From positions 1 to 64,000 of the forward strand of contig NZ_JACHIB010000006.1 in assembly GCF_014203015.1 (NCBI RefSeq): DNA of 64,000 nucleotides, given 5' to 3'. The position numbers and the translations under genes were made by a program. Each line of letters begins with the position of its first letter. Within the stretch, counting starts at the first letter, position 1. This stretch comes from Castellaniella defragrans. Its GTDB lineage: Bacteria; Pseudomonadota; Gammaproteobacteria; Burkholderiales; Burkholderiaceae_B. This document shows, in pieces, positions 1-64,000 of the stretch. A model generated the notes under the pieces. The model ran no database searches, was not told the DNA's origin, and saw only the letters and a list, made by a program, of their open reading frames with translations.

Positions 1-210
1 ATGGAGAACGCCCCGGCCTCCAAGGGCTACGCCGGCGGCTTCGGCGTGGACCTGATGCTCAAGGACCTGGGGCTGGCGGCCGAGGCATCCATGCAGGCGC
101 GCGCGACCACGCCGCTGGGCGAACTGGCGCGCAACCTGTACGCGCTGCACAGCGCCCAGGGCCACGGCATGCTGGATTTTTCCAGCATCCTGAAGCTCTA
201 CAGGCGCTGA
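1..210 (+). CDS. mmsB: 3-hydroxyisobutyrate dehydrogenase, C-terminal fragment (5' end outside window)
   Basis: Only the last 69 codons are inside the window; the reading frame is open to base 1, so the gene begins upstream. The visible part matches the C-terminal helical domain of 3-hydroxyisobutyrate dehydrogenase, the NAD-linked enzyme of valine catabolism: the segment GGFGVDLMLKDLGLA, followed by TPLGELA and a terminal DFSSILKLYRR, is typical of the family, in which the Lys of the MxKDLxLA motif lines the active site. Related beta-hydroxyacid dehydrogenases such as tartronate semialdehyde reductase end differently, so MmsB is the better guess, but the catalytic N-terminal half cannot be seen. 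Confidence 0.75.
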   Translation: MENAPASKGYAGGFGVDLMLKDLGLAAEASMQARATTPLGELARNLYALHSAQGHGMLDFSSILKLYRR

Positions 211-228
211 CCGCAGGCGCGGGCCACG

Positions 229-265
229 GGCGCCGATCAAAGGCGCCGATTACAGGGGCGCCGAC
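229..265. repeat. three copies of a 9-nt GC-rich word
   Basis: The word GGCGCCGAT occurs at 229-237 and 242-250, with GGCGCCGAC at 257-265, in the spacer between the mmsB fragment and the convergent ZIP gene. It is one of several short repeats in gene-end spacers of this window. No function is evident. Confidence 0.45.
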
Positions 266-334
266 CGCCGGCGCCGGCCCTGCAAGCGCCGGCCCGTCCC
301 ACGGTGCCGCCTCCCCGGGAAGCACGCCGCCCCC

Positions 335-1256
335 TCACCCCAGCGCCGTATCCAGGAACATCATCACCGCGAAGCCGCCCATCAGGCCGACGGTGGCCGC
401 CGTCTGGTGGCCGTTGCGGTGGGTCTCGGGGATGACTTCGTGCGACACCACGAAGATCATGGCGCCGGCGGCCAGGCCCAGGCTGACCGGATAGGCGATG
501 GGCAGACCGCTGGCGATGCCCACGCCCACCAGCGCGCCCAGGGGCTCCATCAGGCCGGAGGCGACGGCGACGAGCACCGCCCGCGCGAGCGGCAGGCCGA
601 TGGCGCGCAGCGCCAGGGCCACGGCCAGGCCTTCGGGGATGTCCTGGATGGCGATGGCCGTGGTCAGGGGCAGCCCGACCGCCAGGTCGCCGTGGGCGAA
701 GCCCACCCCGATCGCCATGCCTTCGGGCAGGTTGTGCAGCACGATGGCCAGCACGAACAGCCAGACGCCGCCGATGCGCGCGGCGGCCGGGCCATGGGCG
801 CCCGAGCTTTCATGCCGATGGGGCGTGAAATAGTCCAGTCCCAGCATCAGCAGCACGCCCAGGCCCAGGCCGATCGTGACCGTCAGGGCCGCGCCCGCGC
901 CGCTGTCCAGCAGTTCGCGGGCCGCGTCCAGGCCGGGCAGGATGAGCGAAAACGAGCTGGCGGCCAGCATCATGCCGGCGGCGAAGCCCAGCATGCAGTC
1001 CTGGGCGCGGGTCTCGACGGCGCGCAGGCCCAGGGCCAGCAGCGCGCCCAGCGCCGTGGCGCCGAAGCCGGCCGCCCCGCCCAGCACCGCGTACCCGAGG
1101 AACTCGCGGTTGCCCTCCGCGAACGATTCCGCGCCGCCGCTGAGCAGCAGCCAGAGCACGGCCAGCAGGGCCACGCCCAGGCCGAAGGCCGCCGCCCGGT
1201 GCTCGCGCAGCTGCCGGCGCCAGGCCTGGGCGAAAGGCGCCGGGGCCGCCCGCGCG

Positions 1257-1264
<8 letters not shown>
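335..1264 (-). CDS. ZIP family divalent metal transporter
   Basis: A 309-residue integral membrane protein of the ZIP family (GufA/ZupT-like), expected to import zinc or other divalent metals across the inner membrane. The two signature metal-binding helices are clear: HNLPEGM at about residues 177-183 and QDIPEGL at about 207-213, the paired HNxPEG and xDxPEG motifs of transmembrane helices IV and V. A histidine-containing loop (TPHRHE, about 147-152) precedes them, as is usual in ZIP proteins. The N-terminus has an additional hydrophobic helix (about 25-42). The start codon lies inside the last codons of the upstream M20 peptidase gene (8-nt overlap), so the two are probably cotranscribed and translationally coupled. 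Metal specificity cannot be read from sequence. Confidence 0.88.
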
Positions 1265-2738
<1,474 letters not shown>

Positions 2739-2872
2739 GATGTTTCCTGGGAATGCGTCCAAAGGACCATTTTACGCCCGGCTCCAAGCCCCCGGATGAC
2801 GTGGGGGATGATGCGGGCCGGCCGTTTTCATGTCATCCTTGGGCGGCAAACCCATCCACAGGAGACATCACC

Positions 2873-3100
2873 ATGGCAGATACCTGGCTCACCTCTCTCA
2901 TCACCGCCACCCCCCAGGAAGGCTTTGAACTGGCCATCAAGCTGGCGCGCATGGGCGTCAAATACACCCAGCCCTCGGCCGAAGTCCGCGACAAGCTCCG
3001 CCCCGTCTACGGCGAGGACGCCAACGCCCTGATCGCCTCGTCGCAGGTGGTCGCCATCAACTTCCAGACCATCGCGGCCGCCAACGGCTACTGGAAATAG
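2873..3100 (+). CDS. hexameric tyrosine-coordinated heme protein (HTHP)
   Basis: A 75-residue protein closely resembling HTHP, a small family known from Silicibacter (Ruegeria) pomeroyi that assembles as a ring-shaped hexamer with one solvent-exposed heme per monomer bound through tyrosine, and shows peroxidase- and catalase-like activity. Family features are visible: the N-terminal segment TATPQEGFELAIKLAR, the central VRDKLRPVYGEDANALI, where Tyr46 (Tyr45 without the initiator Met) fits the heme-ligating tyrosine, and the ending FQTIAAANGYWK. An AGGAGA ribosome site precedes the start. The following gene begins at the base after the stop codon, so the pair is an operon. The physiological role of HTHP is unsettled. 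Confidence 0.88.
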   Translation: MADTWLTSLITATPQEGFELAIKLARMGVKYTQPSAEVRDKLRPVYGEDANALIASSQVVAINFQTIAAANGYWK

Positions 3101-3718
3101 ATGGACGAGCAGGTCCTGGCCGCCATGGCCCGCTGGCCGGACGTGCCGGCGGTGCGCGGCTGGCTGTCGCTGTCGGCACGCGGCCAGTGGCGCCTGCATC
3201 CGCGCGGGCGCGGCTGGGGCGTGCCGGACGAGGAACCCGGCGAAGCCATCACCAGCCCGCAGATCCTCGCTTTCATCGGCCGCAACTACCTGTCGGACGA
3301 CGCCGGGCGCTGGTTCTTCCAGAACGGCCCGCAGCGCGTCTACGTGCGCCTGGACGGCGCCCCCTGGATCCTCGGCATGGACGCCGATGCGCAAGGCCGC
3401 CCGCAGCTGCGCACCCATACCGGCCGGGACTACGGTCCCGTCGCGCACTGGTGGCTGGACTCCGGCGGCCGGCTGTACGCCCGGTCGGCCCAGGGCGCGG
3501 GCCTGGTGTCCGACCGCGACCTGGCCCGCGTGGTCGAGGCCCTGCGCACGGCCGAGGGCCGGCCGCTGGACGACTGGCTGGAGCGGCCCGATCCCGCCGG
3601 CATCGCCGTGCGCCTGACCGGAGACGCCGGGACGGACCGCGCCGGAGCCGCGACGCCGCTGGGCCTGCTGGCGGACGGCGCGCTCGAAGCCACGCTGGGT
3701 TTCGTGCGCCGGCCGTAG
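3101..3718 (+). CDS. conserved protein of unknown function, DUF type, paired with HTHP
   Basis: A 205-residue protein with no signal peptide, no membrane segment and no catalytic motif I recognise. It starts on the base directly after the HTHP stop codon, which implies translational coupling. The sequence is rich in Trp and Arg and contains short conserved-looking blocks (FIGRNYL, WFFQNGPQRVYVRLD, APWIL, SDRDLARV) that resemble a family of uncharacterised proteobacterial proteins; I cannot name it securely. A role linked to the heme protein is suggested only by the arrangement. Confidence 0.7.
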   Translation: MDEQVLAAMARWPDVPAVRGWLSLSARGQWRLHPRGRGWGVPDEEPGEAITSPQILAFIGRNYLSDDAGRWFFQNGPQRVYVRLDGAPWILGMDADAQGRPQLRTHTGRDYGPVAHWWLDSGGRLYARSAQGAGLVSDRDLARVVEALRTAEGRPLDDWLERPDPAGIAVRLTGDAGTDRAGAATPLGLLADGALEATLGFVRRP

Positions 3719-3981
3719 CCCCGCCCGCGACACGCATCCGCATGGGACGGCGCGCATCGGACGGCACGCATCGAGCCGCCCGGCCCAGATTCGATGTGTC
3801 AGGCCAGCGCGGCCCCCAAGCACCGCACCGTGTCCGGACCCATGATCAGGGTTTTCCCGAAATCCGAGAAAAGTGCCATGTTCGGGTGGAAATGTACATC
3901 AGGAAAATTCACTAACATATTTACAATTTTCGTGAGTCGTTCATCCGCCATCCGATTCTTCCGACCCAGGAGACAACAGCC
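3719..3981. other. AT-richer intergenic region upstream of the 4-HPA monooxygenase operon
   Basis: No gene is seen. From about 3840 to 3960 the composition becomes AT-rich and probably holds the promoter and activator sites for the downstream operon. A possible -10 element TACAAT lies at 3922-3927 without a good -35, as expected for an activator-dependent promoter. The short inverted words CCCGAA and TTCGGG at roughly 3857 and 3881 are too short to call an operator. Confidence 0.35.
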
Positions 3982-5151
3982 ATGACAAGCACGAACCCCA
4001 TGCTGGAACGCATCCAGTCCATCCTCCCCGAACTCGCCTCCCGCGCCGCCCAGTCCGAGCAGGAGCGCCAGGTGCCCGCCGAGAGCATCGCCCTGCTCAA
4101 GGGCACCGGCCTGCACCGCGCCTTCCAGCCCAAGGCCTACGGCGGGCTGGAAATGTCGCTGCCCGACTTCGGCCAGTGCGTCGTGGCCCTGGCGGGCGCC
4201 GACGCCGGCGCGACCTGGGCCTTCAGCCTGCTGTGCACGCACAGCCACCAGCTCGCCATGTTCTCCAAGCAGCTCCAGGACGAGCTCTGGGCCGAGAATC
4301 CCGATGCCACCGCCAGCAGCAGCATCGCCCCCTTCGGGCGCACGGAGGAGGTCGAGGGCGGCGTGCTGTTCAGCGGCGAGATGGGCTGGAGCAGCGGCTG
4401 CGACCACGCCGAATGGGCCATCGTCGGCTTCAACCGCATGAATCCGGCCGGCGAGAAGACCTACTGCTTCGCCGTGGTGCCGCGCAAGGACTACACCATC
4501 CGCGACGACTGGTACGCCGTCGGCATGCGCGGCAGCGGCTCCAAGACGCTGGTGCTGGACAAGGTCTTCGTGCCCGAGCACCGCATCCAGGCCGCCAAGG
4601 ACATGATGGAAGGCCGGTCCGCCGGCTTCGGCCTGTACCCCGACAGCAAGATCTACTACACGCCGTACCGCCCCTATTTCGCCAGCGGTTTCTCGGCCAT
4701 CAGCCTGGGGATCGCCGAGCGCATGCTCGAAGCCTTCAAGGAAAAGACCCGCAACCGCGTGCGCGCCTATACGGGCGCCAGCGTGGGCACGGCCACCCCG
4801 GCCCTGATGCGCCTGGCCGAGTCCACCCATCAGGTGGCGGCCGCCCGCGCCCTGCTCGAAAAGACCTGGGAAGACCACCGCGCGCACGGCGAGGCCAAGC
4901 GCTATCCGTCCACCGACACGCTGACCGCCTGGCGCACCAACCAGGCCTACGTGGTCAAGATGTGCGTCGAGTCGGTCGACCGCCTGTTCAGCGCCGCCGG
5001 CGCCACCGCCTGGTTCGAGACCAACGAGATCCAGCGCCTGTTCCGCGACAGCCACATGACGGCCGCCCACGCCTACACCGACTACGACGTGTGCGCCCAG
5101 ATCCTGGGACGCCAGCTCATGGGCCTGGAGCCCGACCCCACGATGATCTGA
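3982..5151 (+). CDS. 4-hydroxyphenylacetate 3-monooxygenase, oxygenase component (acyl-CoA dehydrogenase fold)
   Basis: A 389-residue group D flavin-dependent monooxygenase with the acyl-CoA dehydrogenase fold. Such oxygenases use reduced flavin supplied by a partner reductase to ortho-hydroxylate phenols; relatives are the C2 component of Acinetobacter baumannii p-hydroxyphenylacetate hydroxylase and HsaA of steroid degradation. Fold markers include GLHRAFQPKAYGGLE near the N-terminus, the flavin-site segment SGEMGWSSGCDHAEWAIVG and GMRGSGSKTL in the middle domain, and a helical C-terminal domain. An AGGAG ribosome site precedes the start. The adjacent reductase carries a MarR-like tail and an HpaA-type regulator follows, which favours 4-hydroxyphenylacetate as substrate; HsaA-like activity on another phenol remains possible. 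It is shorter than the 422-residue Acinetobacter C2 protein. Confidence 0.75.
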   Translation: MTSTNPMLERIQSILPELASRAAQSEQERQVPAESIALLKGTGLHRAFQPKAYGGLEMSLPDFGQCVVALAGADAGATWAFSLLCTHSHQLAMFSKQLQDELWAENPDATASSSIAPFGRTEEVEGGVLFSGEMGWSSGCDHAEWAIVGFNRMNPAGEKTYCFAVVPRKDYTIRDDWYAVGMRGSGSKTLVLDKVFVPEHRIQAAKDMMEGRSAGFGLYPDSKIYYTPYRPYFASGFSAISLGIAERMLEAFKEKTRNRVRAYTGASVGTATPALMRLAESTHQVAAARALLEKTWEDHRAHGEAKRYPSTDTLTAWRTNQAYVVKMCVESVDRLFSAAGATAWFETNEIQRLFRDSHMTAAHAYTDYDVCAQILGRQLMGLEPDPTMI

Positions 5152-5163
5152 GGAGGACCGCCC

Positions 5164-6120
5164 ATGGACGCCCCGCACCCCGCCGAACCCGCGGCATTCG
5201 ACCCCCGCATCCTGCGCAGGGCCTTGGGCAACTTCGCCACCGGCGTCACCATCGTCACGGCCCGCGCCGGCGAGGACATGGTCGGCGTGACCGCCAACAG
5301 CTTCAGCTCGGTCTCGCTCGACCCGCCGCTGGTCCTCTGGAGCATCGACAAGCGCTCGGGCAGCCTGCCGGTGTTCCGGCGCGCCAGCCACTTCGCCATC
5401 AACGTCCTCGCCATGGACCAGATCGAGCTGTCCAACCGCTTCGCCCGGCCGCACGAGGACCGCTACGCGGGCGTCCCCTGGCGCCCGGGCGAGGGCGGCT
5501 GCATCCTGCTCGAAGGCACCAGCGCCAACTTCCAGTGCGAGAAGGTCGAAATCATCGAAGGCGGCGACCACTGGATCCTCATCGGCCGGGTGCGGGCCTT
5601 CGAGGACCATGGCACGGCGCCCCTGGTGTACCACCAGGGCTCGTATTCCATGGTGCTGCCCCACCCCCACCGGCAGCCGCCGCAGGGCGCGGCCGCGGGG
5701 GAGCCGGCCGACGGCCTGCAGTCCCGGCTGGCCGACCATCCCTACTACCTGATGACCCAGGCCGTGCGCAGCTACCAGGAAAGCTACCAGCCCAAGCAGA
5801 TCCAGACCGGCTGGCGGCCCGGCGAGGCGCGCCTGCTGATGATCCTGAACGACGGCCCCGCGCGGGACATGGCCGCGCTCACGCGCCAGGCCGACATGCC
5901 GCAGCACCAGGTCGAGCACACCCTGGATCTGCTGCGCAGCCGCGGCCTGGTCGAACGCACGCCCGAGGGCGTGGCGCTAACGGCGGCCGGCGCCACGCAG
6001 GTCCGCGGCATCTGGGCGCTGGCGCGCAGCCACGAGGAACAGGTCTTCGCCCGCTTCGACCGCGCGCAGGTGGAGAACTTCAAGCTGGTGCTCCGCGGCA
6101 TCATCGCCGCGGCGGCCTGA
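5164..6120 (+). CDS. flavin reductase with C-terminal MarR-like domain, 4-HPA monooxygenase reductase component
   Basis: A 318-residue protein in two parts. Residues about 15-170 form a flavin reductase-like FMN-binding split barrel (RALGNFATGVTIVTA, VTANSFSSVSLDPPLVLW, FAINVLA, VYHQGSYSMV), which reduces free flavin with NADH for the oxygenase encoded just upstream. Residues about 185-318 resemble a MarR winged-helix domain, used in the Acinetobacter C1 reductase as an effector-binding autoinhibitory module responding to 4-hydroxyphenylacetate rather than as a DNA binder. The size agrees with C1 (about 315 residues). A GGAGGA ribosome site lies just before the start, and only 12 nt separate it from the oxygenase gene, so the two form an operon. 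Confidence 0.82.
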   Translation: MDAPHPAEPAAFDPRILRRALGNFATGVTIVTARAGEDMVGVTANSFSSVSLDPPLVLWSIDKRSGSLPVFRRASHFAINVLAMDQIELSNRFARPHEDRYAGVPWRPGEGGCILLEGTSANFQCEKVEIIEGGDHWILIGRVRAFEDHGTAPLVYHQGSYSMVLPHPHRQPPQGAAAGEPADGLQSRLADHPYYLMTQAVRSYQESYQPKQIQTGWRPGEARLLMILNDGPARDMAALTRQADMPQHQVEHTLDLLRSRGLVERTPEGVALTAAGATQVRGIWALARSHEEQVFARFDRAQVENFKLVLRGIIAAAA

Positions 6121-6186
6121 GCGCGGGCCGAAACCCCGGCCGGCGCCCGGGAGCGCCGGGGTGCCCGGGAAGTCCCCGGGCCCGGC

Positions 6187-7128
6187 TCAGCCGGCGTCCG
6201 CCGGGCCCGGGCCCGCGGCCCGGCGTCCGGGCGCGCCGGCCATGCGCGCCCGGTAGCTGCCGGGCGATTCGTCGGCCTGCCGCAGGAAGAAGCGGCCGAA
6301 ATAGGCCGGATCGTCGAACCCCAGCGCATAGCCCACCTGGCTGACGGCCTGGCCGGAATAGAGCAGCAGGCGGCGCGCTTCCTGCATCAGGCGGTCGTTG
6401 ATCAGCCGCTTGGGCGGCTTGCCGGTCATGCGGCGGCACACCTCGTTGAGCCGCTGCTCGCCGATGCCCAGCTCGGCCGCGTAGCGGGACAGCGTCCAGT
6501 GCTCGCGGAAGCGGGCTTCCATCAGCGCGCTGAACTGCTGGAAGAGCTGCAGTTCCTCGCGGCACGGCGGGGGCGAGCCCAGGGCCTGGGAGGACAGGCG
6601 CAGCAGGCTGATGAAGATCAGGCGCGCCAGCAGCAGCAGGCTCTGGTCCCGGCCCGGCCGCCGCCCGGCGTGCTCCCGGCGCAGCAGGTCGAACAGCTGG
6701 TCCATGCGGCGCGCCTCGTCGGCGTGTTCGCCTTCCAGCGCGCCGATCGACAGGCAGACGGGCGCGATCTGGGCGCCGCTCGCGGGCCAGACCGTGTCGT
6801 CGTGCGGCATCGGCCAGAGCGACTGCGGCCTGACGGTGAGGACGTGGCCGTCGGCGTCGTCGTCGGTCACGAACGCATGCAGGAACGCCGGCGGCGTGAG
6901 GAACACCATCGGCCCGCGCAGGCGGTAGAGGCCGTCCTCCAGCTGCACGCGCACCATGCCCTCCAGGACGTAGTGGACCTGGAAGAACTGGTCGTGCCGA
7001 TGCATCGCCATGCTGCGCCCCAGCTGGCTGGCCAGGGTGCCGAGCGCTTCGTAGTGCAGGTCGGCATCCGCGTGATCCGGGCCCGCGATGTGGCTCAGAT
7101 CGAGATTGGGAATGTCCTGCCGCGACAT
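6187..7128 (-). CDS. hpaA: AraC family regulator, HpaA type
   Basis: A 313-residue transcription factor. The N-terminal half is a cupin-like sensor (HRHDQFFQVHYVLEG, LRGPMVFLTPPAFLHAF), and the C-terminal about 100 residues are an AraC DNA-binding domain with two helix-turn-helix motifs (WTLSRYAAELGIGEQRLNEVCR and VGYALGFDDPAYFGRFF in part). The composition matches HpaA, the 4-hydroxyphenylacetate-responsive activator of the 4-HPA monooxygenase genes. It is convergent with those genes, from which it is separated by 66 nt. The start is preceded by GGAAACGGT. The last about 20 residues are a Pro/Ala/Gly-rich tail beyond the usual domain end. Confidence 0.8.
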   Translation of the reverse strand: MSRQDIPNLDLSHIAGPDHADADLHYEALGTLASQLGRSMAMHRHDQFFQVHYVLEGMVRVQLEDGLYRLRGPMVFLTPPAFLHAFVTDDDADGHVLTVRPQSLWPMPHDDTVWPASGAQIAPVCLSIGALEGEHADEARRMDQLFDLLRREHAGRRPGRDQSLLLLARLIFISLLRLSSQALGSPPPCREELQLFQQFSALMEARFREHWTLSRYAAELGIGEQRLNEVCRRMTGKPPKRLINDRLMQEARRLLLYSGQAVSQVGYALGFDDPAYFGRFFLRQADESPGSYRARMAGAPGRRAAGPGPADAG

Positions 7129-7182
7129 ACCGTTTCCGGGGGAGTTGTCCAGGCGCCCATTCTACGCCGGATGCCGGGGGGG

Positions 7183-7275
7183 TCCCGCCGGGCATCCCTG
7201 CCGGACGTTCCCGTCCGGCATGCACCCGGACATCCCGCCGGGACATCCCGCCCGGGCATTCCCGCCGGGCATCGA
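7183..7275. repeat. degenerate short repeats between hpaA and the Nudix gene
   Basis: The word CCCGCCGGGCATC occurs at 7184-7196 and 7261-7273, with CCCGCCGGGACATC at 7234-7247 and further decayed copies in between. Together they form a degenerate array of 13-14 nt units in the divergent intergenic region. No function is evident. Confidence 0.55.
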
Positions 7276-7303
7276 CCGGGCACCCACGGAGGCGGTCGCA
7301 GGC

Positions 7304-7309
7304 TAAAAT
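7304..7309 (+). promoter_or_regulatory. -10 hexamer immediately upstream of the Nudix start (possible leaderless mRNA)
   Basis: TAAAAT ends 6 nt before the ATG at 7316, so transcription would begin at or next to the start codon. There is no ribosome binding site between them and no recognisable -35. See the separate finding on leaderless candidates. Confidence 0.45.
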
Positions 7310-7315
7310 CGCCGC

Positions 7316-7903
7316 ATGACTTCGTCCGATCCCGCCTTCTACCACCCCGCCCCCCGCTCCCAGCAGTTCTGCTCGCAGTGCGGCCATGCGCTCAGCCGGG
7401 AAATCCCGCCGGACGACAACCGCATCCGCGACCTGTGCACCCACTGCGGCGCGGTCCACTACCAGAACCCGCGCAACGTGGTCGGCGTGGTGCCGATCCT
7501 GGACGACCGGGTGCTGCTGTGCCGCCGCGCCATCGAGCCGCGCCACGGCAAATGGACGCTGCCGGCCGGCTTCATGGAACTGGGCGAGACCACCGAGCAG
7601 GGCGCCGAGCGCGAGAACCAGGAGGAATCCGGCGCGCGCATCCGCATCCGCTCCCTGCTCACGGTGATCGACGTGCCCTCGGTCAACCAGGTCCACCTGT
7701 ACTACCTGGCCGACGTCCTGGGGCCGCATCTGGCGCCGGGACCGGAAACCCTGGAGGCCGCCTTCTTCGGCCTGGACGAGATCCCCTGGCGCGAGCTGGC
7801 CTTCCGCACCGTCAGCACGACGCTGGAGCACTACCTGCGGGACCGCGCCCTGGGCACGTTCCCCACCCACCACTACGCCATCGACCTGCGGTTCCCGGAC
7901 TGA
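7316..7903 (+). CDS. Nudix hydrolase with N-terminal zinc ribbon
   Basis: A 195-residue cytosolic pyrophosphohydrolase. Four cysteines in two CxxC pairs (Cys19/22 and Cys41/44) form a small zinc ribbon, followed by a Nudix domain with an intact box from Gly85 to Ala107 (G-x5-E-x7-RE-x2-EE-x-G), in which Arg99, Glu100, Glu103 and Glu104 supply the metal-binding and catalytic positions. This architecture resembles the NudC-related, ADP-ribose/NADH-pyrophosphatase-like branch; the actual nucleotide substrate is not determinable. No Shine-Dalgarno precedes the ATG and a TAAAAT hexamer lies 6 nt upstream, suggesting a leaderless transcript. It lies 33 nt upstream of aat on the same strand. Confidence 0.88.
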   Translation: MTSSDPAFYHPAPRSQQFCSQCGHALSREIPPDDNRIRDLCTHCGAVHYQNPRNVVGVVPILDDRVLLCRRAIEPRHGKWTLPAGFMELGETTEQGAERENQEESGARIRIRSLLTVIDVPSVNQVHLYYLADVLGPHLAPGPETLEAAFFGLDEIPWRELAFRTVSTTLEHYLRDRALGTFPTHHYAIDLRFPD

Positions 7904-7936
7904 ACGGCCGCACGGAACGGCAACCGCGCAGCCGCC

Positions 7937-8899
7937 ATGACGCTCGCCTGGGTCGAAGACCGCGATCCCCTGCCCGACCCGGCCCGCGCGCCGGTGCCCG
8001 CCAGCGGCCTGGCGGCGGCGGGGCTGGACCTCTCGCCCGCCCGGCTGGCCGAAGCCTACCGCAAGGGCCTGTTTCCCTGGTACGGCCCCGGCGAACCGGT
8101 GCTGTGGTGGAGCCCGGACCCGCGCATGGTGCTGCGCTGCGAGGATTTCCGCGTCAGCCGCTCGCTGGCCAAGCGCGTCCGGCAGTTCGACCGGGCCGCC
8201 GGCGGTGAGCCCGTCCCCGAACCCGCCACCGGATCCGCCTCTGAGTCCGCCACCGGATCCGCCTCTGAGTCCGCCACCGGATCCGCCTCTGAGTCCGCCA
8301 CCGGATCCGCCTCTGAGTCCGCCGACCGCCCGCCGCGCACCGACGCCCCGCCCGCCCTGTGCGTCACCCTGAACCTGGCCTTTCCCGAGGTGATCGCCCG
8401 CTGCGCGCGGCGCGGCGCCCCGCGCATCGGCCTGGGCGCCGCCCGCGCCGGCCGGGACTGGGCCGAACCCGGCGCGGCGCAGGGCCGGGACGCCACCTGG
8501 ATCACGCCGGACATCATGGCCGTCTATACCGCCTGGCACCGCATGGGCCGCGCCCACAGCGTGGAAACCTGGATCGGCGGGCGGCTGGCGGGCGGCCTCT
8601 ACGGCGTGGGCCTGGGGCAGTGCTTCTTCGGCGAATCCATGTTCAGCCTGGCCGCCGACGCCAGCAAGGTCGCCCTGGCCTACCTGGTGCGCCACCTGCT
8701 GGCCCGGGGCGCGTCCTGGATCGACTGCCAGCAGGAAACGCCCCACCTCGCCAGCCTGGGCGCGCGGCCCGTGCCCCGCGCGCGGTTCCTGGAGATGCTG
8801 GCGGCCGGCCGCGACGCGCCGGCCCCGCCCTGGGAGCGCGGGCGCCTGCGGGCCGACGGCGGCCTGGAGCCGCCGCCCGCGGGCTGGCGGGCGCGCTGA
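7937..8899 (+). CDS. aat: leucyl/phenylalanyl-tRNA--protein transferase with repeat-bearing insertion
   Basis: Transfers Leu or Phe from aminoacyl-tRNA to the N-terminal Lys or Arg of proteins, marking them for ClpS/ClpAP degradation (bacterial N-degron pathway). Family hallmarks are clear: AYRKGLFPWYGPGEPVLWWSPDPR near the N-terminus (only partly quoted motifs: GLFPWY, WWSPDPR), TWITPDIMAVY, HSVETW, GGLYGVGLGQCFFGESMFS and IDCQ. At 320 residues it is far longer than the E. coli enzyme (234). The excess is mainly two insertions: residues about 90-136, with four exact octapeptide repeats ATGSASES encoded at 8225-8320, and an Arg/Ala/Gly-rich stretch at about 158-190. Both lie between conserved blocks, probably in surface loops. 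It precedes bpt, another N-degron transferase. Confidence 0.92.
   Translation: MTLAWVEDRDPLPDPARAPVPASGLAAAGLDLSPARLAEAYRKGLFPWYGPGEPVLWWSPDPRMVLRCEDFRVSRSLAKRVRQFDRAAGGEPVPEPATGSASESATGSASESATGSASESATGSASESADRPPRTDAPPALCVTLNLAFPEVIARCARRGAPRIGLGAARAGRDWAEPGAAQGRDATWITPDIMAVYTAWHRMGRAHSVETWIGGRLAGGLYGVGLGQCFFGESMFSLAADASKVALAYLVRHLLARGASWIDCQQETPHLASLGARPVPRARFLEMLAAGRDAPAPPWERGRLRADGGLEPPPAGWRAR
8225..8320 (+). repeat. 4 x 24-nt perfect tandem repeat inside aat
   Basis: Four identical, contiguous 24-nt units (8225-8248, 8249-8272, 8273-8296, 8297-8320), each containing a GGATCC and the word GCCTCTGAGTCC, encode the octapeptide ATGSASES four times in frame. Exact identity of all copies means recent expansion or ongoing slippage. 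Loss or gain of whole units keeps the aat reading frame. Confidence 0.97.
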
Positions 8900-9066
8900 C
8901 ATACGGACGGCGCACCGACCACGGCCGGCGGGCCGCCGCGGGGCGCCGCGGGCCGCCACAAGCCGCCGCGGGCCGCCCGGCGCTGGCCTTCGCGCGCCGC
9001 CGGTGCCACAATGAATCGGTCGCCACTCTGGGGGCCCTCCGGTCCGGAGGATCCCGGGCCCGATCC

Positions 9067-9804
9067 ATGAGCAATCCCAGTGAATCCATCTTCCGCCGCC
9101 TGCAGTTCTACACCACGGCCAGCTATCCGTGCAGCTACCTGCCCGGGCGCATGGCGCGCTCGGAGGTGGCCGCCCCCACCCACCTGGTGGACGAGGCCGC
9201 CTATGCGCGGCTGATCGAGCAGGGATTCCGCCGCAGCGGCCTGTTCACCTACCGGCCCGCCTGCGAGCTCTGCCAGGCCTGCATTCCCATCCGCATCGAC
9301 GTCGGGCGCTTCCGCCGCGACCGCACCCAGGGCAAGCTCTGGCGCCGCCTGCAGCCCGTGCTGAAGGCGCGCCTGGCGCCGCTGCACTGGGACGCCCGGC
9401 ATTTCGACCTGTACCTGCGCTACCAGAAGCGGCGCCACCCCGGCGCCGGCATGGACCAGGACGACCAGGCCCAATACACCCAGTTCCTGCTGACCAGCCG
9501 GGTCCATTCCGAAATGGCCGAATTCCGCGACGACGGCGGCGCGCTGCGCATGGTGGCCATCATGGACCGCGTGGACCACGGCCTGTCGGCGGTCTACACC
9601 TTCTACGATCCCGACTGGCGCGCCAGCCTGGGCACTTACGGCATCCTCTGGCAGCTGGACTACGCCGCCCGCCTGGGCCTGCCCTGGCTGTACCTGGGCT
9701 ACTGGATCGGCGAAAGCCGTAAAATGGCCTACAAATCGCGCTTCAGGCCGCATCAGATCCTGCGCGGCGGCGTCTGGACCGAACCGCCGCCGGACGGCGA
9801 CTGA
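9067..9804 (+). CDS. bpt: aspartate/glutamate leucyltransferase (Bpt)
   Basis: A 245-residue aminoacyl-tRNA--protein transferase of the arginyltransferase-like (ATE1-related) family. The bacterial Bpt clade attaches Leu to N-terminal Asp or Glu, feeding substrates into the ClpS/ClpAP N-degron pathway. Recognisable blocks are CSYLPGR, the cysteine motif [29 protein letters not shown], the acetyltransferase-like core [28 protein letters not shown], and [20 protein letters not shown] near the C-terminus. The start is chosen at the conserved MSNPSES-type N-terminus; longer in-frame extensions run through the upstream gene and are not credible. It follows aat by 167 nt and precedes pyrD by 49 nt. 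The older label for this family, arginyltransferase (ate), is less accurate for this clade. Confidence 0.9.
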
Positions 9805-9853
9805 GCCCGGGCCGGCGCGCCGCGTCCCCACCCAACCGATCCGTCTTCGCCCC

Positions 9854-10897
9854 ATGTCCCTGCTGTTCCAAGCCTATCCGCTGGCGCGCGCCGCCCTGTT
9901 CTCCATGGACCCCGAACAGGCCCACGAATGCACGCTGCGCGCGCTGCAGCGCAGCCAGGGCTGCGCCCTCACGCGGCTGCTGGCCGCGCGCCAGCCGGTC
10001 CTGCCGCGCACCGTCATGGGCCTGCCGCTGCGCAATCCCGTCGGCCTGGCGGCGGGCCTGGACAAGAACGGCGCCTGCATCGACGGCCTGGCCGCCCTGG
10101 GCTTCGGCTTCATCGAGGTCGGCACCGTCACGCCGCGCGCCCAGCCCGGCAATCCGAAGCCGCGCATGTTCCGCCTGCCGCGGGCGCGCTGCCTGATCAA
10201 CCGCATGGGCTTCAACAACGACGGCCTGGACACCTTCGTCGCCAACGTCCAGCGCAGCCAGTGGCGCCGGCACGGCGGCATCCTGGGTCTGAACATCGGC
10301 AAGAACGCCGACACGCCGATCGAGCGCGCCGTGGACGACTACCTGCTGTGCCTGGACGGCGTGTACCCCCACGCGGACTACGTCACGGTCAACATCTCCT
10401 CGCCCAACACGCGCAACCTGCGCAGCCTGCAGAGCCACGACGCGCTCGACGCGCTGCTGGGCGCCCTGCGGGAACGCCGCGAGGCCCTGGCCGACCGCCA
10501 CGGCCGTCGCACGCCGCTGGTGGTCAAGATCGCGCCCGACCTGGCGGCCGAGGAAATCGACGCCGTCGCCGAACTGGTCCCGCGCCACGGCATCGACGGC
10601 ATCATCGCCACCAATACCACCCTCGCGCGCGAGGCCGTGCGCGGCCTGCCCCACGAGGACGAGGCCGGCGGCCTGTCCGGCCCGCCGGTGCACGCCCTGT
10701 CGCTCGCCGTGATCCGCCGCCTGCGCGAGCGCCTGGGCCGGGAAACCGCGATCATCGGCGTGGGCGGCATCGAATCCGGCCGCCAGGCGGTGGAAAAGGT
10801 CCAGGCCGGGGCCGACGCGGTGCAGCTCTACACCGGGCTGATCTACCGGGGGCCGGCGCTGGTCGCCGAATGCGTGCGGGCGCTGGAAGCCGCCTGA
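9854..10897 (+). CDS. pyrD: dihydroorotate dehydrogenase (quinone), class 2
   Basis: A 347-residue FMN enzyme of pyrimidine biosynthesis that oxidises dihydroorotate to orotate at the inner face of the cytoplasmic membrane, passing electrons to ubiquinone. The N-terminal helices that dock class 2 enzymes to the membrane and quinone are present (residues about 1-45). The barrel carries [33 protein letters not shown], the loop with the class 2 catalytic serine in NISSPNT, KIAPDL, NTT, and the phosphate-binding GVGGI plus [10 protein letters not shown] near the end. Length and motif order are normal. The gene ends 130 nt before the convergent aldehyde dehydrogenase gene. Confidence 0.96.
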
Positions 10898-10947
10898 GGG
10901 CCGCGGCCCCGCCCTGTCCAGCCGCCGCTGGCGGCGCCGGCGACGGA

Positions 10948-10974
10948 GCCGATGAGGGGGCCGATGAGGGGGCC
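10948..10974. repeat. 2 x 12-nt tandem repeat in the pyrD 3' spacer
   Basis: GCCGATGAGGGG is present twice head-to-tail (10948-10959 and 10960-10971), followed by the start of a third unit, in the 130-nt region between the convergent pyrD and aldehyde dehydrogenase genes. No function is evident. Confidence 0.8.
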
Positions 10975-11027
10975 TTCCATGGGGCGGGCGATGGAGCCGG
11001 CGGCGAGGCCGGCGCCCCGGCGCGCGG

Positions 11028-12599
11028 TCAGCGGCGCTCCGCGCGGGGCACGCCCCACGGATTCGCCGCCTGCAGCGGTTCGGGCAGGAAGGCGTCGGGG
11101 ATGTCCTGGTAGGCCACCGGCCGCAGGAAACGCAGGATGGCCGCCGTCCCCACCGAGGTGCCGCGCGGATCGGAGGTGGCCGGGAACGGCCCGCCATGCA
11201 CCATGGCGTGACAGACCTCGACGCCCGTCGGAAAGCCGTTGGCCAGGATCCGGCCGGCGCTCAGTTCCAGGACCGGCATCAGGGCGCGGACCAGGGCGTC
11301 GTCGGGGCCGGGCTCCAGGTGCAGCGTCGCCGTCAGCTGGCCTTCGACGGACCGGGCGACCCGCAGCATTTCCGCCTCGTCGGCGCAGCGCAGGATCAGC
11401 GCGCACGAGCCGAAGACTTCCTGGCCCAGGCCCTCGGGATCGTCGATGAACGCGCGGGCGCGGGCCTCCAGCAGGGCGGCCCGGCACTGGTTGGGCGCCT
11501 GCGGCGCCGGACCGCGCGCCCGCACCGCCACCCCCGGCCGCTCCGACAGGCGCTGCACCCCTTCGGTATAGGCCCGGTGGATGGACGGGGTCAGCATGGT
11601 GCCGGGCGCGCCTTCGCGGATGCGCCCGGCGGCCGCGTCGATGAACGCGTCCAGGTCGGGGCCGTCCAGGCCGACCAGCAGCCCGGGGCAGGTGCACAGC
11701 TGCCCGGCGCTGCCCAGCAGCGAGGCGGCGAAGCCTTCGGCCACCGCCCGGGCGCGGGCCTTCAGGGCGCCGGGCAGCAGATAGACGGGATTGATGCTGC
11801 TCATCTCGGCGTAGACCGGAATCGGCTCCGGCCGCGCGGCGGCGGCCCGCATCAGGGCGAGGCCGCCCGAGCGCGAGCCGGTGAAGCCGACCGCCTTGAT
11901 CCGCGGATGGCTCGCCAGCGCCAGGCCGATGCCGTGATCGGCGCCGAACAGCAGCGAAAACACGCCCTCGTGCAGGCCCTGCGCCTGCACGGCCGCCCGG
12001 ATGGCGCGCCCCACCAGTTCGGAAGTGCCCGGATGGGCGGGATGCCCCTTCACCACCACCGGCGCGCCGGCGGCGAGCGCCGAGGCCGTATCCCCGCCCG
12101 CCACGGAAAAGGCCAGGGGGAAGTTGCTGGCGCCGAAGACGGCCACCGGCCCCACCGGCACATGGCGCATGCGGATGTCGGCGCGCGGCAGGGGCGTGCG
12201 CCCGGGCTGCGCGTGGTCGATGCGCACGCCATGCCAGTCGCCCGCCTCGACCACCTCGGCGAACAGTTCCAGCTGCCTGACGGTGCGGCCGCGCTCGCCC
12301 TCCAGGCGGGCGCGCGGCAGGCCGGTTTCCCGCATGGCCCGCTCGATCAGGGCATCGCCCAGCCCCATGATGCGCGCGCCGATCTCGCGCAGGAAGGCCG
12401 CCCGGCGCGCCGGGGCCTCGGCCCGGTAGCTGGCGAAGGCGTCATGGGCCAGGCGCGCGGCCGCATCGACGTGAGCCTGGCCGCCGCCCCCGTAGGCGGG
12501 TTCGAGCGTTCCGCCCGTGGCCGGATCCACCGCCCGGAAAGCGGGCTCCGTCCCCGCGACGTCGTCATGGCCTATCAGCATGGTGCCGGTGATCTGCAT
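11028..12599 (-). CDS. 2,5-dioxovalerate (2-oxoglutarate semialdehyde) dehydrogenase
   Basis: A 523-residue NADP-type aldehyde dehydrogenase. The catalytic cysteine sits in [12 protein letters not shown] (about residue 300), the form typical of the 2-oxoglutarate semialdehyde dehydrogenase branch rather than generic GQxCTA dehydrogenases. The general-base glutamate is in [12 protein letters not shown], and the Rossmann loop is in FTGSRSGG. The enzyme oxidises 2-oxoglutarate semialdehyde to 2-oxoglutarate, the last step of non-phosphorylative pentonate, hexarate and hydroxyproline catabolism. This fits the nearby UxaA-type and L-2-keto-3-deoxyarabonate dehydratase genes. The start with AAGGA about 8 nt upstream is preferred over a start 81 nt upstream. 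It lies 83 nt after the LysR gene on the same strand. Confidence 0.85.
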
Positions 12600-12682
12600 C
12601 TGCAATTCCTTGGAATTCCTTGGGTTCGTCAAACTCGGGCTCGTCAAAAAACGAGGCTGGGGAAAAATGAGGCCGGACATTC

Positions 12683-13645
12683 CTAATGCGCCAGCGGCCG
12701 CTCGCGCATCGCCCGGATGAACAGTTCCGCCACGGCCGTGGGCATGCCCCCCTTGCGGGTCACGATGCCGAAGGTATTGGCGGGGATCTTCAGCGTCACG
12801 GGCAGGATCCGGATCATCTCCACCCGCGCGAACATGCGCGCCACGTCGGTGGGCAGCAGCGCCACGACGTCGATGCTCTTCTGCAGGATCGCGACGGTGG
12901 CGAAGGTGGAGTCCGTCTCGATGGTGTGGGTGGGCGCGGGCAGGCCGGCCAGGTCCATTTCCTTTTCGAGCAGCACGCGCAGCGGCATTTTCTTCGGATA
13001 GACCACCCAGCGATAATCCCGCAGCAATTCAAACGGCATTTCGCCGGACACCTCGGGATGGCGGCCGCCGGCCACGACGGAAATGGGCTCGTCGCTGATC
13101 GGGAAATAATTGTATTCATACGGCTCCGGGCTCACGCTGGAGCGGCCGATCACCAGATCCAGCTGCCCGCCGTCCAGCAATTCGAGGAGATGGCGGCTGG
13201 TGCCCTCGACGATCTCGATCGACAGATTGGGATGGGCCGTGCGCAGCCAGTGCAGGGCGGAAACCAGGATTTCCGGAATGGCGCCCATGATGGTGCCGAT
13301 CGCCAGCCGGCCGCCCGTGCCCGACTGGATCTCGGACACCTCGCGGCAGAAATTGTTCAGCTCGGTGGTGATGAGCCTGGCATAGCGGATGGCGCAATGC
13401 CCCATGGCATTGGGCACCAGGCCCACCTTGGTGCGCTCGAACAGGGTGGCTTCCAGCATTCCTTCGATTTCCTGCAGGGCCTTGCTGGCGGCCGACTGCG
13501 TCAGAAACATGACGCTCGCCGCCTTGTGCAGGGATTTATATTCACTCAATGCGATCAGCAGCTGCAGCTGTTTTACGCGCAGTTTACCAATCACCATCTT
13601 CAATGTGCGGTCCGCAGCATTCATAATATTCATCACCACATGCAA
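12683..13645 (-). CDS. LysR family transcriptional regulator (GbpR-like)
   Basis: A 320-residue regulator with an N-terminal winged helix-turn-helix ([18 protein letters not shown], then [16 protein letters not shown] at about residues 25-65) and a periplasmic-binding-protein-like effector domain. It resembles the GbpR/galactose-type LysR branch often found with sugar or sugar-acid catabolic genes. It is divergent from the AraD1-type gene (104 nt between starts), the classical arrangement for LysR control, and sits upstream of the semialdehyde dehydrogenase. Several ATGs cluster at the N-terminus (13645, 13633, 13624); the DNA-binding domain is complete with any of them, and the longest is given. 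The ligand is probably a sugar acid or keto-deoxy acid (inference). Confidence 0.85.
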
Positions 13646-13693
13646 AATATTCTTTTACGGCAATATGACGGGCATGCCTACAATCCTGCCATG

Positions 13694-13720
13694 CAATTCG
13701 ATCAATTCGATCAATTCAAT
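13694..13720. repeat. three tandem 9-nt repeats in the LysR/AraD1 divergent promoter region
   Basis: CAATTCGAT at 13694-13702 and 13703-13711, then CAATTCAAT at 13712-13720, lie between the divergent LysR regulator and the AraD1-type gene, about 30 nt upstream of the latter's start. The 9-nt period places copies almost one helical turn apart, so this may be a regulator-binding array; it could also be a simple slippage repeat. Confidence 0.7.
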
Positions 13721-13749
13721 CCCCAGGCAATTTAACCACAGGCAGGAAA

Positions 13750-14754
13750 ATGCGCTTGATTCAATTCATCGACACGGCGGGACGGCGCCGCGTCGGCATG
13801 CCCGCCGCGGACGGCCGGCGCATCGACGTCGTCCGCGGCGTCTCGTCCACCTACGAACTGGCCATGGCCGCCATCGGCGCCCGGCGTACGCTGGCCGCTG
13901 AAATCGCCGCGCGCGGCCGGGATCCGGCGGACGAATCCTACCCCGACCTGCTCGCCGGGCTGCGCGTCCTGGTGCCGCTGGACCACGAGGACCCGGCGCA
14001 CTGCCTGGTGACCGGCACGGGCCTGACCCACCTGGGCAGCGCCGCCACGCGCGACAAGATGCACACCGACCAGTCCGCCGTGGAAACCATGACCGATTCG
14101 ATGCGCATGTTCCGCTGGGGCCTGGAAGGCGGCCAGCCGCGGCGGGGCACGCCGGGCACCCAGCCCGAATGGTTCTACAAGGGCGACGGCGGCATCGTGG
14201 TGCCGCCCGGCCACCCCATACCCTACCCCGATTTCGCCGAAGACGCCGGCGAGGAACCGGAAATCGCCGGCCTGTACGTCATCGGCGACGACGGCCTGCC
14301 CTATCGGCTGGGCTTCGCCCTGGGCAACGAATTCTCGGATCACGTCATGGAGCGCAGGAATTATCTCTACCTGGCGCATTCCAAACTGAGATTCTGCTCC
14401 TTCGGACCGGAATTGCGCGTCGGCGAAATGCCGCGGGATATTCGCGGCACCAGCCGGATCCGGCGCGACGGCAAAATCCTGTGGGAAAAACCGTTCCATT
14501 CGGGGGAAGGCAACATGAGCCACACCCTAGAAAATCTTGAATACCATCATTTCAAATACATACAGTTCCTGCGCCCCGGCAGCGTGCACGTGCATTTCTT
14601 CGGCACCGCGACCCTGTCGTTCGCCGACGGCATCCAGACCCGGCCGGGCGACGAATTTGAAATCCACGCGCCCGAATTCGGCGCGCCGCTGCGCAATCCG
14701 ACCCGCCAGGAACCGGCCGCGCCCTATATGCCGGGGAACACCGTCCCGCTCTGA
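13750..14754 (+). CDS. AraD1/GguC family protein (FAH superfamily)
   Basis: A 334-residue protein of the fumarylacetoacetate-hydrolase-like superfamily, in the AraD1/GguC group found with L-arabinose, galactose and sugar-acid catabolic genes. Blocks TGLTHLGSAATRD, PEWFYKGDGG, EEPEIAGLYVIGDDG, GFALGNEFSDH and LAHSKLRFCSFGPELRVG include the acidic metal-ligand positions of the fold (Glu-Glu in EEPEIAG and Glu in GNEFSDH). FAH-fold enzymes hydrate, hydrolyse or decarboxylate 2-oxo acids, so a step on a 2-keto-3-deoxy sugar acid is likely; the exact reaction is not established from sequence. The gene starts the rightward cluster and is divergent from the LysR regulator. Confidence 0.75.
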   Translation: MRLIQFIDTAGRRRVGMPAADGRRIDVVRGVSSTYELAMAAIGARRTLAAEIAARGRDPADESYPDLLAGLRVLVPLDHEDPAHCLVTGTGLTHLGSAATRDKMHTDQSAVETMTDSMRMFRWGLEGGQPRRGTPGTQPEWFYKGDGGIVVPPGHPIPYPDFAEDAGEEPEIAGLYVIGDDGLPYRLGFALGNEFSDHVMERRNYLYLAHSKLRFCSFGPELRVGEMPRDIRGTSRIRRDGKILWEKPFHSGEGNMSHTLENLEYHHFKYIQFLRPGSVHVHFFGTATLSFADGIQTRPGDEFEIHAPEFGAPLRNPTRQEPAAPYMPGNTVPL

Positions 14755-15057
14755 ACCACCCGCCCGGGCGGCGCGCCGCCGCCGGAGCAAGCCGGAACGG
14801 GCCAAACGAGTCAAAGCGGGCCGGAACGGGAGGGCGGCGTTGAAATTCCGCCGTCCCGGACCCGCCCCGCGATCATGGTTTACCCTAGGGCGGACGCGGG
14901 GGCCCTGCATCGAATCCCGCGTATTTCCGGCCGCCGGACGCCACCATTCCAAAAAGCGTTCAGCCGACCACAATTATTCAATAGACAGGGAAAACGGGTC
15001 TCATGGACACTGGCTTCCCGTGAGGCAGACAAGCACCCATCACCAGAGACATTCAAT
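14755..15057. other. intergenic region between the AraD1-type gene and the ABC transporter
   Basis: About 300 nt with no credible gene. GC-rich at the left, with GCCGGAACGGG repeated twice near 14790-14830, and AT-richer from 14945. An in-frame upstream ATG for the following permease exists at 14875, but the extension would add 61 residues without membrane or signal character. The right third probably contains the transporter promoter; no clear -35/-10 pair was found. Confidence 0.5.
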
Positions 15058-15810
15058 ATGGACTACGGTTTCGATTTCAGTTTTCTGGACGAGTTCTGGC
15101 CCAGCCTGCTCGACGGCCTGTGGGTCTCGATCAGGATGGCGGCCGTCTCGCTGTGCGGCGGCTTCGTCCTGGGAGTGCTGCTGGCGGTCGCCCGGGGCCA
15201 CGGCAGCCGCCTGGTCCGCCACCTGGCCGGCGGCTTCGTCGACCTGACCCGCAACACGCCGCTCATCGTCCAGACCTTCTGGCTGTTCTTCGGCCTTTCC
15301 GCCCTCGATGTCCGCGTCCCGGCGTTCTACGCCGCCGTCGTGGCCCTGGCGATCAACACCTCGGGCTACACCTGTGAGATCGTGCGCGCCGGGATCGATT
15401 CGGTGCACGCCGGCCAGAAGGAAGCCGCCGCGTGCCTGGGCCTGAGCCCGCCGCAGATCCTGCGCTACGTCGTGCTGCCCCAGGCCATCGAGAAAATGTA
15501 CCCGTCGCTCATCAGCCAGTTCGTGCTGATGATGCTGGCCACCTCGATCATGTCGGAAATCTCCGTCGAGGAGCTCACGGCCATCGGCTACCAGATCCAG
15601 AGCCAGACCTTCCGCGGCTTCGAGGCCTACCTGGTGATCGCCGCCATCTACCTGATCATGTCCTGGCTGCTGCGGGTGGTCATGACCTTCTGCTACAACG
15701 TCGCCTTCCCGAAGCAGCGCCACATGAGCGCGCAGTCCCGCGCCGCCGCGCGCCGGCAGCCGGGCCGCGGCAAGCCGGGCGGCACCGCCATGAACGGAGC
15801 GAAGCCATGA
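15058..15810 (+). CDS. ABC transporter permease, polar amino acid (HisM/GlnP) type
   Basis: A 250-residue inner-membrane permease with about five transmembrane helices and the coupling-loop (EAA) motif EAAACLGLSPPQILRYVVLPQA at about residues 121-142 (longer block, key residues E121, A122, G127 and P141). The N-terminal segment DLTRNTPLIVQ is characteristic of the polar amino acid uptake subfamily. It forms a heterodimer with the next gene product (4-nt ATGA overlap). The C-terminus has a basic tail rich in Arg, Gln and Ala. Although the family usually transports amino acids, this operon is embedded among sugar-acid enzymes, so an acidic sugar substrate is plausible. Confidence 0.87.
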   Translation: MDYGFDFSFLDEFWPSLLDGLWVSIRMAAVSLCGGFVLGVLLAVARGHGSRLVRHLAGGFVDLTRNTPLIVQTFWLFFGLSALDVRVPAFYAAVVALAINTSGYTCEIVRAGIDSVHAGQKEAAACLGLSPPQILRYVVLPQAIEKMYPSLISQFVLMMLATSIMSEISVEELTAIGYQIQSQTFRGFEAYLVIAAIYLIMSWLLRVVMTFCYNVAFPKQRHMSAQSRAAARRQPGRGKPGGTAMNGAKP

Positions 15811-16460
15811 TCCTGGGCGTCACCTACAGCCAGTGGCTGTTCATCCTGACGGGCGCGGGCTGGACCCTGGTCCTCTCGGTCCTGGGCTTTCTCGGCGGCA
15901 CCGTGGTCGGCCTGCCCGTGGCCATCGGCCGCGCCTCGAAGAACCGCCTCTTCAGGCTGCCGACGGCCGCCTACGTCAAGCTGATCCAGGGCATTCCGCT
16001 GCCCGTGATCATGTTCATCGTCTACTTCGGCATCAGCATCGCCGGCTACGACCTGCCCGCGCTGGTGGCGGCCGGCATCGCCATGACGCTGTATTCCAGC
16101 GCCTTCCTGGGCGAGATCTGGCGCGGCTGCATCGAGGCCATCCCCCACACCCAGTGGGAGGCGTCCGACTGCCTCGGCCTGAACAAGGCGCAGACGCTGG
16201 CCCACGTGATCCTGCCCCAGGCCTTCCGCATCGCCATCCCGCCCACGGTGGGGTTCCTGGTCCAGATCGTGAAGAACACCTCGTACGCGGTGGTGATCGG
16301 GTTCTTCGATCTCACCTATTCGGCGCGCGTCATCAACAACTCGACCTTCAAGCCGTTCGTCGTCTTCACCGTCGCCGCGCTGATCTACTTCGCGCTGTGC
16401 TACCCGCTTTCCATCCTGTCGTACCGACTGGAACGCAAGCTCAAGCGGCATTCCAGATAA
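15807..16460 (+). CDS. ABC transporter permease, polar amino acid type
   Basis: A 217-residue permease, second membrane subunit of the importer. It carries the family segment KLIQGIPLPVIMFIVYFG and the coupling loop starting EASDCLGLNKAQTLAHVILP. Its start overlaps the stop of the upstream permease in an ATGA, indicating translational coupling and equimolar production of the heterodimer. The length is typical for the subfamily. Confidence 0.88.
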   Translation: MILGVTYSQWLFILTGAGWTLVLSVLGFLGGTVVGLPVAIGRASKNRLFRLPTAAYVKLIQGIPLPVIMFIVYFGISIAGYDLPALVAAGIAMTLYSSAFLGEIWRGCIEAIPHTQWEASDCLGLNKAQTLAHVILPQAFRIAIPPTVGFLVQIVKNTSYAVVIGFFDLTYSARVINNSTFKPFVVFTVAALIYFALCYPLSILSYRLERKLKRHSR

Positions 16461-16471
16461 TGGGGAACACC

Positions 16472-17200
<729 letters not shown>

Positions 17201-17237
17201 GCCGACCGCAGCACCACCACAACGACCGGAGAGACCT

Positions 17238-18038
17238 ATGCAAACCCTCAAGCACTTTTCCCAAGCCGCCCTCTGCGTCCTGGCCCTGGCCTGCGCGGCC
17301 GGCGCCCAGGCCAACCAGCTGGAGGACATCCAGAAAAAGGGCGAGATCACCATCGGCGTGGACATCAGCGCGCCGCCCTACGGCATGGTGGACGAGAACG
17401 CCAAGCAGACCGGCTTCGACATCGACGCGGCCCGCCTGCTGGCCGAGTCCCTGGGCGTGAAGCTCGTCGTGGTGCCCGTCACGGGGCCGACCCGGGTGCA
17501 GTTCCTGCGCACCAAGAAGGTCGATGCGATCATGGCCTCGTTCTCGATCACCGAGGAGCGCAAGAAAGTGATCGACTTCTCCGACCCCTACGGCGTGGTC
17601 CCCGTCGTCGTCGGCGGCCCCGCGAGCGAGAAGATCGAGGGCCCGCGGGATCTGTCCGGCAAGGCCATCGCCGTGACGCGCGGCACGACCAGCGACAAGA
17701 TCATCACCGACAGCACCAAGGACGTGCCCGACGTGACGATCGTGCGCTACCAGGACGACGCCACGACCAACACGGCCGTGATGACCGGCCAGCAGAAGTA
17801 CATCGTGGCGGCCAGCAGCGTGCTGCCGGAAATCAAGAAGACCAGCCCGAACACCGACATCGCCTTCAAGTACACCGCCGTCAGCTTCCCGATGGGCGTC
17901 GGCATCCGCCAGAACGAGCCCGAGTTCAAGGCCCGCGTCAACGAATGGGTCGCGGCCAACCTGAAGAACGGCAAGTTGAACGGCATCTACCAGAAGTACT
18001 TCTTCGGCCAGTCCCTGCCCGAGGAAATGCTGAAGTAA
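17238..18038 (+). CDS. ABC transporter substrate-binding protein, family 3
   Basis: A 266-residue periplasmic binding protein with an N-terminal signal peptide (hydrophobic core about residues 9-22, cleavage likely after AGAQA). The mature part begins with an ITIGVDISAPPYGMVDE segment and has PTRVQFLRTKKVDAIMASFSIT and PEEMLK near the end, as in family 3 solute-binding proteins for polar amino acids and opines. GGAGAG precedes the start. The typical ligand-carboxylate arginine lies in the PTRVQF segment. The ligand here may be a sugar acid rather than an amino acid, judging from neighbouring catabolic genes. A long GC hairpin follows the stop codon (18049-18081). Confidence 0.88.
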   Translation: MQTLKHFSQAALCVLALACAAGAQANQLEDIQKKGEITIGVDISAPPYGMVDENAKQTGFDIDAARLLAESLGVKLVVVPVTGPTRVQFLRTKKVDAIMASFSITEERKKVIDFSDPYGVVPVVVGGPASEKIEGPRDLSGKAIAVTRGTTSDKIITDSTKDVPDVTIVRYQDDATTNTAVMTGQQKYIVAASSVLPEIKKTSPNTDIAFKYTAVSFPMGVGIRQNEPEFKARVNEWVAANLKNGKLNGIYQKYFFGQSLPEEMLK

Positions 18039-18048
18039 GCGCCACCCC

Positions 18049-18081
18049 GGCCGCGGCCCCGGGACGACCGGGCCCGCGGCC
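18049..18081 (+). promoter_or_regulatory. long intercistronic hairpin after the family 3 binding-protein gene
   Basis: Arms 18049-18062 and 18068-18081 are complementary at 13 of 14 positions around a 5-nt loop (GACGA). No U-tract follows on the + strand, so it is not a classical terminator. Its place directly after the binding-protein stop suggests mRNA 3'-end protection and partial attenuation of downstream dehydratase genes, allowing more binding protein than enzyme. A matching structure follows the other binding-protein gene in this window. Confidence 0.75.
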
Positions 18082-18099
18082 CTTCACGAGATCCAGACC

Positions 18100-19626
18100 A
18101 TGCCGAACAGCCCCCAGTTTCTGATCCTCAACCCCGCCGACGACGTCATGATCGCGCTGCGGGAACTGCCCAAGGACGCGCTCGTCAACAGCATCCGGCT
18201 GCTCGACGCCATCCCCTCCGGCCACAAGGCCGCCCTCAGGCCGGTGCGCCAGGGCGCGCCCGTGCGGCGCTACGGTCAGGTGATCGGCTTCGCCACGCGC
18301 GACATCGCCGCCGGCCAGCACGTGCACGTGCACAACCTGGCGATCGGGGAATTCGAGAAGGACTACCGCTATTCGGAAGACTACGCGCCGACGCGCTTCG
18401 TCGAGACGCCGGACACCTTCATGGGCATCGTGCGGCCCGACGGGCGCGTCGCCACGCGCAACTACATCGGCATCCTGACCTCGGTGAACTGTTCGGCCAC
18501 CGTGGCGCGCGCCATCGCCGACCGGTTCCGCCGGGAGATCCGCCCCGAGGCGCTGGAGCCCTACCCCAACGTGGACGGCGTGGTCGCCCTGACGCACGGC
18601 TTCGGCTGCGCCATCGATGCCGCGGGCGAAGGCCTGAAAATCATGCAGCGCACGATCGCCGGCTACGTGCGGCACCCGAACTTCGCCGGCCTCCTGGTCA
18701 TCGGCCTGGGCTGCGAGACCAACCAGATCTCGGCCATGATGAAGGCCCAGGCGCTGGAAGAAGGCCACAACCTCCAGACCTTCAACATCCAGGACGCGGG
18801 CGGCACGCCCAAAAGCATCGCCAAGGGCGTGGAGATCATCCAGGGCATGCTCGCGCAAGCCAACCGCGTCGAGCGCACTCCCGTCCCCGTCAGCCACCTG
18901 AAGATCGGCCTGCAGTGCGGCGGCTCGGACAGCTATTCGGGGATCACCGCGAACCCGGTGCTGGGCGCGGCCATGGACATCCTGGTGCGCAACGGCGGCA
19001 CGGCGATCCTGTCGGAAACGCCGGAAATCTACGGCGCCGAGCACCTGCTGACCTGCCGCGCGGCCAGCCCCGCGATCGGCCGCAAGCTGGTGGACGTGAT
19101 CGACTGGTGGAAGGACCTGTGCGAGCGCAACCACGCCTCGCTGGACAACAATCCCTCGGCGGGCAACAAGGCCGGCGGGCTGACGACGGTGCTGGAGAAA
19201 TCCCTGGGCGGCGTGGCCAAGGGCGGCACCACCGGCATGATGGAGGTCTACCAGTACGCCGAGCCGGTCGAGGCCCGGGGGCTGGTGTTCATGAACACCC
19301 CCGGCTACGACCCGATGTCCGCCACCGGACAGGTGGCCGGCGGCGCCAACATGATCTGCTTCACGACCGGCCGCGGCTCGGCCTTCGGCTGCGCCCCCGC
19401 GCCTTCGCTGAAGCTGGCGACCAACACCGCCCTGTGGAACCGCCAGCAGGACGACATGGACTTCAACTGCGGCACGGTCGTCGACCAGGGCGCCGACATC
19501 CGGCAGCTGGGCCGCGAGTTCTACGACATGATGCTGCGCTGCGCCTCGGGCGAGCCCTCCAAGAGCGAGCTCTACGGCTACGGCCAGAACGAGTTCGTGC
19601 CCTGGCAGCCGAGCGTCATCACCTGA
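18100..19626 (+). CDS. UxaA/GarD family sugar-acid dehydratase
   Basis: A 508-residue dehydratase of the altronate/galactarate dehydratase family. An N-terminal SAF domain (about residues 15-95) is followed by the large catalytic domain with THGFGC, GLGCETNQ, GLQCGGSDSYSGITANPVLG, NPSAGNKAGGLTTVLEKSLGG and FTTGRGSAFG, which match blocks in E. coli galactarate dehydratase (523 residues). Conserved cysteines and histidines in these blocks bind the catalytic iron. The enzyme removes water from an aldonic or aldaric acid to give a 2-keto-3-deoxy acid, presumably passed to the following gene product. The exact substrate (galactarate, altronate, a pentonate) cannot be told from sequence. Confidence 0.85.
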   Translation: MPNSPQFLILNPADDVMIALRELPKDALVNSIRLLDAIPSGHKAALRPVRQGAPVRRYGQVIGFATRDIAAGQHVHVHNLAIGEFEKDYRYSEDYAPTRFVETPDTFMGIVRPDGRVATRNYIGILTSVNCSATVARAIADRFRREIRPEALEPYPNVDGVVALTHGFGCAIDAAGEGLKIMQRTIAGYVRHPNFAGLLVIGLGCETNQISAMMKAQALEEGHNLQTFNIQDAGGTPKSIAKGVEIIQGMLAQANRVERTPVPVSHLKIGLQCGGSDSYSGITANPVLGAAMDILVRNGGTAILSETPEIYGAEHLLTCRAASPAIGRKLVDVIDWWKDLCERNHASLDNNPSAGNKAGGLTTVLEKSLGGVAKGGTTGMMEVYQYAEPVEARGLVFMNTPGYDPMSATGQVAGGANMICFTTGRGSAFGCAPAPSLKLATNTALWNRQQDDMDFNCGTVVDQGADIRQLGREFYDMMLRCASGEPSKSELYGYGQNEFVPWQPSVIT

Positions 19627-19673
19627 TCCGATCCCTCTCTTTTCCTCTTTTTCCGCCGCCTGGAATTTCCCCG

Positions 19674-20609
19674 ATGTCATCCGATCGTTACCAAAAGGCC
19701 CGCTACAAGGGCGTCTACCCCGTCGTCCCGACCATTTTCAAGGACGACGGATCGCTCGACCTGGAAGGCCAGCTCCGCTGCGTCGATTTCATGATCGACG
19801 CGGGCTCCGACGGGCTGAGCCTGCTGGCGAACTTCTCCGAGCAGTTCTCCCTGACGGACGAGGAGCGCCGCATCCTGACCGAGGCCATCCTGAAGCACGT
19901 GGCCGGCCGCGTCCCCGTCATCGTCACCACCTCGCACTACAGCACCGACCTCTGCATCCAGCGCAACCGGCACGCCGAGGCCTTCGGCGCGGCCATGGTG
20001 ATGGTGCTGCCGCCCTACCACGGCGCCACCATCCGCTGCGACGAGGCGCGCGTGCACGAATACTTCTGCCGCCTGTCCGACGCCGCCGGCATCCCCATCA
20101 TGGTCCAGGACGCCCCCATCAGCGGCACGCCGCTGTCGGCTCCGGCGCTGGCGCGGATGGCGCGCGAGATCGAGCACGTGCGCTATTTCAAGATCGAAAG
20201 CGCCGGGGTCGCCGGCAAGCTGCGCGCCCTGATCGAACTGGGCGGCGACGCCATCGAGGGCCCCTGGGACGGCGAGGAATCCATCACCCTGCTGCCCGAC
20301 CTGGACGCGGGCGCCACCGGCGCCATGACGGGCGGCGGCTATCCGGACGGCATCAAGGCGATCTTCGACGCGCACGTCGCGGGCGACCGCGAACAGGCCG
20401 TCGCGCTCTACCAGCAGTGGCTGCCGCTCATCAACTACGAGAACCGGCAGACCGGCATCCAGACCAGCAAGATCCTGATGAAGGAAGGCGGCATCATCGG
20501 ATCGGATCACGCGCGCCATCCCTTCCCCACCGCCATTCCCGCGATCCGCGCCGGCCTGCTGGACGCCGCCCGCCGGCTCGATCCGCTGGTGCTGCGCTGG
20601 GCGGCCTGA
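19674..20609 (+). CDS. L-2-keto-3-deoxyarabonate dehydratase (DHDPS family)
   Basis: A 311-residue TIM-barrel lyase/dehydratase of the dihydrodipicolinate synthase superfamily. It matches, block by block from memory, the L-2-keto-3-deoxyarabonate dehydratase of Azospirillum brasilense: DFMIDAGSDGL, LANFSEQF, VPVIVTTSHYST, PPYHGAT, IPIMVQDAP, AREIEHVRYFKIES, GDAIEGPWDGEE, AGATGAMTGGG and the ending ARRLDPLVLRWA. Lys173 in YFKIE fits the Schiff-base lysine. The product, 2-oxoglutarate semialdehyde, is the substrate of the dehydrogenase at 11028-12599. The gene follows the UxaA-type dehydratase after a pyrimidine-rich 47-nt spacer. Activity on 5-keto-4-deoxyglucarate is a possible alternative. 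Confidence 0.86.
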   Translation: MSSDRYQKARYKGVYPVVPTIFKDDGSLDLEGQLRCVDFMIDAGSDGLSLLANFSEQFSLTDEERRILTEAILKHVAGRVPVIVTTSHYSTDLCIQRNRHAEAFGAAMVMVLPPYHGATIRCDEARVHEYFCRLSDAAGIPIMVQDAPISGTPLSAPALARMAREIEHVRYFKIESAGVAGKLRALIELGGDAIEGPWDGEESITLLPDLDAGATGAMTGGGYPDGIKAIFDAHVAGDREQAVALYQQWLPLINYENRQTGIQTSKILMKEGGIIGSDHARHPFPTAIPAIRAGLLDAARRLDPLVLRWAA

Positions 20610-20785
20610 ACGGCGCCCGCGCATCCTCTCCCCCGGGCCGGTCCTTTGCGCCACTGGGCCGTCCCGGTCGAAAGCGCCGCCGAAGCGCCCCCGCGAATGC
20701 CGTAGAATGTGCTGGCTCCAGCGGAGGAGGAAGACAGGGCGGCGCCCACGCGGCCGTTCCGGACACCATGCAGAGGACGGACCCC

Positions 20786-21559
20786 ATGGAAAAGGCAGGG
20801 CTCAAGACGACAGCCGAGCGCCCGACGGCAAGCCAGACCCTGGTGCGCGGCCTCGACGTCATCGAGGCCGTCTCGGCCGACGGCGCCAGCGACATCACCA
20901 CGATCGCGGCCCGCACCGGCATGACCTACAGCACGGCGCACCGCATCGTCTCGGCGCTGATCCAGCGCCAATACCTGAAGCGCGTGCCCGGCAAGGGCTA
21001 CCGCCTGGGCAGCAAGCTGCTGGCGCTGGGCTTCCAGGCCTACAGCCAGGTGGACCTCACCCCCGTGGCGCATCCCTTTCTCGAACGCCTGGCGCGGCAG
21101 ACCCACGACACCGTGCACCTGGCCTGCGAAGAACTGGGCAAGGTGTTCTACCTGGACAAGATCGCCAGCCGCCGCCCGGTGGAAATCAGCTCCCGCATCG
21201 GCGGCATGAAGCCGCTGATCTCCACCGGCGTGGGCAAGGCCCTGCTGCTGGACGGCTCCGTGCGCTCCTGGGGCGCGCTGTACGACGCCGATGCCCAAAG
21301 GCTGGGCCTGGCCATGCCGCGCGACCAGTGGCTGGACATGATGCAGGAATACGCCCGGCACGGCTACACCTACGACCTGGGCGAGGACGAGCCCGCGATC
21401 CGCTGCGTGGCCGCGCCCATCCGGGACGCCAGCCACAGGATCGTCGCGGCCCTCAGCGTGTCGAGCACCGCCGACTACATGCCGCCCGAGCGCATGCGCG
21501 AGCTGGTGCCGGTGGTGGTGGCGACCGCGCGCCAGATCAGCGCCGAACTGGGCAACTAG
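20786..21559 (+). CDS. IclR family transcriptional regulator
   Basis: A 257-residue regulator: an N-terminal winged helix-turn-helix (about residues 12-70: ITTIAARTGMTYSTAHRIVSAL) and a C-terminal IclR effector-binding domain with the GMKPLISTGVGKALL, EDEPAIRCVAAPIRD and ALSVSSTADYM segments. The start with AGAGGA upstream is preferred over an ATG 18 nt earlier. It lies between the sugar-acid dehydratase genes and the aldehyde dehydrogenase/aldolase operon, on the same strand as both. The dyad at 21682-21710 just downstream, overlapping a strong promoter, is a candidate target. Confidence 0.88.
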   Translation: MEKAGLKTTAERPTASQTLVRGLDVIEAVSADGASDITTIAARTGMTYSTAHRIVSALIQRQYLKRVPGKGYRLGSKLLALGFQAYSQVDLTPVAHPFLERLARQTHDTVHLACEELGKVFYLDKIASRRPVEISSRIGGMKPLISTGVGKALLLDGSVRSWGALYDADAQRLGLAMPRDQWLDMMQEYARHGYTYDLGEDEPAIRCVAAPIRDASHRIVAALSVSSTADYMPPERMRELVPVVVATARQISAELGN

Positions 21560-21681
21560 CCGGGCCGCCTCGGCCCCATCGGCAACCGCGCCGGCTCCCG
21601 TTTCAACCCCGAATTCATTCCTCTCCAGGCACCCCCATCCCTGTTCCTGTCCCATTCCTATCCACGAGGATTCTTTGTTCT

Positions 21682-21710
21682 CAATATGTGAGAGTCAATC
21701 TCATCTATTG
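21682..21710. promoter_or_regulatory. interrupted dyad operator overlapping the -35 of the aldehyde dehydrogenase/aldolase operon
   Basis: Two nested inverted words form a symmetric site: CAATA (21682-21686) pairs with TATTG (21706-21710), and TGAGA (21689-21693) pairs with TCTCA (21699-21703), around a 5-nt centre. It overlaps the first bases of the -35 hexamer, the position of a repressor or a class II activator site. The IclR protein encoded 120 nt upstream is the obvious candidate binder (inference). Confidence 0.7.
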
Positions 21711-21736
21711 AAAAAATCATCGGACTCTCCTAAAAT
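21708..21736 (+). promoter_or_regulatory. sigma-70 promoter of the acetaldehyde dehydrogenase/aldolase operon
   Basis: TTGAAA (21708-21713) and TAAAAT (21731-21736) are separated by exactly 17 nt. Transcription would start near 21743, leaving a leader of about 90 nt before the ATG at 21832. It stands out in the AT-rich pocket of the 272-nt region after the IclR gene. Confidence 0.75.
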
Positions 21737-21831
21737 TTCCGCACGGCCGCAGCCTGGCTGGACCGCCGTCATGGGCATGTGAGCGCGCCTCCCATGACCC
21801 TCATCTCGCACACGGATAATTGGAGTTCGCC

Positions 21832-22755
21832 ATGACAAAGAAGCTACGGGCCGCCATCATCGGCCCCGGGAACATCGGCACCGACCTGCTGGCCAAGCTG
21901 ATGCGCAGCGAATGGATCGAGCCGGTCTGGATGGTCGGCATCGACCCGCAGTCCGACGGCCTGAAGCGGGCGCGGGAACTGGGCCTGAAGACCAGCGACC
22001 AGGGCGTGGACGGCCTGCTGCCCCACGTGCTGGAGGACGACATCCGCTTCGCCTTCGACGCCACCAGCGCCTACGTGCACAAGGCCAATTCCGACAAGCT
22101 CACCGCGCTGGGCGTACGCATGATCGACCTGACCCCGGCGGCCATCGGCCCCTACTGCGTGCCGCCGGTCAACCTGGCCGAGCTGGTGGGCCAGGACCAG
22201 CAGAGCGTCAACAACGTCAACATGGTGACCTGCGGCGGGCAGGCCACCATCCCCATGGTGTACGCCATCTCGCGCGTGCAGCCGGTGGAATACGGCGAGA
22301 TCGTGGCGACCGTGTCGTCCCGCTCCGCCGGCCCGGGCACGCGCAAGAACATCGACGAATTCACCCGCACCACGGCCGGCGCCGTGGAACGGGTGGGCGG
22401 CGCGAAGAAAGGCAAGGCCATCATCATCCTGAACCCGGCCGAGCCGCCGATGATCATGCGCGACACCGTGCACTGCCTGACGGAGACCGAGCCCGACCAG
22501 GCGGCCATCACCGAATCCATCCGGCAGATGCTGGAGCAGGTGCGCAAGTACGTCCCCGGCTACCGGCTGGTCAACGGGCCGGTCTTCGACGGCCGGCGCG
22601 TGTCGGTCTACCTGGAGATCGAAGGCCTGGGCGACTACCTGCCGAAGTATTCCGGCAACCTGGACATCATGACGGCCGCCGCCGCGCGCACCGCCGAGCT
22701 GATGGCCGAACACATGCTGCAAGGCGCCGCGCAGGCCGCCTCCACCGCCCTCTGA
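21832..22755 (+). CDS. acetaldehyde dehydrogenase (acylating)
   Basis: A 307-residue enzyme of the DmpF/MhpF type that converts acetaldehyde, NAD and CoA to acetyl-CoA. The Rossmann motif is [11 protein letters not shown] at residues about 8-18, the catalytic cysteine is in [12 protein letters not shown] (about residue 130), and [13 protein letters not shown] is a family block. It normally forms a channelling heterotetramer with 4-hydroxy-2-oxovalerate aldolase, which is encoded 11 nt downstream. GGAG lies about 8 nt before the ATG, favouring this start over one 12 nt upstream. No ring-cleavage genes are near, so the source of acetaldehyde is not obvious from the window. Confidence 0.93.
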
Positions 22756-22766
22756 GGAGCAGAACC

Positions 22767-23807
22767 ATGACCCAAGAACGCAAGAAGATCACGCTGCACG
22801 ACATGACGCTGCGCGACGGCATGCATCCCAAGCAGCACCGCATCACGCTGGAGCAGATGCGCGCCGTGGCCGCCGGCCTGGACGCGGCCGGGATGCCGCT
22901 GATCGAAGTCACCCACGGCGACGGCCTGGGCGGCGCCTCCGTCAATTACGGCTTCCCCGCGCATGCGGACGAGGAATACCTGCAGACGGTGCTCTCCGTG
23001 GTGAAGCACTCGAAGGTCTCCGCCCTGCTGCTGCCCGGCATCGGCACCACCGACCACCTGCGCATGGCGCACGACCTGGGCGTGCACACCATCCGCGTCG
23101 CCACCCACTGCACCGAGGCCGACGTCTCCGAGCAGCACATCACCGAGGCCCGGCGCCTGGACATGGACACGGTGGGCTTCCTGATGATGAGCCACATGAA
23201 CAGCCCCGAAGGCCTGGCCCGCCAGGCCAGGCTGATGGAAGGCTACGGCGCCAACTGCATCTACGTGACCGATTCCGCCGGCCACCTGCTGCCCGAGACC
23301 GTGCGCGCGCGCCTGCTGGCGGTGCGCGACGCCCTCAAGCCGGAGACCGAGCTGGGCTTCCACGGCCACCACAACCTCGCCATGGGCGTGGCCAACAGCA
23401 TCGCCGCCATCGAGGCCGGCGCCACCCGCATCGACGCGGCCTGCGCGGGCCTGGGCGCGGGCGCCGGCAACACGCCGATGGAAGTGCTGGTCGCCGTGCT
23501 GGACCTGATGGGCATCGACACCGGCATCGACGTCTTCAAGATCCAGGACGTCGCCGAGGACCTGGTCGTGCCGATGATGGACTTCCCCATCCGCATCGAC
23601 CGCGACGCCCTCACCCTGGGCTACGCCGGGGTCTACGGGTCCTTCCTGCTGTTCGCCAAGCGGGCCGAGCAGAAATACGGCGTGCCCGCGCGCGAGATCC
23701 TGGTCGAAATGGGCCGCCGCGGCATGGTGGGCGGCCAGGAGGACATGATCGAGGACACGGCGCTGTCCATGCTGGCCCGGCGCGAGAAGCAGGCCGTCAC
23801 CGCCTGA
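22767..23807 (+). CDS. 4-hydroxy-2-oxovalerate aldolase
   Basis: A 346-residue DRE-TIM metallolyase of the DmpG/MhpE type that cleaves 4-hydroxy-2-oxovalerate to pyruvate and acetaldehyde; the aldehyde is channelled to the dehydrogenase encoded directly upstream. The N-terminal [11 protein letters not shown] carries the catalytic Arg and metal-binding Asp, the [13 protein letters not shown] block supplies metal-binding histidines, and the C-terminal about 60-residue communication domain ([21 protein letters not shown]) contacts the partner. The length matches the family (about 340-350). GAGGAG precedes the start. The usual preceding enzyme, 2-oxopent-4-enoate hydratase, is not adjacent; the FAH-fold AraD1-type protein 8 kb upstream belongs to the same superfamily as that hydratase. 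Confidence 0.94.
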
Positions 23808-23810
23808 TTC

Positions 23811-23842
23811 CGTCGCCGCCCGGGCCCGTCGCCGCCCGGGCC
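23811..23842. repeat. 2 x 16-nt exact tandem duplication downstream of the aldolase gene
   Basis: CGTCGCCGCCCGGGCC occurs twice head-to-tail (23811-23826 and 23827-23842), starting 3 nt after the aldolase stop codon, in the spacer before the convergent RND permease. The following GC-rich sequence can fold with it. It may act in transcript ending, but no U-tract is seen. Confidence 0.85.
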
Positions 23843-23992
23843 GGCGCGGGCCGTCATCCGGCCCGGCCGCCGGGCTGGGCCGGCTGCCGCGCACCCGAAC
23901 CCGGAGGGCCGTATCGCCCTGCTGGCGGCGGACCTGCACCAGCGTGAAGCCGGTCTTCACATGCCCGGCCGGCCCCGATGCCGGCCCCGTCC

Positions 23993-26900
23993 TCAGGCCG
24001 CCCGCCCGCGGACGCGCGCGCGCCGCAGCCGCTGCGCCTGCTTGAGCGCCCGGCCGCGCACGTAGCGGTGGTGCAGGCGGTCCAGGTACAGGTACACCAC
24101 CGGCGTCGTGAAGAGCGTCAGCGCCTGCGACAGGATCAGGCCGCCCACCATCGTGTAGCCCAGCGGCTGGCGCAGCTCGGATCCGGCGCCGCTGCCCAGC
24201 ATCAGCGGCAGGCCCGCCAGCAGGGCGCACATCGTCGTCATCATGATGGGCCGGAAGCGCAGCAGGCAGGCCTGGTAGATGGCCTCGCGCGGGGACAGGC
24301 CCTGCTGGCGCTCGGCCACCAGGGCGAAGTCGATCAGCATGATGCCGTTCTTCTTGACGATGCCGATCAGCAGCAGGATGCCGATGATGGCGATCACGCT
24401 GAGGTCGAAGCCGCTGCCCATCAGGATCAGCAGCGCCCCCACGCCCGCCGACGGCAGGGTGGACAGGATGGTCAGGGGGTGGATGTAGCTTTCGTACAGC
24501 AGGCCCAGCACGATGTACACGGCCACCAGGGCGGCGGCGATCAGGTAGGGCTGGCTCGCCAGGGATTCCTGGAAGACCTGGGCCGTGCCCTGGAAGGCCC
24601 CCTGGATCGACAGGGGCATGTTCATGGAGGCCTGGGCCGCGTGGATGGCGTCCACCGCCTGGCCCAGCGAATGGCCGGCGGCCAGGTTGAAGGAGATCGT
24701 CACCGCCGGGAACTGGCCCTGGTGGTTGATCGACAGGAAGCCCGGCTTCGAGGTGTCCAGCCGCGTCAGGCTGGACAGCGGCACCTGCTCGCCGGTCAGC
24801 GGCGACTTCACGTACAGGCGCGAGAACACGTCCGGGTCCGACTGCAGTTCCGGGGTGATCTCCAGGACGACCTGGTAGCTGTTGATCTGGGTGGAATACT
24901 GCGCCACCTGGCGCTGGCCCAGCGCGTTGTAGATGGTGCTGTCGATCATGGCCGGGGTGATGCCGAACATGGCCGCGCGGGCGCGGTCGATCGTCACCAT
25001 CGCCGTGTTGGCGCCGTTCTGCTGGTCGGTGGCCAGGTCGGCGAGCTGCGGCAGGCCGCGCAGGCGGTCGAGCAGGCGCGGCGCCCAGGCGTTCAGTTCG
25101 TCCAGGCTGGCGCTGGTCAGGGTGTACTGGTACTGGGTGCGCGACAGGCGCCCGCCGACGTTGATGTCCTGGCCCGCCTGCATGAACAGGCGCACGCCGG
25201 GCACGTGCTCCAGCTGCGGGCGCAGCCGGCGGATGACGTCGTCGGCGCTGGCGCGCCGGCCCGCTTCGCGCGGCTTCAGGCTGATGAAGAAGCGCCCGGT
25301 GTTGAAGGTCGGCGCGTTGCTGCTCATGCCGAAGGCGGCGATGTCCGGATCCTGGCGCAGGACTTCGGCCAGGGCCATCATGCGCTGGTTCATGGCCTCG
25401 AACGAGCTGTCCTGCGACGATTCGGCCAGGCCGAAGATCGCGCCCGTGTCCTGCTGCGGGAAAAAGCCTTTCGGGATCACGATGAACAGCGCGGCGGACG
25501 CGGCCACCGTCGCCAGGAAGACGCACAGCGTGGCGAACTGGTGATCCAGCGCGTGGTCCAGCCCCCGGCGATAGACCGCCAGCATCCGGTCGAAGCCGCG
25601 CTCGAACGCCTGGTAGATCCGCCCGTGCGAGGCCTGCTGCGGATTGCGCAGGTAGCGCGAGCACAGCATGGGCGTCAGGCTGAGCGTCACCAGCACGGAG
25701 ATCAGCACCGTCATGACGACGGTCACGGCGAATTCGCGGAACAGCCGCCCCACCATGCCGCCCATCAGCAGCAGGGGGATGAACACGGCCGCCAGCGACA
25801 CCGAGATCGACACGATGGTGAAGCCGATCTCGCGCGCGCCCTTCAGGGCCGCCTCCATGGGCCGCATGCCTTCTTCCACGTGGCGCCAGATGTTCTCCAG
25901 CATGACCACGGCGTCGTCGATCACGAAGCCCACGGAAATCGTCAGCGCCATCAGGGACAGGTTGTCCAGGCTGTAGCCGGCCACGTACATCAGCGCGAAG
26001 GTGCCCATCAGCGCGAGCGGCACCGTGGCGCTGGCGATCAGCGTGCCCGCCACGTTGCGCAGGAACATGAAGATCACCATCACCACCAGCGCGATCGACA
26101 GCAGCAGCGTGAACTCGACCTCGTGGACCGATGCGCGGATGTTCTGGGTGCGGTCGATCAGGGTGCTGACCTGGATGCTGGCCGGCATGGACGCCATCAG
26201 GCGCGGCAGCTCCGCGCGCACGCGCTCGACCGTGTCGATGACGTTGGCGCCCGGCTGCTTGGTGATCCCCATCACCAGGGAGCGCCCGTCGCTGGCCACG
26301 TCGCCCGGCCCCGCCCCCTTGCCGGCGAAGGCCCAGGCGGCCTGCTTGGTGTCCTCCGGCCCCGGCACGGCGATGCCGATGTCGCGCACGCGCACCGGCG
26401 CGCCGTTGCGCCAGGCGACGATCACGTCGTTCCAGGGCGCGGCATCGAGCACCTGGTCGTTGGTGTAGATGGTGTAGCTCTGGCTGCTGCCGTCGATCGT
26501 GCCCTTGGGCTGGTTCACCGTGGTGGTGGCGATCACGCCGCGGATCGACTCCAGGTCCAGGCCCAGCGCGGCGATCTTCTGCGGATCGACCTGGATGCGG
26601 ATGGCCGGCTTCTGCTGGCCGAAGATGTTCACCTGGCCGACGCCCTCGACCCGCGAGAGCTGCTGGGCGAGGATGTTGTCGGCGTAGTCGTTGACCTCGG
26701 TGACGGGCAGCACGTCGGACTGCACCGACAGGATCAGGATGGAGAAGTCCGCCGGATTGACCTTGCGGAAGGTGGGCGGGCTGGACAGGTTGGAAGGAAG
26801 CTGGCGCGAGGCCGCGTTGATGGCGCTCTGCACGTCCAGGGCGGCGCCGTCGATGTCGCGGTCGAGGGCGAACTGCAGCGTGATGCGCGAGGCGCCCAGC

Positions 26901-27154
26901 GCGTTCTCCGAGCTCATCTGCACCAGGCCGGGAATGGTGGAGAATTCCCGTTCCAGCGGCTGGGCCACGCTGGTGGCCATGGTCTCCGGATTGCCGCCGG
27001 GCAGCTTGGCGGTGACCTGGATGGTGGGGAAATCGACCTGCGGCAGCGGCGCCACCGGCAGCAACGGGAACACCGCCAGGCCCAGCAGGAACAGGGCCAT
27101 CGCCAGCAGCGAGGTGCCGATGGGGCGCCGGATGAACGCCTCGGAGATGTTCAC
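23993..27154 (-). CDS. RND multidrug efflux permease, MdtB/MdtC/MuxB type
   Basis: A 1053-residue inner-membrane proton antiporter of the hydrophobe/amphiphile efflux family. It begins NISEAFIRRPIGTSLLAMALFLLG-like (first TM helix), has large periplasmic loops after TM1 and TM7, and the TM4 proton-relay aspartate pair in FVIDDAVVMLENI; a second typical block is GIVKKNGIMLIDFAL. The start is GTG and overlaps the adaptor stop as GTGA, so expression is coupled. MdtABC and MuxABC systems use two different permeases; only one is encoded here, and no TolC-like outer-membrane channel gene is adjacent. Either the pump is homotrimeric and borrows a channel encoded elsewhere, or the operon is reduced. 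Confidence 0.92.
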   Translation of the reverse strand: MNISEAFIRRPIGTSLLAMALFLLGLAVFPLLPVAPLPQVDFPTIQVTAKLPGGNPETMATSVAQPLEREFSTIPGLVQMSSENALGASRITLQFALDRDIDGAALDVQSAINAASRQLPSNLSSPPTFRKVNPADFSILILSVQSDVLPVTEVNDYADNILAQQLSRVEGVGQVNIFGQQKPAIRIQVDPQKIAALGLDLESIRGVIATTTVNQPKGTIDGSSQSYTIYTNDQVLDAAPWNDVIVAWRNGAPVRVRDIGIAVPGPEDTKQAAWAFAGKGAGPGDVASDGRSLVMGITKQPGANVIDTVERVRAELPRLMASMPASIQVSTLIDRTQNIRASVHEVEFTLLLSIALVVMVIFMFLRNVAGTLIASATVPLALMGTFALMYVAGYSLDNLSLMALTISVGFVIDDAVVMLENIWRHVEEGMRPMEAALKGAREIGFTIVSISVSLAAVFIPLLLMGGMVGRLFREFAVTVVMTVLISVLVTLSLTPMLCSRYLRNPQQASHGRIYQAFERGFDRMLAVYRRGLDHALDHQFATLCVFLATVAASAALFIVIPKGFFPQQDTGAIFGLAESSQDSSFEAMNQRMMALAEVLRQDPDIAAFGMSSNAPTFNTGRFFISLKPREAGRRASADDVIRRLRPQLEHVPGVRLFMQAGQDINVGGRLSRTQYQYTLTSASLDELNAWAPRLLDRLRGLPQLADLATDQQNGANTAMVTIDRARAAMFGITPAMIDSTIYNALGQRQVAQYSTQINSYQVVLEITPELQSDPDVFSRLYVKSPLTGEQVPLSSLTRLDTSKPGFLSINHQGQFPAVTISFNLAAGHSLGQAVDAIHAAQASMNMPLSIQGAFQGTAQVFQESLASQPYLIAAALVAVYIVLGLLYESYIHPLTILSTLPSAGVGALLILMGSGFDLSVIAIIGILLLIGIVKKNGIMLIDFALVAERQQGLSPREAIYQACLLRFRPIMMTTMCALLAGLPLMLGSGAGSELRQPLGYTMVGGLILSQALTLFTTPVVYLYLDRLHHRYVRGRALKQAQRLRRARVRGRAA

Positions 27155-28554
27155 GACACGTCCCCGGGCGCGGCGGGCGCGGCGCTCCCGCCCGGTGCGG
27201 CTTTTCCGTCGGCCGCCGATTTCCGGCCAGGCGCGGCTTTGCCGTCCGCCGCGGCTTTCCCGCCGCCCGGCGCGGGCGCGGCCGCGGCGGCCGTTTCAGC
27301 CGCGGCCTCGGCGATCTTCAGGCCGGGGCGCAGCTTGTACTGGCCGTCGACCACGACGCGCTGGCCCGCCGACAGGCCTTCGGACACCACGGCCAGGCCG
27401 TCCTGCGCCACGGCCACCCGCACCGTCTGGACGCGCACCCGGCCGTCCGCCTCGATCACGTAGACGTACAGCCCCTGGGCGCCGCGCTGCACGGCGGACT
27501 CCGGCACCACCAGGGCGCCGGGCCGGTCGCCGAGGATCAGCCGCACGTCCACGGTCTGCCCCGGCCACAGGGCCTGGTCGGGGTTGTCCAGCCGGGCCTT
27601 CAGGCGCAGCGTGCCGCTGGCGGCGTCGATCTGGTTGTCCACCAGCACCAGCGTGCCCCGGCCCAGCCGCTCCGGCCGGCCCCGGCCGTAGACTTCGACG
27701 GCCAGGCCCGGGACGGGATGGGCGGCGGCCGATGCCTTGCCGCCCGCAGCACCCGCCGCCTTGCCGCCCGCCGCGGACGGCGATCCGGGCGCGCCGGCGC
27801 CGTCGGCCGGCGCCTGGGCGTGAACGGCGCGCGCCGCGCGGACGGCGGCCTGGACCTCGGCGAAGGCCGTGTCGGGCACGGTGAAGCTGACGGCGATCGG
27901 ATCGATCTGGTTGATCAGCACCAGGCCGTCGGCGTCCGTCGCGCGCACCAGATTGCCCGGATCCACCCGGCGGGCCCCGGTGCGTCCGGTCAGCGGCGCC
28001 GTGATGCGGGTGTAGTCGAGCTGGACGCGCGCGGCCTGGACCTGGGCCTCGTCGGCCTGGATCGCCGCCTGCAGCACCGCCACCTGGGCGCGCTGGGTAT
28101 CCAGGGTCTTGCGGTCGATGGCGCCGTGGCGCGCCAGTTCGACGTAGCGGGCGAGGTCCTCGCGGGCATTGTCCAGCTGCGCCTGGTCGCGCGTCCGCTG
28201 GGCCAGGGCCTGGGCCAGCTGGGCCTGCTGCACCCGGTCGTCGAGCCGCGCGATGAGCTGCCCTTCATGCACGACCTCGCCTTCGCGGAAGCCCACCGAT
28301 TCCAGCTGGCCGTCGATGCGCGCGCGTACCGTCACGCTGGCCCAGGCCTGGACCGCGCCCAGCCCCTGGAGGCGGATGGGCATGTCGCGCACGGCCACGT
28401 CCGCCGTATGCACCAGGACCGGCGCCGCGGCGTTGCCGTTGGCCGCGGCGGCCATCGGAGCCGGACGGCCCGACCACCATCCCCATGCACCCAGGACCAG
28501 CAGCGCCGCCAGGCCCCACCACAGAAAAGAACGGCGCACGGAGGAAATCGCCAT
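27151..28554 (-). CDS. RND efflux periplasmic adaptor (membrane fusion protein), MdtA type
   Basis: A 467-residue adaptor with an N-terminal membrane anchor (hydrophobic about residues 9-26), then a lipoyl/barrel-sandwich domain split by an alpha hairpin (VTVRARIDGQLESVGFREGEVVHEGQLIA in part; hairpin about 95-175; YTRITAPLTGRTG), a beta-barrel and a membrane-proximal domain. It links the permease to an outer-membrane channel. Two Ala/Gly/Lys/Pro-rich stretches lie outside family norms: about residues 245-280 inside the beta-barrel region, and a C-terminal tail of about 40 residues with a repeated ADGKAAPG word. The only nearby upstream start is used. It overlaps the permease by 4 nt. Confidence 0.88.
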   Translation of the reverse strand: MAISSVRRSFLWWGLAALLVLGAWGWWSGRPAPMAAAANGNAAAPVLVHTADVAVRDMPIRLQGLGAVQAWASVTVRARIDGQLESVGFREGEVVHEGQLIARLDDRVQQAQLAQALAQRTRDQAQLDNAREDLARYVELARHGAIDRKTLDTQRAQVAVLQAAIQADEAQVQAARVQLDYTRITAPLTGRTGARRVDPGNLVRATDADGLVLINQIDPIAVSFTVPDTAFAEVQAAVRAARAVHAQAPADGAGAPGSPSAAGGKAAGAAGGKASAAAHPVPGLAVEVYGRGRPERLGRGTLVLVDNQIDAASGTLRLKARLDNPDQALWPGQTVDVRLILGDRPGALVVPESAVQRGAQGLYVYVIEADGRVRVQTVRVAVAQDGLAVVSEGLSAGQRVVVDGQYKLRPGLKIAEAAAETAAAAAPAPGGGKAAADGKAAPGRKSAADGKAAPGGSAAPAAPGDVS

Positions 28555-28865
28555 GAGAGCTCGAAACGGGATGATCGACAGGAAGGCCTCCGCCGCGTCG
28601 CGGCGCCGGCGGAGCGGGCGGCCACGCGGCCGCTTGTGGAGTATACGAGGAAGTGTCAATGCGCGCTGCCCCGGATGACGCGCGGCTGAACGCGGGATCC
28701 GGCGACCGCGCCGGGACGCCCGGCGGCCGGACGCATCAGCCGGACGCACAAAAGAAACGACCCCGGGACTTTCGTTCCGGGGTCGGGTGCCTGGCCGGGG
28801 TTTCCCCGGCCGGGCTCGGGCCTGGACCGGCCGCCGGCGAAATCCGCCGGCGCGGCCCGTGCCGA
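28555..28865. other. intergenic region between the efflux adaptor and the phasin gene
   Basis: About 310 nt with no gene. It holds the phasin terminator (28750-28785) and, nearer the adaptor start, the GC-rich inverted word GGCCACGCGGCC at about 28619. The efflux operon promoter should lie at 28560-28660 on the minus strand; no confident hexamers were identified. Confidence 0.5.
28750..28785 (-). terminator. rho-independent terminator of the phasin gene
   Basis: A perfect 9-bp stem (arms 28758-28766 and 28777-28785, CGACCCCGG paired with CCGGGGTCG) with a 10-nt loop. Read on the minus strand, it is followed directly by TTTCTTTT (28757 to 28750). It lies about 80 nt beyond the phasin stop codon. 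Confidence 0.85.
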
Positions 28866-29438
28866 TCAGTTGGCGGCGCGGCGCGAACGCGAACCGGCCT
28901 TGGCGGCCTTGCCGACGTCGGCGGCGGCCTTCAGGGTGGCGTTGGTCGCGGCGGCGAAGTTCGATTCCGCGGCGCTGGCGGCCTGGCGGGCGGCCTTGGT
29001 GGCGGATTCGTAGGCGTTGGTCGCGGTGGCCAGCGAGGACTTCAGCAGCGCCACGGCGCCTTCGGAGCCGGTGGGGGCGTTGCGGGCGAACTGCTCGACC
29101 ACTTCGGACACCTGCTTCTGGCCCTGGTTCAGCTGGGCTTCGGCCAGCTTGCTCAGGTCGCCCTGGATGTCGGCCAGGATTTCGTAGACGTCCTTGCCGT
29201 AGGCCACGGCCTGCTCCGGACGGACCAGGGCGGAGGTGAAGGCCAGCAGTTCCTGGGCGTCCTTCAGTTCGACGGCTTCCTGGGATTTCTGGGCGACTTC
29301 TTCCAGGGCGGCCTTGGTGGCCTTCAGGTTCAGGTCGACCAGCTTCTCGAAGCCGCTGAAGAACGTGCCCTGGACGGCCAGCAGATTGTCGATGACGGCC
29401 TTTTGCGAGGCCAGCAGGGATTGTTGATTCGCGCTCAT
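28866..29438 (-). CDS. phasin family protein
   Basis: A 190-residue amphipathic, almost entirely helical protein rich in Ala, Gln and Lys, matching the PhaP phasin family, which coats polyhydroxyalkanoate granules and controls their number and size. Typical segments are NQQSLLASQKAVIDNLLAVQGTFFSGFEKLVDLN at the start (motif excerpt: FFSGFEKLVDLNLKATKAA) and the C-terminal Ala-rich region ending in a basic SRSRRAAN tail. It has its own strong promoter and terminator, so it is a single-gene unit. It indicates that the organism makes polyhydroxyalkanoates, although the synthesis genes are not in this window. Confidence 0.93.
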   Translation of the reverse strand: MSANQQSLLASQKAVIDNLLAVQGTFFSGFEKLVDLNLKATKAALEEVAQKSQEAVELKDAQELLAFTSALVRPEQAVAYGKDVYEILADIQGDLSKLAEAQLNQGQKQVSEVVEQFARNAPTGSEGAVALLKSSLATATNAYESATKAARQAASAAESNFAAATNATLKAAADVGKAAKAGSRSRRAAN

Positions 29439-29501
29439 GATGACTCCTTGTCAATGGTAGAAGGTTTCCTCAGAGGCACAATGCCCGGCACCTTCTCGAT
29501 C

Positions 29502-29517
29502 GCAGCGGTTTTGCTGC
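29502..29517. promoter_or_regulatory. GCAGC-N6-GCTGC inverted repeat in the phasin leader
   Basis: GCAGC (29502-29506) and GCTGC (29513-29517) form a short dyad just downstream of the predicted phasin transcription start. CTGC/GCAG-rich dyads near phasin promoters are the type of site bound by the PHA-sensing repressor PhaR in other bacteria, so this is a candidate operator. It is too short to assign by itself. Confidence 0.45.
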
Positions 29518-29531
29518 AACGCACAAATGAA

Positions 29532-29559
29532 ATTTTAAAGGAATGGCGGGGGATGTCAA
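29532..29559 (-). promoter_or_regulatory. strong sigma-70 promoter of the phasin gene
   Basis: On the minus strand, consensus TTGACA (29559 to 29554) and TAAAAT (29537 to 29532) are separated by 16 nt. Transcription would begin near 29525, giving a leader of about 85 nt. This is the closest match to consensus in the window, which fits a highly expressed granule protein. Confidence 0.8.
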
Positions 29560-29563
29560 TCGT

Positions 29564-29584
29564 TTTTGTTGCGTCGCAACAAAA
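29564..29584. promoter_or_regulatory. perfect 21-nt palindrome upstream of the phasin -35
   Basis: Arms TTTTGTTGCG (29564-29573) and CGCAACAAAA (29575-29584) are exactly complementary around a single central base. The site ends 5 nt upstream of the phasin -35 hexamer, an activator-type or upstream-repressor position. The binder is not known; PhaR or the adjacent IclR-type protein are candidates. Confidence 0.75.
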
Positions 29585-29668
29585 TAATTGCAGCGGGCTT
29601 GCCTGCAGGGGCTCGCCGGCCGCGGGCGCGGCGCGGAACCGCCGGCCTCGCCCCGTGCGGCGGCAGGC

Positions 29669-30517
29669 TCAGTGCTGCGCCTCGTAGCCCAGGGCCTCGG
29701 AGATGCGGGCGCTGGTGCTCATCAGCAGGGGGATCCAGTCGTCGCGCATGCGCTCGGCGGGGGCCGAGAGGGACAGCCCGGCCAGCAGCGCCCCGGTGTC
29801 GTCGTAGACGCCGGCCGCGATGCAGCGCACGCCCAGTTCGAGTTCCTCGTTGTCGCGCGAATAGCCGTGCCGGCGCACCAGCGCGAGTTCGCGTTCCAGC
29901 TGATCGACCTGGGTGATGCTATTGCGGGTGGTGCCGGCCAGGCCCGTGCGCATGGCGTAGCTGCGCACGCTGCGGGCGTCCCACATGGACAGGAACAGCT
30001 TGCCGGTGGAGGTCAGGTGCAGGGGCGCGCGGCCGCCGATGGCGCGCACCACCTGCATGCCGGAGCGTTCGCTCCAGGCGCGTTCGATGTAGACGATCTC
30101 GTCGCCCTGGACGAGCGAGAGGTTGACCGTCTGGCCGGTCTGGCGGTGCAGTTCGCGCATCGGGCCGATGGCCGCCGCGCGCACGTCCAGCCGGCCCTTG
30201 ACCAGCGAACCGAGTTCCAGCAGGCGCATGCCCAGGCGGTACAGGCCGCTGTCCACGCGCTCGACGTAGCGGCCCACGGCCAGGTCGGCCAGGATGCGGT
30301 GCGCCGTGGAGGCGTGCAGGCCCGTGGCCGCCGACAGCTCCTTCAGCGTGATCGGATCGCGCTGGGAGGCCAGGACGTCCAGGATGCGCATGGCGCGGTC
30401 CAGGACCTGGATCGTCACCGAGCCATGATCGCCGGCCGCCGCGGCCAGCGCCGGGGCGGCGTGGGAAGAAGAAGCGGAAGGGGGGGAAAGACGTGCCATG
30501 GGTTCGCTTTGTTGCAT
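29669..30517 (-). CDS. IclR family transcriptional regulator
   Basis: A 282-residue IclR-type regulator with a low-complexity Ser/Ala N-terminal extension of about 35 residues before the winged helix-turn-helix (ITLKELSAATGLHASTAHRILADL) and a C-terminal effector domain (GGRAPLHLTSTGKLFLS, ELELGVRCIAAGVYDDTG, LSLSAPAERM). An ATG 36 nt upstream would place a 21-nt palindrome (30525-30545) inside the coding region; the start given here leaves that palindrome as an upstream operator, which is more sensible. An ATG at 30499 is a further alternative. Its target is unknown; neighbours are the phasin gene and a CinA-like gene. Confidence 0.85.
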   Translation of the reverse strand: MQQSEPMARLSPPSASSSHAAPALAAAAGDHGSVTIQVLDRAMRILDVLASQRDPITLKELSAATGLHASTAHRILADLAVGRYVERVDSGLYRLGMRLLELGSLVKGRLDVRAAAIGPMRELHRQTGQTVNLSLVQGDEIVYIERAWSERSGMQVVRAIGGRAPLHLTSTGKLFLSMWDARSVRSYAMRTGLAGTTRNSITQVDQLERELALVRRHGYSRDNEELELGVRCIAAGVYDDTGALLAGLSLSAPAERMRDDWIPLLMSTSARISEALGYEAQH

Positions 30518-30524
30518 CGCGCCA

Positions 30525-30545
30525 TTTTTCCATACTATGAAAAAA
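30525..30545. promoter_or_regulatory. 21-nt near-perfect palindrome at the 5' end of the IclR gene
   Basis: Arms TTTTTCCATA (30525-30534) and TATGAAAAAA (30536-30545) match as inverted repeats at 9 of 10 positions around one central base, 7 nt upstream of the chosen start codon. A-tract-flanked dyads of this kind are typical operators; autoregulation by the IclR protein is the simplest reading. Confidence 0.7.
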
Positions 30546-30620
30546 CGGTCCACATGGCAAGCCTTTTCTGCCTGCCGCGCCCCGCTCCGGCAGGCGCCGG
30601 CCGGCCGCGGAAGACCCCGG

Positions 30621-31499
30621 TCAGGCCGGCGGATCGAGCCTGCCGCCCAGCGACTGGACCTCGGCGCGCAGCCAGCCCAGGGCCTCGGCGGCGGCCTCGG
30701 GGGCGCCCTTGACCCCCAGCTCGATGTGCGGCGGGCCGCCCGAATCGCCGACGTTGGGCAGGCTGAAGGCGCGGATGCCCGCCCAGCGGCGTTCCAGCGA
30801 TTCGAGCGCCGGGGTGATGCGCGATTCGGGCAGGCCGAACACCAGGAAGGAATGCTCGACCCGGGATTCGCGGTGGTGCCAGTGCGCGTAGCGCGTATCC
30901 AGCGTCCAGGCCATCATGGCGTGCGCCATCACGGGAAAGCCGGGCATGAAGCTGTGGTCGCGGATGAAGAAGCCGGGAATCTTGTTGTAGCTGTTCGGGA
31001 TGATCTCAGAACCGGCGGGGAACACGCCCATCTGCAGCCGCTGCTGGTTTTCGGCGGTGCCCATGTCGGCGCTGCCCTGGCCCTTGGCGGCCATCTCGGC
31101 GCAGCGCTCGCCGATCAGGCGGGCGGCTTCGGGATGCAGTGCCAGCGGCACCCCCAGGGCGCGCGCGGCCGCCTGGCGGGTGCGGTCGTCGGGCGTGGCG
31201 CCGATGCCGCCGCAGCAGAAGACGAGGTCCGGCGTGGCGAAGCTGCGGCGCAGGCACTCGACGATGTCGTCCTCGTCGTCGGAGATGAATTCGGCGGCGT
31301 GCAGGCGCAGCCCGCGCTCCTGCAGCAGTTCGATCAGCCGGGCGAAATGCTTGTCCTGGCGGCGCCCGGAGAGGATCTCGTCGCCGATGGCGATCAGGCG
31401 GATGCGCGGCGGCGCCTGGGAAACCGCGCAGGCATCGGGCCCGCAGGCGGCCTGCGGGGCGGACAGGCCGGCCACGCCGGCGGCATCGGTATTCATCAT
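30621..31499 (-). CDS. CinA N-terminal-like molybdopterin-binding domain protein
   Basis: A 292-residue cytosolic protein of the COG1058/MoCF-biosynthesis fold. The domain starts at about residue 32 (IRLIAIGDEILSGRRQDKH) and has the family loops FCCGGIGATPDDRTRQA, PNSYNKIPGFFI and MPGFPVMA, which form the nucleotide/cofactor-type binding site. It lacks the C-terminal NMN-deamidase (PncC) domain of full-length CinA; stand-alone proteins of this type are common and sometimes have nucleotide pyrophosphatase activity. The first 30 residues are an Ala/Gly/Pro-rich extension. AGGA lies 6 nt upstream of the start. The gene is 12 nt downstream of the EI24-type gene, so the two are probably one operon. 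Confidence 0.85.
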   Translation of the reverse strand: MMNTDAAGVAGLSAPQAACGPDACAVSQAPPRIRLIAIGDEILSGRRQDKHFARLIELLQERGLRLHAAEFISDDEDDIVECLRRSFATPDLVFCCGGIGATPDDRTRQAAARALGVPLALHPEAARLIGERCAEMAAKGQGSADMGTAENQQRLQMGVFPAGSEIIPNSYNKIPGFFIRDHSFMPGFPVMAHAMMAWTLDTRYAHWHHRESRVEHSFLVFGLPESRITPALESLERRWAGIRAFSLPNVGDSGGPPHIELGVKGAPEAAAEALGWLRAEVQSLGGRLDPPA

Positions 31500-31511
31500 G
31501 GGATTTCCTGG

Positions 31512-32303
31512 TCAGACGTCTATGACGGTTTCGGCTCGCAGGCGGCGGATGGCTTCCAGGCAGAAGTGCGCGTACACCAGTGCCGAGAACACCGGCATCA
31601 CCAGCCAGAACAGCGGAATCAGGTTGACGACCGCCAGGCAGGCCGCGATCAGCCAGAGCTGGCGGTTGTGGCGGCGCCAGAGCAGCCGGCGCTCGGCCGC
31701 GCTGGCGTGCTCGATCATGGCGTCCACGCGCAGCATGCGGTTCAGCGCGAAGGCCCACCAGAACACCGGCAGCACCAGCGCCATGGGCGGGATCAGCCAC
31801 AGGGGCATGGTGACCAGCCACCCCAGGCAGAACAGCAGCCCGACCCAGATCGCGTTCCAGACGCCCAGGGCCGTGGTGTTGCGGCCCTGGCGGTTCAGGC
31901 CGCGGTACTCGCGGTGCTCCAGGTGGCGCAGCACGATGGGCATGACGAACACGGCGGCGATCACCAGCCCCAGGATGCCGGCCATGGGCAGCAGCAGGCC
32001 CGCCGCCAGCAGCGGCACCAGCCACAGCTTGAGGGAAAACAGGCCGACGGCGACGAGCCAGCCGTCGATGGTGTTGAACAGGCCCCAGGAGGAGGCCTCC
32101 TGGTCCAGCCAGCCGGTCAGCGGCTGCCAGAAGAACCACAGCAGCACCACCGCGCCCAGGAAGGCGATCACGAAGGGCAGGAACAGGGCCGCGATCATGC
32201 GCGGATGCAGCTGGCTGGCGGCGGCGCGGCGGAAGGCCTGCCCGACCAGCGCCAGGCCGTGGGCGGTGCGGGGGTCGCGCAGGGTGAGGTCTTGATGCGT
32301 CAT
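31512..32303 (-). CDS. EI24/CysZ-like integral membrane protein
   Basis: A 263-residue inner-membrane protein with about four long hydrophobic stretches (roughly residues 40-62, 85-130, 150-185 and 220-250), resembling the EI24 domain family that includes the sulfate permease CysZ. It lacks other motifs that would set a substrate. A start 27 nt upstream is possible; the one given begins MTHQDLTLRD and follows AAGGA at a slightly long spacing. It is divergent from the thioredoxin-like gene and 12 nt upstream of the CinA-like gene. Confidence 0.78.
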   Translation of the reverse strand: MTHQDLTLRDPRTAHGLALVGQAFRRAAASQLHPRMIAALFLPFVIAFLGAVVLLWFFWQPLTGWLDQEASSWGLFNTIDGWLVAVGLFSLKLWLVPLLAAGLLLPMAGILGLVIAAVFVMPIVLRHLEHREYRGLNRQGRNTTALGVWNAIWVGLLFCLGWLVTMPLWLIPPMALVLPVFWWAFALNRMLRVDAMIEHASAAERRLLWRRHNRQLWLIAACLAVVNLIPLFWLVMPVFSALVYAHFCLEAIRRLRAETVIDV

Positions 32304-32367
32304 GGAGCGGGATGATCCTTGAGAACCCATACAATCATCTTATTCAAAGAAAGGGATTCCTGTCTGC

Positions 32368-32820
32368 ATGAAATTGTTCGATCCGCACGCCGCCCCGCAC
32401 GCCCTGCGCGAGCGGCTGGCCGCAGATTCGGGCCGCCGCGTGGCCTGCTACTGCGCCGCCTGGTGCCGCACCTGCGACGCCTGGCGCCCCCTGCTGGAGG
32501 CCCTGGCCGACGAATACCCCGGCTGGACCTTCCTGTGGGTGGACGTCGAGGACAGCCCCGACTGGCTGGGCGACGAGGACATCGAGAATTTTCCCACGAT
32601 CCTGGTGCAGGACCGGGGCGGCACGCGCTACTGGGGCGCGGTGCAGCCGCGCGCCGAACACCTGCGGCGGCTGATCGACGGCGCGGCGGACCTGCCGGCG
32701 CTGGCCGCCGGCCCGGGCAGCCTGGACGCGCTGGCGCGGAATCAGGACCGGGGAAACCAGGACCAGGGGATCCAGGATCAAGGAAACCAGGAGCGGGGGA
32801 ACCGGAACCGGGGCGCCTGA
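32368..32820 (+). CDS. thioredoxin-like protein with pentapeptide-repeat tail
   Basis: A 150-residue thioredoxin-fold protein. The active site CRTC lies in AAWCRTCDAW (about residues 30-39), followed by FLWVDVEDSPDWLGDEDIENFPTILV (excerpt: FPTILV, containing the cis-proline position). No signal peptide is seen, so it is probably cytosolic. The redox pair is C-R-T-C rather than the C-G-P-C of thioredoxin, suggesting a different reductive potential. Residues 125-149 are five consecutive pentapeptides of the form (N/I)(Q/R)(D/E/N)(R/Q)G encoded by a 15-nt repeat, an unstructured polar tail not seen in ordinary thioredoxins. Confidence 0.85.
   Translation: MKLFDPHAAPHALRERLAADSGRRVACYCAAWCRTCDAWRPLLEALADEYPGWTFLWVDVEDSPDWLGDEDIENFPTILVQDRGGTRYWGAVQPRAEHLRRLIDGAADLPALAAGPGSLDALARNQDRGNQDQGIQDQGNQERGNRNRGA
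32740..32814 (+). repeat. 5 x 15-nt tandem repeat at the 3' end of the thioredoxin-like gene
   Basis: Five in-frame 15-nt units encode NQDRG, NQDQG, IQDQG, NQERG and NRNRG. The copies differ by a few substitutions each, so the array is older than the one in aat. It stops two codons before the end of the gene. Confidence 0.93.
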
Positions 32821-32860
32821 ATCGCACGCCGCGCCGCGATCCGGCGGCATGCCGCGCGGA

Positions 32861-34246
32861 TCAGCCGTGCTTGCCCCCGCCCAGCAGCACTCCCACGGGC
32901 CGGCGCGCCGGCACCACGGCGGGGCGCGATTCGGCTTCGGCGCGCGGCGCGGAAGCGGCGGCGGGCTCGTAGGGCCGGGAGAAGAAGTCGTCCAGCGGCG
33001 CCTCGGGCGCGCCGCGCCAGCCCGGCGCCCCGTGATGCCCGCCCACCGCGCGGCGGCGGGGGGCGGCGCGCGGCAGTTCGAGCTCGCCGCGCGGGATCTT
33101 GGTCTTGATGAGCTTTTCGATGTCCTGCAGGTAGCGTTCTTCCTCGGGGGCGAACAGCGCGATGGCCTCGCCCGAGGCGCCCGCGCGGCCGGTGCGGCCG
33201 ATGCGGTGGACGTAGTCTTCCGCGTTGCGCGGCAGGTCGTAGTTGATGACGCAGGGCACGCCGGCCACGTCCAGGCCGCGCGCGGCCACGTCGGTGGCCA
33301 CCAGGACTTCCAGGGTGCCGGCCTTGAAGGCGTCCAGCGCCTTCATGCGCTCGATCTGGGTCTTGTTGCCGTGGATGGATTCGGCGCGCACGCCGTCCTG
33401 TTCCAGCTGGCGGGCCAGGCGGCTGCAGCCGATCTTGGTGTTGGAGAACACGATGACCTGGTTGAGCTGGCGGGACTTCACCAGGTGCACCACGGCCCGG
33501 CGCTTGGCCTCGCCTTCCAGGGGATAGGCGATCTGGGTGACGGTGTCGGCCGTGGCGTTGGGGCGCGCGACCTCGACCTCGACCGGGGAGCGCAGGAAGG
33601 TGCGGCCGAGCTTGCGGATTTCCGGGCTGAAGGTGGCGGAGAACAGCAGGCCCTGGCGGCCCGGCGGCAGCAGCCGCATGATTCGGTCCAGGTCCGGCAG
33701 GAAGCCCATGTCCAGCATGCGGTCGGCCTCGTCCAGCACCAGGATGCCGACCTGGCCGAGATTGACGTTGCGCTGCTCGACGTGATCGAGCAGGCGCCCC
33801 GGCGTGGCGATCAGGATTTCGCAGCCCTGGCGCAGCAGGTCGCGCTGCGGGCGGATGTCCACCCCGCCGAACACCACCGCCGTGCGCAGGGGCACGAAGC
33901 GGCTGTACTGGGCGACGTTGGCGTGCACCTGGTCGGCCAGCTCGCGCGTGGGCGTGAGGATCAGGGCGCGCACGGGATGCCGCGCGGGCGAGGCGCTGTT
34001 GCTGGCGAAGGGCATCAGCCGGTGCAGGATCGGCAGGGAGAAGGCGGCGGTCTTGCCCGTGCCCGTCTGGGCGGCGCCCATGACGTCGCGCCCGGACATG
34101 GCGATGGGGATGGCCTTGGCCTGGATCGGGGTGGCGGACACGTAGCCGGTGGCCTCGATGGCCTGCATGATGCCGGGATGCAGGCCGAACTGGGCAAATG
34201 GAACGGGCGCTTGGGCGGTGGAGTCTTGGGGAGTGGAGTCGGTCAT
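32861..34246 (-). CDS. rhlE: DEAD-box RNA helicase, RhlE type
   Basis: A 461-residue ATP-dependent RNA helicase acting in ribosome assembly and RNA turnover. All core motifs are present: the Q-motif region PFAQFGLHPGIMQAI, motif I AQTGTGKT, PTRELADQV, TPGRLLDHV, motif II VLDEADRMLDMGF, motif III FSATF, VFSNTK, ATDVAARGLDV and motif VI HRIGRTGRAG. A basic, low-complexity C-terminal tail of about 80 residues (RRRAVGGHHGAPG and following) ends in GVLLGGGKHG and probably aids RNA binding. The start MTDSTPQD is preferred; a longer ATG 42 nt upstream adds a basic stretch with no family support. It is divergent from ilvE. Confidence 0.92.
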   Translation of the reverse strand: MTDSTPQDSTAQAPVPFAQFGLHPGIMQAIEATGYVSATPIQAKAIPIAMSGRDVMGAAQTGTGKTAAFSLPILHRLMPFASNSASPARHPVRALILTPTRELADQVHANVAQYSRFVPLRTAVVFGGVDIRPQRDLLRQGCEILIATPGRLLDHVEQRNVNLGQVGILVLDEADRMLDMGFLPDLDRIMRLLPPGRQGLLFSATFSPEIRKLGRTFLRSPVEVEVARPNATADTVTQIAYPLEGEAKRRAVVHLVKSRQLNQVIVFSNTKIGCSRLARQLEQDGVRAESIHGNKTQIERMKALDAFKAGTLEVLVATDVAARGLDVAGVPCVINYDLPRNAEDYVHRIGRTGRAGASGEAIALFAPEEERYLQDIEKLIKTKIPRGELELPRAAPRRRAVGGHHGAPGWRGAPEAPLDDFFSRPYEPAAASAPRAEAESRPAVVPARRPVGVLLGGGKHG

Positions 34247-34337
34247 TCGTCGGATTGGGTGCGCAGGCACCCGGAAATCCGGCCCCACGCGTTCATGAAC
34301 CCCTCATTTTAGCGTGCATCGCCGCGGGCCGGGCAAT

Positions 34338-34346
34338 TGGTACAAT
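34338..34346 (+). promoter_or_regulatory. extended -10 promoter of ilvE
   Basis: TGGTACAAT fits the extended -10 form (TG-N-TACAAT, hexamer 34341-34346). No -35 is recognisable, as is common for extended -10 promoters. The start would fall near 34353, about 23 nt before the ATG, with a GGGAGA ribosome site between. Confidence 0.55.
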
Positions 34347-34375
34347 GAATCCCTGACAAATTCCGGGAGACGGCA

Positions 34376-35296
34376 ATGTCCATGGCTGATCGAGATGGGG
34401 TGATCTGGTACGACGGCAAGCTGGTGCCGTGGCGCGACGCGACCACGCACGTGCTGACGCATTCGCTGCACTACGGCCTGGCCGTCTTCGAGGGGGTCCG
34501 CGCCTACCGCACCGACCACGGCACCGCGATCTTCCGCCTGGAAGACCACACCAAGCGCCTGTTCAACTCGGCGCACATCTACCAGATGAAGATCCCCTTC
34601 TCGCGCGAGGCGATCTCCGAGGCCCAGATCGAGGTCGTGCGCCGCAACGAGCTGGAATCCTGCTACATCCGGCCGCTGGTGTTCTACGGTTCCGAAAAGA
34701 TGGGCGTCTCGCCCCGCGGCGCCTCGGTGCACGTCGCCATCGCCGCCTGGGCCTGGGGCGCCTATCTGGGCGAAGACGCCCTCAAGCAGGGCATCCGCGT
34801 CAAGATCTCCTCCTACGCGCGCCAGCACGTCAACGTCACCATGCCGCGCGCCAAGATCGCCAGCACCTACGCCAACTCCATCCTCGCCAATGCCGAGGCG
34901 CTGGACCACGGCTACGACGAGGCCATCCTGCTGGACACCCAGGGCTTCGTGGCCGAAGGCTCCGGCGAAAACCTGTTCATCGTGCGCGACGGCGTGCTCT
35001 ACGAGCCGGACATCGCCTGCGCCCTGACCGGCATCACGCGGGCCTCCGTCCACCAGATCGCCGCCGACCTGGGGCTGCGGGTGGAATCGCGCCGGCTCAC
35101 CCGCGACGACCTGTACATCGCCGACGAGGCCTTCTTCACCGGCACGGCGGCCGAAGTCACCCCGATCCGCGAGATCGACGGCCGCCAGATCGGCGCCGGC
35201 GAACGCGGCCCCGTCACCGCCCAGATCCAGAAGGCCTTCTTCGACGCGGTATCCGGCAAGACGCCGAAATACCACCACTGGCTCTCCCGGGTCTGA
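34376..35296 (+). CDS. ilvE: branched-chain amino acid aminotransferase
   Basis: A 306-residue PLP-dependent fold-type IV aminotransferase that makes leucine, isoleucine and valine from their 2-oxo acids with glutamate. Markers are VIWYDGKLVPWRDATTHVLTHSLHYG at the N-terminus (excerpt: THSLHYG), YIRPLVFYG, the PLP lysine in RAKIASTYANSILA (about residue 161), GFVAEGSGENLF and the phosphate-binding TGITRASV. The length is normal. A second ATG two codons downstream is equally usable. It leads a rightward run with a zinc-finger gene and an NTF2-like gene. Confidence 0.95.
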   Translation: MSMADRDGVIWYDGKLVPWRDATTHVLTHSLHYGLAVFEGVRAYRTDHGTAIFRLEDHTKRLFNSAHIYQMKIPFSREAISEAQIEVVRRNELESCYIRPLVFYGSEKMGVSPRGASVHVAIAAWAWGAYLGEDALKQGIRVKISSYARQHVNVTMPRAKIASTYANSILANAEALDHGYDEAILLDTQGFVAEGSGENLFIVRDGVLYEPDIACALTGITRASVHQIAADLGLRVESRRLTRDDLYIADEAFFTGTAAEVTPIREIDGRQIGAGERGPVTAQIQKAFFDAVSGKTPKYHHWLSRV

Positions 35297-35356
35297 TCCC
35301 CCAATCCAAACCCCACCCCGGACGGCCCGCCCGTCCGGCCCTTTTCAGGAAACACC

Positions 35357-35569
35357 ATGAGCAGCGTGCCCGAAACCGCCCGCAACCAGGACATCGTCGA
35401 AGTCGGCGCCGAAGACCTGCCGGTCTATTGCCCCGGCCCCAAGGCGCCCCTGTGGAGCCAGCATCCGCGCATCTACATCGAGGTCGTCAAGAGCAAGGTG
35501 GCCCGCTGCCAGTACTGCGGCACCCGCTACGCCCTGCGCGAAGGCGAAAAGGTGCACGGCCACCACTGA
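35357..35569 (+). CDS. zinc-finger domain protein (CHCC type)
   Basis: A 70-residue protein with the zf-CHCC zinc ribbon also found in mitochondrial complex I subunit NDUFS6: an upstream Cys-Pro (YCPGPKAPLW) and His (QHPRIYIE), then CQYCGTRY near the C-terminus, together supplying Cys-His-Cys-Cys ligands. In proteobacteria such proteins are short stand-alone genes commonly beside ilvE, as here. AGGA precedes the start. The function is not known in detail. Confidence 0.88.
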   Translation: MSSVPETARNQDIVEVGAEDLPVYCPGPKAPLWSQHPRIYIEVVKSKVARCQYCGTRYALREGEKVHGHH

Positions 35570-35577
35570 TCCCGCCC

Positions 35578-36000
35578 ATGTTCCCCACGCCGGAAGAAGC
35601 CGAATACGCCTTCTACGAGGCCATGCGCCAGGGCGACGCCGCCCTGATGATGCGCGTCTGGGGCGACGACGAGGACGTGGTCTGCATCCACCCCGGCGGC
35701 CTGCGGACCATCGGCCCGCGGGCCGTGCGGGAAGCCTGGGAACACATCTTCACCAACGGCCCGATCGCCGCCTTCCCGGCGCAGGTCAAGGCCATGACGG
35801 GCGTGATGAACGCCGTGCACGTGCTGATCGAGCAGATCATGGTGAACACCCCGCGCGGCAAGGACACCCTGAACTTCTACACCACCAACATCTACCAGAA
35901 GGGCCCGGAAGGCTGGCGGATGATCGTGCACCACGCCTCGGCCGCGCCCCGCGAGGCCGAGCTGTTCGACCGGCCGGACCCCTCCCGCACCCTCCATTGA
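35578..36000 (+). CDS. NTF2-like (SnoaL/DUF4440 type) protein
   Basis: A 140-residue protein of the NTF2-like cone fold: an N-terminal helix with YAFYEAMRQGDAALMMRVW, then WGDDEDVVCIHPGG, the helix RAVREAWEHIF and curved sheet strands ending WRMIVHHASAAP. Proteins of this group bind small hydrophobic ligands or act as hydratases or isomerases; here no catalytic residues can be assigned. The start lies 6 nt after the zinc-finger gene stop, so it is likely cotranscribed with ilvE and that gene. Confidence 0.82.
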   Translation: MFPTPEEAEYAFYEAMRQGDAALMMRVWGDDEDVVCIHPGGLRTIGPRAVREAWEHIFTNGPIAAFPAQVKAMTGVMNAVHVLIEQIMVNTPRGKDTLNFYTTNIYQKGPEGWRMIVHHASAAPREAELFDRPDPSRTLH

Positions 36001-36006
36001 TCCGCC

Positions 36007-36132
36007 CATGAGCGTGCCGGGCCGTCCCCCACCGCGAATGCCTTCGTGCACGGCACGAAGGCGAAGTCCCATGAGCGTGCCGGGCCGCCCCAAACGCGAA
36101 TGCCTTCGTGCACGGCACGAAGGCGAAGTCCT
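36007..36132. repeat. two tandem copies of a ~62-nt palindrome-bearing repeat
   Basis: Two direct copies (36007-36069 and 36070-36132, differing by a 1-nt indel and few substitutions) fill the gap between the NTF2-like gene and the YheT-type hydrolase. Each contains a perfect 10-bp inverted repeat with a 3-nt loop: GCCTTCGTGC and GCACGAAGGC at 36040-36049/36053-36062 and at 36102-36111/36115-36124. This is the structure of a repetitive extragenic palindromic element. No third copy was noticed in the window. Confidence 0.9.
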
Positions 36133-37215
36133 ATGACCGCGCGCATCGACACCCGCCCGTGCCCCGTGCCGGCCTGGCTGCCCGGCGGCCACGTCCAGAC
36201 CCTCTACGGGGCCTTCTGCGCCCAGCACCCCACCCTGCACTTCGTGCGCGAACGGGTGGACACGCCCGACGGCGACTTCATCGACCTGGACTGGTGCGGC
36301 CCGGGCCTGAACCCCAACCAGCGGCCCGGCGGCCAGGCCTCGCCGCACGAATCCGGCCTGGTCGGCACGGCGGCGCGGCGCTGGATCGAGGACGCCGACT
36401 GGGCCGCGCTGGCCGGCGGCCCCGCCCTGATCCTGTTCCATGGCCTCGAAGGCAGCAGCCTGAGTCCCTACATGCAGGTGATCGCCCACGATTTCCGCGC
36501 CGCCGGCTGGACCGTGGCGGCGGCGCACTTCCGCGGCTGCTCGGGCGTGCCCAACCGCATGGCGCGGGCCTACTACAGCGGCGATTCGGCCGAGATCGAG
36601 TTCATGCTCGGCCACGTCCGCGCCCGCCTGCCCGGCGCCGAATGGCACGCCGCCGGCATCTCGCTGGGGGGCAACGCCCTGCTGAAGCTGCTGGGCGAGG
36701 CGGGCACCGGCCCGCACGGCCTGCGGGCCGCCGCCGCGGTGTCCGTCCCGATGGACCTCCCCGCCTGCGGCCGGCGCCTGTCGGACACCGGCTGGGGACG
36801 GCACCTGTACACCCGCCATTTCCTGCGCAGCATCCGGCGCAAGATCTTCGACAAGGCCCAGGAATTCCCCGGCTCGGTGGACGTGTCGCGCACCCAGAGC
36901 ATGCGCAGCCTGCGCGAGCTCGACGACCTGTACACCGCGCCCATGCACGGCTACCGCAACGCGCTGGACTACTGGACCCGCGCGGCCAGCCTGCCGCTGC
37001 TGCCGTCGATCCGCACGCCCACGCTGGTACTGAACGCCCGCAACGATCCCTTCGTGCCCGAGGCCTCGCTGCCGGGTTCGCGCGACGCGTCCGGCGACGT
37101 GCTGCTGCACCAGCCGGCGCTGGGCGGGCACGCGGGCTTCGTCACCGGCATGTTCCCGGGCCACCTGCGCTGGCTGCCGGCGCGGCTGCTGCGGTTTTTC
37201 GGCACCGGCGACTGA
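36133..37215 (+). CDS. YheT family alpha/beta hydrolase
   Basis: A 360-residue hydrolase of the YheT/AB-hydrolase (UPF0017) family. It starts with the family segment VPAWLPGGHVQTLYGAF, has the oxyanion block LILFHGLEGSS, the region HFRGCSGVPNR, the nucleophile elbow GISLGGNALLKLLGE (Ser in GxSxGG, about residue 178), the acid in LNARNDPFVP and the catalytic histidine in GGHAGFV. Members act as esterases or lipases on membrane-associated esters. The upstream sequence is the 62-nt repeat pair, so the start directly after the second copy is preferred over ATGs within the repeat. Confidence 0.9.
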   Translation: MTARIDTRPCPVPAWLPGGHVQTLYGAFCAQHPTLHFVRERVDTPDGDFIDLDWCGPGLNPNQRPGGQASPHESGLVGTAARRWIEDADWAALAGGPALILFHGLEGSSLSPYMQVIAHDFRAAGWTVAAAHFRGCSGVPNRMARAYYSGDSAEIEFMLGHVRARLPGAEWHAAGISLGGNALLKLLGEAGTGPHGLRAAAAVSVPMDLPACGRRLSDTGWGRHLYTRHFLRSIRRKIFDKAQEFPGSVDVSRTQSMRSLRELDDLYTAPMHGYRNALDYWTRAASLPLLPSIRTPTLVLNARNDPFVPEASLPGSRDASGDVLLHQPALGGHAGFVTGMFPGHLRWLPARLLRFFGTGD

Positions 37216-37245
37216 ATCGGGCGGCCGCGCCGCGCGCGGCCGGCG

Positions 37246-37271
37246 AAAAAACCAGCCGGGTATCGGCCGGC
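37246..37271 (-). terminator. possible terminator of the RidA/oxidase operon
   Basis: Read on the minus strand: GCCGG (37271 to 37267), a 7-nt loop, CCGGC (37259 to 37255), TGG and then six T (37251 to 37246). The stem is short, but the U-tract is good and the site lies about 40 nt beyond the RidA stop codon. Confidence 0.5.
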
Positions 37272-37311
37272 CGGCATGGCCTCGCGGGAGGCCGATCAAG
37301 CCGACGGAGTT

Positions 37312-37668
37312 TCAGACCGCCGCGCTGACGATGATCTCCACCAGCAGGTCGGGGCGCGCCAGGCGCGCCTCGCAGGTCGCCCGCGTCGGGACGGCGCCGC
37401 CATCGATCCATTCGCCCCAGGCGGCGTTCATGCCCGCGAAATCCCGATCGATGTCGCGCAGCCAGATCTGGGCGGTCAGCAGGCGGGACTTGTCCGTGCC
37501 CGCCTGGGCCAGATAGGTGTCGATCTTGGCGAGCGCATCGAGGGTCTGGTGATAGACGTCGGCCTGCGCATTCGACGCCGTGACGCCCGCGACGTAGGCC
37601 ACGTGATTGTGTATCACGATGCGGCTCAGGCGCTCGTTGCTGTCCATCCGCTGGATTTCCGTAGTCAT
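37312..37668 (-). CDS. RidA family enamine/imine deaminase
   Basis: A 118-residue protein of the Rid (YjgF/YER057c/UK114) family; RidA trimers hydrolyse reactive enamine and imine intermediates to keto compounds and ammonia. Segments MDSNERLSRIVIHNHVAYVAG (excerpt: RLSRIVIHNHVAY), QTLDALAKIDTYLAQAG, LLTAQIWLRDI and PTRATCEARLARPDLLVEI are typical, with the ligand-binding arginine in PTRATCEA. The length is usual. AGGAG lies about 10 nt before the start. It closes a leftward operon of flavin-dependent amine or amino-acid dehydrogenase subunits, whose imine products are the expected substrates. Confidence 0.9.
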   Translation of the reverse strand: MTTEIQRMDSNERLSRIVIHNHVAYVAGVTASNAQADVYHQTLDALAKIDTYLAQAGTDKSRLLTAQIWLRDIDRDFAGMNAAWGEWIDGGAVPTRATCEARLARPDLLVEIIVSAAV

Positions 37669-37712
37669 GTGATGATTTCTCCTGTCGAAAAGAGGATGGA
37701 ACCCGGGCGCCG

Positions 37713-38840
37713 TCAACGGAACCGGTCCACCGAAAAAGCCTCGATGGGCAGCCGGCTGGCGCCATCGCAAAGCAACTCGCTGACGATCCGTCCCACGATG
37801 GGGCCCAGCTCGAACCCATGCGCCGAAAAGCCGAAGGCATGGACGACGCCCTCCTCGCGGCCCCGGCCGATGACCGGGATGCCATCCGGCGTGAAGGCTT
37901 CCACGCCGCCCCAGGCGCGCGCGATCGGGACGGCGGCCAGATGCGGGAAAAGGCCGACGACGGTCCGCGCGCTGGGCCAGAGCGTCATCAGATCGACCTC
38001 GGCCGCGCGCCGCGCGGCATCGAGCCCGCAGCGCAGGCCGCCGCCGATGACCACGGTGCCATTCGCAAACTGCTTCAGCGACAGAGGCCGGCTCGAGCCG
38101 CCCAGCACGGGGTCCAGGAAATGCGCCGTTCTCTGGGTCACCATCAGCATGAGCCCATCCACCTGCACGGGCGCCGGGTCGCCCACCTGCCCGGCGATCC
38201 GGTGCGCCCAGGCGCCGGCCGCGTTCACCAGGGCCGGCGCGCTGAAGACGCGATCGCCCGCGCGGACGTGCCACTGGCCGCCCTGCCGCCAGACCCGCGA
38301 CACCTCGGCGCCTTCCCGGATGCCGACGCCGGCGCGCAACGCCGCGGCATGAAAGGCCATGACGGCGCCATACGGCCAGGCATATCCATCCCCGGCCACC
38401 CAGATCCCGCCCTGCACGTGCTCCGCAATGCGGGGGACCCGCTCGCGCACCTCTTCGGGACCGATCAGAACCTCATGGGCGTACCCCAGCCGGCGCAACC
38501 GATCGACACGGACACGCGCCGCCGCCACGTCATCGGCCGTCTCCAGCACCTGCAGCTGGCCGCTCGGCACGAACCCGCAATCCGAACCCAGGTAATCTTC
38601 CGCGACGCGCCAGATCTCGTCGCGCGAAGCCAGCGCCAGGGGGATCTCGGCCGGCGCCCGCCCCAGGGTGCGCACGCCGCCCGCGTTGACGCCGGAGGCA
38701 TGGCGCCCGCAGTAATCGCGCTCCAGGAGGTGGACCCGCAGGCCGCGCCGGGCCAGATGCAGCGCCGAGGACAGGCCATGCAGGCCGCCTCCGATGACGA
38801 GCGCATCGGCGCCGACCGCCCCGGTTGCGGGACTACTCAT
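37713..38840 (-). CDS. FAD-dependent D-amino-acid/sarcosine oxidase-type subunit (beta 1)
   Basis: A 375-residue flavoprotein of the DAO family. The dinucleotide motif is VIGGGLHGLSSALHLA with LLER following; other blocks are ASGVNAGGVRTLGR, VNAAGAWA and a C-terminal FGFSAHGFELGPIVG that closes the FAD site. It resembles the catalytic beta subunits of opine oxidase, D-hydroxyproline dehydrogenase and heterotetrameric sarcosine oxidase. The start MSSPATG is used because it overlaps the upstream stop by 8 nt, like other junctions in this operon. A second, distinct DAO-type subunit is encoded at 40596-41723; both probably share the alpha and small iron-sulfur subunits encoded between them. Confidence 0.84.
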   Translation of the reverse strand: MSSPATGAVGADALVIGGGLHGLSSALHLARRGLRVHLLERDYCGRHASGVNAGGVRTLGRAPAEIPLALASRDEIWRVAEDYLGSDCGFVPSGQLQVLETADDVAAARVRVDRLRRLGYAHEVLIGPEEVRERVPRIAEHVQGGIWVAGDGYAWPYGAVMAFHAAALRAGVGIREGAEVSRVWRQGGQWHVRAGDRVFSAPALVNAAGAWAHRIAGQVGDPAPVQVDGLMLMVTQRTAHFLDPVLGGSSRPLSLKQFANGTVVIGGGLRCGLDAARRAAEVDLMTLWPSARTVVGLFPHLAAVPIARAWGGVEAFTPDGIPVIGRGREEGVVHAFGFSAHGFELGPIVGRIVSELLCDGASRLPIEAFSVDRFR

Positions 38841-40266
38841 TGACCTCGGCCTCTTTCGCCAGCTGCGCCAGCGTGATCGGCTTGATCGGCGGGCGGATGC
38901 GATAGTAGCCGGCATCGGCGGGCGGCACCTGGCGCGTGCCCGCGATCAGTTCCGTCACCGTCAGGCCGCACTGGCGCCCCTGGCAGGGCCCCATTCCGCA
39001 GCGGCTGAACGACTTGACCTGGTTCGGTCCGACGCACCCCAGCCGCACGTCGTCCCGCAACCGCCCCGCCGTGACCTCTTCGCAGCGGCACACCATGACC
39101 TCGTCGGCGGGGATGCGGTTCTCGTCCTTCGGCCGGTACAGGCGATCGAGGAAGGGCCGTATGCGAAGGAACGAACGGCGCTCGCGCACCAGGGGCGCCG
39201 CCCGCGCATCGCGTTGCGCCGCGGTCAGGCGCCCCGCCGCGGCGGCGGCCCCCAGGCCCGTCAGGCGGCCCTGGATCTCCGCCGCCCGCGCCCCGGCAAT
39301 GGCCGCGCCATCGCCGGCCACATAGATCCCGGGCACATCCAGCTCGCCCCAGCCGTCCACGACCGGACGCCAGCACAATTGCGCGTCATCCCACACGTGC
39401 CCGGCACGCAGCGACCACGTGATCTGCGTATTCGGCACGACCCCCTGGTGCAGGAGCACCAGGGAGGCGGGCAAGGTCCGCGTCCGGCCATCCGCCTGGA
39501 ACCGGATGCGTTGCGCGCAGCCGTCCTCGCCCTGGATGGCCAGGCCGGTCACACCCTTGTAGTGCGGAACGCGATGCCGCTTGATGCCGGACAGCAGCTT
39601 CAACCCCTTGACCAGATCCGGCCAGCCCGCCAGGGCTCCGGACGCATGCCTCAAGGCCGCGCGCAAGTCGGCGGGCGCCGCCGTATCCAGAATGGCGCCG
39701 ATCCGCACCCCCGCGCGCAGGTACTGCCAGGCCAGCAGATACAGCAACGGGCCGCAACCCGCCAGCACCGGCGCCTGCCCGGGCACGATCCCCGCGCTTT
39801 TCATGAGGATCTGCGCCGCGCCGGCGGTCATCACGCCCGACAGGGTCCAGCCGGGAATGGGAAAGGGACGCTCCATCGCGCCCGTAGCCAGCACGATCGC
39901 GCGCGCCTCCAGCGCCGCGACGCGCCCATCGCGCAGCGCATGCACGCGCCGCTCGCGCGTGACCTGCCACACGGCCGTGCGCGGCCAGTATTCGGCGCCC
40001 GAAACGGTGAATTCCCGCGCCAGATCCGATCCCCGGGCATAGTCCGGCCCCAGGATCCGGCGCCGGTCCTCGTCCGCCTGGGTGACGCGGCGATAAATCT
40101 GGCCGCCCGGCGTCTCCTGCTCGTCCAGCAGCAGCACCGACATCCCGTGCCGCCGGGCCTCGACGGCCGCCGCCATCCCGGCCGGTCCGGCCCCGATGAC
40201 GATCAGGTCCACGGTACGATCCGGCGCGCGCAACGGCACGTGCCCCTGTTCCGCCAAGTCAGCCAT
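38833..40266 (-). CDS. FAD/NAD(P)-binding dehydrogenase alpha subunit with BFD-like [2Fe-2S] domain
   Basis: A 477-residue flavoprotein. The N-terminal FAD motif is IVIGAGPAGMAAAVEARRHG with a pyridine-nucleotide-type second domain (ILATGAMERPFPIPGW-like block: VLATGAMERPFPIPGW) and a GIYVAGDGAAIAG motif. The C-terminal region has the BFD-like iron-sulfur cysteines: CRCEE, then CGMGPCQGRQC. This architecture is that of the alpha subunits of opine oxidase (OoxA), hydrogen cyanide synthase HcnB and D-hydroxyproline dehydrogenase, which relay electrons from the beta-subunit flavin. It overlaps both neighbours by 8 nt. Confidence 0.87.
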   Translation of the reverse strand: MADLAEQGHVPLRAPDRTVDLIVIGAGPAGMAAAVEARRHGMSVLLLDEQETPGGQIYRRVTQADEDRRRILGPDYARGSDLAREFTVSGAEYWPRTAVWQVTRERRVHALRDGRVAALEARAIVLATGAMERPFPIPGWTLSGVMTAGAAQILMKSAGIVPGQAPVLAGCGPLLYLLAWQYLRAGVRIGAILDTAAPADLRAALRHASGALAGWPDLVKGLKLLSGIKRHRVPHYKGVTGLAIQGEDGCAQRIRFQADGRTRTLPASLVLLHQGVVPNTQITWSLRAGHVWDDAQLCWRPVVDGWGELDVPGIYVAGDGAAIAGARAAEIQGRLTGLGAAAAAGRLTAAQRDARAAPLVRERRSFLRIRPFLDRLYRPKDENRIPADEVMVCRCEEVTAGRLRDDVRLGCVGPNQVKSFSRCGMGPCQGRQCGLTVTELIAGTRQVPPADAGYYRIRPPIKPITLAQLAKEAEVNE

Positions 40267-40606
40267 GGAGGTTCTCCCCGCCGCGCATGAATTCCGCCAG
40301 ATCGGGCGTCCGCAGGGTGGCGACCCGCATGCCGTCGCGCACCGTGACGAGACAGGCCTGCTGGTTCGGCTCGCCGTCGATCTCCACCAGGCACTCGAAA
40401 CACACGCCCATCATGCAATAGGGCGCGCGCGGCATGCCGCTCACGGCGGAGGCGCGAAACCGGTCCACGCCCAGCAGCAGCAGCGCCGCCGCCACGGAAA
40501 TCCCGGCGGGCACGCGCACCGCCATGCCATCCAGGTCCATCCCGATTTCCCGCTCGGCGCCGGTTTCTTTTTCCGGCAGCCTGCGAAACAAACTTTCAGT
40601 GCGCAT
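40259..40606 (-). CDS. small (2Fe-2S)-binding dehydrogenase subunit (gamma)
   Basis: A 115-residue ferredoxin-like subunit of the HcnA/OoxC type. It has a beta-grasp domain with the [2Fe-2S] cysteines in YCMMGVCFECLV, then a further Cys in QQACLVTV; the usual fourth Cys position is read as part of the CMMGVCFEC cluster. Such subunits pair with the alpha and beta flavoproteins for electron relay. The start MRTESLFRR overlaps the end of the next upstream gene by 11 nt; longer in-frame extensions lie in that gene and lack family resemblance. The stop overlaps the alpha-subunit start by 8 nt. Confidence 0.85.
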   Translation of the reverse strand: MRTESLFRRLPEKETGAEREIGMDLDGMAVRVPAGISVAAALLLLGVDRFRASAVSGMPRAPYCMMGVCFECLVEIDGEPNQQACLVTVRDGMRVATLRTPDLAEFMRGGENLHG

Positions 40607-41723
40607 CCAAAGGCTCCTCCATGAGCACGCCCGAGTGAAAACGATCTGCCCGGAACCCGTCGATGGCCCGCGGCCGCTCACCGCCGCCCAGCCAGGGCGC
40701 GATCGTAAATACATGCTGCGCCGCCAGCGTGACGCCGCTGTGGCAGCTGACGACGAAAGCGCCCGGCATGGACGCCGATTCCTGATAGATCGGAAAGCCG
40801 TCCGGGGTCATGACCCGCAGCGCCGCCCAGCTGCGCACCAGGCGCAGGCCGGCGAGGGATGGCAGGCAGCGGATGGCGCGACGCGCGATGCCGCCCAGCA
40901 CCGGCGTGCTGACGCTGTCGTCATACCCCACGTCCTCCAGGGAATCGCCGATCTGTATCGTGCCCTCGTCCGTCTGACGTATGTAGTTGGTGGGATAGGC
41001 CAGCGCGGGCGGCAGGCGTTCGGTGATCAGCACCTCGCCCCGATTCGGCCCGATGGGCGCGTCCACGCCGACCAGGGGCGCCAGCGTGCGATTCGCCAGG
41101 CCCGCCGCCAGGACGACGCGGGCGGCCTGCCAGCGCTCGCCGCCGGCCCGCACCTCGAAATCCGCCCCCTTGCGCGCGATGGCCTCGACATGCCGCCCCG
41201 TCAGGATGGCGACACCACGATGCCTGCAGGCCGCATGCAGGGCGCCCAGCAGCTTGAGCGGATTGACGTGGCCGTCCATGAGCGAAAAGCTCACGCCCGG
41301 GACCTCGGGCCCCAGGCCGGGCATCAGCTCGCGCGCGGCCTGCAGGTCCAGCATCTCGAATTCGTAATCGGGACCGACCGCCTCGCGGATGCCCTGCAGG
41401 CGGCTGCGCCGCTCCGCCAGTTCGTCCTCGGAAAGGCAGATATGGAGTCCCCCGCGCTGCTGCAGCCGGACATCCACGCCGGTCTCCTCCAGCAGCGCCC
41501 GGGCGAGGCCGGGCCACAGGCGCGCCGACCCCCAGCTCCAGCGCGCGTACTCGGGCTTGCCCACGCCCTTGCCCTGCACCCAGACCAGGCCGAAATTCCC
41601 GCGCGAGGCCCGGTACGCCTGATCCCCGCCGTCCAGCAGCGTGACCCGCGCGCCCGTGCGCGCAAGCCCATAGGCCATGGCGCTGCCCAGCAGCCCCGCC
41701 CCGACAACAATCACATCACTCAT
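40596..41723 (-). CDS. FAD-dependent D-amino-acid oxidase-type subunit (beta 2)
   Basis: A 375-residue DAO-family flavoprotein starting with the FAD motif VIVVGAGLLGSAMAYGLARTGARV, of which VVGAGLLGSAMAYGLA is the core. Further blocks are ASRGNFGLVWVQGKG, VVLAAGLANRTLAPLVG, the substrate-side YIRQTDEGTIQIGDSLED and the C-terminal SCHSGVTLAAQH. It is the same length as the other DAO-type subunit of the operon but clearly different in sequence (for example VQGKG in place of TLGR after the N-terminal motif). It resembles LhpE/HcnC-type subunits. It is the first enzyme gene after the ABC transporter genes on the same strand. Confidence 0.84.
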   Translation of the reverse strand: MSDVIVVGAGLLGSAMAYGLARTGARVTLLDGGDQAYRASRGNFGLVWVQGKGVGKPEYARWSWGSARLWPGLARALLEETGVDVRLQQRGGLHICLSEDELAERRSRLQGIREAVGPDYEFEMLDLQAARELMPGLGPEVPGVSFSLMDGHVNPLKLLGALHAACRHRGVAILTGRHVEAIARKGADFEVRAGGERWQAARVVLAAGLANRTLAPLVGVDAPIGPNRGEVLITERLPPALAYPTNYIRQTDEGTIQIGDSLEDVGYDDSVSTPVLGGIARRAIRCLPSLAGLRLVRSWAALRVMTPDGFPIYQESASMPGAFVVSCHSGVTLAAQHVFTIAPWLGGGERPRAIDGFRADRFHSGVLMEEPLDAH

Positions 41724-41752
41724 TTTTCATCCAGCGTTGAGGCTTCAGTCGA

Positions 41753-42547
41753 TCAATGGTTTCCGGCCAGGACGCGTTCCAGGCCCACGACGCGATCCAG
41801 CAGGACCATGAGCACGAGCGTGACGGCGATCAGGACCGTGGATACGGACGCCACCAGCGGGTCGATGGTCTGGGCGATGTGGTTGTACATGACCACAGGC
41901 AGCGTGGTCATGCCCGGCGTGGCCACGAAGATCGTCATCGTCAGTTCGTCGAAGCTCTGCGTGAAGGCCAGCAGCCAGCCGCCGGCGATGCCCGGCAGGA
42001 TCATGGGCAGCAGGACGCGCCGCACCATGGTCCGGCGCGGCGCGCCCAGGGACAGCGCCGCGCGTTCCGCATCCCGGTCCATGCCCGCGGCGGCGGCCAG
42101 CACCAGACGCAACGAATAAGGCGCGACGAAGATGACGTGCGTCGCCACCAGCCAGGGAAAAGATCCGCTGATGCCGGCCAGATTGAAGAACCGCAGGAAC
42201 GCCACGCCCAGCACCACGGGGGGAATCATCAGCGGCGACAGGAAAAAGGCCATCAACGCGCTGCGTCCCGGAAAGCGATAGCGCACCATGGCCAGCGCGG
42301 CGGGAACGGACAGGATGACGGCCGTGGTCGCCGAGGCCAGGCCCAGCCAGATCGAGATCCAGAAGGCCTGCACCATCTCGGGCGCCTGCGCGATGGCGCG
42401 GAACCAGCGCAGCGACAGGCCGTCCACGGGCATGGAGATATAGCCCTTGTCCGTGAAGGACACCGCCACCACGACGGCCAGCGGGGCCAGGATGAATGCG
42501 ATGAACAGGGCGTGATAGCACAAGGCCGGCCAGCGGTTTTTTCTCAT
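41753..42547 (-). CDS. ABC transporter permease, PotC type
   Basis: A 264-residue inner-membrane permease with six predicted helices and the coupling motif in AALSLGAPRRTMVRRVLLPMILP. It resembles PotC/YdcV, the second permease of spermidine/putrescine-type importers. It is encoded 10 nt downstream of the partner permease and 29 nt upstream of the oxidase genes, linking uptake with oxidation. Confidence 0.88.
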   Translation of the reverse strand: MRKNRWPALCYHALFIAFILAPLAVVVAVSFTDKGYISMPVDGLSLRWFRAIAQAPEMVQAFWISIWLGLASATTAVILSVPAALAMVRYRFPGRSALMAFFLSPLMIPPVVLGVAFLRFFNLAGISGSFPWLVATHVIFVAPYSLRLVLAAAAGMDRDAERAALSLGAPRRTMVRRVLLPMILPGIAGGWLLAFTQSFDELTMTIFVATPGMTTLPVVMYNHIAQTIDPLVASVSTVLIAVTLVLMVLLDRVVGLERVLAGNH

Positions 42548-42557
42548 GGCACCCTCC

Positions 42558-43421
42558 TCAGAAGACCTGCTGGAAGCGGCGTTCGACCAGGCGGTTGCAC
42601 CCCAGGATGATCACGATGTTCGCCACCAGCAGAAACAGCACGATGGTCGCCCCCAGCGGCCAGTTCAAGGTGCTCAGGAATTCGTCATAGGCCGCCGTGG
42701 AGGCGACCTTCAGGCGCCGTCCGCCCAGGATGGCCGGCGTTGCGAACGCCGAGGCGGAGAGCGCGAAGACGATGATGCTGCCGGACAGGATGCCCGGCAG
42801 GATCTGCGGCAATATCACCCGGCGCATGACCGTCACCCCCGAGGCGCCCAGCGACAGGCCGGCCTGCGCGACCTGCGGATCCAGCTTTTGCAGCGAAGCC
42901 CAGACCGAAATCACCATGAAGGGAATCAGCACGTGCGTCAACGCCACGACCACGCCCGTCATGGTGAAGGCCAGGCGCACCGGTTCATGCACGATGCCCA
43001 GGGCCAGCAGCGCCTGGTTGATCAGGCCCTCGTTGTCCATGAGGATGGCCCACCCCAGCGTGCGCACCACCACGGAGACCAGCAGTGGCGCCAGGATGAC
43101 GACCAGGAACAGGCCGCGCCAGGGGCTGCGCATCCTGGACAGGATCAGGGTCTCGGGCACGCCGAACACCGCGCACAGAAAGGTCGTGCCCAGGGCCAGA
43201 CCCAATGTGCGCAGGAAAATCTCGTGGTAATACGGGTCGGAGAGGACTTCCAGGTAGTTGACGAGCGAATAGTCGTCGCTGATCGTCCCGATGCCGTCGA
43301 ACACATGGAAGGACAGAACGGCGGTCAGCCCCAGCGGGGTCAGCAGCATCACCAGGAACAGCGCAAGCGCCGGCGCCGACAATGCCCAGGGGACCCAGGA
43401 ACCGCGGGATTGGCTAGACAT
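42558..43421 (-). CDS. ABC transporter permease, PotB type
   Basis: A 287-residue permease with six predicted helices and the coupling motif in QAGLSLGASGVTVMRRVILPQILPG. The N-terminal LSAPALALFLVMLLTPLGLTAVLS helix (core ALALFLVMLLTPLG) and the extended first periplasmic loop are typical of PotB/YdcU. The start overlaps the ATPase stop by 8 nt, so it is translationally coupled. Confidence 0.88.
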   Translation of the reverse strand: MSSQSRGSWVPWALSAPALALFLVMLLTPLGLTAVLSFHVFDGIGTISDDYSLVNYLEVLSDPYYHEIFLRTLGLALGTTFLCAVFGVPETLILSRMRSPWRGLFLVVILAPLLVSVVVRTLGWAILMDNEGLINQALLALGIVHEPVRLAFTMTGVVVALTHVLIPFMVISVWASLQKLDPQVAQAGLSLGASGVTVMRRVILPQILPGILSGSIIVFALSASAFATPAILGGRRLKVASTAAYDEFLSTLNWPLGATIVLFLLVANIVIILGCNRLVERRFQQVF

Positions 43422-44481
43422 GATCCCGCTCCCTGCCCAGAACCCTCAGGCTGGCGTCATCCCATTCGAGCCCGGCCCGGCCGCCCTCGTCGATGTCGAA
43501 CGCGCCCACGTTCGGCACCGTGACGCGCATCACCCCCAGGCCAGTCTCCACTTCGAGCATCCAGTGGTCGCCCAGGAAGAGGCGCGTCAGCACGACGGCG
43601 TCGAGCCGGCCCCGGCCCGCAGGGACCAGGCGGATCTTTTCGGGGCGGATGTAGACCGAGACCTCGTCCGTGGGCAAAGGCGCATCGCAGGACACCGTGA
43701 CGCTGATTTCTTCCAGGCGCACGTCGCAACAGCCTTCCCGCCACTGGAGGACGCGCCCCCGCAAGGCATTGGTCTTGCCCAGGAAGTCCGAAATGAAGGC
43801 GGAGGCGGGATGTTCATAGGCCGTGTGAGGCTTGTCGAACTGCACGATCCTGCCGCCGTGCATGACGGCGATCCGGTCGCTCATGGTCATGGCTTCCGTC
43901 TGGTCGTGCGTCACCAGAATGGTCGTCGTCCCCAGCTGGCGCTGGATCGCGCGCAGTTCGATGTGCATTTCGCTGCGCAGCTTGGCATCCAGATTCGACA
44001 TGGGCTCGTCGAGCAGCAGGACTTCGGGGCGGATGACCAGGGCGCGCGCAATCGCCACGCGCTGGCGCTGTCCGCCCGACAATTCGCGCGGATACCGCGT
44101 GTCGCATCCTTCCAGGCGCACCATGTCCAGGACCTCCGCGACCCGCTTTTTACAGGTCGGGCGATCCACACCGCGCATCTCCAGTCCGAACCGCACGTTT
44201 TCCTCGACGGTCATGTGGGGGAACAGCGCGTAGCTCTGGAAAACGATGCCCATGCCCCGTTTCTCGGGCCTCTGCTCCAGGACGCTGCTTCCCGCCACCC
44301 GGATGTCGCCCCGCGTGGGCGTCAGGAAGCCGGCGATCATTTGCAGCGTCGTCGTCTTGCCGCATCCGGACGGTCCCAGCAGGGAGACGAATTCCCCCTT
44401 TTCGACCTGCAAGTCCAGGTGCTCGACCGCGATGAAGTCGTCGAACTCTTTTCTGAGACCACGGATTTCAAGAAAGCTCAC
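43414..44481 (-). CDS. ABC transporter ATP-binding protein, PotA type
   Basis: A 355-residue ATPase. Walker A GPSGCGKTT, Q-loop VFQSYALFPHMT, signature LSGGQRQR, Walker B LLLDEPMSNLDA and switch VTHDQTEA are all present; residues about 235-355 form a TOBE-type C-terminal regulatory domain with SVYIRPEKIRLVP. The chosen GTG start has AAGGG 4 nt upstream; an ATG 60 nt further upstream lies beyond the long hairpin at 44499-44525 and adds basic residues with no resemblance to the family. Confidence 0.9.
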   Translation of the reverse strand: MSFLEIRGLRKEFDDFIAVEHLDLQVEKGEFVSLLGPSGCGKTTTLQMIAGFLTPTRGDIRVAGSSVLEQRPEKRGMGIVFQSYALFPHMTVEENVRFGLEMRGVDRPTCKKRVAEVLDMVRLEGCDTRYPRELSGGQRQRVAIARALVIRPEVLLLDEPMSNLDAKLRSEMHIELRAIQRQLGTTTILVTHDQTEAMTMSDRIAVMHGGRIVQFDKPHTAYEHPASAFISDFLGKTNALRGRVLQWREGCCDVRLEEISVTVSCDAPLPTDEVSVYIRPEKIRLVPAGRGRLDAVVLTRLFLGDHWMLEVETGLGVMRVTVPNVGAFDIDEGGRAGLEWDDASLRVLGRERDHV

Positions 44482-44498
44482 GATACCCTTCCCGGCTC

Positions 44499-44525
44499 GC
44501 GGTCTCCGGCCGAGCCGGAGACCGC
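44499..44525 (-). promoter_or_regulatory. 12-bp intercistronic hairpin between binding-protein and ATPase genes
   Basis: Arms 44499-44510 and 44514-44525 are perfectly complementary around a 3-nt loop, with GCGGTCTCCGGC as one arm. It lies between the binding-protein stop (44552) and the ATPase GTG (44481). There is no U-tract. Such hairpins commonly protect the abundant binding-protein mRNA from 3' decay and lower expression of the membrane and ATPase genes. Confidence 0.85.
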
Positions 44526-44551
44526 TTGAACCCATCGTCAATATCCAAGTC

Positions 44552-45580
44552 CTAGCGCTCGACCGTACGGTTCCAGCGGTTGGCCCACTTGCCGCGTTCC
44601 ACGTTCACCACGGAATAGTCCACCGCCTCGAGCTTGCCGATCTGCTCCGGGCCATACGGCACGGCGGCGGCCACTTCCGGCGTCAACCGGGTCTTGCTGT
44701 TGACCGGCCCCCAGGCCTGGGTCTTGGCGAGAATGGCCTGGATCTCGGGGCTGAGGAGAAACTGCACGAACTGCTGCGCCTCGGGCTTGGCATCCGGGCG
44801 CGCCACCGGGCAGACCGCCGTGAACAAGGCGACCGCGCCTTCTTTGGGATAGACGAACTCCACCGGGAAGCCCGTGTTTTTCAGCGCTTCCACCCGGCCG
44901 CTGCCCCATACGCCCAGGACCCCCGAACCATTCTGGAACAATTCGGACATCTTGCCGGGGGACGGCTCCCAGGCCAGGACATTGGGCGCCACCTTGTCGA
45001 TGATGGCCTTGAATCCGGGTTCGATGTCCTTGACGCCCCCTCCGTTCAGCTCGGCGAACTTGATCAGCGTATGCAGGCCGTAGCCGTTCGAGATCGGCGG
45101 AATCACGACCTTCTGGCGGAACTTGGGATCCTCGAGATCCAGCCAGGAGTCGGGCGCGGCCCAGCCGGCCTTTGCGAAGGCTTCCTTGTTGTAGAAGAGG
45201 CCCGTCGCCACCACGCCCAGCGCGACCGCGGTCTTGCCCATGTTCGACAAGGGATACAGGTCCTGATAGACGGGCGCCGGCGCCAGGGCGGCGCACAGAT
45301 TGAATTGCTGGGCCTGCTCCATGGGGCCATCGTCGATCAGCACCACGTCGAACTGCGGGTGCTTTTTCTGCGCCACCAGCTTGGCCAGCGTATCCGTGGA
45401 ATTCCCCGGCACATAGGTAATGTCCACGCCGGTCTTTTCCTTGAACATGGGGATGATGCTGTCGCGGAAGGCCTGCTCCGTCGAACCGCCGTACGAACCC
45501 ACGTTCAGCGTGACCGCCTGCGACAGCATCGGCGCGACGGCCAGGGAAAAGACCGACGCCAGTTTCAACAAGTTTTTCAT
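44552..45580 (-). CDS. ABC transporter substrate-binding protein, PotD/spermidine-putrescine-like
   Basis: A 342-residue periplasmic binding protein with a clear signal peptide (basic MKNLLK, hydrophobic LASVFSLAVAPML, cleavage after SQA). The mature protein starts VTLNVGSYGGSTEQAF, followed by FKEKTGVDITYVPGNS and DVVLIDDGPM, the pattern of extracellular solute-binding proteins for polyamines and related ligands. AAGGAG precedes the start; longer in-frame versions lack a signal sequence at the N-terminus. It is the first gene of the leftward operon and is divergent from a LysR gene. The ligand is probably the amine, opine-like compound or D-amino acid oxidised by the downstream enzymes. Confidence 0.87.
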   Translation of the reverse strand: MKNLLKLASVFSLAVAPMLSQAVTLNVGSYGGSTEQAFRDSIIPMFKEKTGVDITYVPGNSTDTLAKLVAQKKHPQFDVVLIDDGPMEQAQQFNLCAALAPAPVYQDLYPLSNMGKTAVALGVVATGLFYNKEAFAKAGWAAPDSWLDLEDPKFRQKVVIPPISNGYGLHTLIKFAELNGGGVKDIEPGFKAIIDKVAPNVLAWEPSPGKMSELFQNGSGVLGVWGSGRVEALKNTGFPVEFVYPKEGAVALFTAVCPVARPDAKPEAQQFVQFLLSPEIQAILAKTQAWGPVNSKTRLTPEVAAAVPYGPEQIGKLEAVDYSVVNVERGKWANRWNRTVER

Positions 45581-45701
45581 ATGTCGTCTCCTTGAGCCTC
45601 TAGGGCAGGCCATGATTAGTAGAAACCCTATGTTTTTTTGAGATGGATTCAATCGGTTCCAACTCATTGTGTTTACTATCTTAATAACCACCAAAGCGAT
45701 A

Positions 45702-45715
45702 AAATAGTTCTATTT
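45702..45715. promoter_or_regulatory. AAATAG-TT-CTATTT dyad in the LysR/importer divergent region
   Basis: A perfect 6-bp inverted repeat with a 2-nt centre, in the AT-rich 160-nt region between the divergent LysR regulator and the binding-protein gene. It is a candidate LysR-type binding site, 25 nt upstream of the regulator start. Confidence 0.55.
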
Positions 45716-45718
45716 ATG

Positions 45719-45729
45719 TATAATATAAT
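45719..45729 (+). promoter_or_regulatory. overlapping TATAAT hexamers upstream of the LysR gene
   Basis: Two consensus -10 hexamers overlap by one base (45719-45724 and 45724-45729). They end 11-16 nt before the LysR ATG. No good -35 is present at standard spacing, and transcription would leave a very short leader. Confidence 0.5.
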
Positions 45730-45740
45730 GTCTTTTCACT

Positions 45741-46682
45741 ATGGATAACCGCCTGACGAATCGCATCACCTTGCGGCACATGGAAGCCTTCCGCGCGGTC
45801 ATGCTCAACAAGACCGTCACCAGTGCCGCATCCTCCATGTGCATCTCGCAACCCGTGGTCACGCGGCTGCTCGCCGAATTCGAGTGGCGCATCGGCATCC
45901 GCCTGTTTGAACGGCAGCGGGGGCGCCTGCATCCCACGCCCGAGGCCAAGCTGCTCTACGAGGAAGTCAAGCAATCGCTGGCCGGCGTGGAACGCATCGC
46001 CGACGCGGCGGCGGAAATACGCACCTTGCGGCGCGGCAGCCTGCGCATCGCCGCCGCGCCCTCGCTCGCGCTGGACTTTCTGCCTCAGACCATCGGGAAA
46101 TTCCTGGAACGCCATCCGCGCGCGCAGATCCAGCTGCTCCTGCTGAGCTCCCAGGCGGTCATGGAACGCGTGCGGGAAGGACGATCCGACATCGGCTTCA
46201 TCATTCTTTCGCTGCAGCTGCAATCCAGCTACTGCCAGCTGCTGATGTCCACCAGGATGGTCTGCGCCATCCCCGCCGCGCACCCGCTCGCGCAACGCGA
46301 CCTGATCAAGCCCAAAGACCTGCAGGGCGAACGTTTCGTGTCCTATCCCACCCTGCTCGACACACGCGCCATGGTGGACGCCGCATTCGCGACCCACGGG
46401 GTCACGCGCACCCTGGACATAGAAACCCAGAATTCCTATGCCATGCTCAGGCTCGTGGAAGCCGGCGTCGGGATCGCCCTGATCGATGCGCTGACGGCGG
46501 CCTGCCACCAGAACGAGGGCGTGCGCTTCGTCCCGTTCGAGGCCGCCATCCCCATGAATTTTTCTCTCATGCAGGCGCCGGACCAGACGCCGGGCGCGCT
46601 CCAGCAGCCCTTCATCGACTTCGTGCGCGCCGAAATGCTGCGGCGCATTCCCGCCGAGGCCGTCCTCTACCCGGAACGCTGA
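45741..46682 (+). CDS. LysR family transcriptional regulator
   Basis: A 313-residue regulator. The N-terminal helix-turn-helix is HMEAFRAVMLNKTVTSAASSMCISQPVVTRLLAEFE (core TSAASSMCISQPVVTRLL, about residues 26-43). The effector domain begins near residue 95 (GSLRIAAAPSLALDFLPQTI). It is divergent from the ABC importer/oxidase operon and is the probable activator of that operon in response to its substrate. It resembles regulators of opine or amino-acid catabolism such as OccR/NocR-type proteins in general layout only. Confidence 0.88.
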   Translation: MDNRLTNRITLRHMEAFRAVMLNKTVTSAASSMCISQPVVTRLLAEFEWRIGIRLFERQRGRLHPTPEAKLLYEEVKQSLAGVERIADAAAEIRTLRRGSLRIAAAPSLALDFLPQTIGKFLERHPRAQIQLLLLSSQAVMERVREGRSDIGFIILSLQLQSSYCQLLMSTRMVCAIPAAHPLAQRDLIKPKDLQGERFVSYPTLLDTRAMVDAAFATHGVTRTLDIETQNSYAMLRLVEAGVGIALIDALTAACHQNEGVRFVPFEAAIPMNFSLMQAPDQTPGALQQPFIDFVRAEMLRRIPAEAVLYPER

Positions 46683-46733
46683 GCGCCCGGACACGGCCCC
46701 CGGACGGCGGCCCCGCGTCCGTCCATCCGGACG

Positions 46734-48215
46734 CTACTTCTTGAACGGTTCCAGCAGCGCGCGCTGGTTGTCCAGGCGTTCGCGCAGGGCGCGGATGCGC
46801 ATGTCCAGCCGCGACTGGGCGTAGAAGTCCTTCGACAGGGTGCGCGCCTGCTGCAGATGCTCGACCGCCGTGGGCAGGGCGCCGGTCTGCTCGAAATAGC
46901 TCGCCATGGCTTCGTGGGCCTCGACCTCGCGGCCCAGGCGCTGCAGGCTGGTCGCCAGCAGCTTCTGGAATTCGGGCGTGTCGGGCCACTGCCGGGCGGC
47001 AGCCTGCAGGAGATCGGCGGCGGCCGCGTCCTGGCCGGCCTTCTGCAGGGCGCGGGCGCGCGCGTCGGCCACCCCCTGGCTGCGGGGCCAGCGCTTCGAG
47101 GCGGCCGCCGAGACGTCCACCGCGGCCGCCGGCCCCTGGGCGCCGGCCAGCTGGATCGCCAGCACGTCCAGCTGGGGCGCCGGCTGGATGGACTGCGCCT
47201 GGGCCAGCTGCGCGCGCGCGCCGGCCAGGTCGCCCTCGGCCCGGTCCAGCGCGGCCAGGCCGTACAGGGCGGCCGCCTGGCGCGCGCCCTGGAGGTCGCG
47301 CGCCTCGCCGCGCAGCGTCTGCCGCAGACGCTGGCGGTCGGCATGGTCGCGCGCCTGGATCAGGGCCAGGCGCGCGCGCACGAACCAGAATTCGGGGTCG
47401 GGCGTCGCGGCGGCGGGCGGCAGGCCCTCGATGCGGTTCTCGATGTCCGAGAGGCGCTGGATCGACAGCGGGTGGGTCGAGGCGTAGCCGCCGCCCGTGC
47501 CTTCGTTCAGGCGCGAGGCGTTCATCAGGCGGCGGAACATGGCCAGCATGCCGCGCGGGTCGAAGCCGGCCTGGCGCATCATCTGCAGCCCCGCGCGGTC
47601 GGCCTCCTGCTCGGCGCCCCGGGAAAAGCCCAGCTGGCGGTCGATGGCGGCGGCCTGGCCGAAGGTGGCCACACCCATGGCGAGGTCGCCCTGGCCGGCC
47701 AGGGCCGCCAGCAGGGCGCCGATCAGGCTGGCCACCATGATGCCCGTGCCCTGCGACTGCTGCGCGATGCCGCGGGCGATGTGGCGCTGCATGACGTGGC
47801 CGATTTCGTGCGCCAGCACGCCGGCCAGCTCGGACTCGCTCTGCGCGCCGACCACCAGGCCGCTGTTGACGCCGATGTAGCCGCCCGGCAGGGCGAAGGC
47901 GTTGATCGCGGGATCGCGCACGGCGAACACGGTGATGTCCTGGGCCAGCGCCTGCGGCGCGTGGGCGGCCAGCCGCCGGCCGAGCGCGGTCAGGTACTGG
48001 CCGACGTCCAGGTCGCCGATGTAGGTCGGGTCCTGGCGGCCCTGCTCCATGATGGCCTGGCCCAGGGTGCGCTCCACCGCCGGAGACAGTTCCGCCGCCG
48101 AAGCCGCCCCCATCGAGGGCAGCCCCATGGGCTGGCCCCAGGCGGGCGGCACGCCGGCCGCCAGGGCGCCGGCCAGGCTCAGGCCCGCTCCCGCCCGCCG
48201 CATCCAGATCCTCAT
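46734..48215 (-). CDS. M48 family metalloprotease with TPR region, BepA-like
   Basis: A 493-residue periplasmic zinc protease/chaperone resembling BepA (YfgC, 487 residues in E. coli), which acts in outer-membrane protein (LptD) assembly and quality control. A signal peptide is evident (MRIWMRRAGAGLSLAGALAAG, cleavage near AWG-Q). The zinc site is HEIGHVMQRH at about residues 149-158 with the third ligand Glu in GAEQEADRAG. Residues about 310-490 are Ala/Gln/Leu-rich helical repeats of TPR type. GGAGGAGG before the ATG settles the start. It is 32 nt downstream of the CtaG-like gene and on the same strand. Confidence 0.9.
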   Translation of the reverse strand: MRIWMRRAGAGLSLAGALAAGVPPAWGQPMGLPSMGAASAAELSPAVERTLGQAIMEQGRQDPTYIGDLDVGQYLTALGRRLAAHAPQALAQDITVFAVRDPAINAFALPGGYIGVNSGLVVGAQSESELAGVLAHEIGHVMQRHIARGIAQQSQGTGIMVASLIGALLAALAGQGDLAMGVATFGQAAAIDRQLGFSRGAEQEADRAGLQMMRQAGFDPRGMLAMFRRLMNASRLNEGTGGGYASTHPLSIQRLSDIENRIEGLPPAAATPDPEFWFVRARLALIQARDHADRQRLRQTLRGEARDLQGARQAAALYGLAALDRAEGDLAGARAQLAQAQSIQPAPQLDVLAIQLAGAQGPAAAVDVSAAASKRWPRSQGVADARARALQKAGQDAAAADLLQAAARQWPDTPEFQKLLATSLQRLGREVEAHEAMASYFEQTGALPTAVEHLQQARTLSKDFYAQSRLDMRIRALRERLDNQRALLEPFKK

Positions 48216-48247
48216 GACGCCTCCTCCGTCCTTCGTTCGGGGCCGCA

Positions 48248-49105
48248 TCAGACCGCCCGCGCGGACCGGTCCGCCGGGCGCCGCCGGGGCTGCGGCAGGC
48301 GGTTGCGGGCCGACAGCCGCATCAGGGTCCCCAGCGCCACCAGCAGCCCGAAAGTCTCGATCAGGCCCGCCGGCACCCACATGATCAGTCCGCCGATCAC
48401 CTGGTCGTCGAGCGCGCTGAAGCCGGGCAGCGCGCGGCCGCACAGGTCGAACACCGGATACAGGTCGTGTTCGGAAAAGACGATCACCGCGCCGGCGACC
48501 ATCTGCGGCGCCATGGTGAAGACGGGCGAGAAGATGCGCCCGCCGGGCGCCATCGCCGCCGGCGGATGGGGCCGCCGGTCCAGGATCAGGTTCCAGTACA
48601 TCAGGCCGGTGATCACCACCGCCCAGTTCATGAGCCGGTAGAGCCGCCAGTCGAGCATGGAATAGAACTGCACGGTGGGCTCCAGCCAGACCAGCACCAT
48701 CAGCAGGAACAGCAGCGGGACCAGGAACCGGTGCGTCGCCAGGGCTTCCAGGGCGCGGACGGGGCCGGACGTCCGGCGCGCCGCCGCCAGCCGCGTCCGC
48801 CAGGCCAGGGGCAGGCCGGCCCGCATGACCTGGCCCGGATAGGCGCCCATGACGAGCAGCGGCCCCAGGTGGTGCAGGACCAGGTGCTGCAGGCGATGGA
48901 TGAAGAACATGCGCTCGGCGTAGTAGTCGAGCTGCGTGTGCATGGACAGGTACAGCATGACCCAGCCGATCCAGAACAGGGACTGGCGCACGGCCCCGAC
49001 ATGGTGGACGCGGCGGCCGCGCAGGAACAGCCACGCCGACGCCGCGAAGGCCAGCACCAGGGCGGGCGAGAATTCCCAAGGCTGCAGCCAGGCGAGTACG
49101 TCCAT
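48248..49105 (-). CDS. CtaG-like cytochrome c oxidase assembly (caa3-type) membrane protein
   Basis: A 285-residue integral membrane protein with about seven helices, resembling the caa3-type CtaG family. Histidine- and methionine-bearing motifs are visible: HTQLDYYAERMFFIHRLQHLVLHHLGPLL (core FFIHRLQHLVLHHLGP), MAPQMVAG and FTMAPQM; these residues are typical of this copper/heme-oxidase-associated family. The start chosen follows GGATCTC; an ATG 36 nt upstream is possible. It is divergent from the ubiH-like gene. Confidence 0.83.
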   Translation of the reverse strand: MDVLAWLQPWEFSPALVLAFAASAWLFLRGRRVHHVGAVRQSLFWIGWVMLYLSMHTQLDYYAERMFFIHRLQHLVLHHLGPLLVMGAYPGQVMRAGLPLAWRTRLAAARRTSGPVRALEALATHRFLVPLLFLLMVLVWLEPTVQFYSMLDWRLYRLMNWAVVITGLMYWNLILDRRPHPPAAMAPGGRIFSPVFTMAPQMVAGAVIVFSEHDLYPVFDLCGRALPGFSALDDQVIGGLIMWVPAGLIETFGLLVALGTLMRLSARNRLPQPRRRPADRSARAV

Positions 49106-49262
49106 GAGATCCAGTTTCAATCCACGCCCGTCACCGGGCAAAACAACTTGGAAGAGACGGCGCGTCTCCCAAACGACGCGACCCAGTTTAAAGCATCATT
49201 CTAAAATGGCCGTCTTCGCCCGCTGCTTTTCGTCCCTCTCCTTTCGCTTCTTTCGACACGCC

Positions 49263-50414
49263 ATGGCCCTTCCGACCTACGACATCGCCATCCTGGGATC
49301 CGGCCCGGTCGGCTGCGCCCTGGCCCTCGGCCTGGCGGACGCGGCCCCGGACCCCGCGCGCATCGCCCTGGTGGGCCCGGAGCCCGCGCCGCGCCCCGCC
49401 GGCCAGGCCGTCGATCCGCGCGCCCTGGCCCTGAACCACGGCAGCCGCCGCCACCTGGAAAGCCTGGGCGCCTGGCCGGAGCGCGCCGCCGACATCCTGA
49501 CCGTGCACGTGTCCCAGGCCGGGCACCTGGGGCGCACCCTGATCGACCAGGCCGAGCTGGGGGTCCCCCGGCTGGGCTGCGTGGTGGCCTACGACGACCT
49601 GCTCGACACGCTGTACGCCGCCGTGCGCCGCGCCGGCGTCGCCCTGCTGCCGGAGCGCCCGCAGCGGCCCCTGGCGGGCTCGCCCGTCCTGCTGCGGCTG
49701 GCCGGCGGGCCCCGCAGCGCACGCCTGGCGCTGCTGTCCGACGGCGCCCGGCCCGAGGGTCTGCACCGGGAATACGGCCAGCACGCCGTGCTGGCCACCG
49801 TGCGCGCCGCCGCCCCGCTGCCGGGCCGCGCCTTCGAGCGCTTCACCCGCACCGGCCCGCTGGCCCTGCTGCCGCATCCGGCCGGCGCCGATCTCTACAG
49901 CCTGGTCTGGTGCGTGCCGCCGGCGCGCGCCCGGGCCCTGCGCGATCTGCCGGACACCGAATTCGACGCGGCGCTGCAGGCGGCCTTCGGCCGGCGCCTG
50001 GGCGGCCTGCGCCGGGTGGGCGAGGCCCACGCCTTCCCCCTGTCGCTGCATGCCGGCCCGAGCCTGCTGGGCCAGGGCCTAGCGGCCGTGGGCAACGCCG
50101 CCCAGACCCTGCACCCGGTCGCCGGCCAGGGGCTGAACCTGGGCCTGCGCGACGCGGCCCAGCTAGCCCAGGCGCTGCGGCCCTGGCTGGCGGCGCCCGA
50201 GGCCCCGGTCCAGCCGCTGCTGGAACGCCACGCCCGGCGCCGGCGCGCGGACCGCGCGCTGACCCTGGGCGTCACCGACACCCTGCCGCGCCTGTTCGCC
50301 ACCGCCAACCCGCTGCTGCGCCACGCCTGCGGCCTGGGGCTGGCCGCCCTGGACCTGCTGCCGGCGCTGCGCAAGCCCCTGGCCCGCCACCTGCTGCAGG
50401 GCCAGCGGCTGTAG
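49263..50414 (+). CDS. UbiH/Coq6-type FAD-dependent hydroxylase
   Basis: A 383-residue aromatic-ring hydroxylase of the ubiquinone biosynthesis family. The FAD motif IAILGSGPVGCALALGLADA is at residues about 7-26, RALALNHGSRRHLESLG is the family block after it, and the second FAD motif is AAQTLHPVAGQGLNLGLRDA at about 280-299. An upstream ATG at 49206 would add 19 residues; that ATG lies inside a TAAAAT hexamer (49202-49207) that could be the -10 element, so the start at 49263 is preferred. Which ubiquinone ring position it hydroxylates (UbiH, UbiF or UbiI role) is not decidable. It precedes dusB. Confidence 0.87.
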   Translation: MALPTYDIAILGSGPVGCALALGLADAAPDPARIALVGPEPAPRPAGQAVDPRALALNHGSRRHLESLGAWPERAADILTVHVSQAGHLGRTLIDQAELGVPRLGCVVAYDDLLDTLYAAVRRAGVALLPERPQRPLAGSPVLLRLAGGPRSARLALLSDGARPEGLHREYGQHAVLATVRAAAPLPGRAFERFTRTGPLALLPHPAGADLYSLVWCVPPARARALRDLPDTEFDAALQAAFGRRLGGLRRVGEAHAFPLSLHAGPSLLGQGLAAVGNAAQTLHPVAGQGLNLGLRDAAQLAQALRPWLAAPEAPVQPLLERHARRRRADRALTLGVTDTLPRLFATANPLLRHACGLGLAALDLLPALRKPLARHLLQGQRL

Positions 50415-50448
50415 GGCGCGCCGCGCGCCCGCGGCCTGACGGCCGCCT

Positions 50449-50454
50449 TACAAT
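50449..50454 (+). promoter_or_regulatory. -10 hexamer immediately upstream of the dusB start (possible leaderless mRNA)
   Basis: TACAAT ends 7 nt before the ATG at 50462, so the transcript would begin at the start codon. No ribosome site lies between them. A dusB start at 50453 would lie inside the hexamer. Confidence 0.45.
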
Positions 50455-50461
50455 GCCTGCC

Positions 50462-51472
50462 ATGCGCATCGGATCCTGGACCCTGCCCCACCCCGTCTGC
50501 GTGGCCCCCATGGCGGGGGTCACGGACCGCCCCTACCGGCGCCTGTGCAAGGCGCTGGGGGCGGCCTACGCGGTATCCGAGATGGCGGCCAGCAACCCGC
50601 GCCTGTGGGACAGCGTCAAGACCGCGCGCCGCCTGAACCACGACGGCGAGCCCGATCCGGTGGCGGTGCAGATCGCCGGCGCCGATCCCGGCATGCTGGC
50701 CGAGGCCGCCGTGTTCAACGTCCGCAAGGGCGCGCGCATCATCGACATCAACATGGGCTGCCCGGCGAAAAAGGTCTGCAACGTCGCCTCGGGCTCGGCG
50801 CTGCTGCGCGACGAGGCCCTGGTGGCCCGCATCCTGGAGCGCGTGGTGGCCGCCTGCGCGCCGCTGGGCGTGCCGGTCACCCTGAAGACTCGCACCGGCT
50901 GGGACCGCGACAGCCGCAACGCCGTGCGCATCGCCCGCCTGGCCGAGGACTGCGGCATCGCCGCGCTGACGCTGCACGGACGCACCCGCTGCGACCTGTA
51001 CACGGGCCAGGCCGAATACGACACCCTGCGCGAGGTGCGCCGGGAGATCCGCATCCCGCTGATCGCCAACGGCGACATCGACTCGCCGGAAAAGGCCCGC
51101 CGCGTCCTGGATTACACTGGAGCCGACGCCATCATGGTCGGCCGCGCCGCCCAGGGGCGGCCCTGGATCTTCCGCGAGATCGCCCACTACCTGGCGCACG
51201 GCACCCGCCTGCCGCCGCCCACCTACGGCGAACTGCGCGAGCATCTGCTGAGCCACCTGGACGACCACTACGCCTTCTACGGCGAACATACCGGCGTGCG
51301 CAGCGCCCGCAAGCACATCGGCTGGTACCTGGCCGGCCTGCCGGGCGCGGACACGCTGCTGCCGCGCATCATGACGCTGGACGGCACGGCGCAGCAGTCC
51401 GACGCCCTGCGGCGGTGGTTCGACGAGCGGCCCGCCGACGCCGTTCTGGAACCCGCGCCTTCCCACCACTGA
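50462..51472 (+). CDS. dusB: tRNA-dihydrouridine synthase B
   Basis: A 336-residue FMN enzyme that reduces uridine to dihydrouridine in tRNA D-loops with NADPH. Signature blocks are VAPMAGVTDRPYRRLC, the NMGCPAKKVCN motif with the catalytic cysteine (about residue 101), LKTRTGWD, LHGRTR, NGDIDSPEKA and MVGRAAQGRPW. Start at MRIGSW is used; an ATG three codons earlier is also possible. The dusB-fis arrangement (18 nt between) is a well-known conserved operon in proteobacteria, supporting the assignment. Confidence 0.95.
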   Translation: MRIGSWTLPHPVCVAPMAGVTDRPYRRLCKALGAAYAVSEMAASNPRLWDSVKTARRLNHDGEPDPVAVQIAGADPGMLAEAAVFNVRKGARIIDINMGCPAKKVCNVASGSALLRDEALVARILERVVAACAPLGVPVTLKTRTGWDRDSRNAVRIARLAEDCGIAALTLHGRTRCDLYTGQAEYDTLREVRREIRIPLIANGDIDSPEKARRVLDYTGADAIMVGRAAQGRPWIFREIAHYLAHGTRLPPPTYGELREHLLSHLDDHYAFYGEHTGVRSARKHIGWYLAGLPGADTLLPRIMTLDGTAQQSDALRRWFDERPADAVLEPAPSHH

Positions 51473-51490
51473 TTTCCCGATCGATCCGAC

Positions 51491-51730
51491 ATGAGCACCA
51501 CCACCCCTCTGGAACAAGCCGTCCGCGAACAGCTCGAACGCTATTTTGAAGACCTGGGCGACTCCACCCCGCACGACATGCTGTCCATGGTCGGCCTGTG
51601 CGTCGAGCGCACCGTCCTGGAAGTCGCGCTGGAGCGCACCGGAGGCAACCAGACGCGCGCGGCCGACATGCTCGGCATCACGCGCGGCACGCTGCGCAAG
51701 AAGCTCCAGACGCACCAGATCCAGGCCTGA
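51491..51730 (+). CDS. fis: Fis family nucleoid-associated/DNA-binding protein
   Basis: A 79-residue Fis protein. The C-terminal helix-turn-helix is [25 protein letters not shown] (core [20 protein letters not shown], about residues 54-73), and the N-terminal region provides the dimer helices with [17 protein letters not shown]. It is shorter than the 98-residue E. coli Fis, as is usual in betaproteobacteria. It is encoded 18 nt after dusB and 50 nt before purH. Confidence 0.95.
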
Positions 51731-51780
51731 GGCGCCGCCGCGCCCGCCCCCCGCTTCTCCCTTCCTTCCCTCTTGCCGAC

Positions 51781-53376
51781 ATGACCATCCAGACCGCATT
51801 GATCTCCGTGTCCGATAAATCGGGCATCGTCGAATTCGCCCAGGCCCTCGCCCAGCGCGGGGTCTCCCTCCTCTCGACCGGCGGCACCGCCCGCCTGCTG
51901 TCCGAGGCCGGCCTGAAAGTCACCGAAGTCGCCGCCCACACGGGCTCGCCGGAGATCCTGGACGGCCGGGTCAAGACCCTGCATCCGCGCATCCACGGCG
52001 GCCTGCTGGCGCGCCGCGACGACCCCGCGCACCTGCAAACGCTGAAAGAACAGGACATCCCCCCCATCGACCTGCTGGTGGTCAACCTGTATCCCTTCCA
52101 GCAGACCGTGGCGAAGCCGGACTGCATCCTGGCCGACGCCATCGAGAACATCGACATCGGCGGGCCCGCCATGCTGCGTTCGGCGGCCAAGAACCACGGC
52201 TCTCCCGAGGGCGGCGGCGTCACCGTGGTGATCGACCCGGCCGACTACCCGCGCGTGCTGGCCGACATGGACGGCCCGGCGCGCCAGCCGTCCTACGGTC
52301 TGCGCCTGGAACTGGCCGCCAAGGTCTATGCCCACACCGCCGCCTACGACGGCGCCATCGCCGCCTATCTCAGCAGCCTGGCGGCACGCGAGCCCGCGCC
52401 CGCCGAGGTGCCCGAACGCGAGCCCTGGCCGCGCGTGCTGACCCTGCAGATGCGCCGCGAACAGGCCCTGCGCTACGGCGAGAACCCGCACCAGGGCGCC
52501 GCCTTCTACCGCGACGCCCACGTGGGCGCGGGCCTGCTGGCCGGCTACCGCCAGATCCAGGGCAAGGAGCTGTCCTACAACAACATCGCCGACGCCGACG
52601 CCGCCTGGGAATGCGTGCGCAGCTTCCAGTCCGGCGCCTGCGTCATCGTCAAGCACGCCAATCCCTGCGGCGTGGCCCTGGGCGCCGACGCCCTGTCGGC
52701 CTACCGCCAGGCCTTCAAGACCGACCCGACCTCGGCCTTCGGCGGCATCATCGCCTTCAACACCACCGTGGACGAAGCCGCCGCGCAGGCCGTCTCCGAG
52801 CAGTTCCTGGAAGTCCTGATCGCCCCGGCCTACACCGGCGCCGCCCTGGGCCTGCTGGCCGCCAAGAAGAACGTGCGCGTGCTGGAAGTGCCGCTGGGCA
52901 CGGCGCACAACCCCTGCGACGTCAAGCGCGTCGGCGGCGGCTGGCTGGTCCAGGACCCGGACGACCTGCAGGCCACCGAGGCCGACGTGCGCGTCGTCAC
53001 CCGCCTGGCGCCCAGCGCGCAGCAGATGCGCGACCTGCTGTTCGCCTGGAACGTCGCCCGCTTCGTCAAGTCCAACGCCATCGTGTTCTGCGGCCAGGGC
53101 ATGACCCTGGGCGTGGGCGCCGGCCAGATGAGCCGCATCGACTCGGCCCGCATCGCCTCGATCAAGGCCGGGAAGGCCGGCCTGACGCTGCAGGGCTCGG
53201 CGGTCGCCTCGGACGCCTTCTTCCCGTTCCGCGACGGCCTGGACGTGGTGGCCGACGCGGGCGCGGCCTGCGTCATCCAGCCGGGCGGCAGCATCCGCGA
53301 CGACGAGGTCATCGCGGCCGCCGACGAACGCGGCATCGCCATGGTCTTCACCGGCGCCCGCCACTTCCGCCATTGA
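51781..53376 (+). CDS. purH: bifunctional AICAR formyltransferase/IMP cyclohydrolase
   Basis: A 531-residue enzyme for the last two steps of purine biosynthesis. The N-terminal IMP cyclohydrolase domain (about 1-200) has [37 protein letters not shown] and [18 protein letters not shown]. The larger C-terminal AICAR transformylase domain has [21 protein letters not shown] (with the catalytic Lys and His), [14 protein letters not shown] and [12 protein letters not shown]. The length is standard and the neighbourhood (fis upstream, ruvC downstream) is typical of the group. Confidence 0.96.
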
Positions 53377-53389
53377 CGTCCGCGCACCG

Positions 53390-53938
53390 ATGATCATCCT
53401 GGGGGTCGATCCGGGCTTGCGGCGCACGGGTTTCGGCGTGATCGAGGCCCGGGGGGCGCGGCTGCGCTACGTGGCGAGCGGCACCATCGTCGTGCCGCCC
53501 GCCCTGCCCCTGCACGCACGCCTCAAGGTCATCCTGGACAATCTGCGCGAGGTCGCGCGCGACGCCAGGCCGGACCAGGCGGCGCTGGAAAAGGTCTTCC
53601 TCAACGCCAATCCGGCCTCGACCCTGCTGCTGGGCCAGGCGCGCGGCGCCGCCCTGTGCGCCCTGGCCGACTGCGGCCTGGACGTGCAGGAATACACCGC
53701 GCTGCAGATCAAGAAGGCCGTGGTCGGCACCGGCCGCGCCTCCAAGGAGCAGATCCAGACCATGGTGCGCCACCTGCTGTCGCTGGACGGCGTGCCCGCC
53801 CCCGACGCCGCCGACGCCCTGGCCTGCGCCATCTGCCACGCCCACTGCGCGCCGCTGGCCGGCCGGCTGCAGGCGCTGGCGCCCGGCACCCTGTCCGCGA
53901 GCCGGGGGCGTCTGCGCACCGGACGCCTGGTGTCCTGA
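53390..53938 (+). CDS. ruvC: Holliday junction endodeoxyribonuclease RuvC
   Basis: A 182-residue RNase H-fold nuclease that resolves Holliday junctions with RuvAB. The acidic catalytic residues are visible: Asp in [13 protein letters not shown] (residue 7), Glu in [11 protein letters not shown] (about 67), and the C-terminal Asp pair in [15 protein letters not shown] (about 140-143). The length is normal. It starts 13 nt after purH and ends 61 nt before ruvA. Confidence 0.96.
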
Positions 53939-53999
53939 TGCGCGCCCGCTTCCCCTCGCGCCCCGCGCCCCGCATCCACCCCGAACGACGGAGTCCGCC

Positions 54000-54584
54000 A
54001 TGATCGGCCGCATCACCGGCACCCTGATCGAGCTGTCCCCCCCCACGGTCTGCGTCCAGGCCGGCGGCCTGGGCTACGAGATCGACGTGCCCATGAGCAC
54101 GCTCTACAAGCTGCCCCCCGTGGGCCAGGCCGTGACGCTGCACACCCACCTGGCGATCCGCGAGGACGCGCACGTGCTCTACGGCTTCGCCACGCCGGCC
54201 GAACGCAGCGCCTTCCGGGCGCTGATCAAGGTGAGCGGCATCGGCGCGCGCACCGCCCTGGCCGTGCTCTCGGGCCTGAGCGTGGACGACCTGGCCGACG
54301 CGGTCGAGCGCCAGGAATCCGGCCGCCTGGTGAAGGTGCCCGGCATCGGCAAGAAGACCGCCGAGCGCCTGCTGCTGGAACTGCGCGACAAGCTCGGCGC
54401 CGTGGCGGGGCTGTCCCGCCCGGACGGCGCGCCAGCCCCCGCCGGCGGCGACGACGTGCTCAACGCCCTGCAGGCCCTGGGCTATTCCGCCGCCGAGGCC
54501 CGCCGCGCCATGGCCGCCCTGCCCGAGGGGCTGAGCGTGTCCGACGGCATCCGCCAGGCCCTGAAGGCCCTGGCCAGAGGTTGA
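54000..54584 (+). CDS. ruvA: Holliday junction DNA-binding protein RuvA
   Basis: A 194-residue tetrameric Holliday-junction binding protein that loads RuvB. The N-terminal OB domain starts [15 protein letters not shown]; two helix-hairpin-helix motifs are at [19 protein letters not shown] and [19 protein letters not shown]; the RuvB-binding third domain is [15 protein letters not shown] at about 158-172. CGGAG precedes the start. RuvB, usually next to it, is encoded 4.5 kb away on the other strand. Confidence 0.96.
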
Positions 54585-54592
54585 GGACCGGC

Positions 54593-56533
<1,941 letters not shown>

Positions 56534-56628
56534 GCCGCGTCCGGACCGCTGGCCGGCGGCCCCGTCCGCCCGGCGCCAGGACCGGCCGCGGCGCCTTCCC
56601 GATTCCCCGACGACCCAGGACGTTCCCC

Positions 56629-57822
56629 ATCGACACCGCCCCCGCTCCCTCGGCCTCCCGCACCCAGGCCTCCATCACCTGGCTGCTGTGCGCCTGCTGC
56701 TTCGCCAGCATCGCCTCGATGCGGGTCTGCGATACGCTGCTGCCCGCCATCGGCGCGGAGTTCGCCGCCAGCACCGGCGAGGCCGCCCGGACCGTGTTCG
56801 CCTTCGCGGTCGCCTACGGCGTGTTCCAGCTGTGCTTCGGCCCCCTGGGCGACCGCTACGGCAAGCTGCGCATCATCGCCCTGTGCGCCCTGGCCTGCGT
56901 CGCCGGCAACGGCCTCGCCTTCCTCGCCGCCGGCCTGGACTGGCTGGTGGCGGCCCGCGTGCTGTCGGGAGCCTGCGCCGCCGGCATCTTCCCGCTGGCG
57001 ATGGCGTGGATCGGCGACAACGTGCCCTACGAAGGGCGCCAGACCGCCCTGGCACGCCTCGTGAGCGCCGGGGTGACCGGCATGCTGGCCGGGCAATGGC
57101 TCAGCGGCCTGATCGCCCAGTGGTCCGACTGGCGCTACACCTTCCTCGTGCTGGCGGCCCTGTTCCTGTGGGCCGGCGGCCTGCTGCTGAAGGCCGCCGT
57201 GGCCGCCTCCTGGCGCCGCCCGGCCGCCGCGCGCCCGGCCCGTGAGGCGCTGGGGGAAATCCTGGCCTCGCCCGCGGCGCGCTCGATCCTGACGGTGACC
57301 ACGATCGAGGGCGCCCTGGCCTTCGGCGCCATCGCCTTCATCCCCAGCCTGCTGCAGCGCCACCATGGCATCTCCCTGTCGATGGCGGGCGGCATCGCCG
57401 CCTGCTACGGCATCGGCGGCTTCGTCTACACGCGCCTGGCCGCGCGCCTGCTGGGCCGCCTCGGCGAACCCGGCCTGGCGCGCCTGGGCGGACTGCTGCT
57501 GTGCGCGGGCTTCGTGTCCTTCGCCTACGCGCCCCACCCGGCCCTGACGCCCCTGGCCTGCGCGCTGGCCGGCTTCGGCTTCTACTGCCTGCACAACACC
57601 CTGCAGACCCAGGCGACGCAGATGGCGCCCGCCGCGCGCGGCATGGCCATGTCGCTGTTCGCCTGCGTGCTGTTCCTGGGCCAGTCGGCGGGCGTCATGG
57701 CCGCCGCCTGGCTGGCCGACCACGGCCGCGACACCTGGATCTTCGCCGCGGCGGGCGTCGGACTGATGAGCCTGTCCCAGGTCGTGGCGCGGCGCACGCG
57801 GGCGCGGCAGCGGGCGGGCTGA
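56629..57822 (+). CDS. MFS transporter with no standard start codon
   Basis: A 397-residue major facilitator superfamily antiporter with about twelve helices. The family motif A is in FGPLGDRYGKLR (about residues 66-77), and ARVLSGACAAGIFPLAMAWIGD is typical of drug/sugar efflux members. Between the recQ stop and the first helix there is no in-frame ATG, GTG or TTG. The best candidate is ATC at 56629, which sits 7 nt after AGGACG and is followed by GAC ACC GCC exactly where an ATG would be expected; the next ATG (56716) lies beyond the first membrane helix. So initiation is either at AUC or the start codon has been lost by a G-to-C change. Confidence 0.75.
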   Translation: MDTAPAPSASRTQASITWLLCACCFASIASMRVCDTLLPAIGAEFAASTGEAARTVFAFAVAYGVFQLCFGPLGDRYGKLRIIALCALACVAGNGLAFLAAGLDWLVAARVLSGACAAGIFPLAMAWIGDNVPYEGRQTALARLVSAGVTGMLAGQWLSGLIAQWSDWRYTFLVLAALFLWAGGLLLKAAVAASWRRPAAARPAREALGEILASPAARSILTVTTIEGALAFGAIAFIPSLLQRHHGISLSMAGGIAACYGIGGFVYTRLAARLLGRLGEPGLARLGGLLLCAGFVSFAYAPHPALTPLACALAGFGFYCLHNTLQTQATQMAPAARGMAMSLFACVLFLGQSAGVMAAAWLADHGRDTWIFAAAGVGLMSLSQVVARRTRARQRAG

Positions 57823-57844
57823 GGCCGTCCGGGCGCCGTCCGGC

Positions 57845-57873
57845 GCAGCGGCGCGTGGCCACGCGGCCGCGCG
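57845..57873. repeat. left copy of a 29-nt direct repeat flanking the higBA insertion (ruvB fragment)
   Basis: Matches 59188-59216, inside the 3' part of ruvB, at 28 of 29 positions. It lies 22 nt after the MFS stop codon. In ruvB orientation it reads RGRVATRRC against RGRMATRRC in intact RuvB. The segment contains the palindrome GCGTGGCCACGC. Confidence 0.75.
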
Positions 57874-57971
57874 AGAAAGAAGGCGTAGCGCAATTGTCCC
57901 GACGAGGGGTGACTCGATGCACGACGCGCCCCTATGATCGACGCTGCGGTTCCTTTCCGTCCCCTGTCTCG

Positions 57972-58000
57972 TTGATACCAATTTGGTATCGGAGTAAGAT
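57972..58000 (+). promoter_or_regulatory. higBA promoter with overlapping operator palindrome
   Basis: TTGATA (57972-57977) and TAAGAT (57995-58000) are spaced 17 nt. A perfect palindrome GATACCAATTTGGTATC (57974-57990) fills the -35 and spacer, the position for autorepression by HigA or the HigBA complex. The -10 ends 5 nt before the higB ATG, so the higB mRNA would have essentially no leader. Confidence 0.8.
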
Positions 58001-58005
58001 CGCTT

Positions 58006-58299
58006 ATGCGGATCATCGCGGTGTCTGCACTACGAACGTTCTGGACATCCCATCCGGACGCCGAAACACCCCTGCGGTCGTGGCACGCCCTGGCGAGCCG
58101 CGCACGCTGGCAGGCTCCGGCAGACGTCAAAGCCGCCTACCGGAACGCCAGCTTCACCCGGAACAATCGCGTGGTGTTCAACATCAAGGGCAACGATTAC
58201 CGCCTGGTGGCCGCAATGCGCTACGACAAAGGGCTGATGTACATCCGGTTCATCGGCACGCATCGCCAGTACGACCGCATCGACGTCGAAACGATCTGA
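58006..58299 (+). CDS. higB: type II toxin HigB (mRNA interferase)
   Basis: A 97-residue toxin of the HigB/RelE superfamily that cleaves mRNA on the ribosome. Family blocks are MRIIAVSALRTFWTSHPDAE, WQAPADVKAAYRNAS, NNRVVFNIKGNDYRLVAAMRYD and YIRFIGTHRQYDRIDVETI (cores quoted: NNRVVFNIKGNDYRLV, FIGTHRQYDRID). The toxin gene comes first and is followed after 11 nt by higA, the usual hig order. There is no Shine-Dalgarno; the promoter -10 abuts the start. The pair lies in a small insertion between the MFS gene and ruvB. Confidence 0.93.
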   Translation: MRIIAVSALRTFWTSHPDAETPLRSWHALASRARWQAPADVKAAYRNASFTRNNRVVFNIKGNDYRLVAAMRYDKGLMYIRFIGTHRQYDRIDVETI

Positions 58300-58310
58300 A
58301 CGAGGACACG

Positions 58311-58703
58311 ATGGAACTCAAGCTGATCCGCACCCAGGAAGACTACCGGGCGGCGCTGGCCGGGATCGATCGCCTGTGGGACGCGCCGGCCGGGTCGCCC
58401 GCCTCGGACCTGCTGGACGTGCTGGCCTTGCTGGTCGAGCAATACGAGCGCCGGTACGCCCCGATCGACGACCCCGATCCCATCGACTTCCTCGTGCATG
58501 TGATGGAATCGCGCAACCTGACGCGTAAGGATCTGGAGCCCTACCTCGGGCCGCGTGGCCGGGTGTCCGACATCCTGAACCGCACCCGTCCCCTGACGCT
58601 GGCCATGATCCGCAAACTGTCGGAGAGCCTGAAACTGCCCGCCGAGGTGCTGATCCGCCCCTATCGCCTGCGCCAGCCCGATAAAACAGCGGCCACGCTC
58701 TGA
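58311..58703 (+). CDS. higA: type II antitoxin HigA (XRE-type)
   Basis: A 130-residue antitoxin: N-terminal dimer/toxin-binding helices (YRAALAGIDRLWDA, DLLDVLALLVEQYERR) and a C-terminal XRE helix-turn-helix (MESRNLTRKDLEPYLGPRGRVSDILN, residues about 66-91; then LTLAMIRKLSESLKLPAEVL). It neutralises HigB and represses the operon by binding the palindrome upstream of higB. GAGGA lies before the ATG. The size is typical of HigA proteins that carry the N-terminal extension. Confidence 0.93.
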   Translation: MELKLIRTQEDYRAALAGIDRLWDAPAGSPASDLLDVLALLVEQYERRYAPIDDPDPIDFLVHVMESRNLTRKDLEPYLGPRGRVSDILNRTRPLTLAMIRKLSESLKLPAEVLIRPYRLRQPDKTAATL

Positions 58704-58851
58704 CCGCCCCCCCTGAAACATGAACACGCCTGCTACTGAGATCGATCCCAACCGAGGCATCATTGCCGTCAAGAACAAGACCAAAATATTAGAAGATAAA
58801 CAGTGTCCTGGATATACGATACCCCTGATGTCAGAAAGCCAAGGAGCCACC

Positions 58852-59127
58852 ATGATCTTGCATCAGGAACGATATCTCGACTACATCCAGAAAAAAGGCG
58901 TGGGCAAAAATGACCGCGTTGCGTCTTCCCCCAAATCCTACCTGTCCTATTTGAGAAGTGTGGCTCAGTTGCTGGGTAGGGATATCACCCCGGACCTCTT
59001 GCGAACTGCCCAGGATATTGAAAGAGTGGCGCTTGCGCTGGAAGGACAGCGAAAACCAAGGACGGTCAGAAACTACAAATCGGCCATGCGACAATATGCC
59101 GCAATGACTCAAGAATCAGGTCTGTAG
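58852..59127 (+). CDS. small protein resembling a recombinase core-binding (SAM-like) domain
   Basis: A 91-residue helical protein in DNA of clearly lower G+C (about half) than its neighbours. The layout, a helix with YLDYIQ, then SPKSYLSYLRSVAQLLGRDI and RTVRNYKSAMRQYAAMTQE, resembles the N-terminal core-binding domain of tyrosine recombinases or a similar SAM-like DNA-binding domain, but no catalytic R-H-R-Y domain follows. AAGGAG lies 5 nt before the ATG, which fixes this start over one 132 nt upstream. It may be a remnant of an integrase or an independent small DNA-binding protein. It is convergent with ruvB, only 3 nt from its stop. Confidence 0.6.
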   Translation: MILHQERYLDYIQKKGVGKNDRVASSPKSYLSYLRSVAQLLGRDITPDLLRTAQDIERVALALEGQRKPRTVRNYKSAMRQYAAMTQESGL

Positions 59128-59130
59128 CAC

Positions 59131-60192
<1,062 letters not shown>

Positions 60193-60273
60193 GAAAAGGC
60201 TGTGTTGATATCCAGTATCGGGATTATGCCATCACCGCGGCGAGGCCGGCCGCGAAGAAGCTCCGGCCCGAGG

Positions 60274-62028
60274 TCAGCGGCGCTCCCGGCGCGGCGGCAG
60301 CACGAAGTCGGCTTCCGCGTCCAGCGTGCGCTTCAGCTCCGAATAGCGCTCCAGCAGGTCGGACTTGTAGACCACGCCCAGCAGCCGCGCGGGCCGGTCG
60401 CGGCTGACCACCGGCAGCCGCTCGCCCTGGAAGGCGCTGAACTGGGTCTGGGCCTCGTCCAGGCTCAGGTCGGGATACAGGGGCTTGACGAAGTCCAGGC
60501 GCAGCACCTCGCCGCAGGTCTTGGACTGCACGTCGATCTCGCCCAGCATCATGCGGGTCAGGTCCTGCTGGGCGATCACGCCCTGCCAGGCGCCCTCGGC
60601 GTCGGTCACGTACAGGTATTTCACCGGATAGTCCAGGAACATCTCCTGGGCGCGCCGCACCGGAGCGTCGGTGCGGATCACGGTCTCGGCCGGGCGCATC
60701 AGGCTGTCGAGCCGGGCATGGCGCAGCTGCCGGCGCAGCGCCTGGTTGTCCTCGTGGCGCAGGGTGACCTGGTACATCACCACCTGGGCCAGGCCGCGCG
60801 ACACGAAATACGCCGCCACGCAGGCCAGCACCAGCGGCAGCACCATCTGGTAGCTGAGCGTCATCTCGAAGATCATCAGGATCGCCATGAAGGGCGCGCT
60901 GGTGGCCGCCGCCAGGAAGGCCCCCATGCCCACCAGGGTCAGGACCGCGCCGTGGCCCGCCAGCACCGGCCACGCCTCTCCCAGCCCCTGGGCGAACAGC
61001 GTGCCCAGGGCCGCGCCGACGAACAGCGTCGGGGTGAACACCCCGCCCACCGCCCCCGAGCCCGCCGTGAGCGCCGTCGCCAGCACCTTGCACAGCAGGA
61101 TCCACAGCACGGCCTGCCAGGCCTGCGGCTGGTGCAGCAGGGACACCACCACGCTGTAGCCGTTGCCCGCCACCTGCGGCATGCCGACCAGCACGCCCCC
61201 CAGCAGCAACCCGCCCAGGGCGAGGCTCAGGGGCAGCGGCAGGCCGGCGCGGCCGAACAAGGACTTCATCCCGTGGATGGAGCGCAGGAACTGCGGCGCC
61301 CCCACCCCGGCGAGGACGCCCAGCGCCAGGCTGGGCAGCAGCAGCTCCGCCGGGACGGCCTCCAGGCCGGGCATGGCGTACAGCGCCGCGTAGTGGCCGC
61401 TCAGCCGCATGACCAGGTTCGACACGGCGGCCGCGATCAGCAGCGGGCCGAAATTCTGGAAGGACATGGAGCCCAGGATGATCTCGCCCACGAACACGGC
61501 GCCGGCGATGGGCGCCCCGTAGGCGGCGGACACCCCGGCCGCCGCGCCGCAGGCCACCAGCAGGCGCAGGTGCGCCGTGTCGGCGCGCAGCAGCCGCCCC
61601 AGCACCGAGGCCCACAGGGCGGCCAGGTGCACCATGGCGCCCTCGCGGCCGATCGAGCCGCCCGTGGCGACCGTGCACAGCGAGGACAGGGAGCGCAGCA
61701 GGCCCTGGCGCACGGACATCCGCCCGTCGCCGATGGCCACCGCCTCCATGTAGTCGGAATGCGCGTCGCGCGACGCGCGCCGGGCCGCCACCAGCAGACC
61801 CCCGGCGCACAGCCCCCCCGCGGCGGGCGCCAGCAGCCGCAGCCACCAGGGCAGTTCGCGCATCACCTGGGTGATGGCGCCGGAATGTCCGGCGAACAGC
61901 CACTGGACCGCGTGGATGCCGGCATGGAAGGCGATCGTCACGAAAGCGCCGCCGACGCCGGCCAGGGCCGCCCAGCACAGCATGGCGGCCGCGCCGTCGG
62001 CCCGCAGGTGCAGGTCCGGCCCTTTCAT
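60274..62028 (-). CDS. ClcB-like CLC chloride channel/transporter with two CBS domains
   Basis: A 584-residue CLC family protein. The membrane part (about residues 15-425) carries SIGREGAMVHL, where the glutamate is the gating residue (the canonical motif is GREGP, with Pro replaced by Ala here), GAVGGVFTPTLFVGA, and DAHSDYMEAV in place of the classical GSGIP loop, as in ClcB-type proteins. Residues about 445-580 hold two CBS domains (LMRPAETVIRTDAPV..., GEVLRLDFVKPLYPDL...), which E. coli ClcB lacks and which usually sense adenine nucleotides. It likely exchanges chloride for protons or conducts chloride. The start lies 67 nt after the oxidase subunit II gene on the same strand. Confidence 0.9.
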   Translation of the reverse strand: MKGPDLHLRADGAAAMLCWAALAGVGGAFVTIAFHAGIHAVQWLFAGHSGAITQVMRELPWWLRLLAPAAGGLCAGGLLVAARRASRDAHSDYMEAVAIGDGRMSVRQGLLRSLSSLCTVATGGSIGREGAMVHLAALWASVLGRLLRADTAHLRLLVACGAAAGVSAAYGAPIAGAVFVGEIILGSMSFQNFGPLLIAAAVSNLVMRLSGHYAALYAMPGLEAVPAELLLPSLALGVLAGVGAPQFLRSIHGMKSLFGRAGLPLPLSLALGGLLLGGVLVGMPQVAGNGYSVVVSLLHQPQAWQAVLWILLCKVLATALTAGSGAVGGVFTPTLFVGAALGTLFAQGLGEAWPVLAGHGAVLTLVGMGAFLAAATSAPFMAILMIFEMTLSYQMVLPLVLACVAAYFVSRGLAQVVMYQVTLRHEDNQALRRQLRHARLDSLMRPAETVIRTDAPVRRAQEMFLDYPVKYLYVTDAEGAWQGVIAQQDLTRMMLGEIDVQSKTCGEVLRLDFVKPLYPDLSLDEAQTQFSAFQGERLPVVSRDRPARLLGVVYKSDLLERYSELKRTLDAEADFVLPPRRERR

Positions 62029-62095
62029 GATGCCTCCTTGACGCTGCGCGTCGTCCCCCCGAGGGGAAGTTCGCGCTTGGAGCGGCCCGGCGCGC
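62029..62095. other. spacer with a CCCC-GAGG-GG box between clcB-like and oxidase genes
   Basis: Contains a C-run/G-run segment (about 62055-62067) followed by a TTGGAGCGGCCCGG word. Similar sequence is, to my recollection, a dispersed intergenic motif in Alcaligenaceae genomes; it is present once here. No gene (for example a cydX-type small subunit) is seen. Confidence 0.3.
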
Positions 62096-63145
62096 TCAAG
62101 GCCTGAAATCCGGCGGGCTGGGCGGGCGCGAACGGCCCAGCATGCGCCAGTACACCCAGAGATTGAAGATCAGCGCCACCGGCAGCGCGACCACGACGGC
62201 CGACAGGGCCAGGCGCAGGGTCGCCACCGGCGCGGCGGCGTCCCACAGCGTGACCTCGTCCAGCACCAGGTAGGGGAAGAAGCTGTAGGCCAGGCCGCCC
62301 AGCACGACCAGCACGATCACCAGCACCAGGGCATAGGGCAGGGCCGAGGCGCGGTAGCTGTGGCTGATCATGCGCTGCAGCGTCATCTCCGTCAGGACGA
62401 AGCACACCAGCAGAGTGCCCCAGACCAGACCGACCGCCAGCCAGTGCGTGCCGTCGCCCCATTTCAGGAACACGCCGGCATTGGAGAAGTCCAGCACCAC
62501 CGACACGCCCACGGCACCCACGGCGCCCCAGCGCAGCGTGCGGCGCGCCCAGCCCACGGCGCGCACGCGCAGTTCGCCCGCCTCGCGCATCATCAGCCAG
62601 CAGGCGCCCAGCAGGCTGTAGACCGCCACGGCGCAGCCGCCCATCAGGACCGCGAAGCCGGCGTTGCCCCCGCCCGGCTGGTAGCCCGCCGCCACCCGCG
62701 CCAGAATGTAGCCATGGGAGAAGGCGACCAGCACGGCGCCCGCGCCGAAGCCGAACTGCCAGCGCCCCTGGTGCTCGGGCGGGGCGCGCAGGCGCCATTC
62801 AAAGCACACCGAGCGCAGCATCGTGCCCAGGCCCAGCAGCGACAGCGGCAGGTACAGGCGCCCCAGGGTCTGCGGCCAGGCGTAGGGAAACGCCGCCGCG
62901 AACAGGCCGATGCCCAGGAACACCCAGAACTCGTTGGCGTCGCGCCAGGGGCCGAGCAGCGACAGCATGCGCGGGCGCAGGGCGGGCGGCGCCACCAGGG
63001 ACACGCAGCCCACCCCGATGTCGAAGCCGTCCAGCAGCACGCCCGCCACGACGATGGCGAAGAACACGACCATCAGCGCCAGAGGGATCCAGAAAGCCGG
63101 ATCCTGCGCGCCCAGGCCCAGCAGGGCCGCCAGCGAATCGATCAT
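62096..63145 (-). CDS. cytochrome bd-type quinol oxidase subunit II
   Basis: A 349-residue inner-membrane protein with about eight helices, resembling CydB/CioB. Family blocks are LALMVVFFAIVVAGVLLDGFDIGVG at the start (core LLDGFDIGVG), PWRDANEFWVFLGIGLFAAAFPYAW (core DANEFWVFL, corresponding to the D-N-x-W segment of CydB) and FEWR. It pairs with subunit I to form a terminal quinol:oxygen oxidoreductase. The start overlaps the subunit I stop as ATGA. Longer in-frame extensions upstream lie within subunit I and are not credible. Confidence 0.85.
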   Translation of the reverse strand: MIDSLAALLGLGAQDPAFWIPLALMVVFFAIVVAGVLLDGFDIGVGCVSLVAPPALRPRMLSLLGPWRDANEFWVFLGIGLFAAAFPYAWPQTLGRLYLPLSLLGLGTMLRSVCFEWRLRAPPEHQGRWQFGFGAGAVLVAFSHGYILARVAAGYQPGGGNAGFAVLMGGCAVAVYSLLGACWLMMREAGELRVRAVGWARRTLRWGAVGAVGVSVVLDFSNAGVFLKWGDGTHWLAVGLVWGTLLVCFVLTEMTLQRMISHSYRASALPYALVLVIVLVVLGGLAYSFFPYLVLDEVTLWDAAAPVATLRLALSAVVVALPVALIFNLWVYWRMLGRSRPPSPPDFRP

Positions 63146-64000
63146 GCGCGCCCCCGGTGACGGGCCACCGGCACCACGCCGTAGCGGGTGGCGTGGCGCA
63201 GCAGCTGGCGAAAGCCCGCGGCGAGGGCGCCGTAGACCACGATCTGCAGGCACAGCACGGCCCACAGGGTGCTCTCGCCCGCGTCCGTGCCGATCTCGCG
63301 CAGCGCCACCGTGCCCTGGACGGCATAGGGCAGGCTGCCGATCAGCAGATGTCCCCAGCCCGCCGCCTGCAGCGCCACGGCCAGCCAGATCATGGACCGC
63401 AGGCCCAGGCGGCCCGCGCGCGAGAGGTTGTCGGGCTCATGGCCCAGGCGGCGGCCGCGCCAGAGCGCCCAGACCGCCATCGCGGCCAGCACGCCGGTCA
63501 GCAGCACGGCCAGCCGCGCCGACAGGTAGGTGGCGAGCAGGGGCGGCCGGATGCCCGCCAGGTCGTCCAGCCCCCGCAGCGGGCCGCCGGCCGGCAGCCG
63601 CACCCACTCCGGCCAGCCGGCGGGCCCTTCCAGGCGCCAGGCGTCGCGCCCCGCGGAGGCGTCCGGCCAGGCCGCCAGCGAGAGGCGCTCCGGCGGACCG
63701 CTGGCCCATTGCGGCACCACGGCCGCCACGCGCGCCGGCTGCAGCGGCAGCAGCTCGCGTCCCAGGGCCGCCGCCAGCAGCGCCTGCAGCACCAGCGCCA
63801 GCAGCACCAGCCGCAGGCCGCAGACATAGACGCCGCGGTCCCCCGCATCGCTGGGACGGACCTCGGTGCGCCAGGCGGTCACGGCCAGCATCAGGGTGGC
63901 GGCCAGCAGCAGGCCGCCGGCCAGCAGCACGCCGAACAGCACGGGCGCGATGCCGCCCAGCAGTTCCAGCCAGTCCGCCACCTGGTAGCGGCCCTCGAAC
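63142..64000 (-). CDS. cytochrome bd-type quinol oxidase subunit I, C-terminal part (continues past window)
   Basis: The last about 286 codons of a subunit I-like membrane protein; the frame is open to the window end, so the N-terminal half with the heme b558 ligands and quinol loop start is not visible. Helices are at about 63930, 63780, 63490, 63360 and 63220, counted leftward. The segment LLPLQPARVAAVVPQW corresponds to the QPAKMAAxE region of CydA. In the last third, the motif GWxxxExGRQPW typical of CydA is replaced by GWGHLLIGSLPYAVQG, without the glutamate. So this is a divergent bd-type subunit I; because only half is seen, the identification leans on the adjacent subunit II. Confidence 0.72.
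   Translation of the reverse strand, partial: FEGRYQVADWLELLGGIAPVLFGVLLAGGLLLAATLMLAVTAWRTEVRPSDAGDRGVYVCGLRLVLLALVLQALLAAALGRELLPLQPARVAAVVPQWASGPPERLSLAAWPDASAGRDAWRLEGPAGWPEWVRLPAGGPLRGLDDLAGIRPPLLATYLSARLAVLLTGVLAAMAVWALWRGRRLGHEPDNLSRAGRLGLRSMIWLAVALQAAGWGHLLIGSLPYAVQGTVALREIGTDAGESTLWAVLCLQIVVYGALAAGFRQLLRHATRYGVVPVARHRGRA

Follow-up and report, generated by a model that had tools for sequence, protein, structure and literature searches.

The analysed stretch of DNA, a 64,000-nucleotide segment of a Castellaniella contig that we refer to as the window, contains an aat gene whose product carries an array of perfect tandem repeats (Table 1). The gene is preceded by a gene for a NUDIX protein (7316-7903) and followed by an arginyl-tRNA-protein transferase-type gene (9067-9804), both assigned through Pfam, and a ClpS gene is found elsewhere in the same genome. 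The Aat protein matched Pfam PF03588 with an E-value of 1.9e-59 and scored 162 bits against NCBIfam TIGR00667, above the cut-off of 143.55, which places it in the L/F-tRNA-protein transferase family, whose members transfer Leu/Phe to N-terminal Arg/Lys. When its predicted structure was queried with Foldseek, the nine best structural matches were L/F-transferase chains, one row of which was named E. coli, and the E. coli enzyme (2z3l_A) was matched with an E-value of 3.7e-22 and a TM-score of 0.92 by target length. In E. coli, aat is dispensable.

Table 1. Location of the aat gene and of its repeat and insertions, in window coordinates.
Feature	Position	Strand	Evidence
aat, leucyl/phenylalanyl-tRNA--protein transferase, 320 aa	7937-8899	+	PF03588, TIGR00667, Foldseek
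Low-complexity linker insert, residues 89-140 (the array and its non-repeated edges, 8 and 12 residues long); predicted to be disordered	8201-8356	+	pLDDT, sequence, composition
Perfect period-24 tract, 4.21 copies	8223-8323	+	computed exact extent; Tandem Repeats Finder row 8223-8328
Four identical 24-nt units, (ATGSASES)x4, residues 97-128	8225-8320	+	unit search and translation
Second insertion, residues 157-185, just before TWIT, in 8 of 10 genus genomes	8405-8491	+	alignment; pLDDT

The four perfect 24-nt repeats described in an earlier note on this DNA were confirmed as exact units that keep the aat reading frame. They are near-identical units arranged head to tail, and they are absent or differ in number in related species (none of the nine other genus genomes matched), two of the three properties by which variable number tandem repeats (VNTRs) are recognised, the third being a copy number that differs between strains of the species. 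Each unit carries a GGA and a TCT codon. When aat outside the array and four neighbouring genes are counted together, GGA accounts for 2 of 118 Gly codons and TCT for 0 of 61 Ser codons. The presence of these rare codons in every unit fits the multiplication of one unit. The same rare codons, together with an array G+C content (0.72) below that of the aat gene (0.77), would also fit a linker left over from the insertion of mobile or foreign DNA. The array is nevertheless close to the window mean in G+C content (0.70), no other copy is present in the genome, and the edges of the insert read as low-complexity coding sequence. We therefore regard a foreign origin as extremely improbable.

Allowing up to three mismatches, a search of the 3.94-Mb genome placed the unit at four sites, each of them within the aat array, while a backward-read control of the unit was found at none. 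This indicates that the array did not arise by chance. Scanning 220,000 bases of the contig for perfect tracts (periods 7-120, at least 2.6 copies, real letters only) returned the aat tract and three others with 2.6 to 2.85 copies. Tandem Repeats Finder produced 92 rows for those bases, which may overlap so that several can describe one array, and the aat array ranked fifth by score. Among the rows that outscored it, three describe repeats at about two copies and the fourth an imperfect array with 8.8 copies of a 21-base unit. The 21-base array (contig 91177-91360, outside the window; 81% matches) also has a unit that is a multiple of three. Within the window, a degenerate 26-base array (7183-7273; 3.5 copies, 75% matches) lies in the interval that separates the NUDIX gene from an ORF on the minus strand (6187-7128), and a 62-base unit is repeated 2.1 times at 36005-36136 (94% matches).

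Two further ideas about the array were discarded. Hairpin-driven expansion was rejected, as single-strand folding of the array was ordinary relative to shuffled sequences (z of -1.33 and -0.66 for the two strands). Open frames on both strands across the array look like the usual effect of a G+C content of 70%, and not like overlapping or antisense genes.

The genome assembly consists of 45 contigs, and on the same contig, beyond the window (78033-78459), tandem repeats with a 78-base unit lie on either side of a run of Ns (78208-78304). This run is a warning on copy numbers, although it may be a withheld stretch instead of an assembly gap. The number of units in aat might likewise be an assembly artefact, with a true array that is longer, shorter or variable. 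We consider this unlikely. The tract is only 101 bp long with unique flanks, which is within reach of ordinary short reads, and the frame is kept. Moreover, a collapse would lower the number of units and would not create a repeat.

We modelled the structure of the protein from a 38-row alignment, with a mean pLDDT of 85.7 and a pTM of 0.84. Confidence was high in most of the model, as 18 of the 27 blocks outside residues 91-140 had a mean pLDDT above 90, whereas the five ten-residue blocks of residues 91-140 had means of 59, 47, 47, 51 and 67. No helix or strand was predicted between residues 88 and 141, and the loop runs from helix 75-88 to strand 141-145. In this model, the repeat falls in a linker, predicted to be disordered, that separates the N-terminal part of the enzyme from its GNAT-like catalytic part. 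The earlier claim that the repeat expanded inside an essential region of the fold is thus not borne out: it is predicted to be disordered between confidently folded parts, and the conserved residues are kept.

The conserved positions were defined on the 37 other rows of the alignment, with the window protein itself excluded. It retains all 46 columns that are invariant in those rows and 70 of the 71 that are at least 90% conserved, the exception being an N instead of a D at residue 146. Residues W48, W188, F230, E233, D263 and Q265 align to E. coli W49, W111, F153, E156, D186 and Q188, which we take to be the catalytic and pocket residues of the active site, and all six are kept. Compared with the homologs in the two closest relatives in the genus, G002 and G003, the aligned core of aat had a dN of 0.082 and a dS of 0.294, and a dN of 0.071 and a dS of 0.305, respectively. 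The resulting low dN/dS ratios (about 0.28 and 0.23) show purifying selection on the aligned core. Judging by its sequence, the window Aat is otherwise normal, with its core retained.

The E. coli enzyme (PDB 2z3l, 2dps and 2cxa) has the same family assignment and fold, and differs in length. Aligned with the 233-residue E. coli PDB chain, the window Aat has 87 additional residues, in agreement with an excess of about 85 residues noted before. Of this excess, 78 residues fall between two aligned blocks, where both insertions lie and where E. coli has 22 residues and the window protein 100. The other nine are at the C-terminal end, which is nine residues shorter in E. coli.

We next compared the length of the linker, counted from the end of the basic helix to the next strand, among Aat proteins that were retrieved with a profile search and then aligned. 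The loci are best matches and belong for the most part to the same order; 123 were read, not counting 19 loci that came from the unit search or were contig stretches, and dropping three that lacked the anchor motif left 120 loci with 109 distinct proteins. The linker has at most 13 residues in 107 of the 109 proteins and 58 in the window, in a single species, which shows how permissive this interdomain linker can be. A sample of 150 genomes from the phylum gave a similar picture. Aat was matched in 134 of them (one row per genome, with a second contig-end piece of G210 dropped), and the matched span exceeded the model span by 71 residues in the window, a value that includes both insertions, compared to -14 to +11 in the other 133 genes. 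The window Aat is the only strong length outlier among the 134 Aat genes of this sample.

To see how the repeat is distributed in the genus, we queried ten Castellaniella genomes, one per species, with a 156-base stretch spanning the array. It matched only the genome of the window (G000), and the repeat stretch was not found in the nine others. The linker has 13 residues in both G002 and G003, 45 fewer than in the window, and 10-12 residues in six other genomes. In a protein tree built without the linker, G000, G002 and G003 formed a group with support of 99/99, inside which G002 and G003 paired with support of 93/85. Ten of the 14 inner branches were open, and an Alcaligenes row meant as an outgroup fell on the genus side, so the tree gives no firm deeper order.

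The remaining genome, G001, encodes a second long linker of 40 residues, whose sequence is unrelated to that of the window. It contains no tandem array, and a single 11-base direct repeat was found in it. The two long linkers are unlikely to go back to one origin, considering that they have no evident shared sequence and that G000 groups with two short-linker species. Mapping the long-linker label onto the tree gave two changes, a count that 500 of 500 shuffles matched, as only two rows carry the label.

The four units are identical, silent sites included, which points to a recent event. One of the observations that the earlier note had named as speaking against a very recent expansion, an array of unchanged number and sequence in every related species, is excluded for the nine other genus genomes. 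That expansion is thus supported as an in-frame and species-specific event, within the limit of a single genome per species, and from these sequences it is probably both lineage-specific and recent.

The position of the loop raises the question of whether repeat number could be a selected length tuner, with the length or acidity of the loop setting the use of tRNA or substrate. The loop directly follows helix 75-88, which contains several Arg and Lys residues (SRSLAKRVRQF) and possibly touches tRNA; we take its tRNA role from work on E. coli. Two members of the genus have long linkers, and the second of these may be a hint that extra length at this site is of use in the genus. Conversely, the loop is predicted to be disordered, the two long linkers have no evident common sequence, and linkers of 10-13 residues are found in eight of the ten genus genomes. 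We consider selection on repeat number to be distinctly unlikely.

Part of the extra length of the protein had been attributed to a second insertion. This insertion is indeed present in Aat, where it adds about 20 residues, but it is separate from the repeat event, being common to eight of the ten genus genomes and absent only in G007 and G009. Since it also occurs in genomes without the repeat, it is the older of the two. The site holds 26-28 residues in 8 of the 109 distinct proteins, all from this genus, and at most eight in 101. The model is more confident here than in the linker, with block means of 83, 82 and 77 for residues 161-190 and a short predicted helix at residues 166-170. The insertion immediately precedes TWIT, an active-site motif, and adjoins the residue aligned with E. 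coli W111. If either insertion affects activity, the sequence and the model would make this one the better candidate.

It has further been proposed that the loop could tune N-degron specificity, and nothing beyond the position of the loop bears on this. A broader version, in which Castellaniella Aat is a length-variable enzyme whose disordered, copy-number-changing loop, next to a helix that may face tRNA, and genus-level insertion before TWIT jointly set the choice of N-degron substrates and vary between strains, is in our view very unlikely.

The repeat is most probably a nearly neutral, in-frame coding minisatellite in a tolerant, flexible linker of an otherwise normal Aat. One 24-nt unit would have been multiplied by replication slippage or unequal recombination after the species diverged from the nearest relatives sampled. 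Tolerance of the product would follow from the exposed, unstructured nature of the linker and from a unit length divisible by three. By default, the outcome would be a longer, Ser/Ala-rich and mildly acidic loop that affects catalysis little or not at all. The unit may have been seeded by the native linker, as one close relative carries an A-x-G-S-A motif there. In G003, the linker (DRTAAVGSAPALC) agrees with the unit at 12 of 18 bases, a score reached by none of the 239 other windows of that gene. The best match in G002, 11 of 18 bases, was in a different register and was reached by 28 of 239 windows, while the best matches in G001, G004 and G006 (9 to 11 bases) were reached by many. These matches are weak evidence that the native linker gave rise to the unit. 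Counting against the minisatellite reading as a whole, the non-repeated edges of the insert are not explained by slippage of this 24-nt unit.

If strains of this species vary in copy number, the array would be useful for typing them and would offer natural variants in which to study linker length in a transferase that depends on tRNA; without such variation, it would be ordinary. Events of this kind are known, and the aat repeat has so far given no sign of a special function. Our literature search returned no paper joining Castellaniella with tRNA-protein transferase, and none joining phenylalanyl-tRNA-protein transferase, insertion and tandem repeat. The available parts of a review (PMC4810233) and of a Leishmania paper (PMC6135404) likewise contain nothing on the Aat linker. 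In-frame coding VNTRs and minisatellites are known from bacteria, for example the pe/ppe VNTRs of M. tuberculosis (PMC12817950). Like those, the aat array consists of intragenic units whose number can change while the frame is kept; unlike them, it lies in a conserved enzyme gene and is known here from one genome per species. A census of tandem repeats finds them enriched in disordered protein regions (PMC7230257), and the aat repeat conforms to this pattern, lying within a predicted disordered stretch with no notable difference from the repeats described there.
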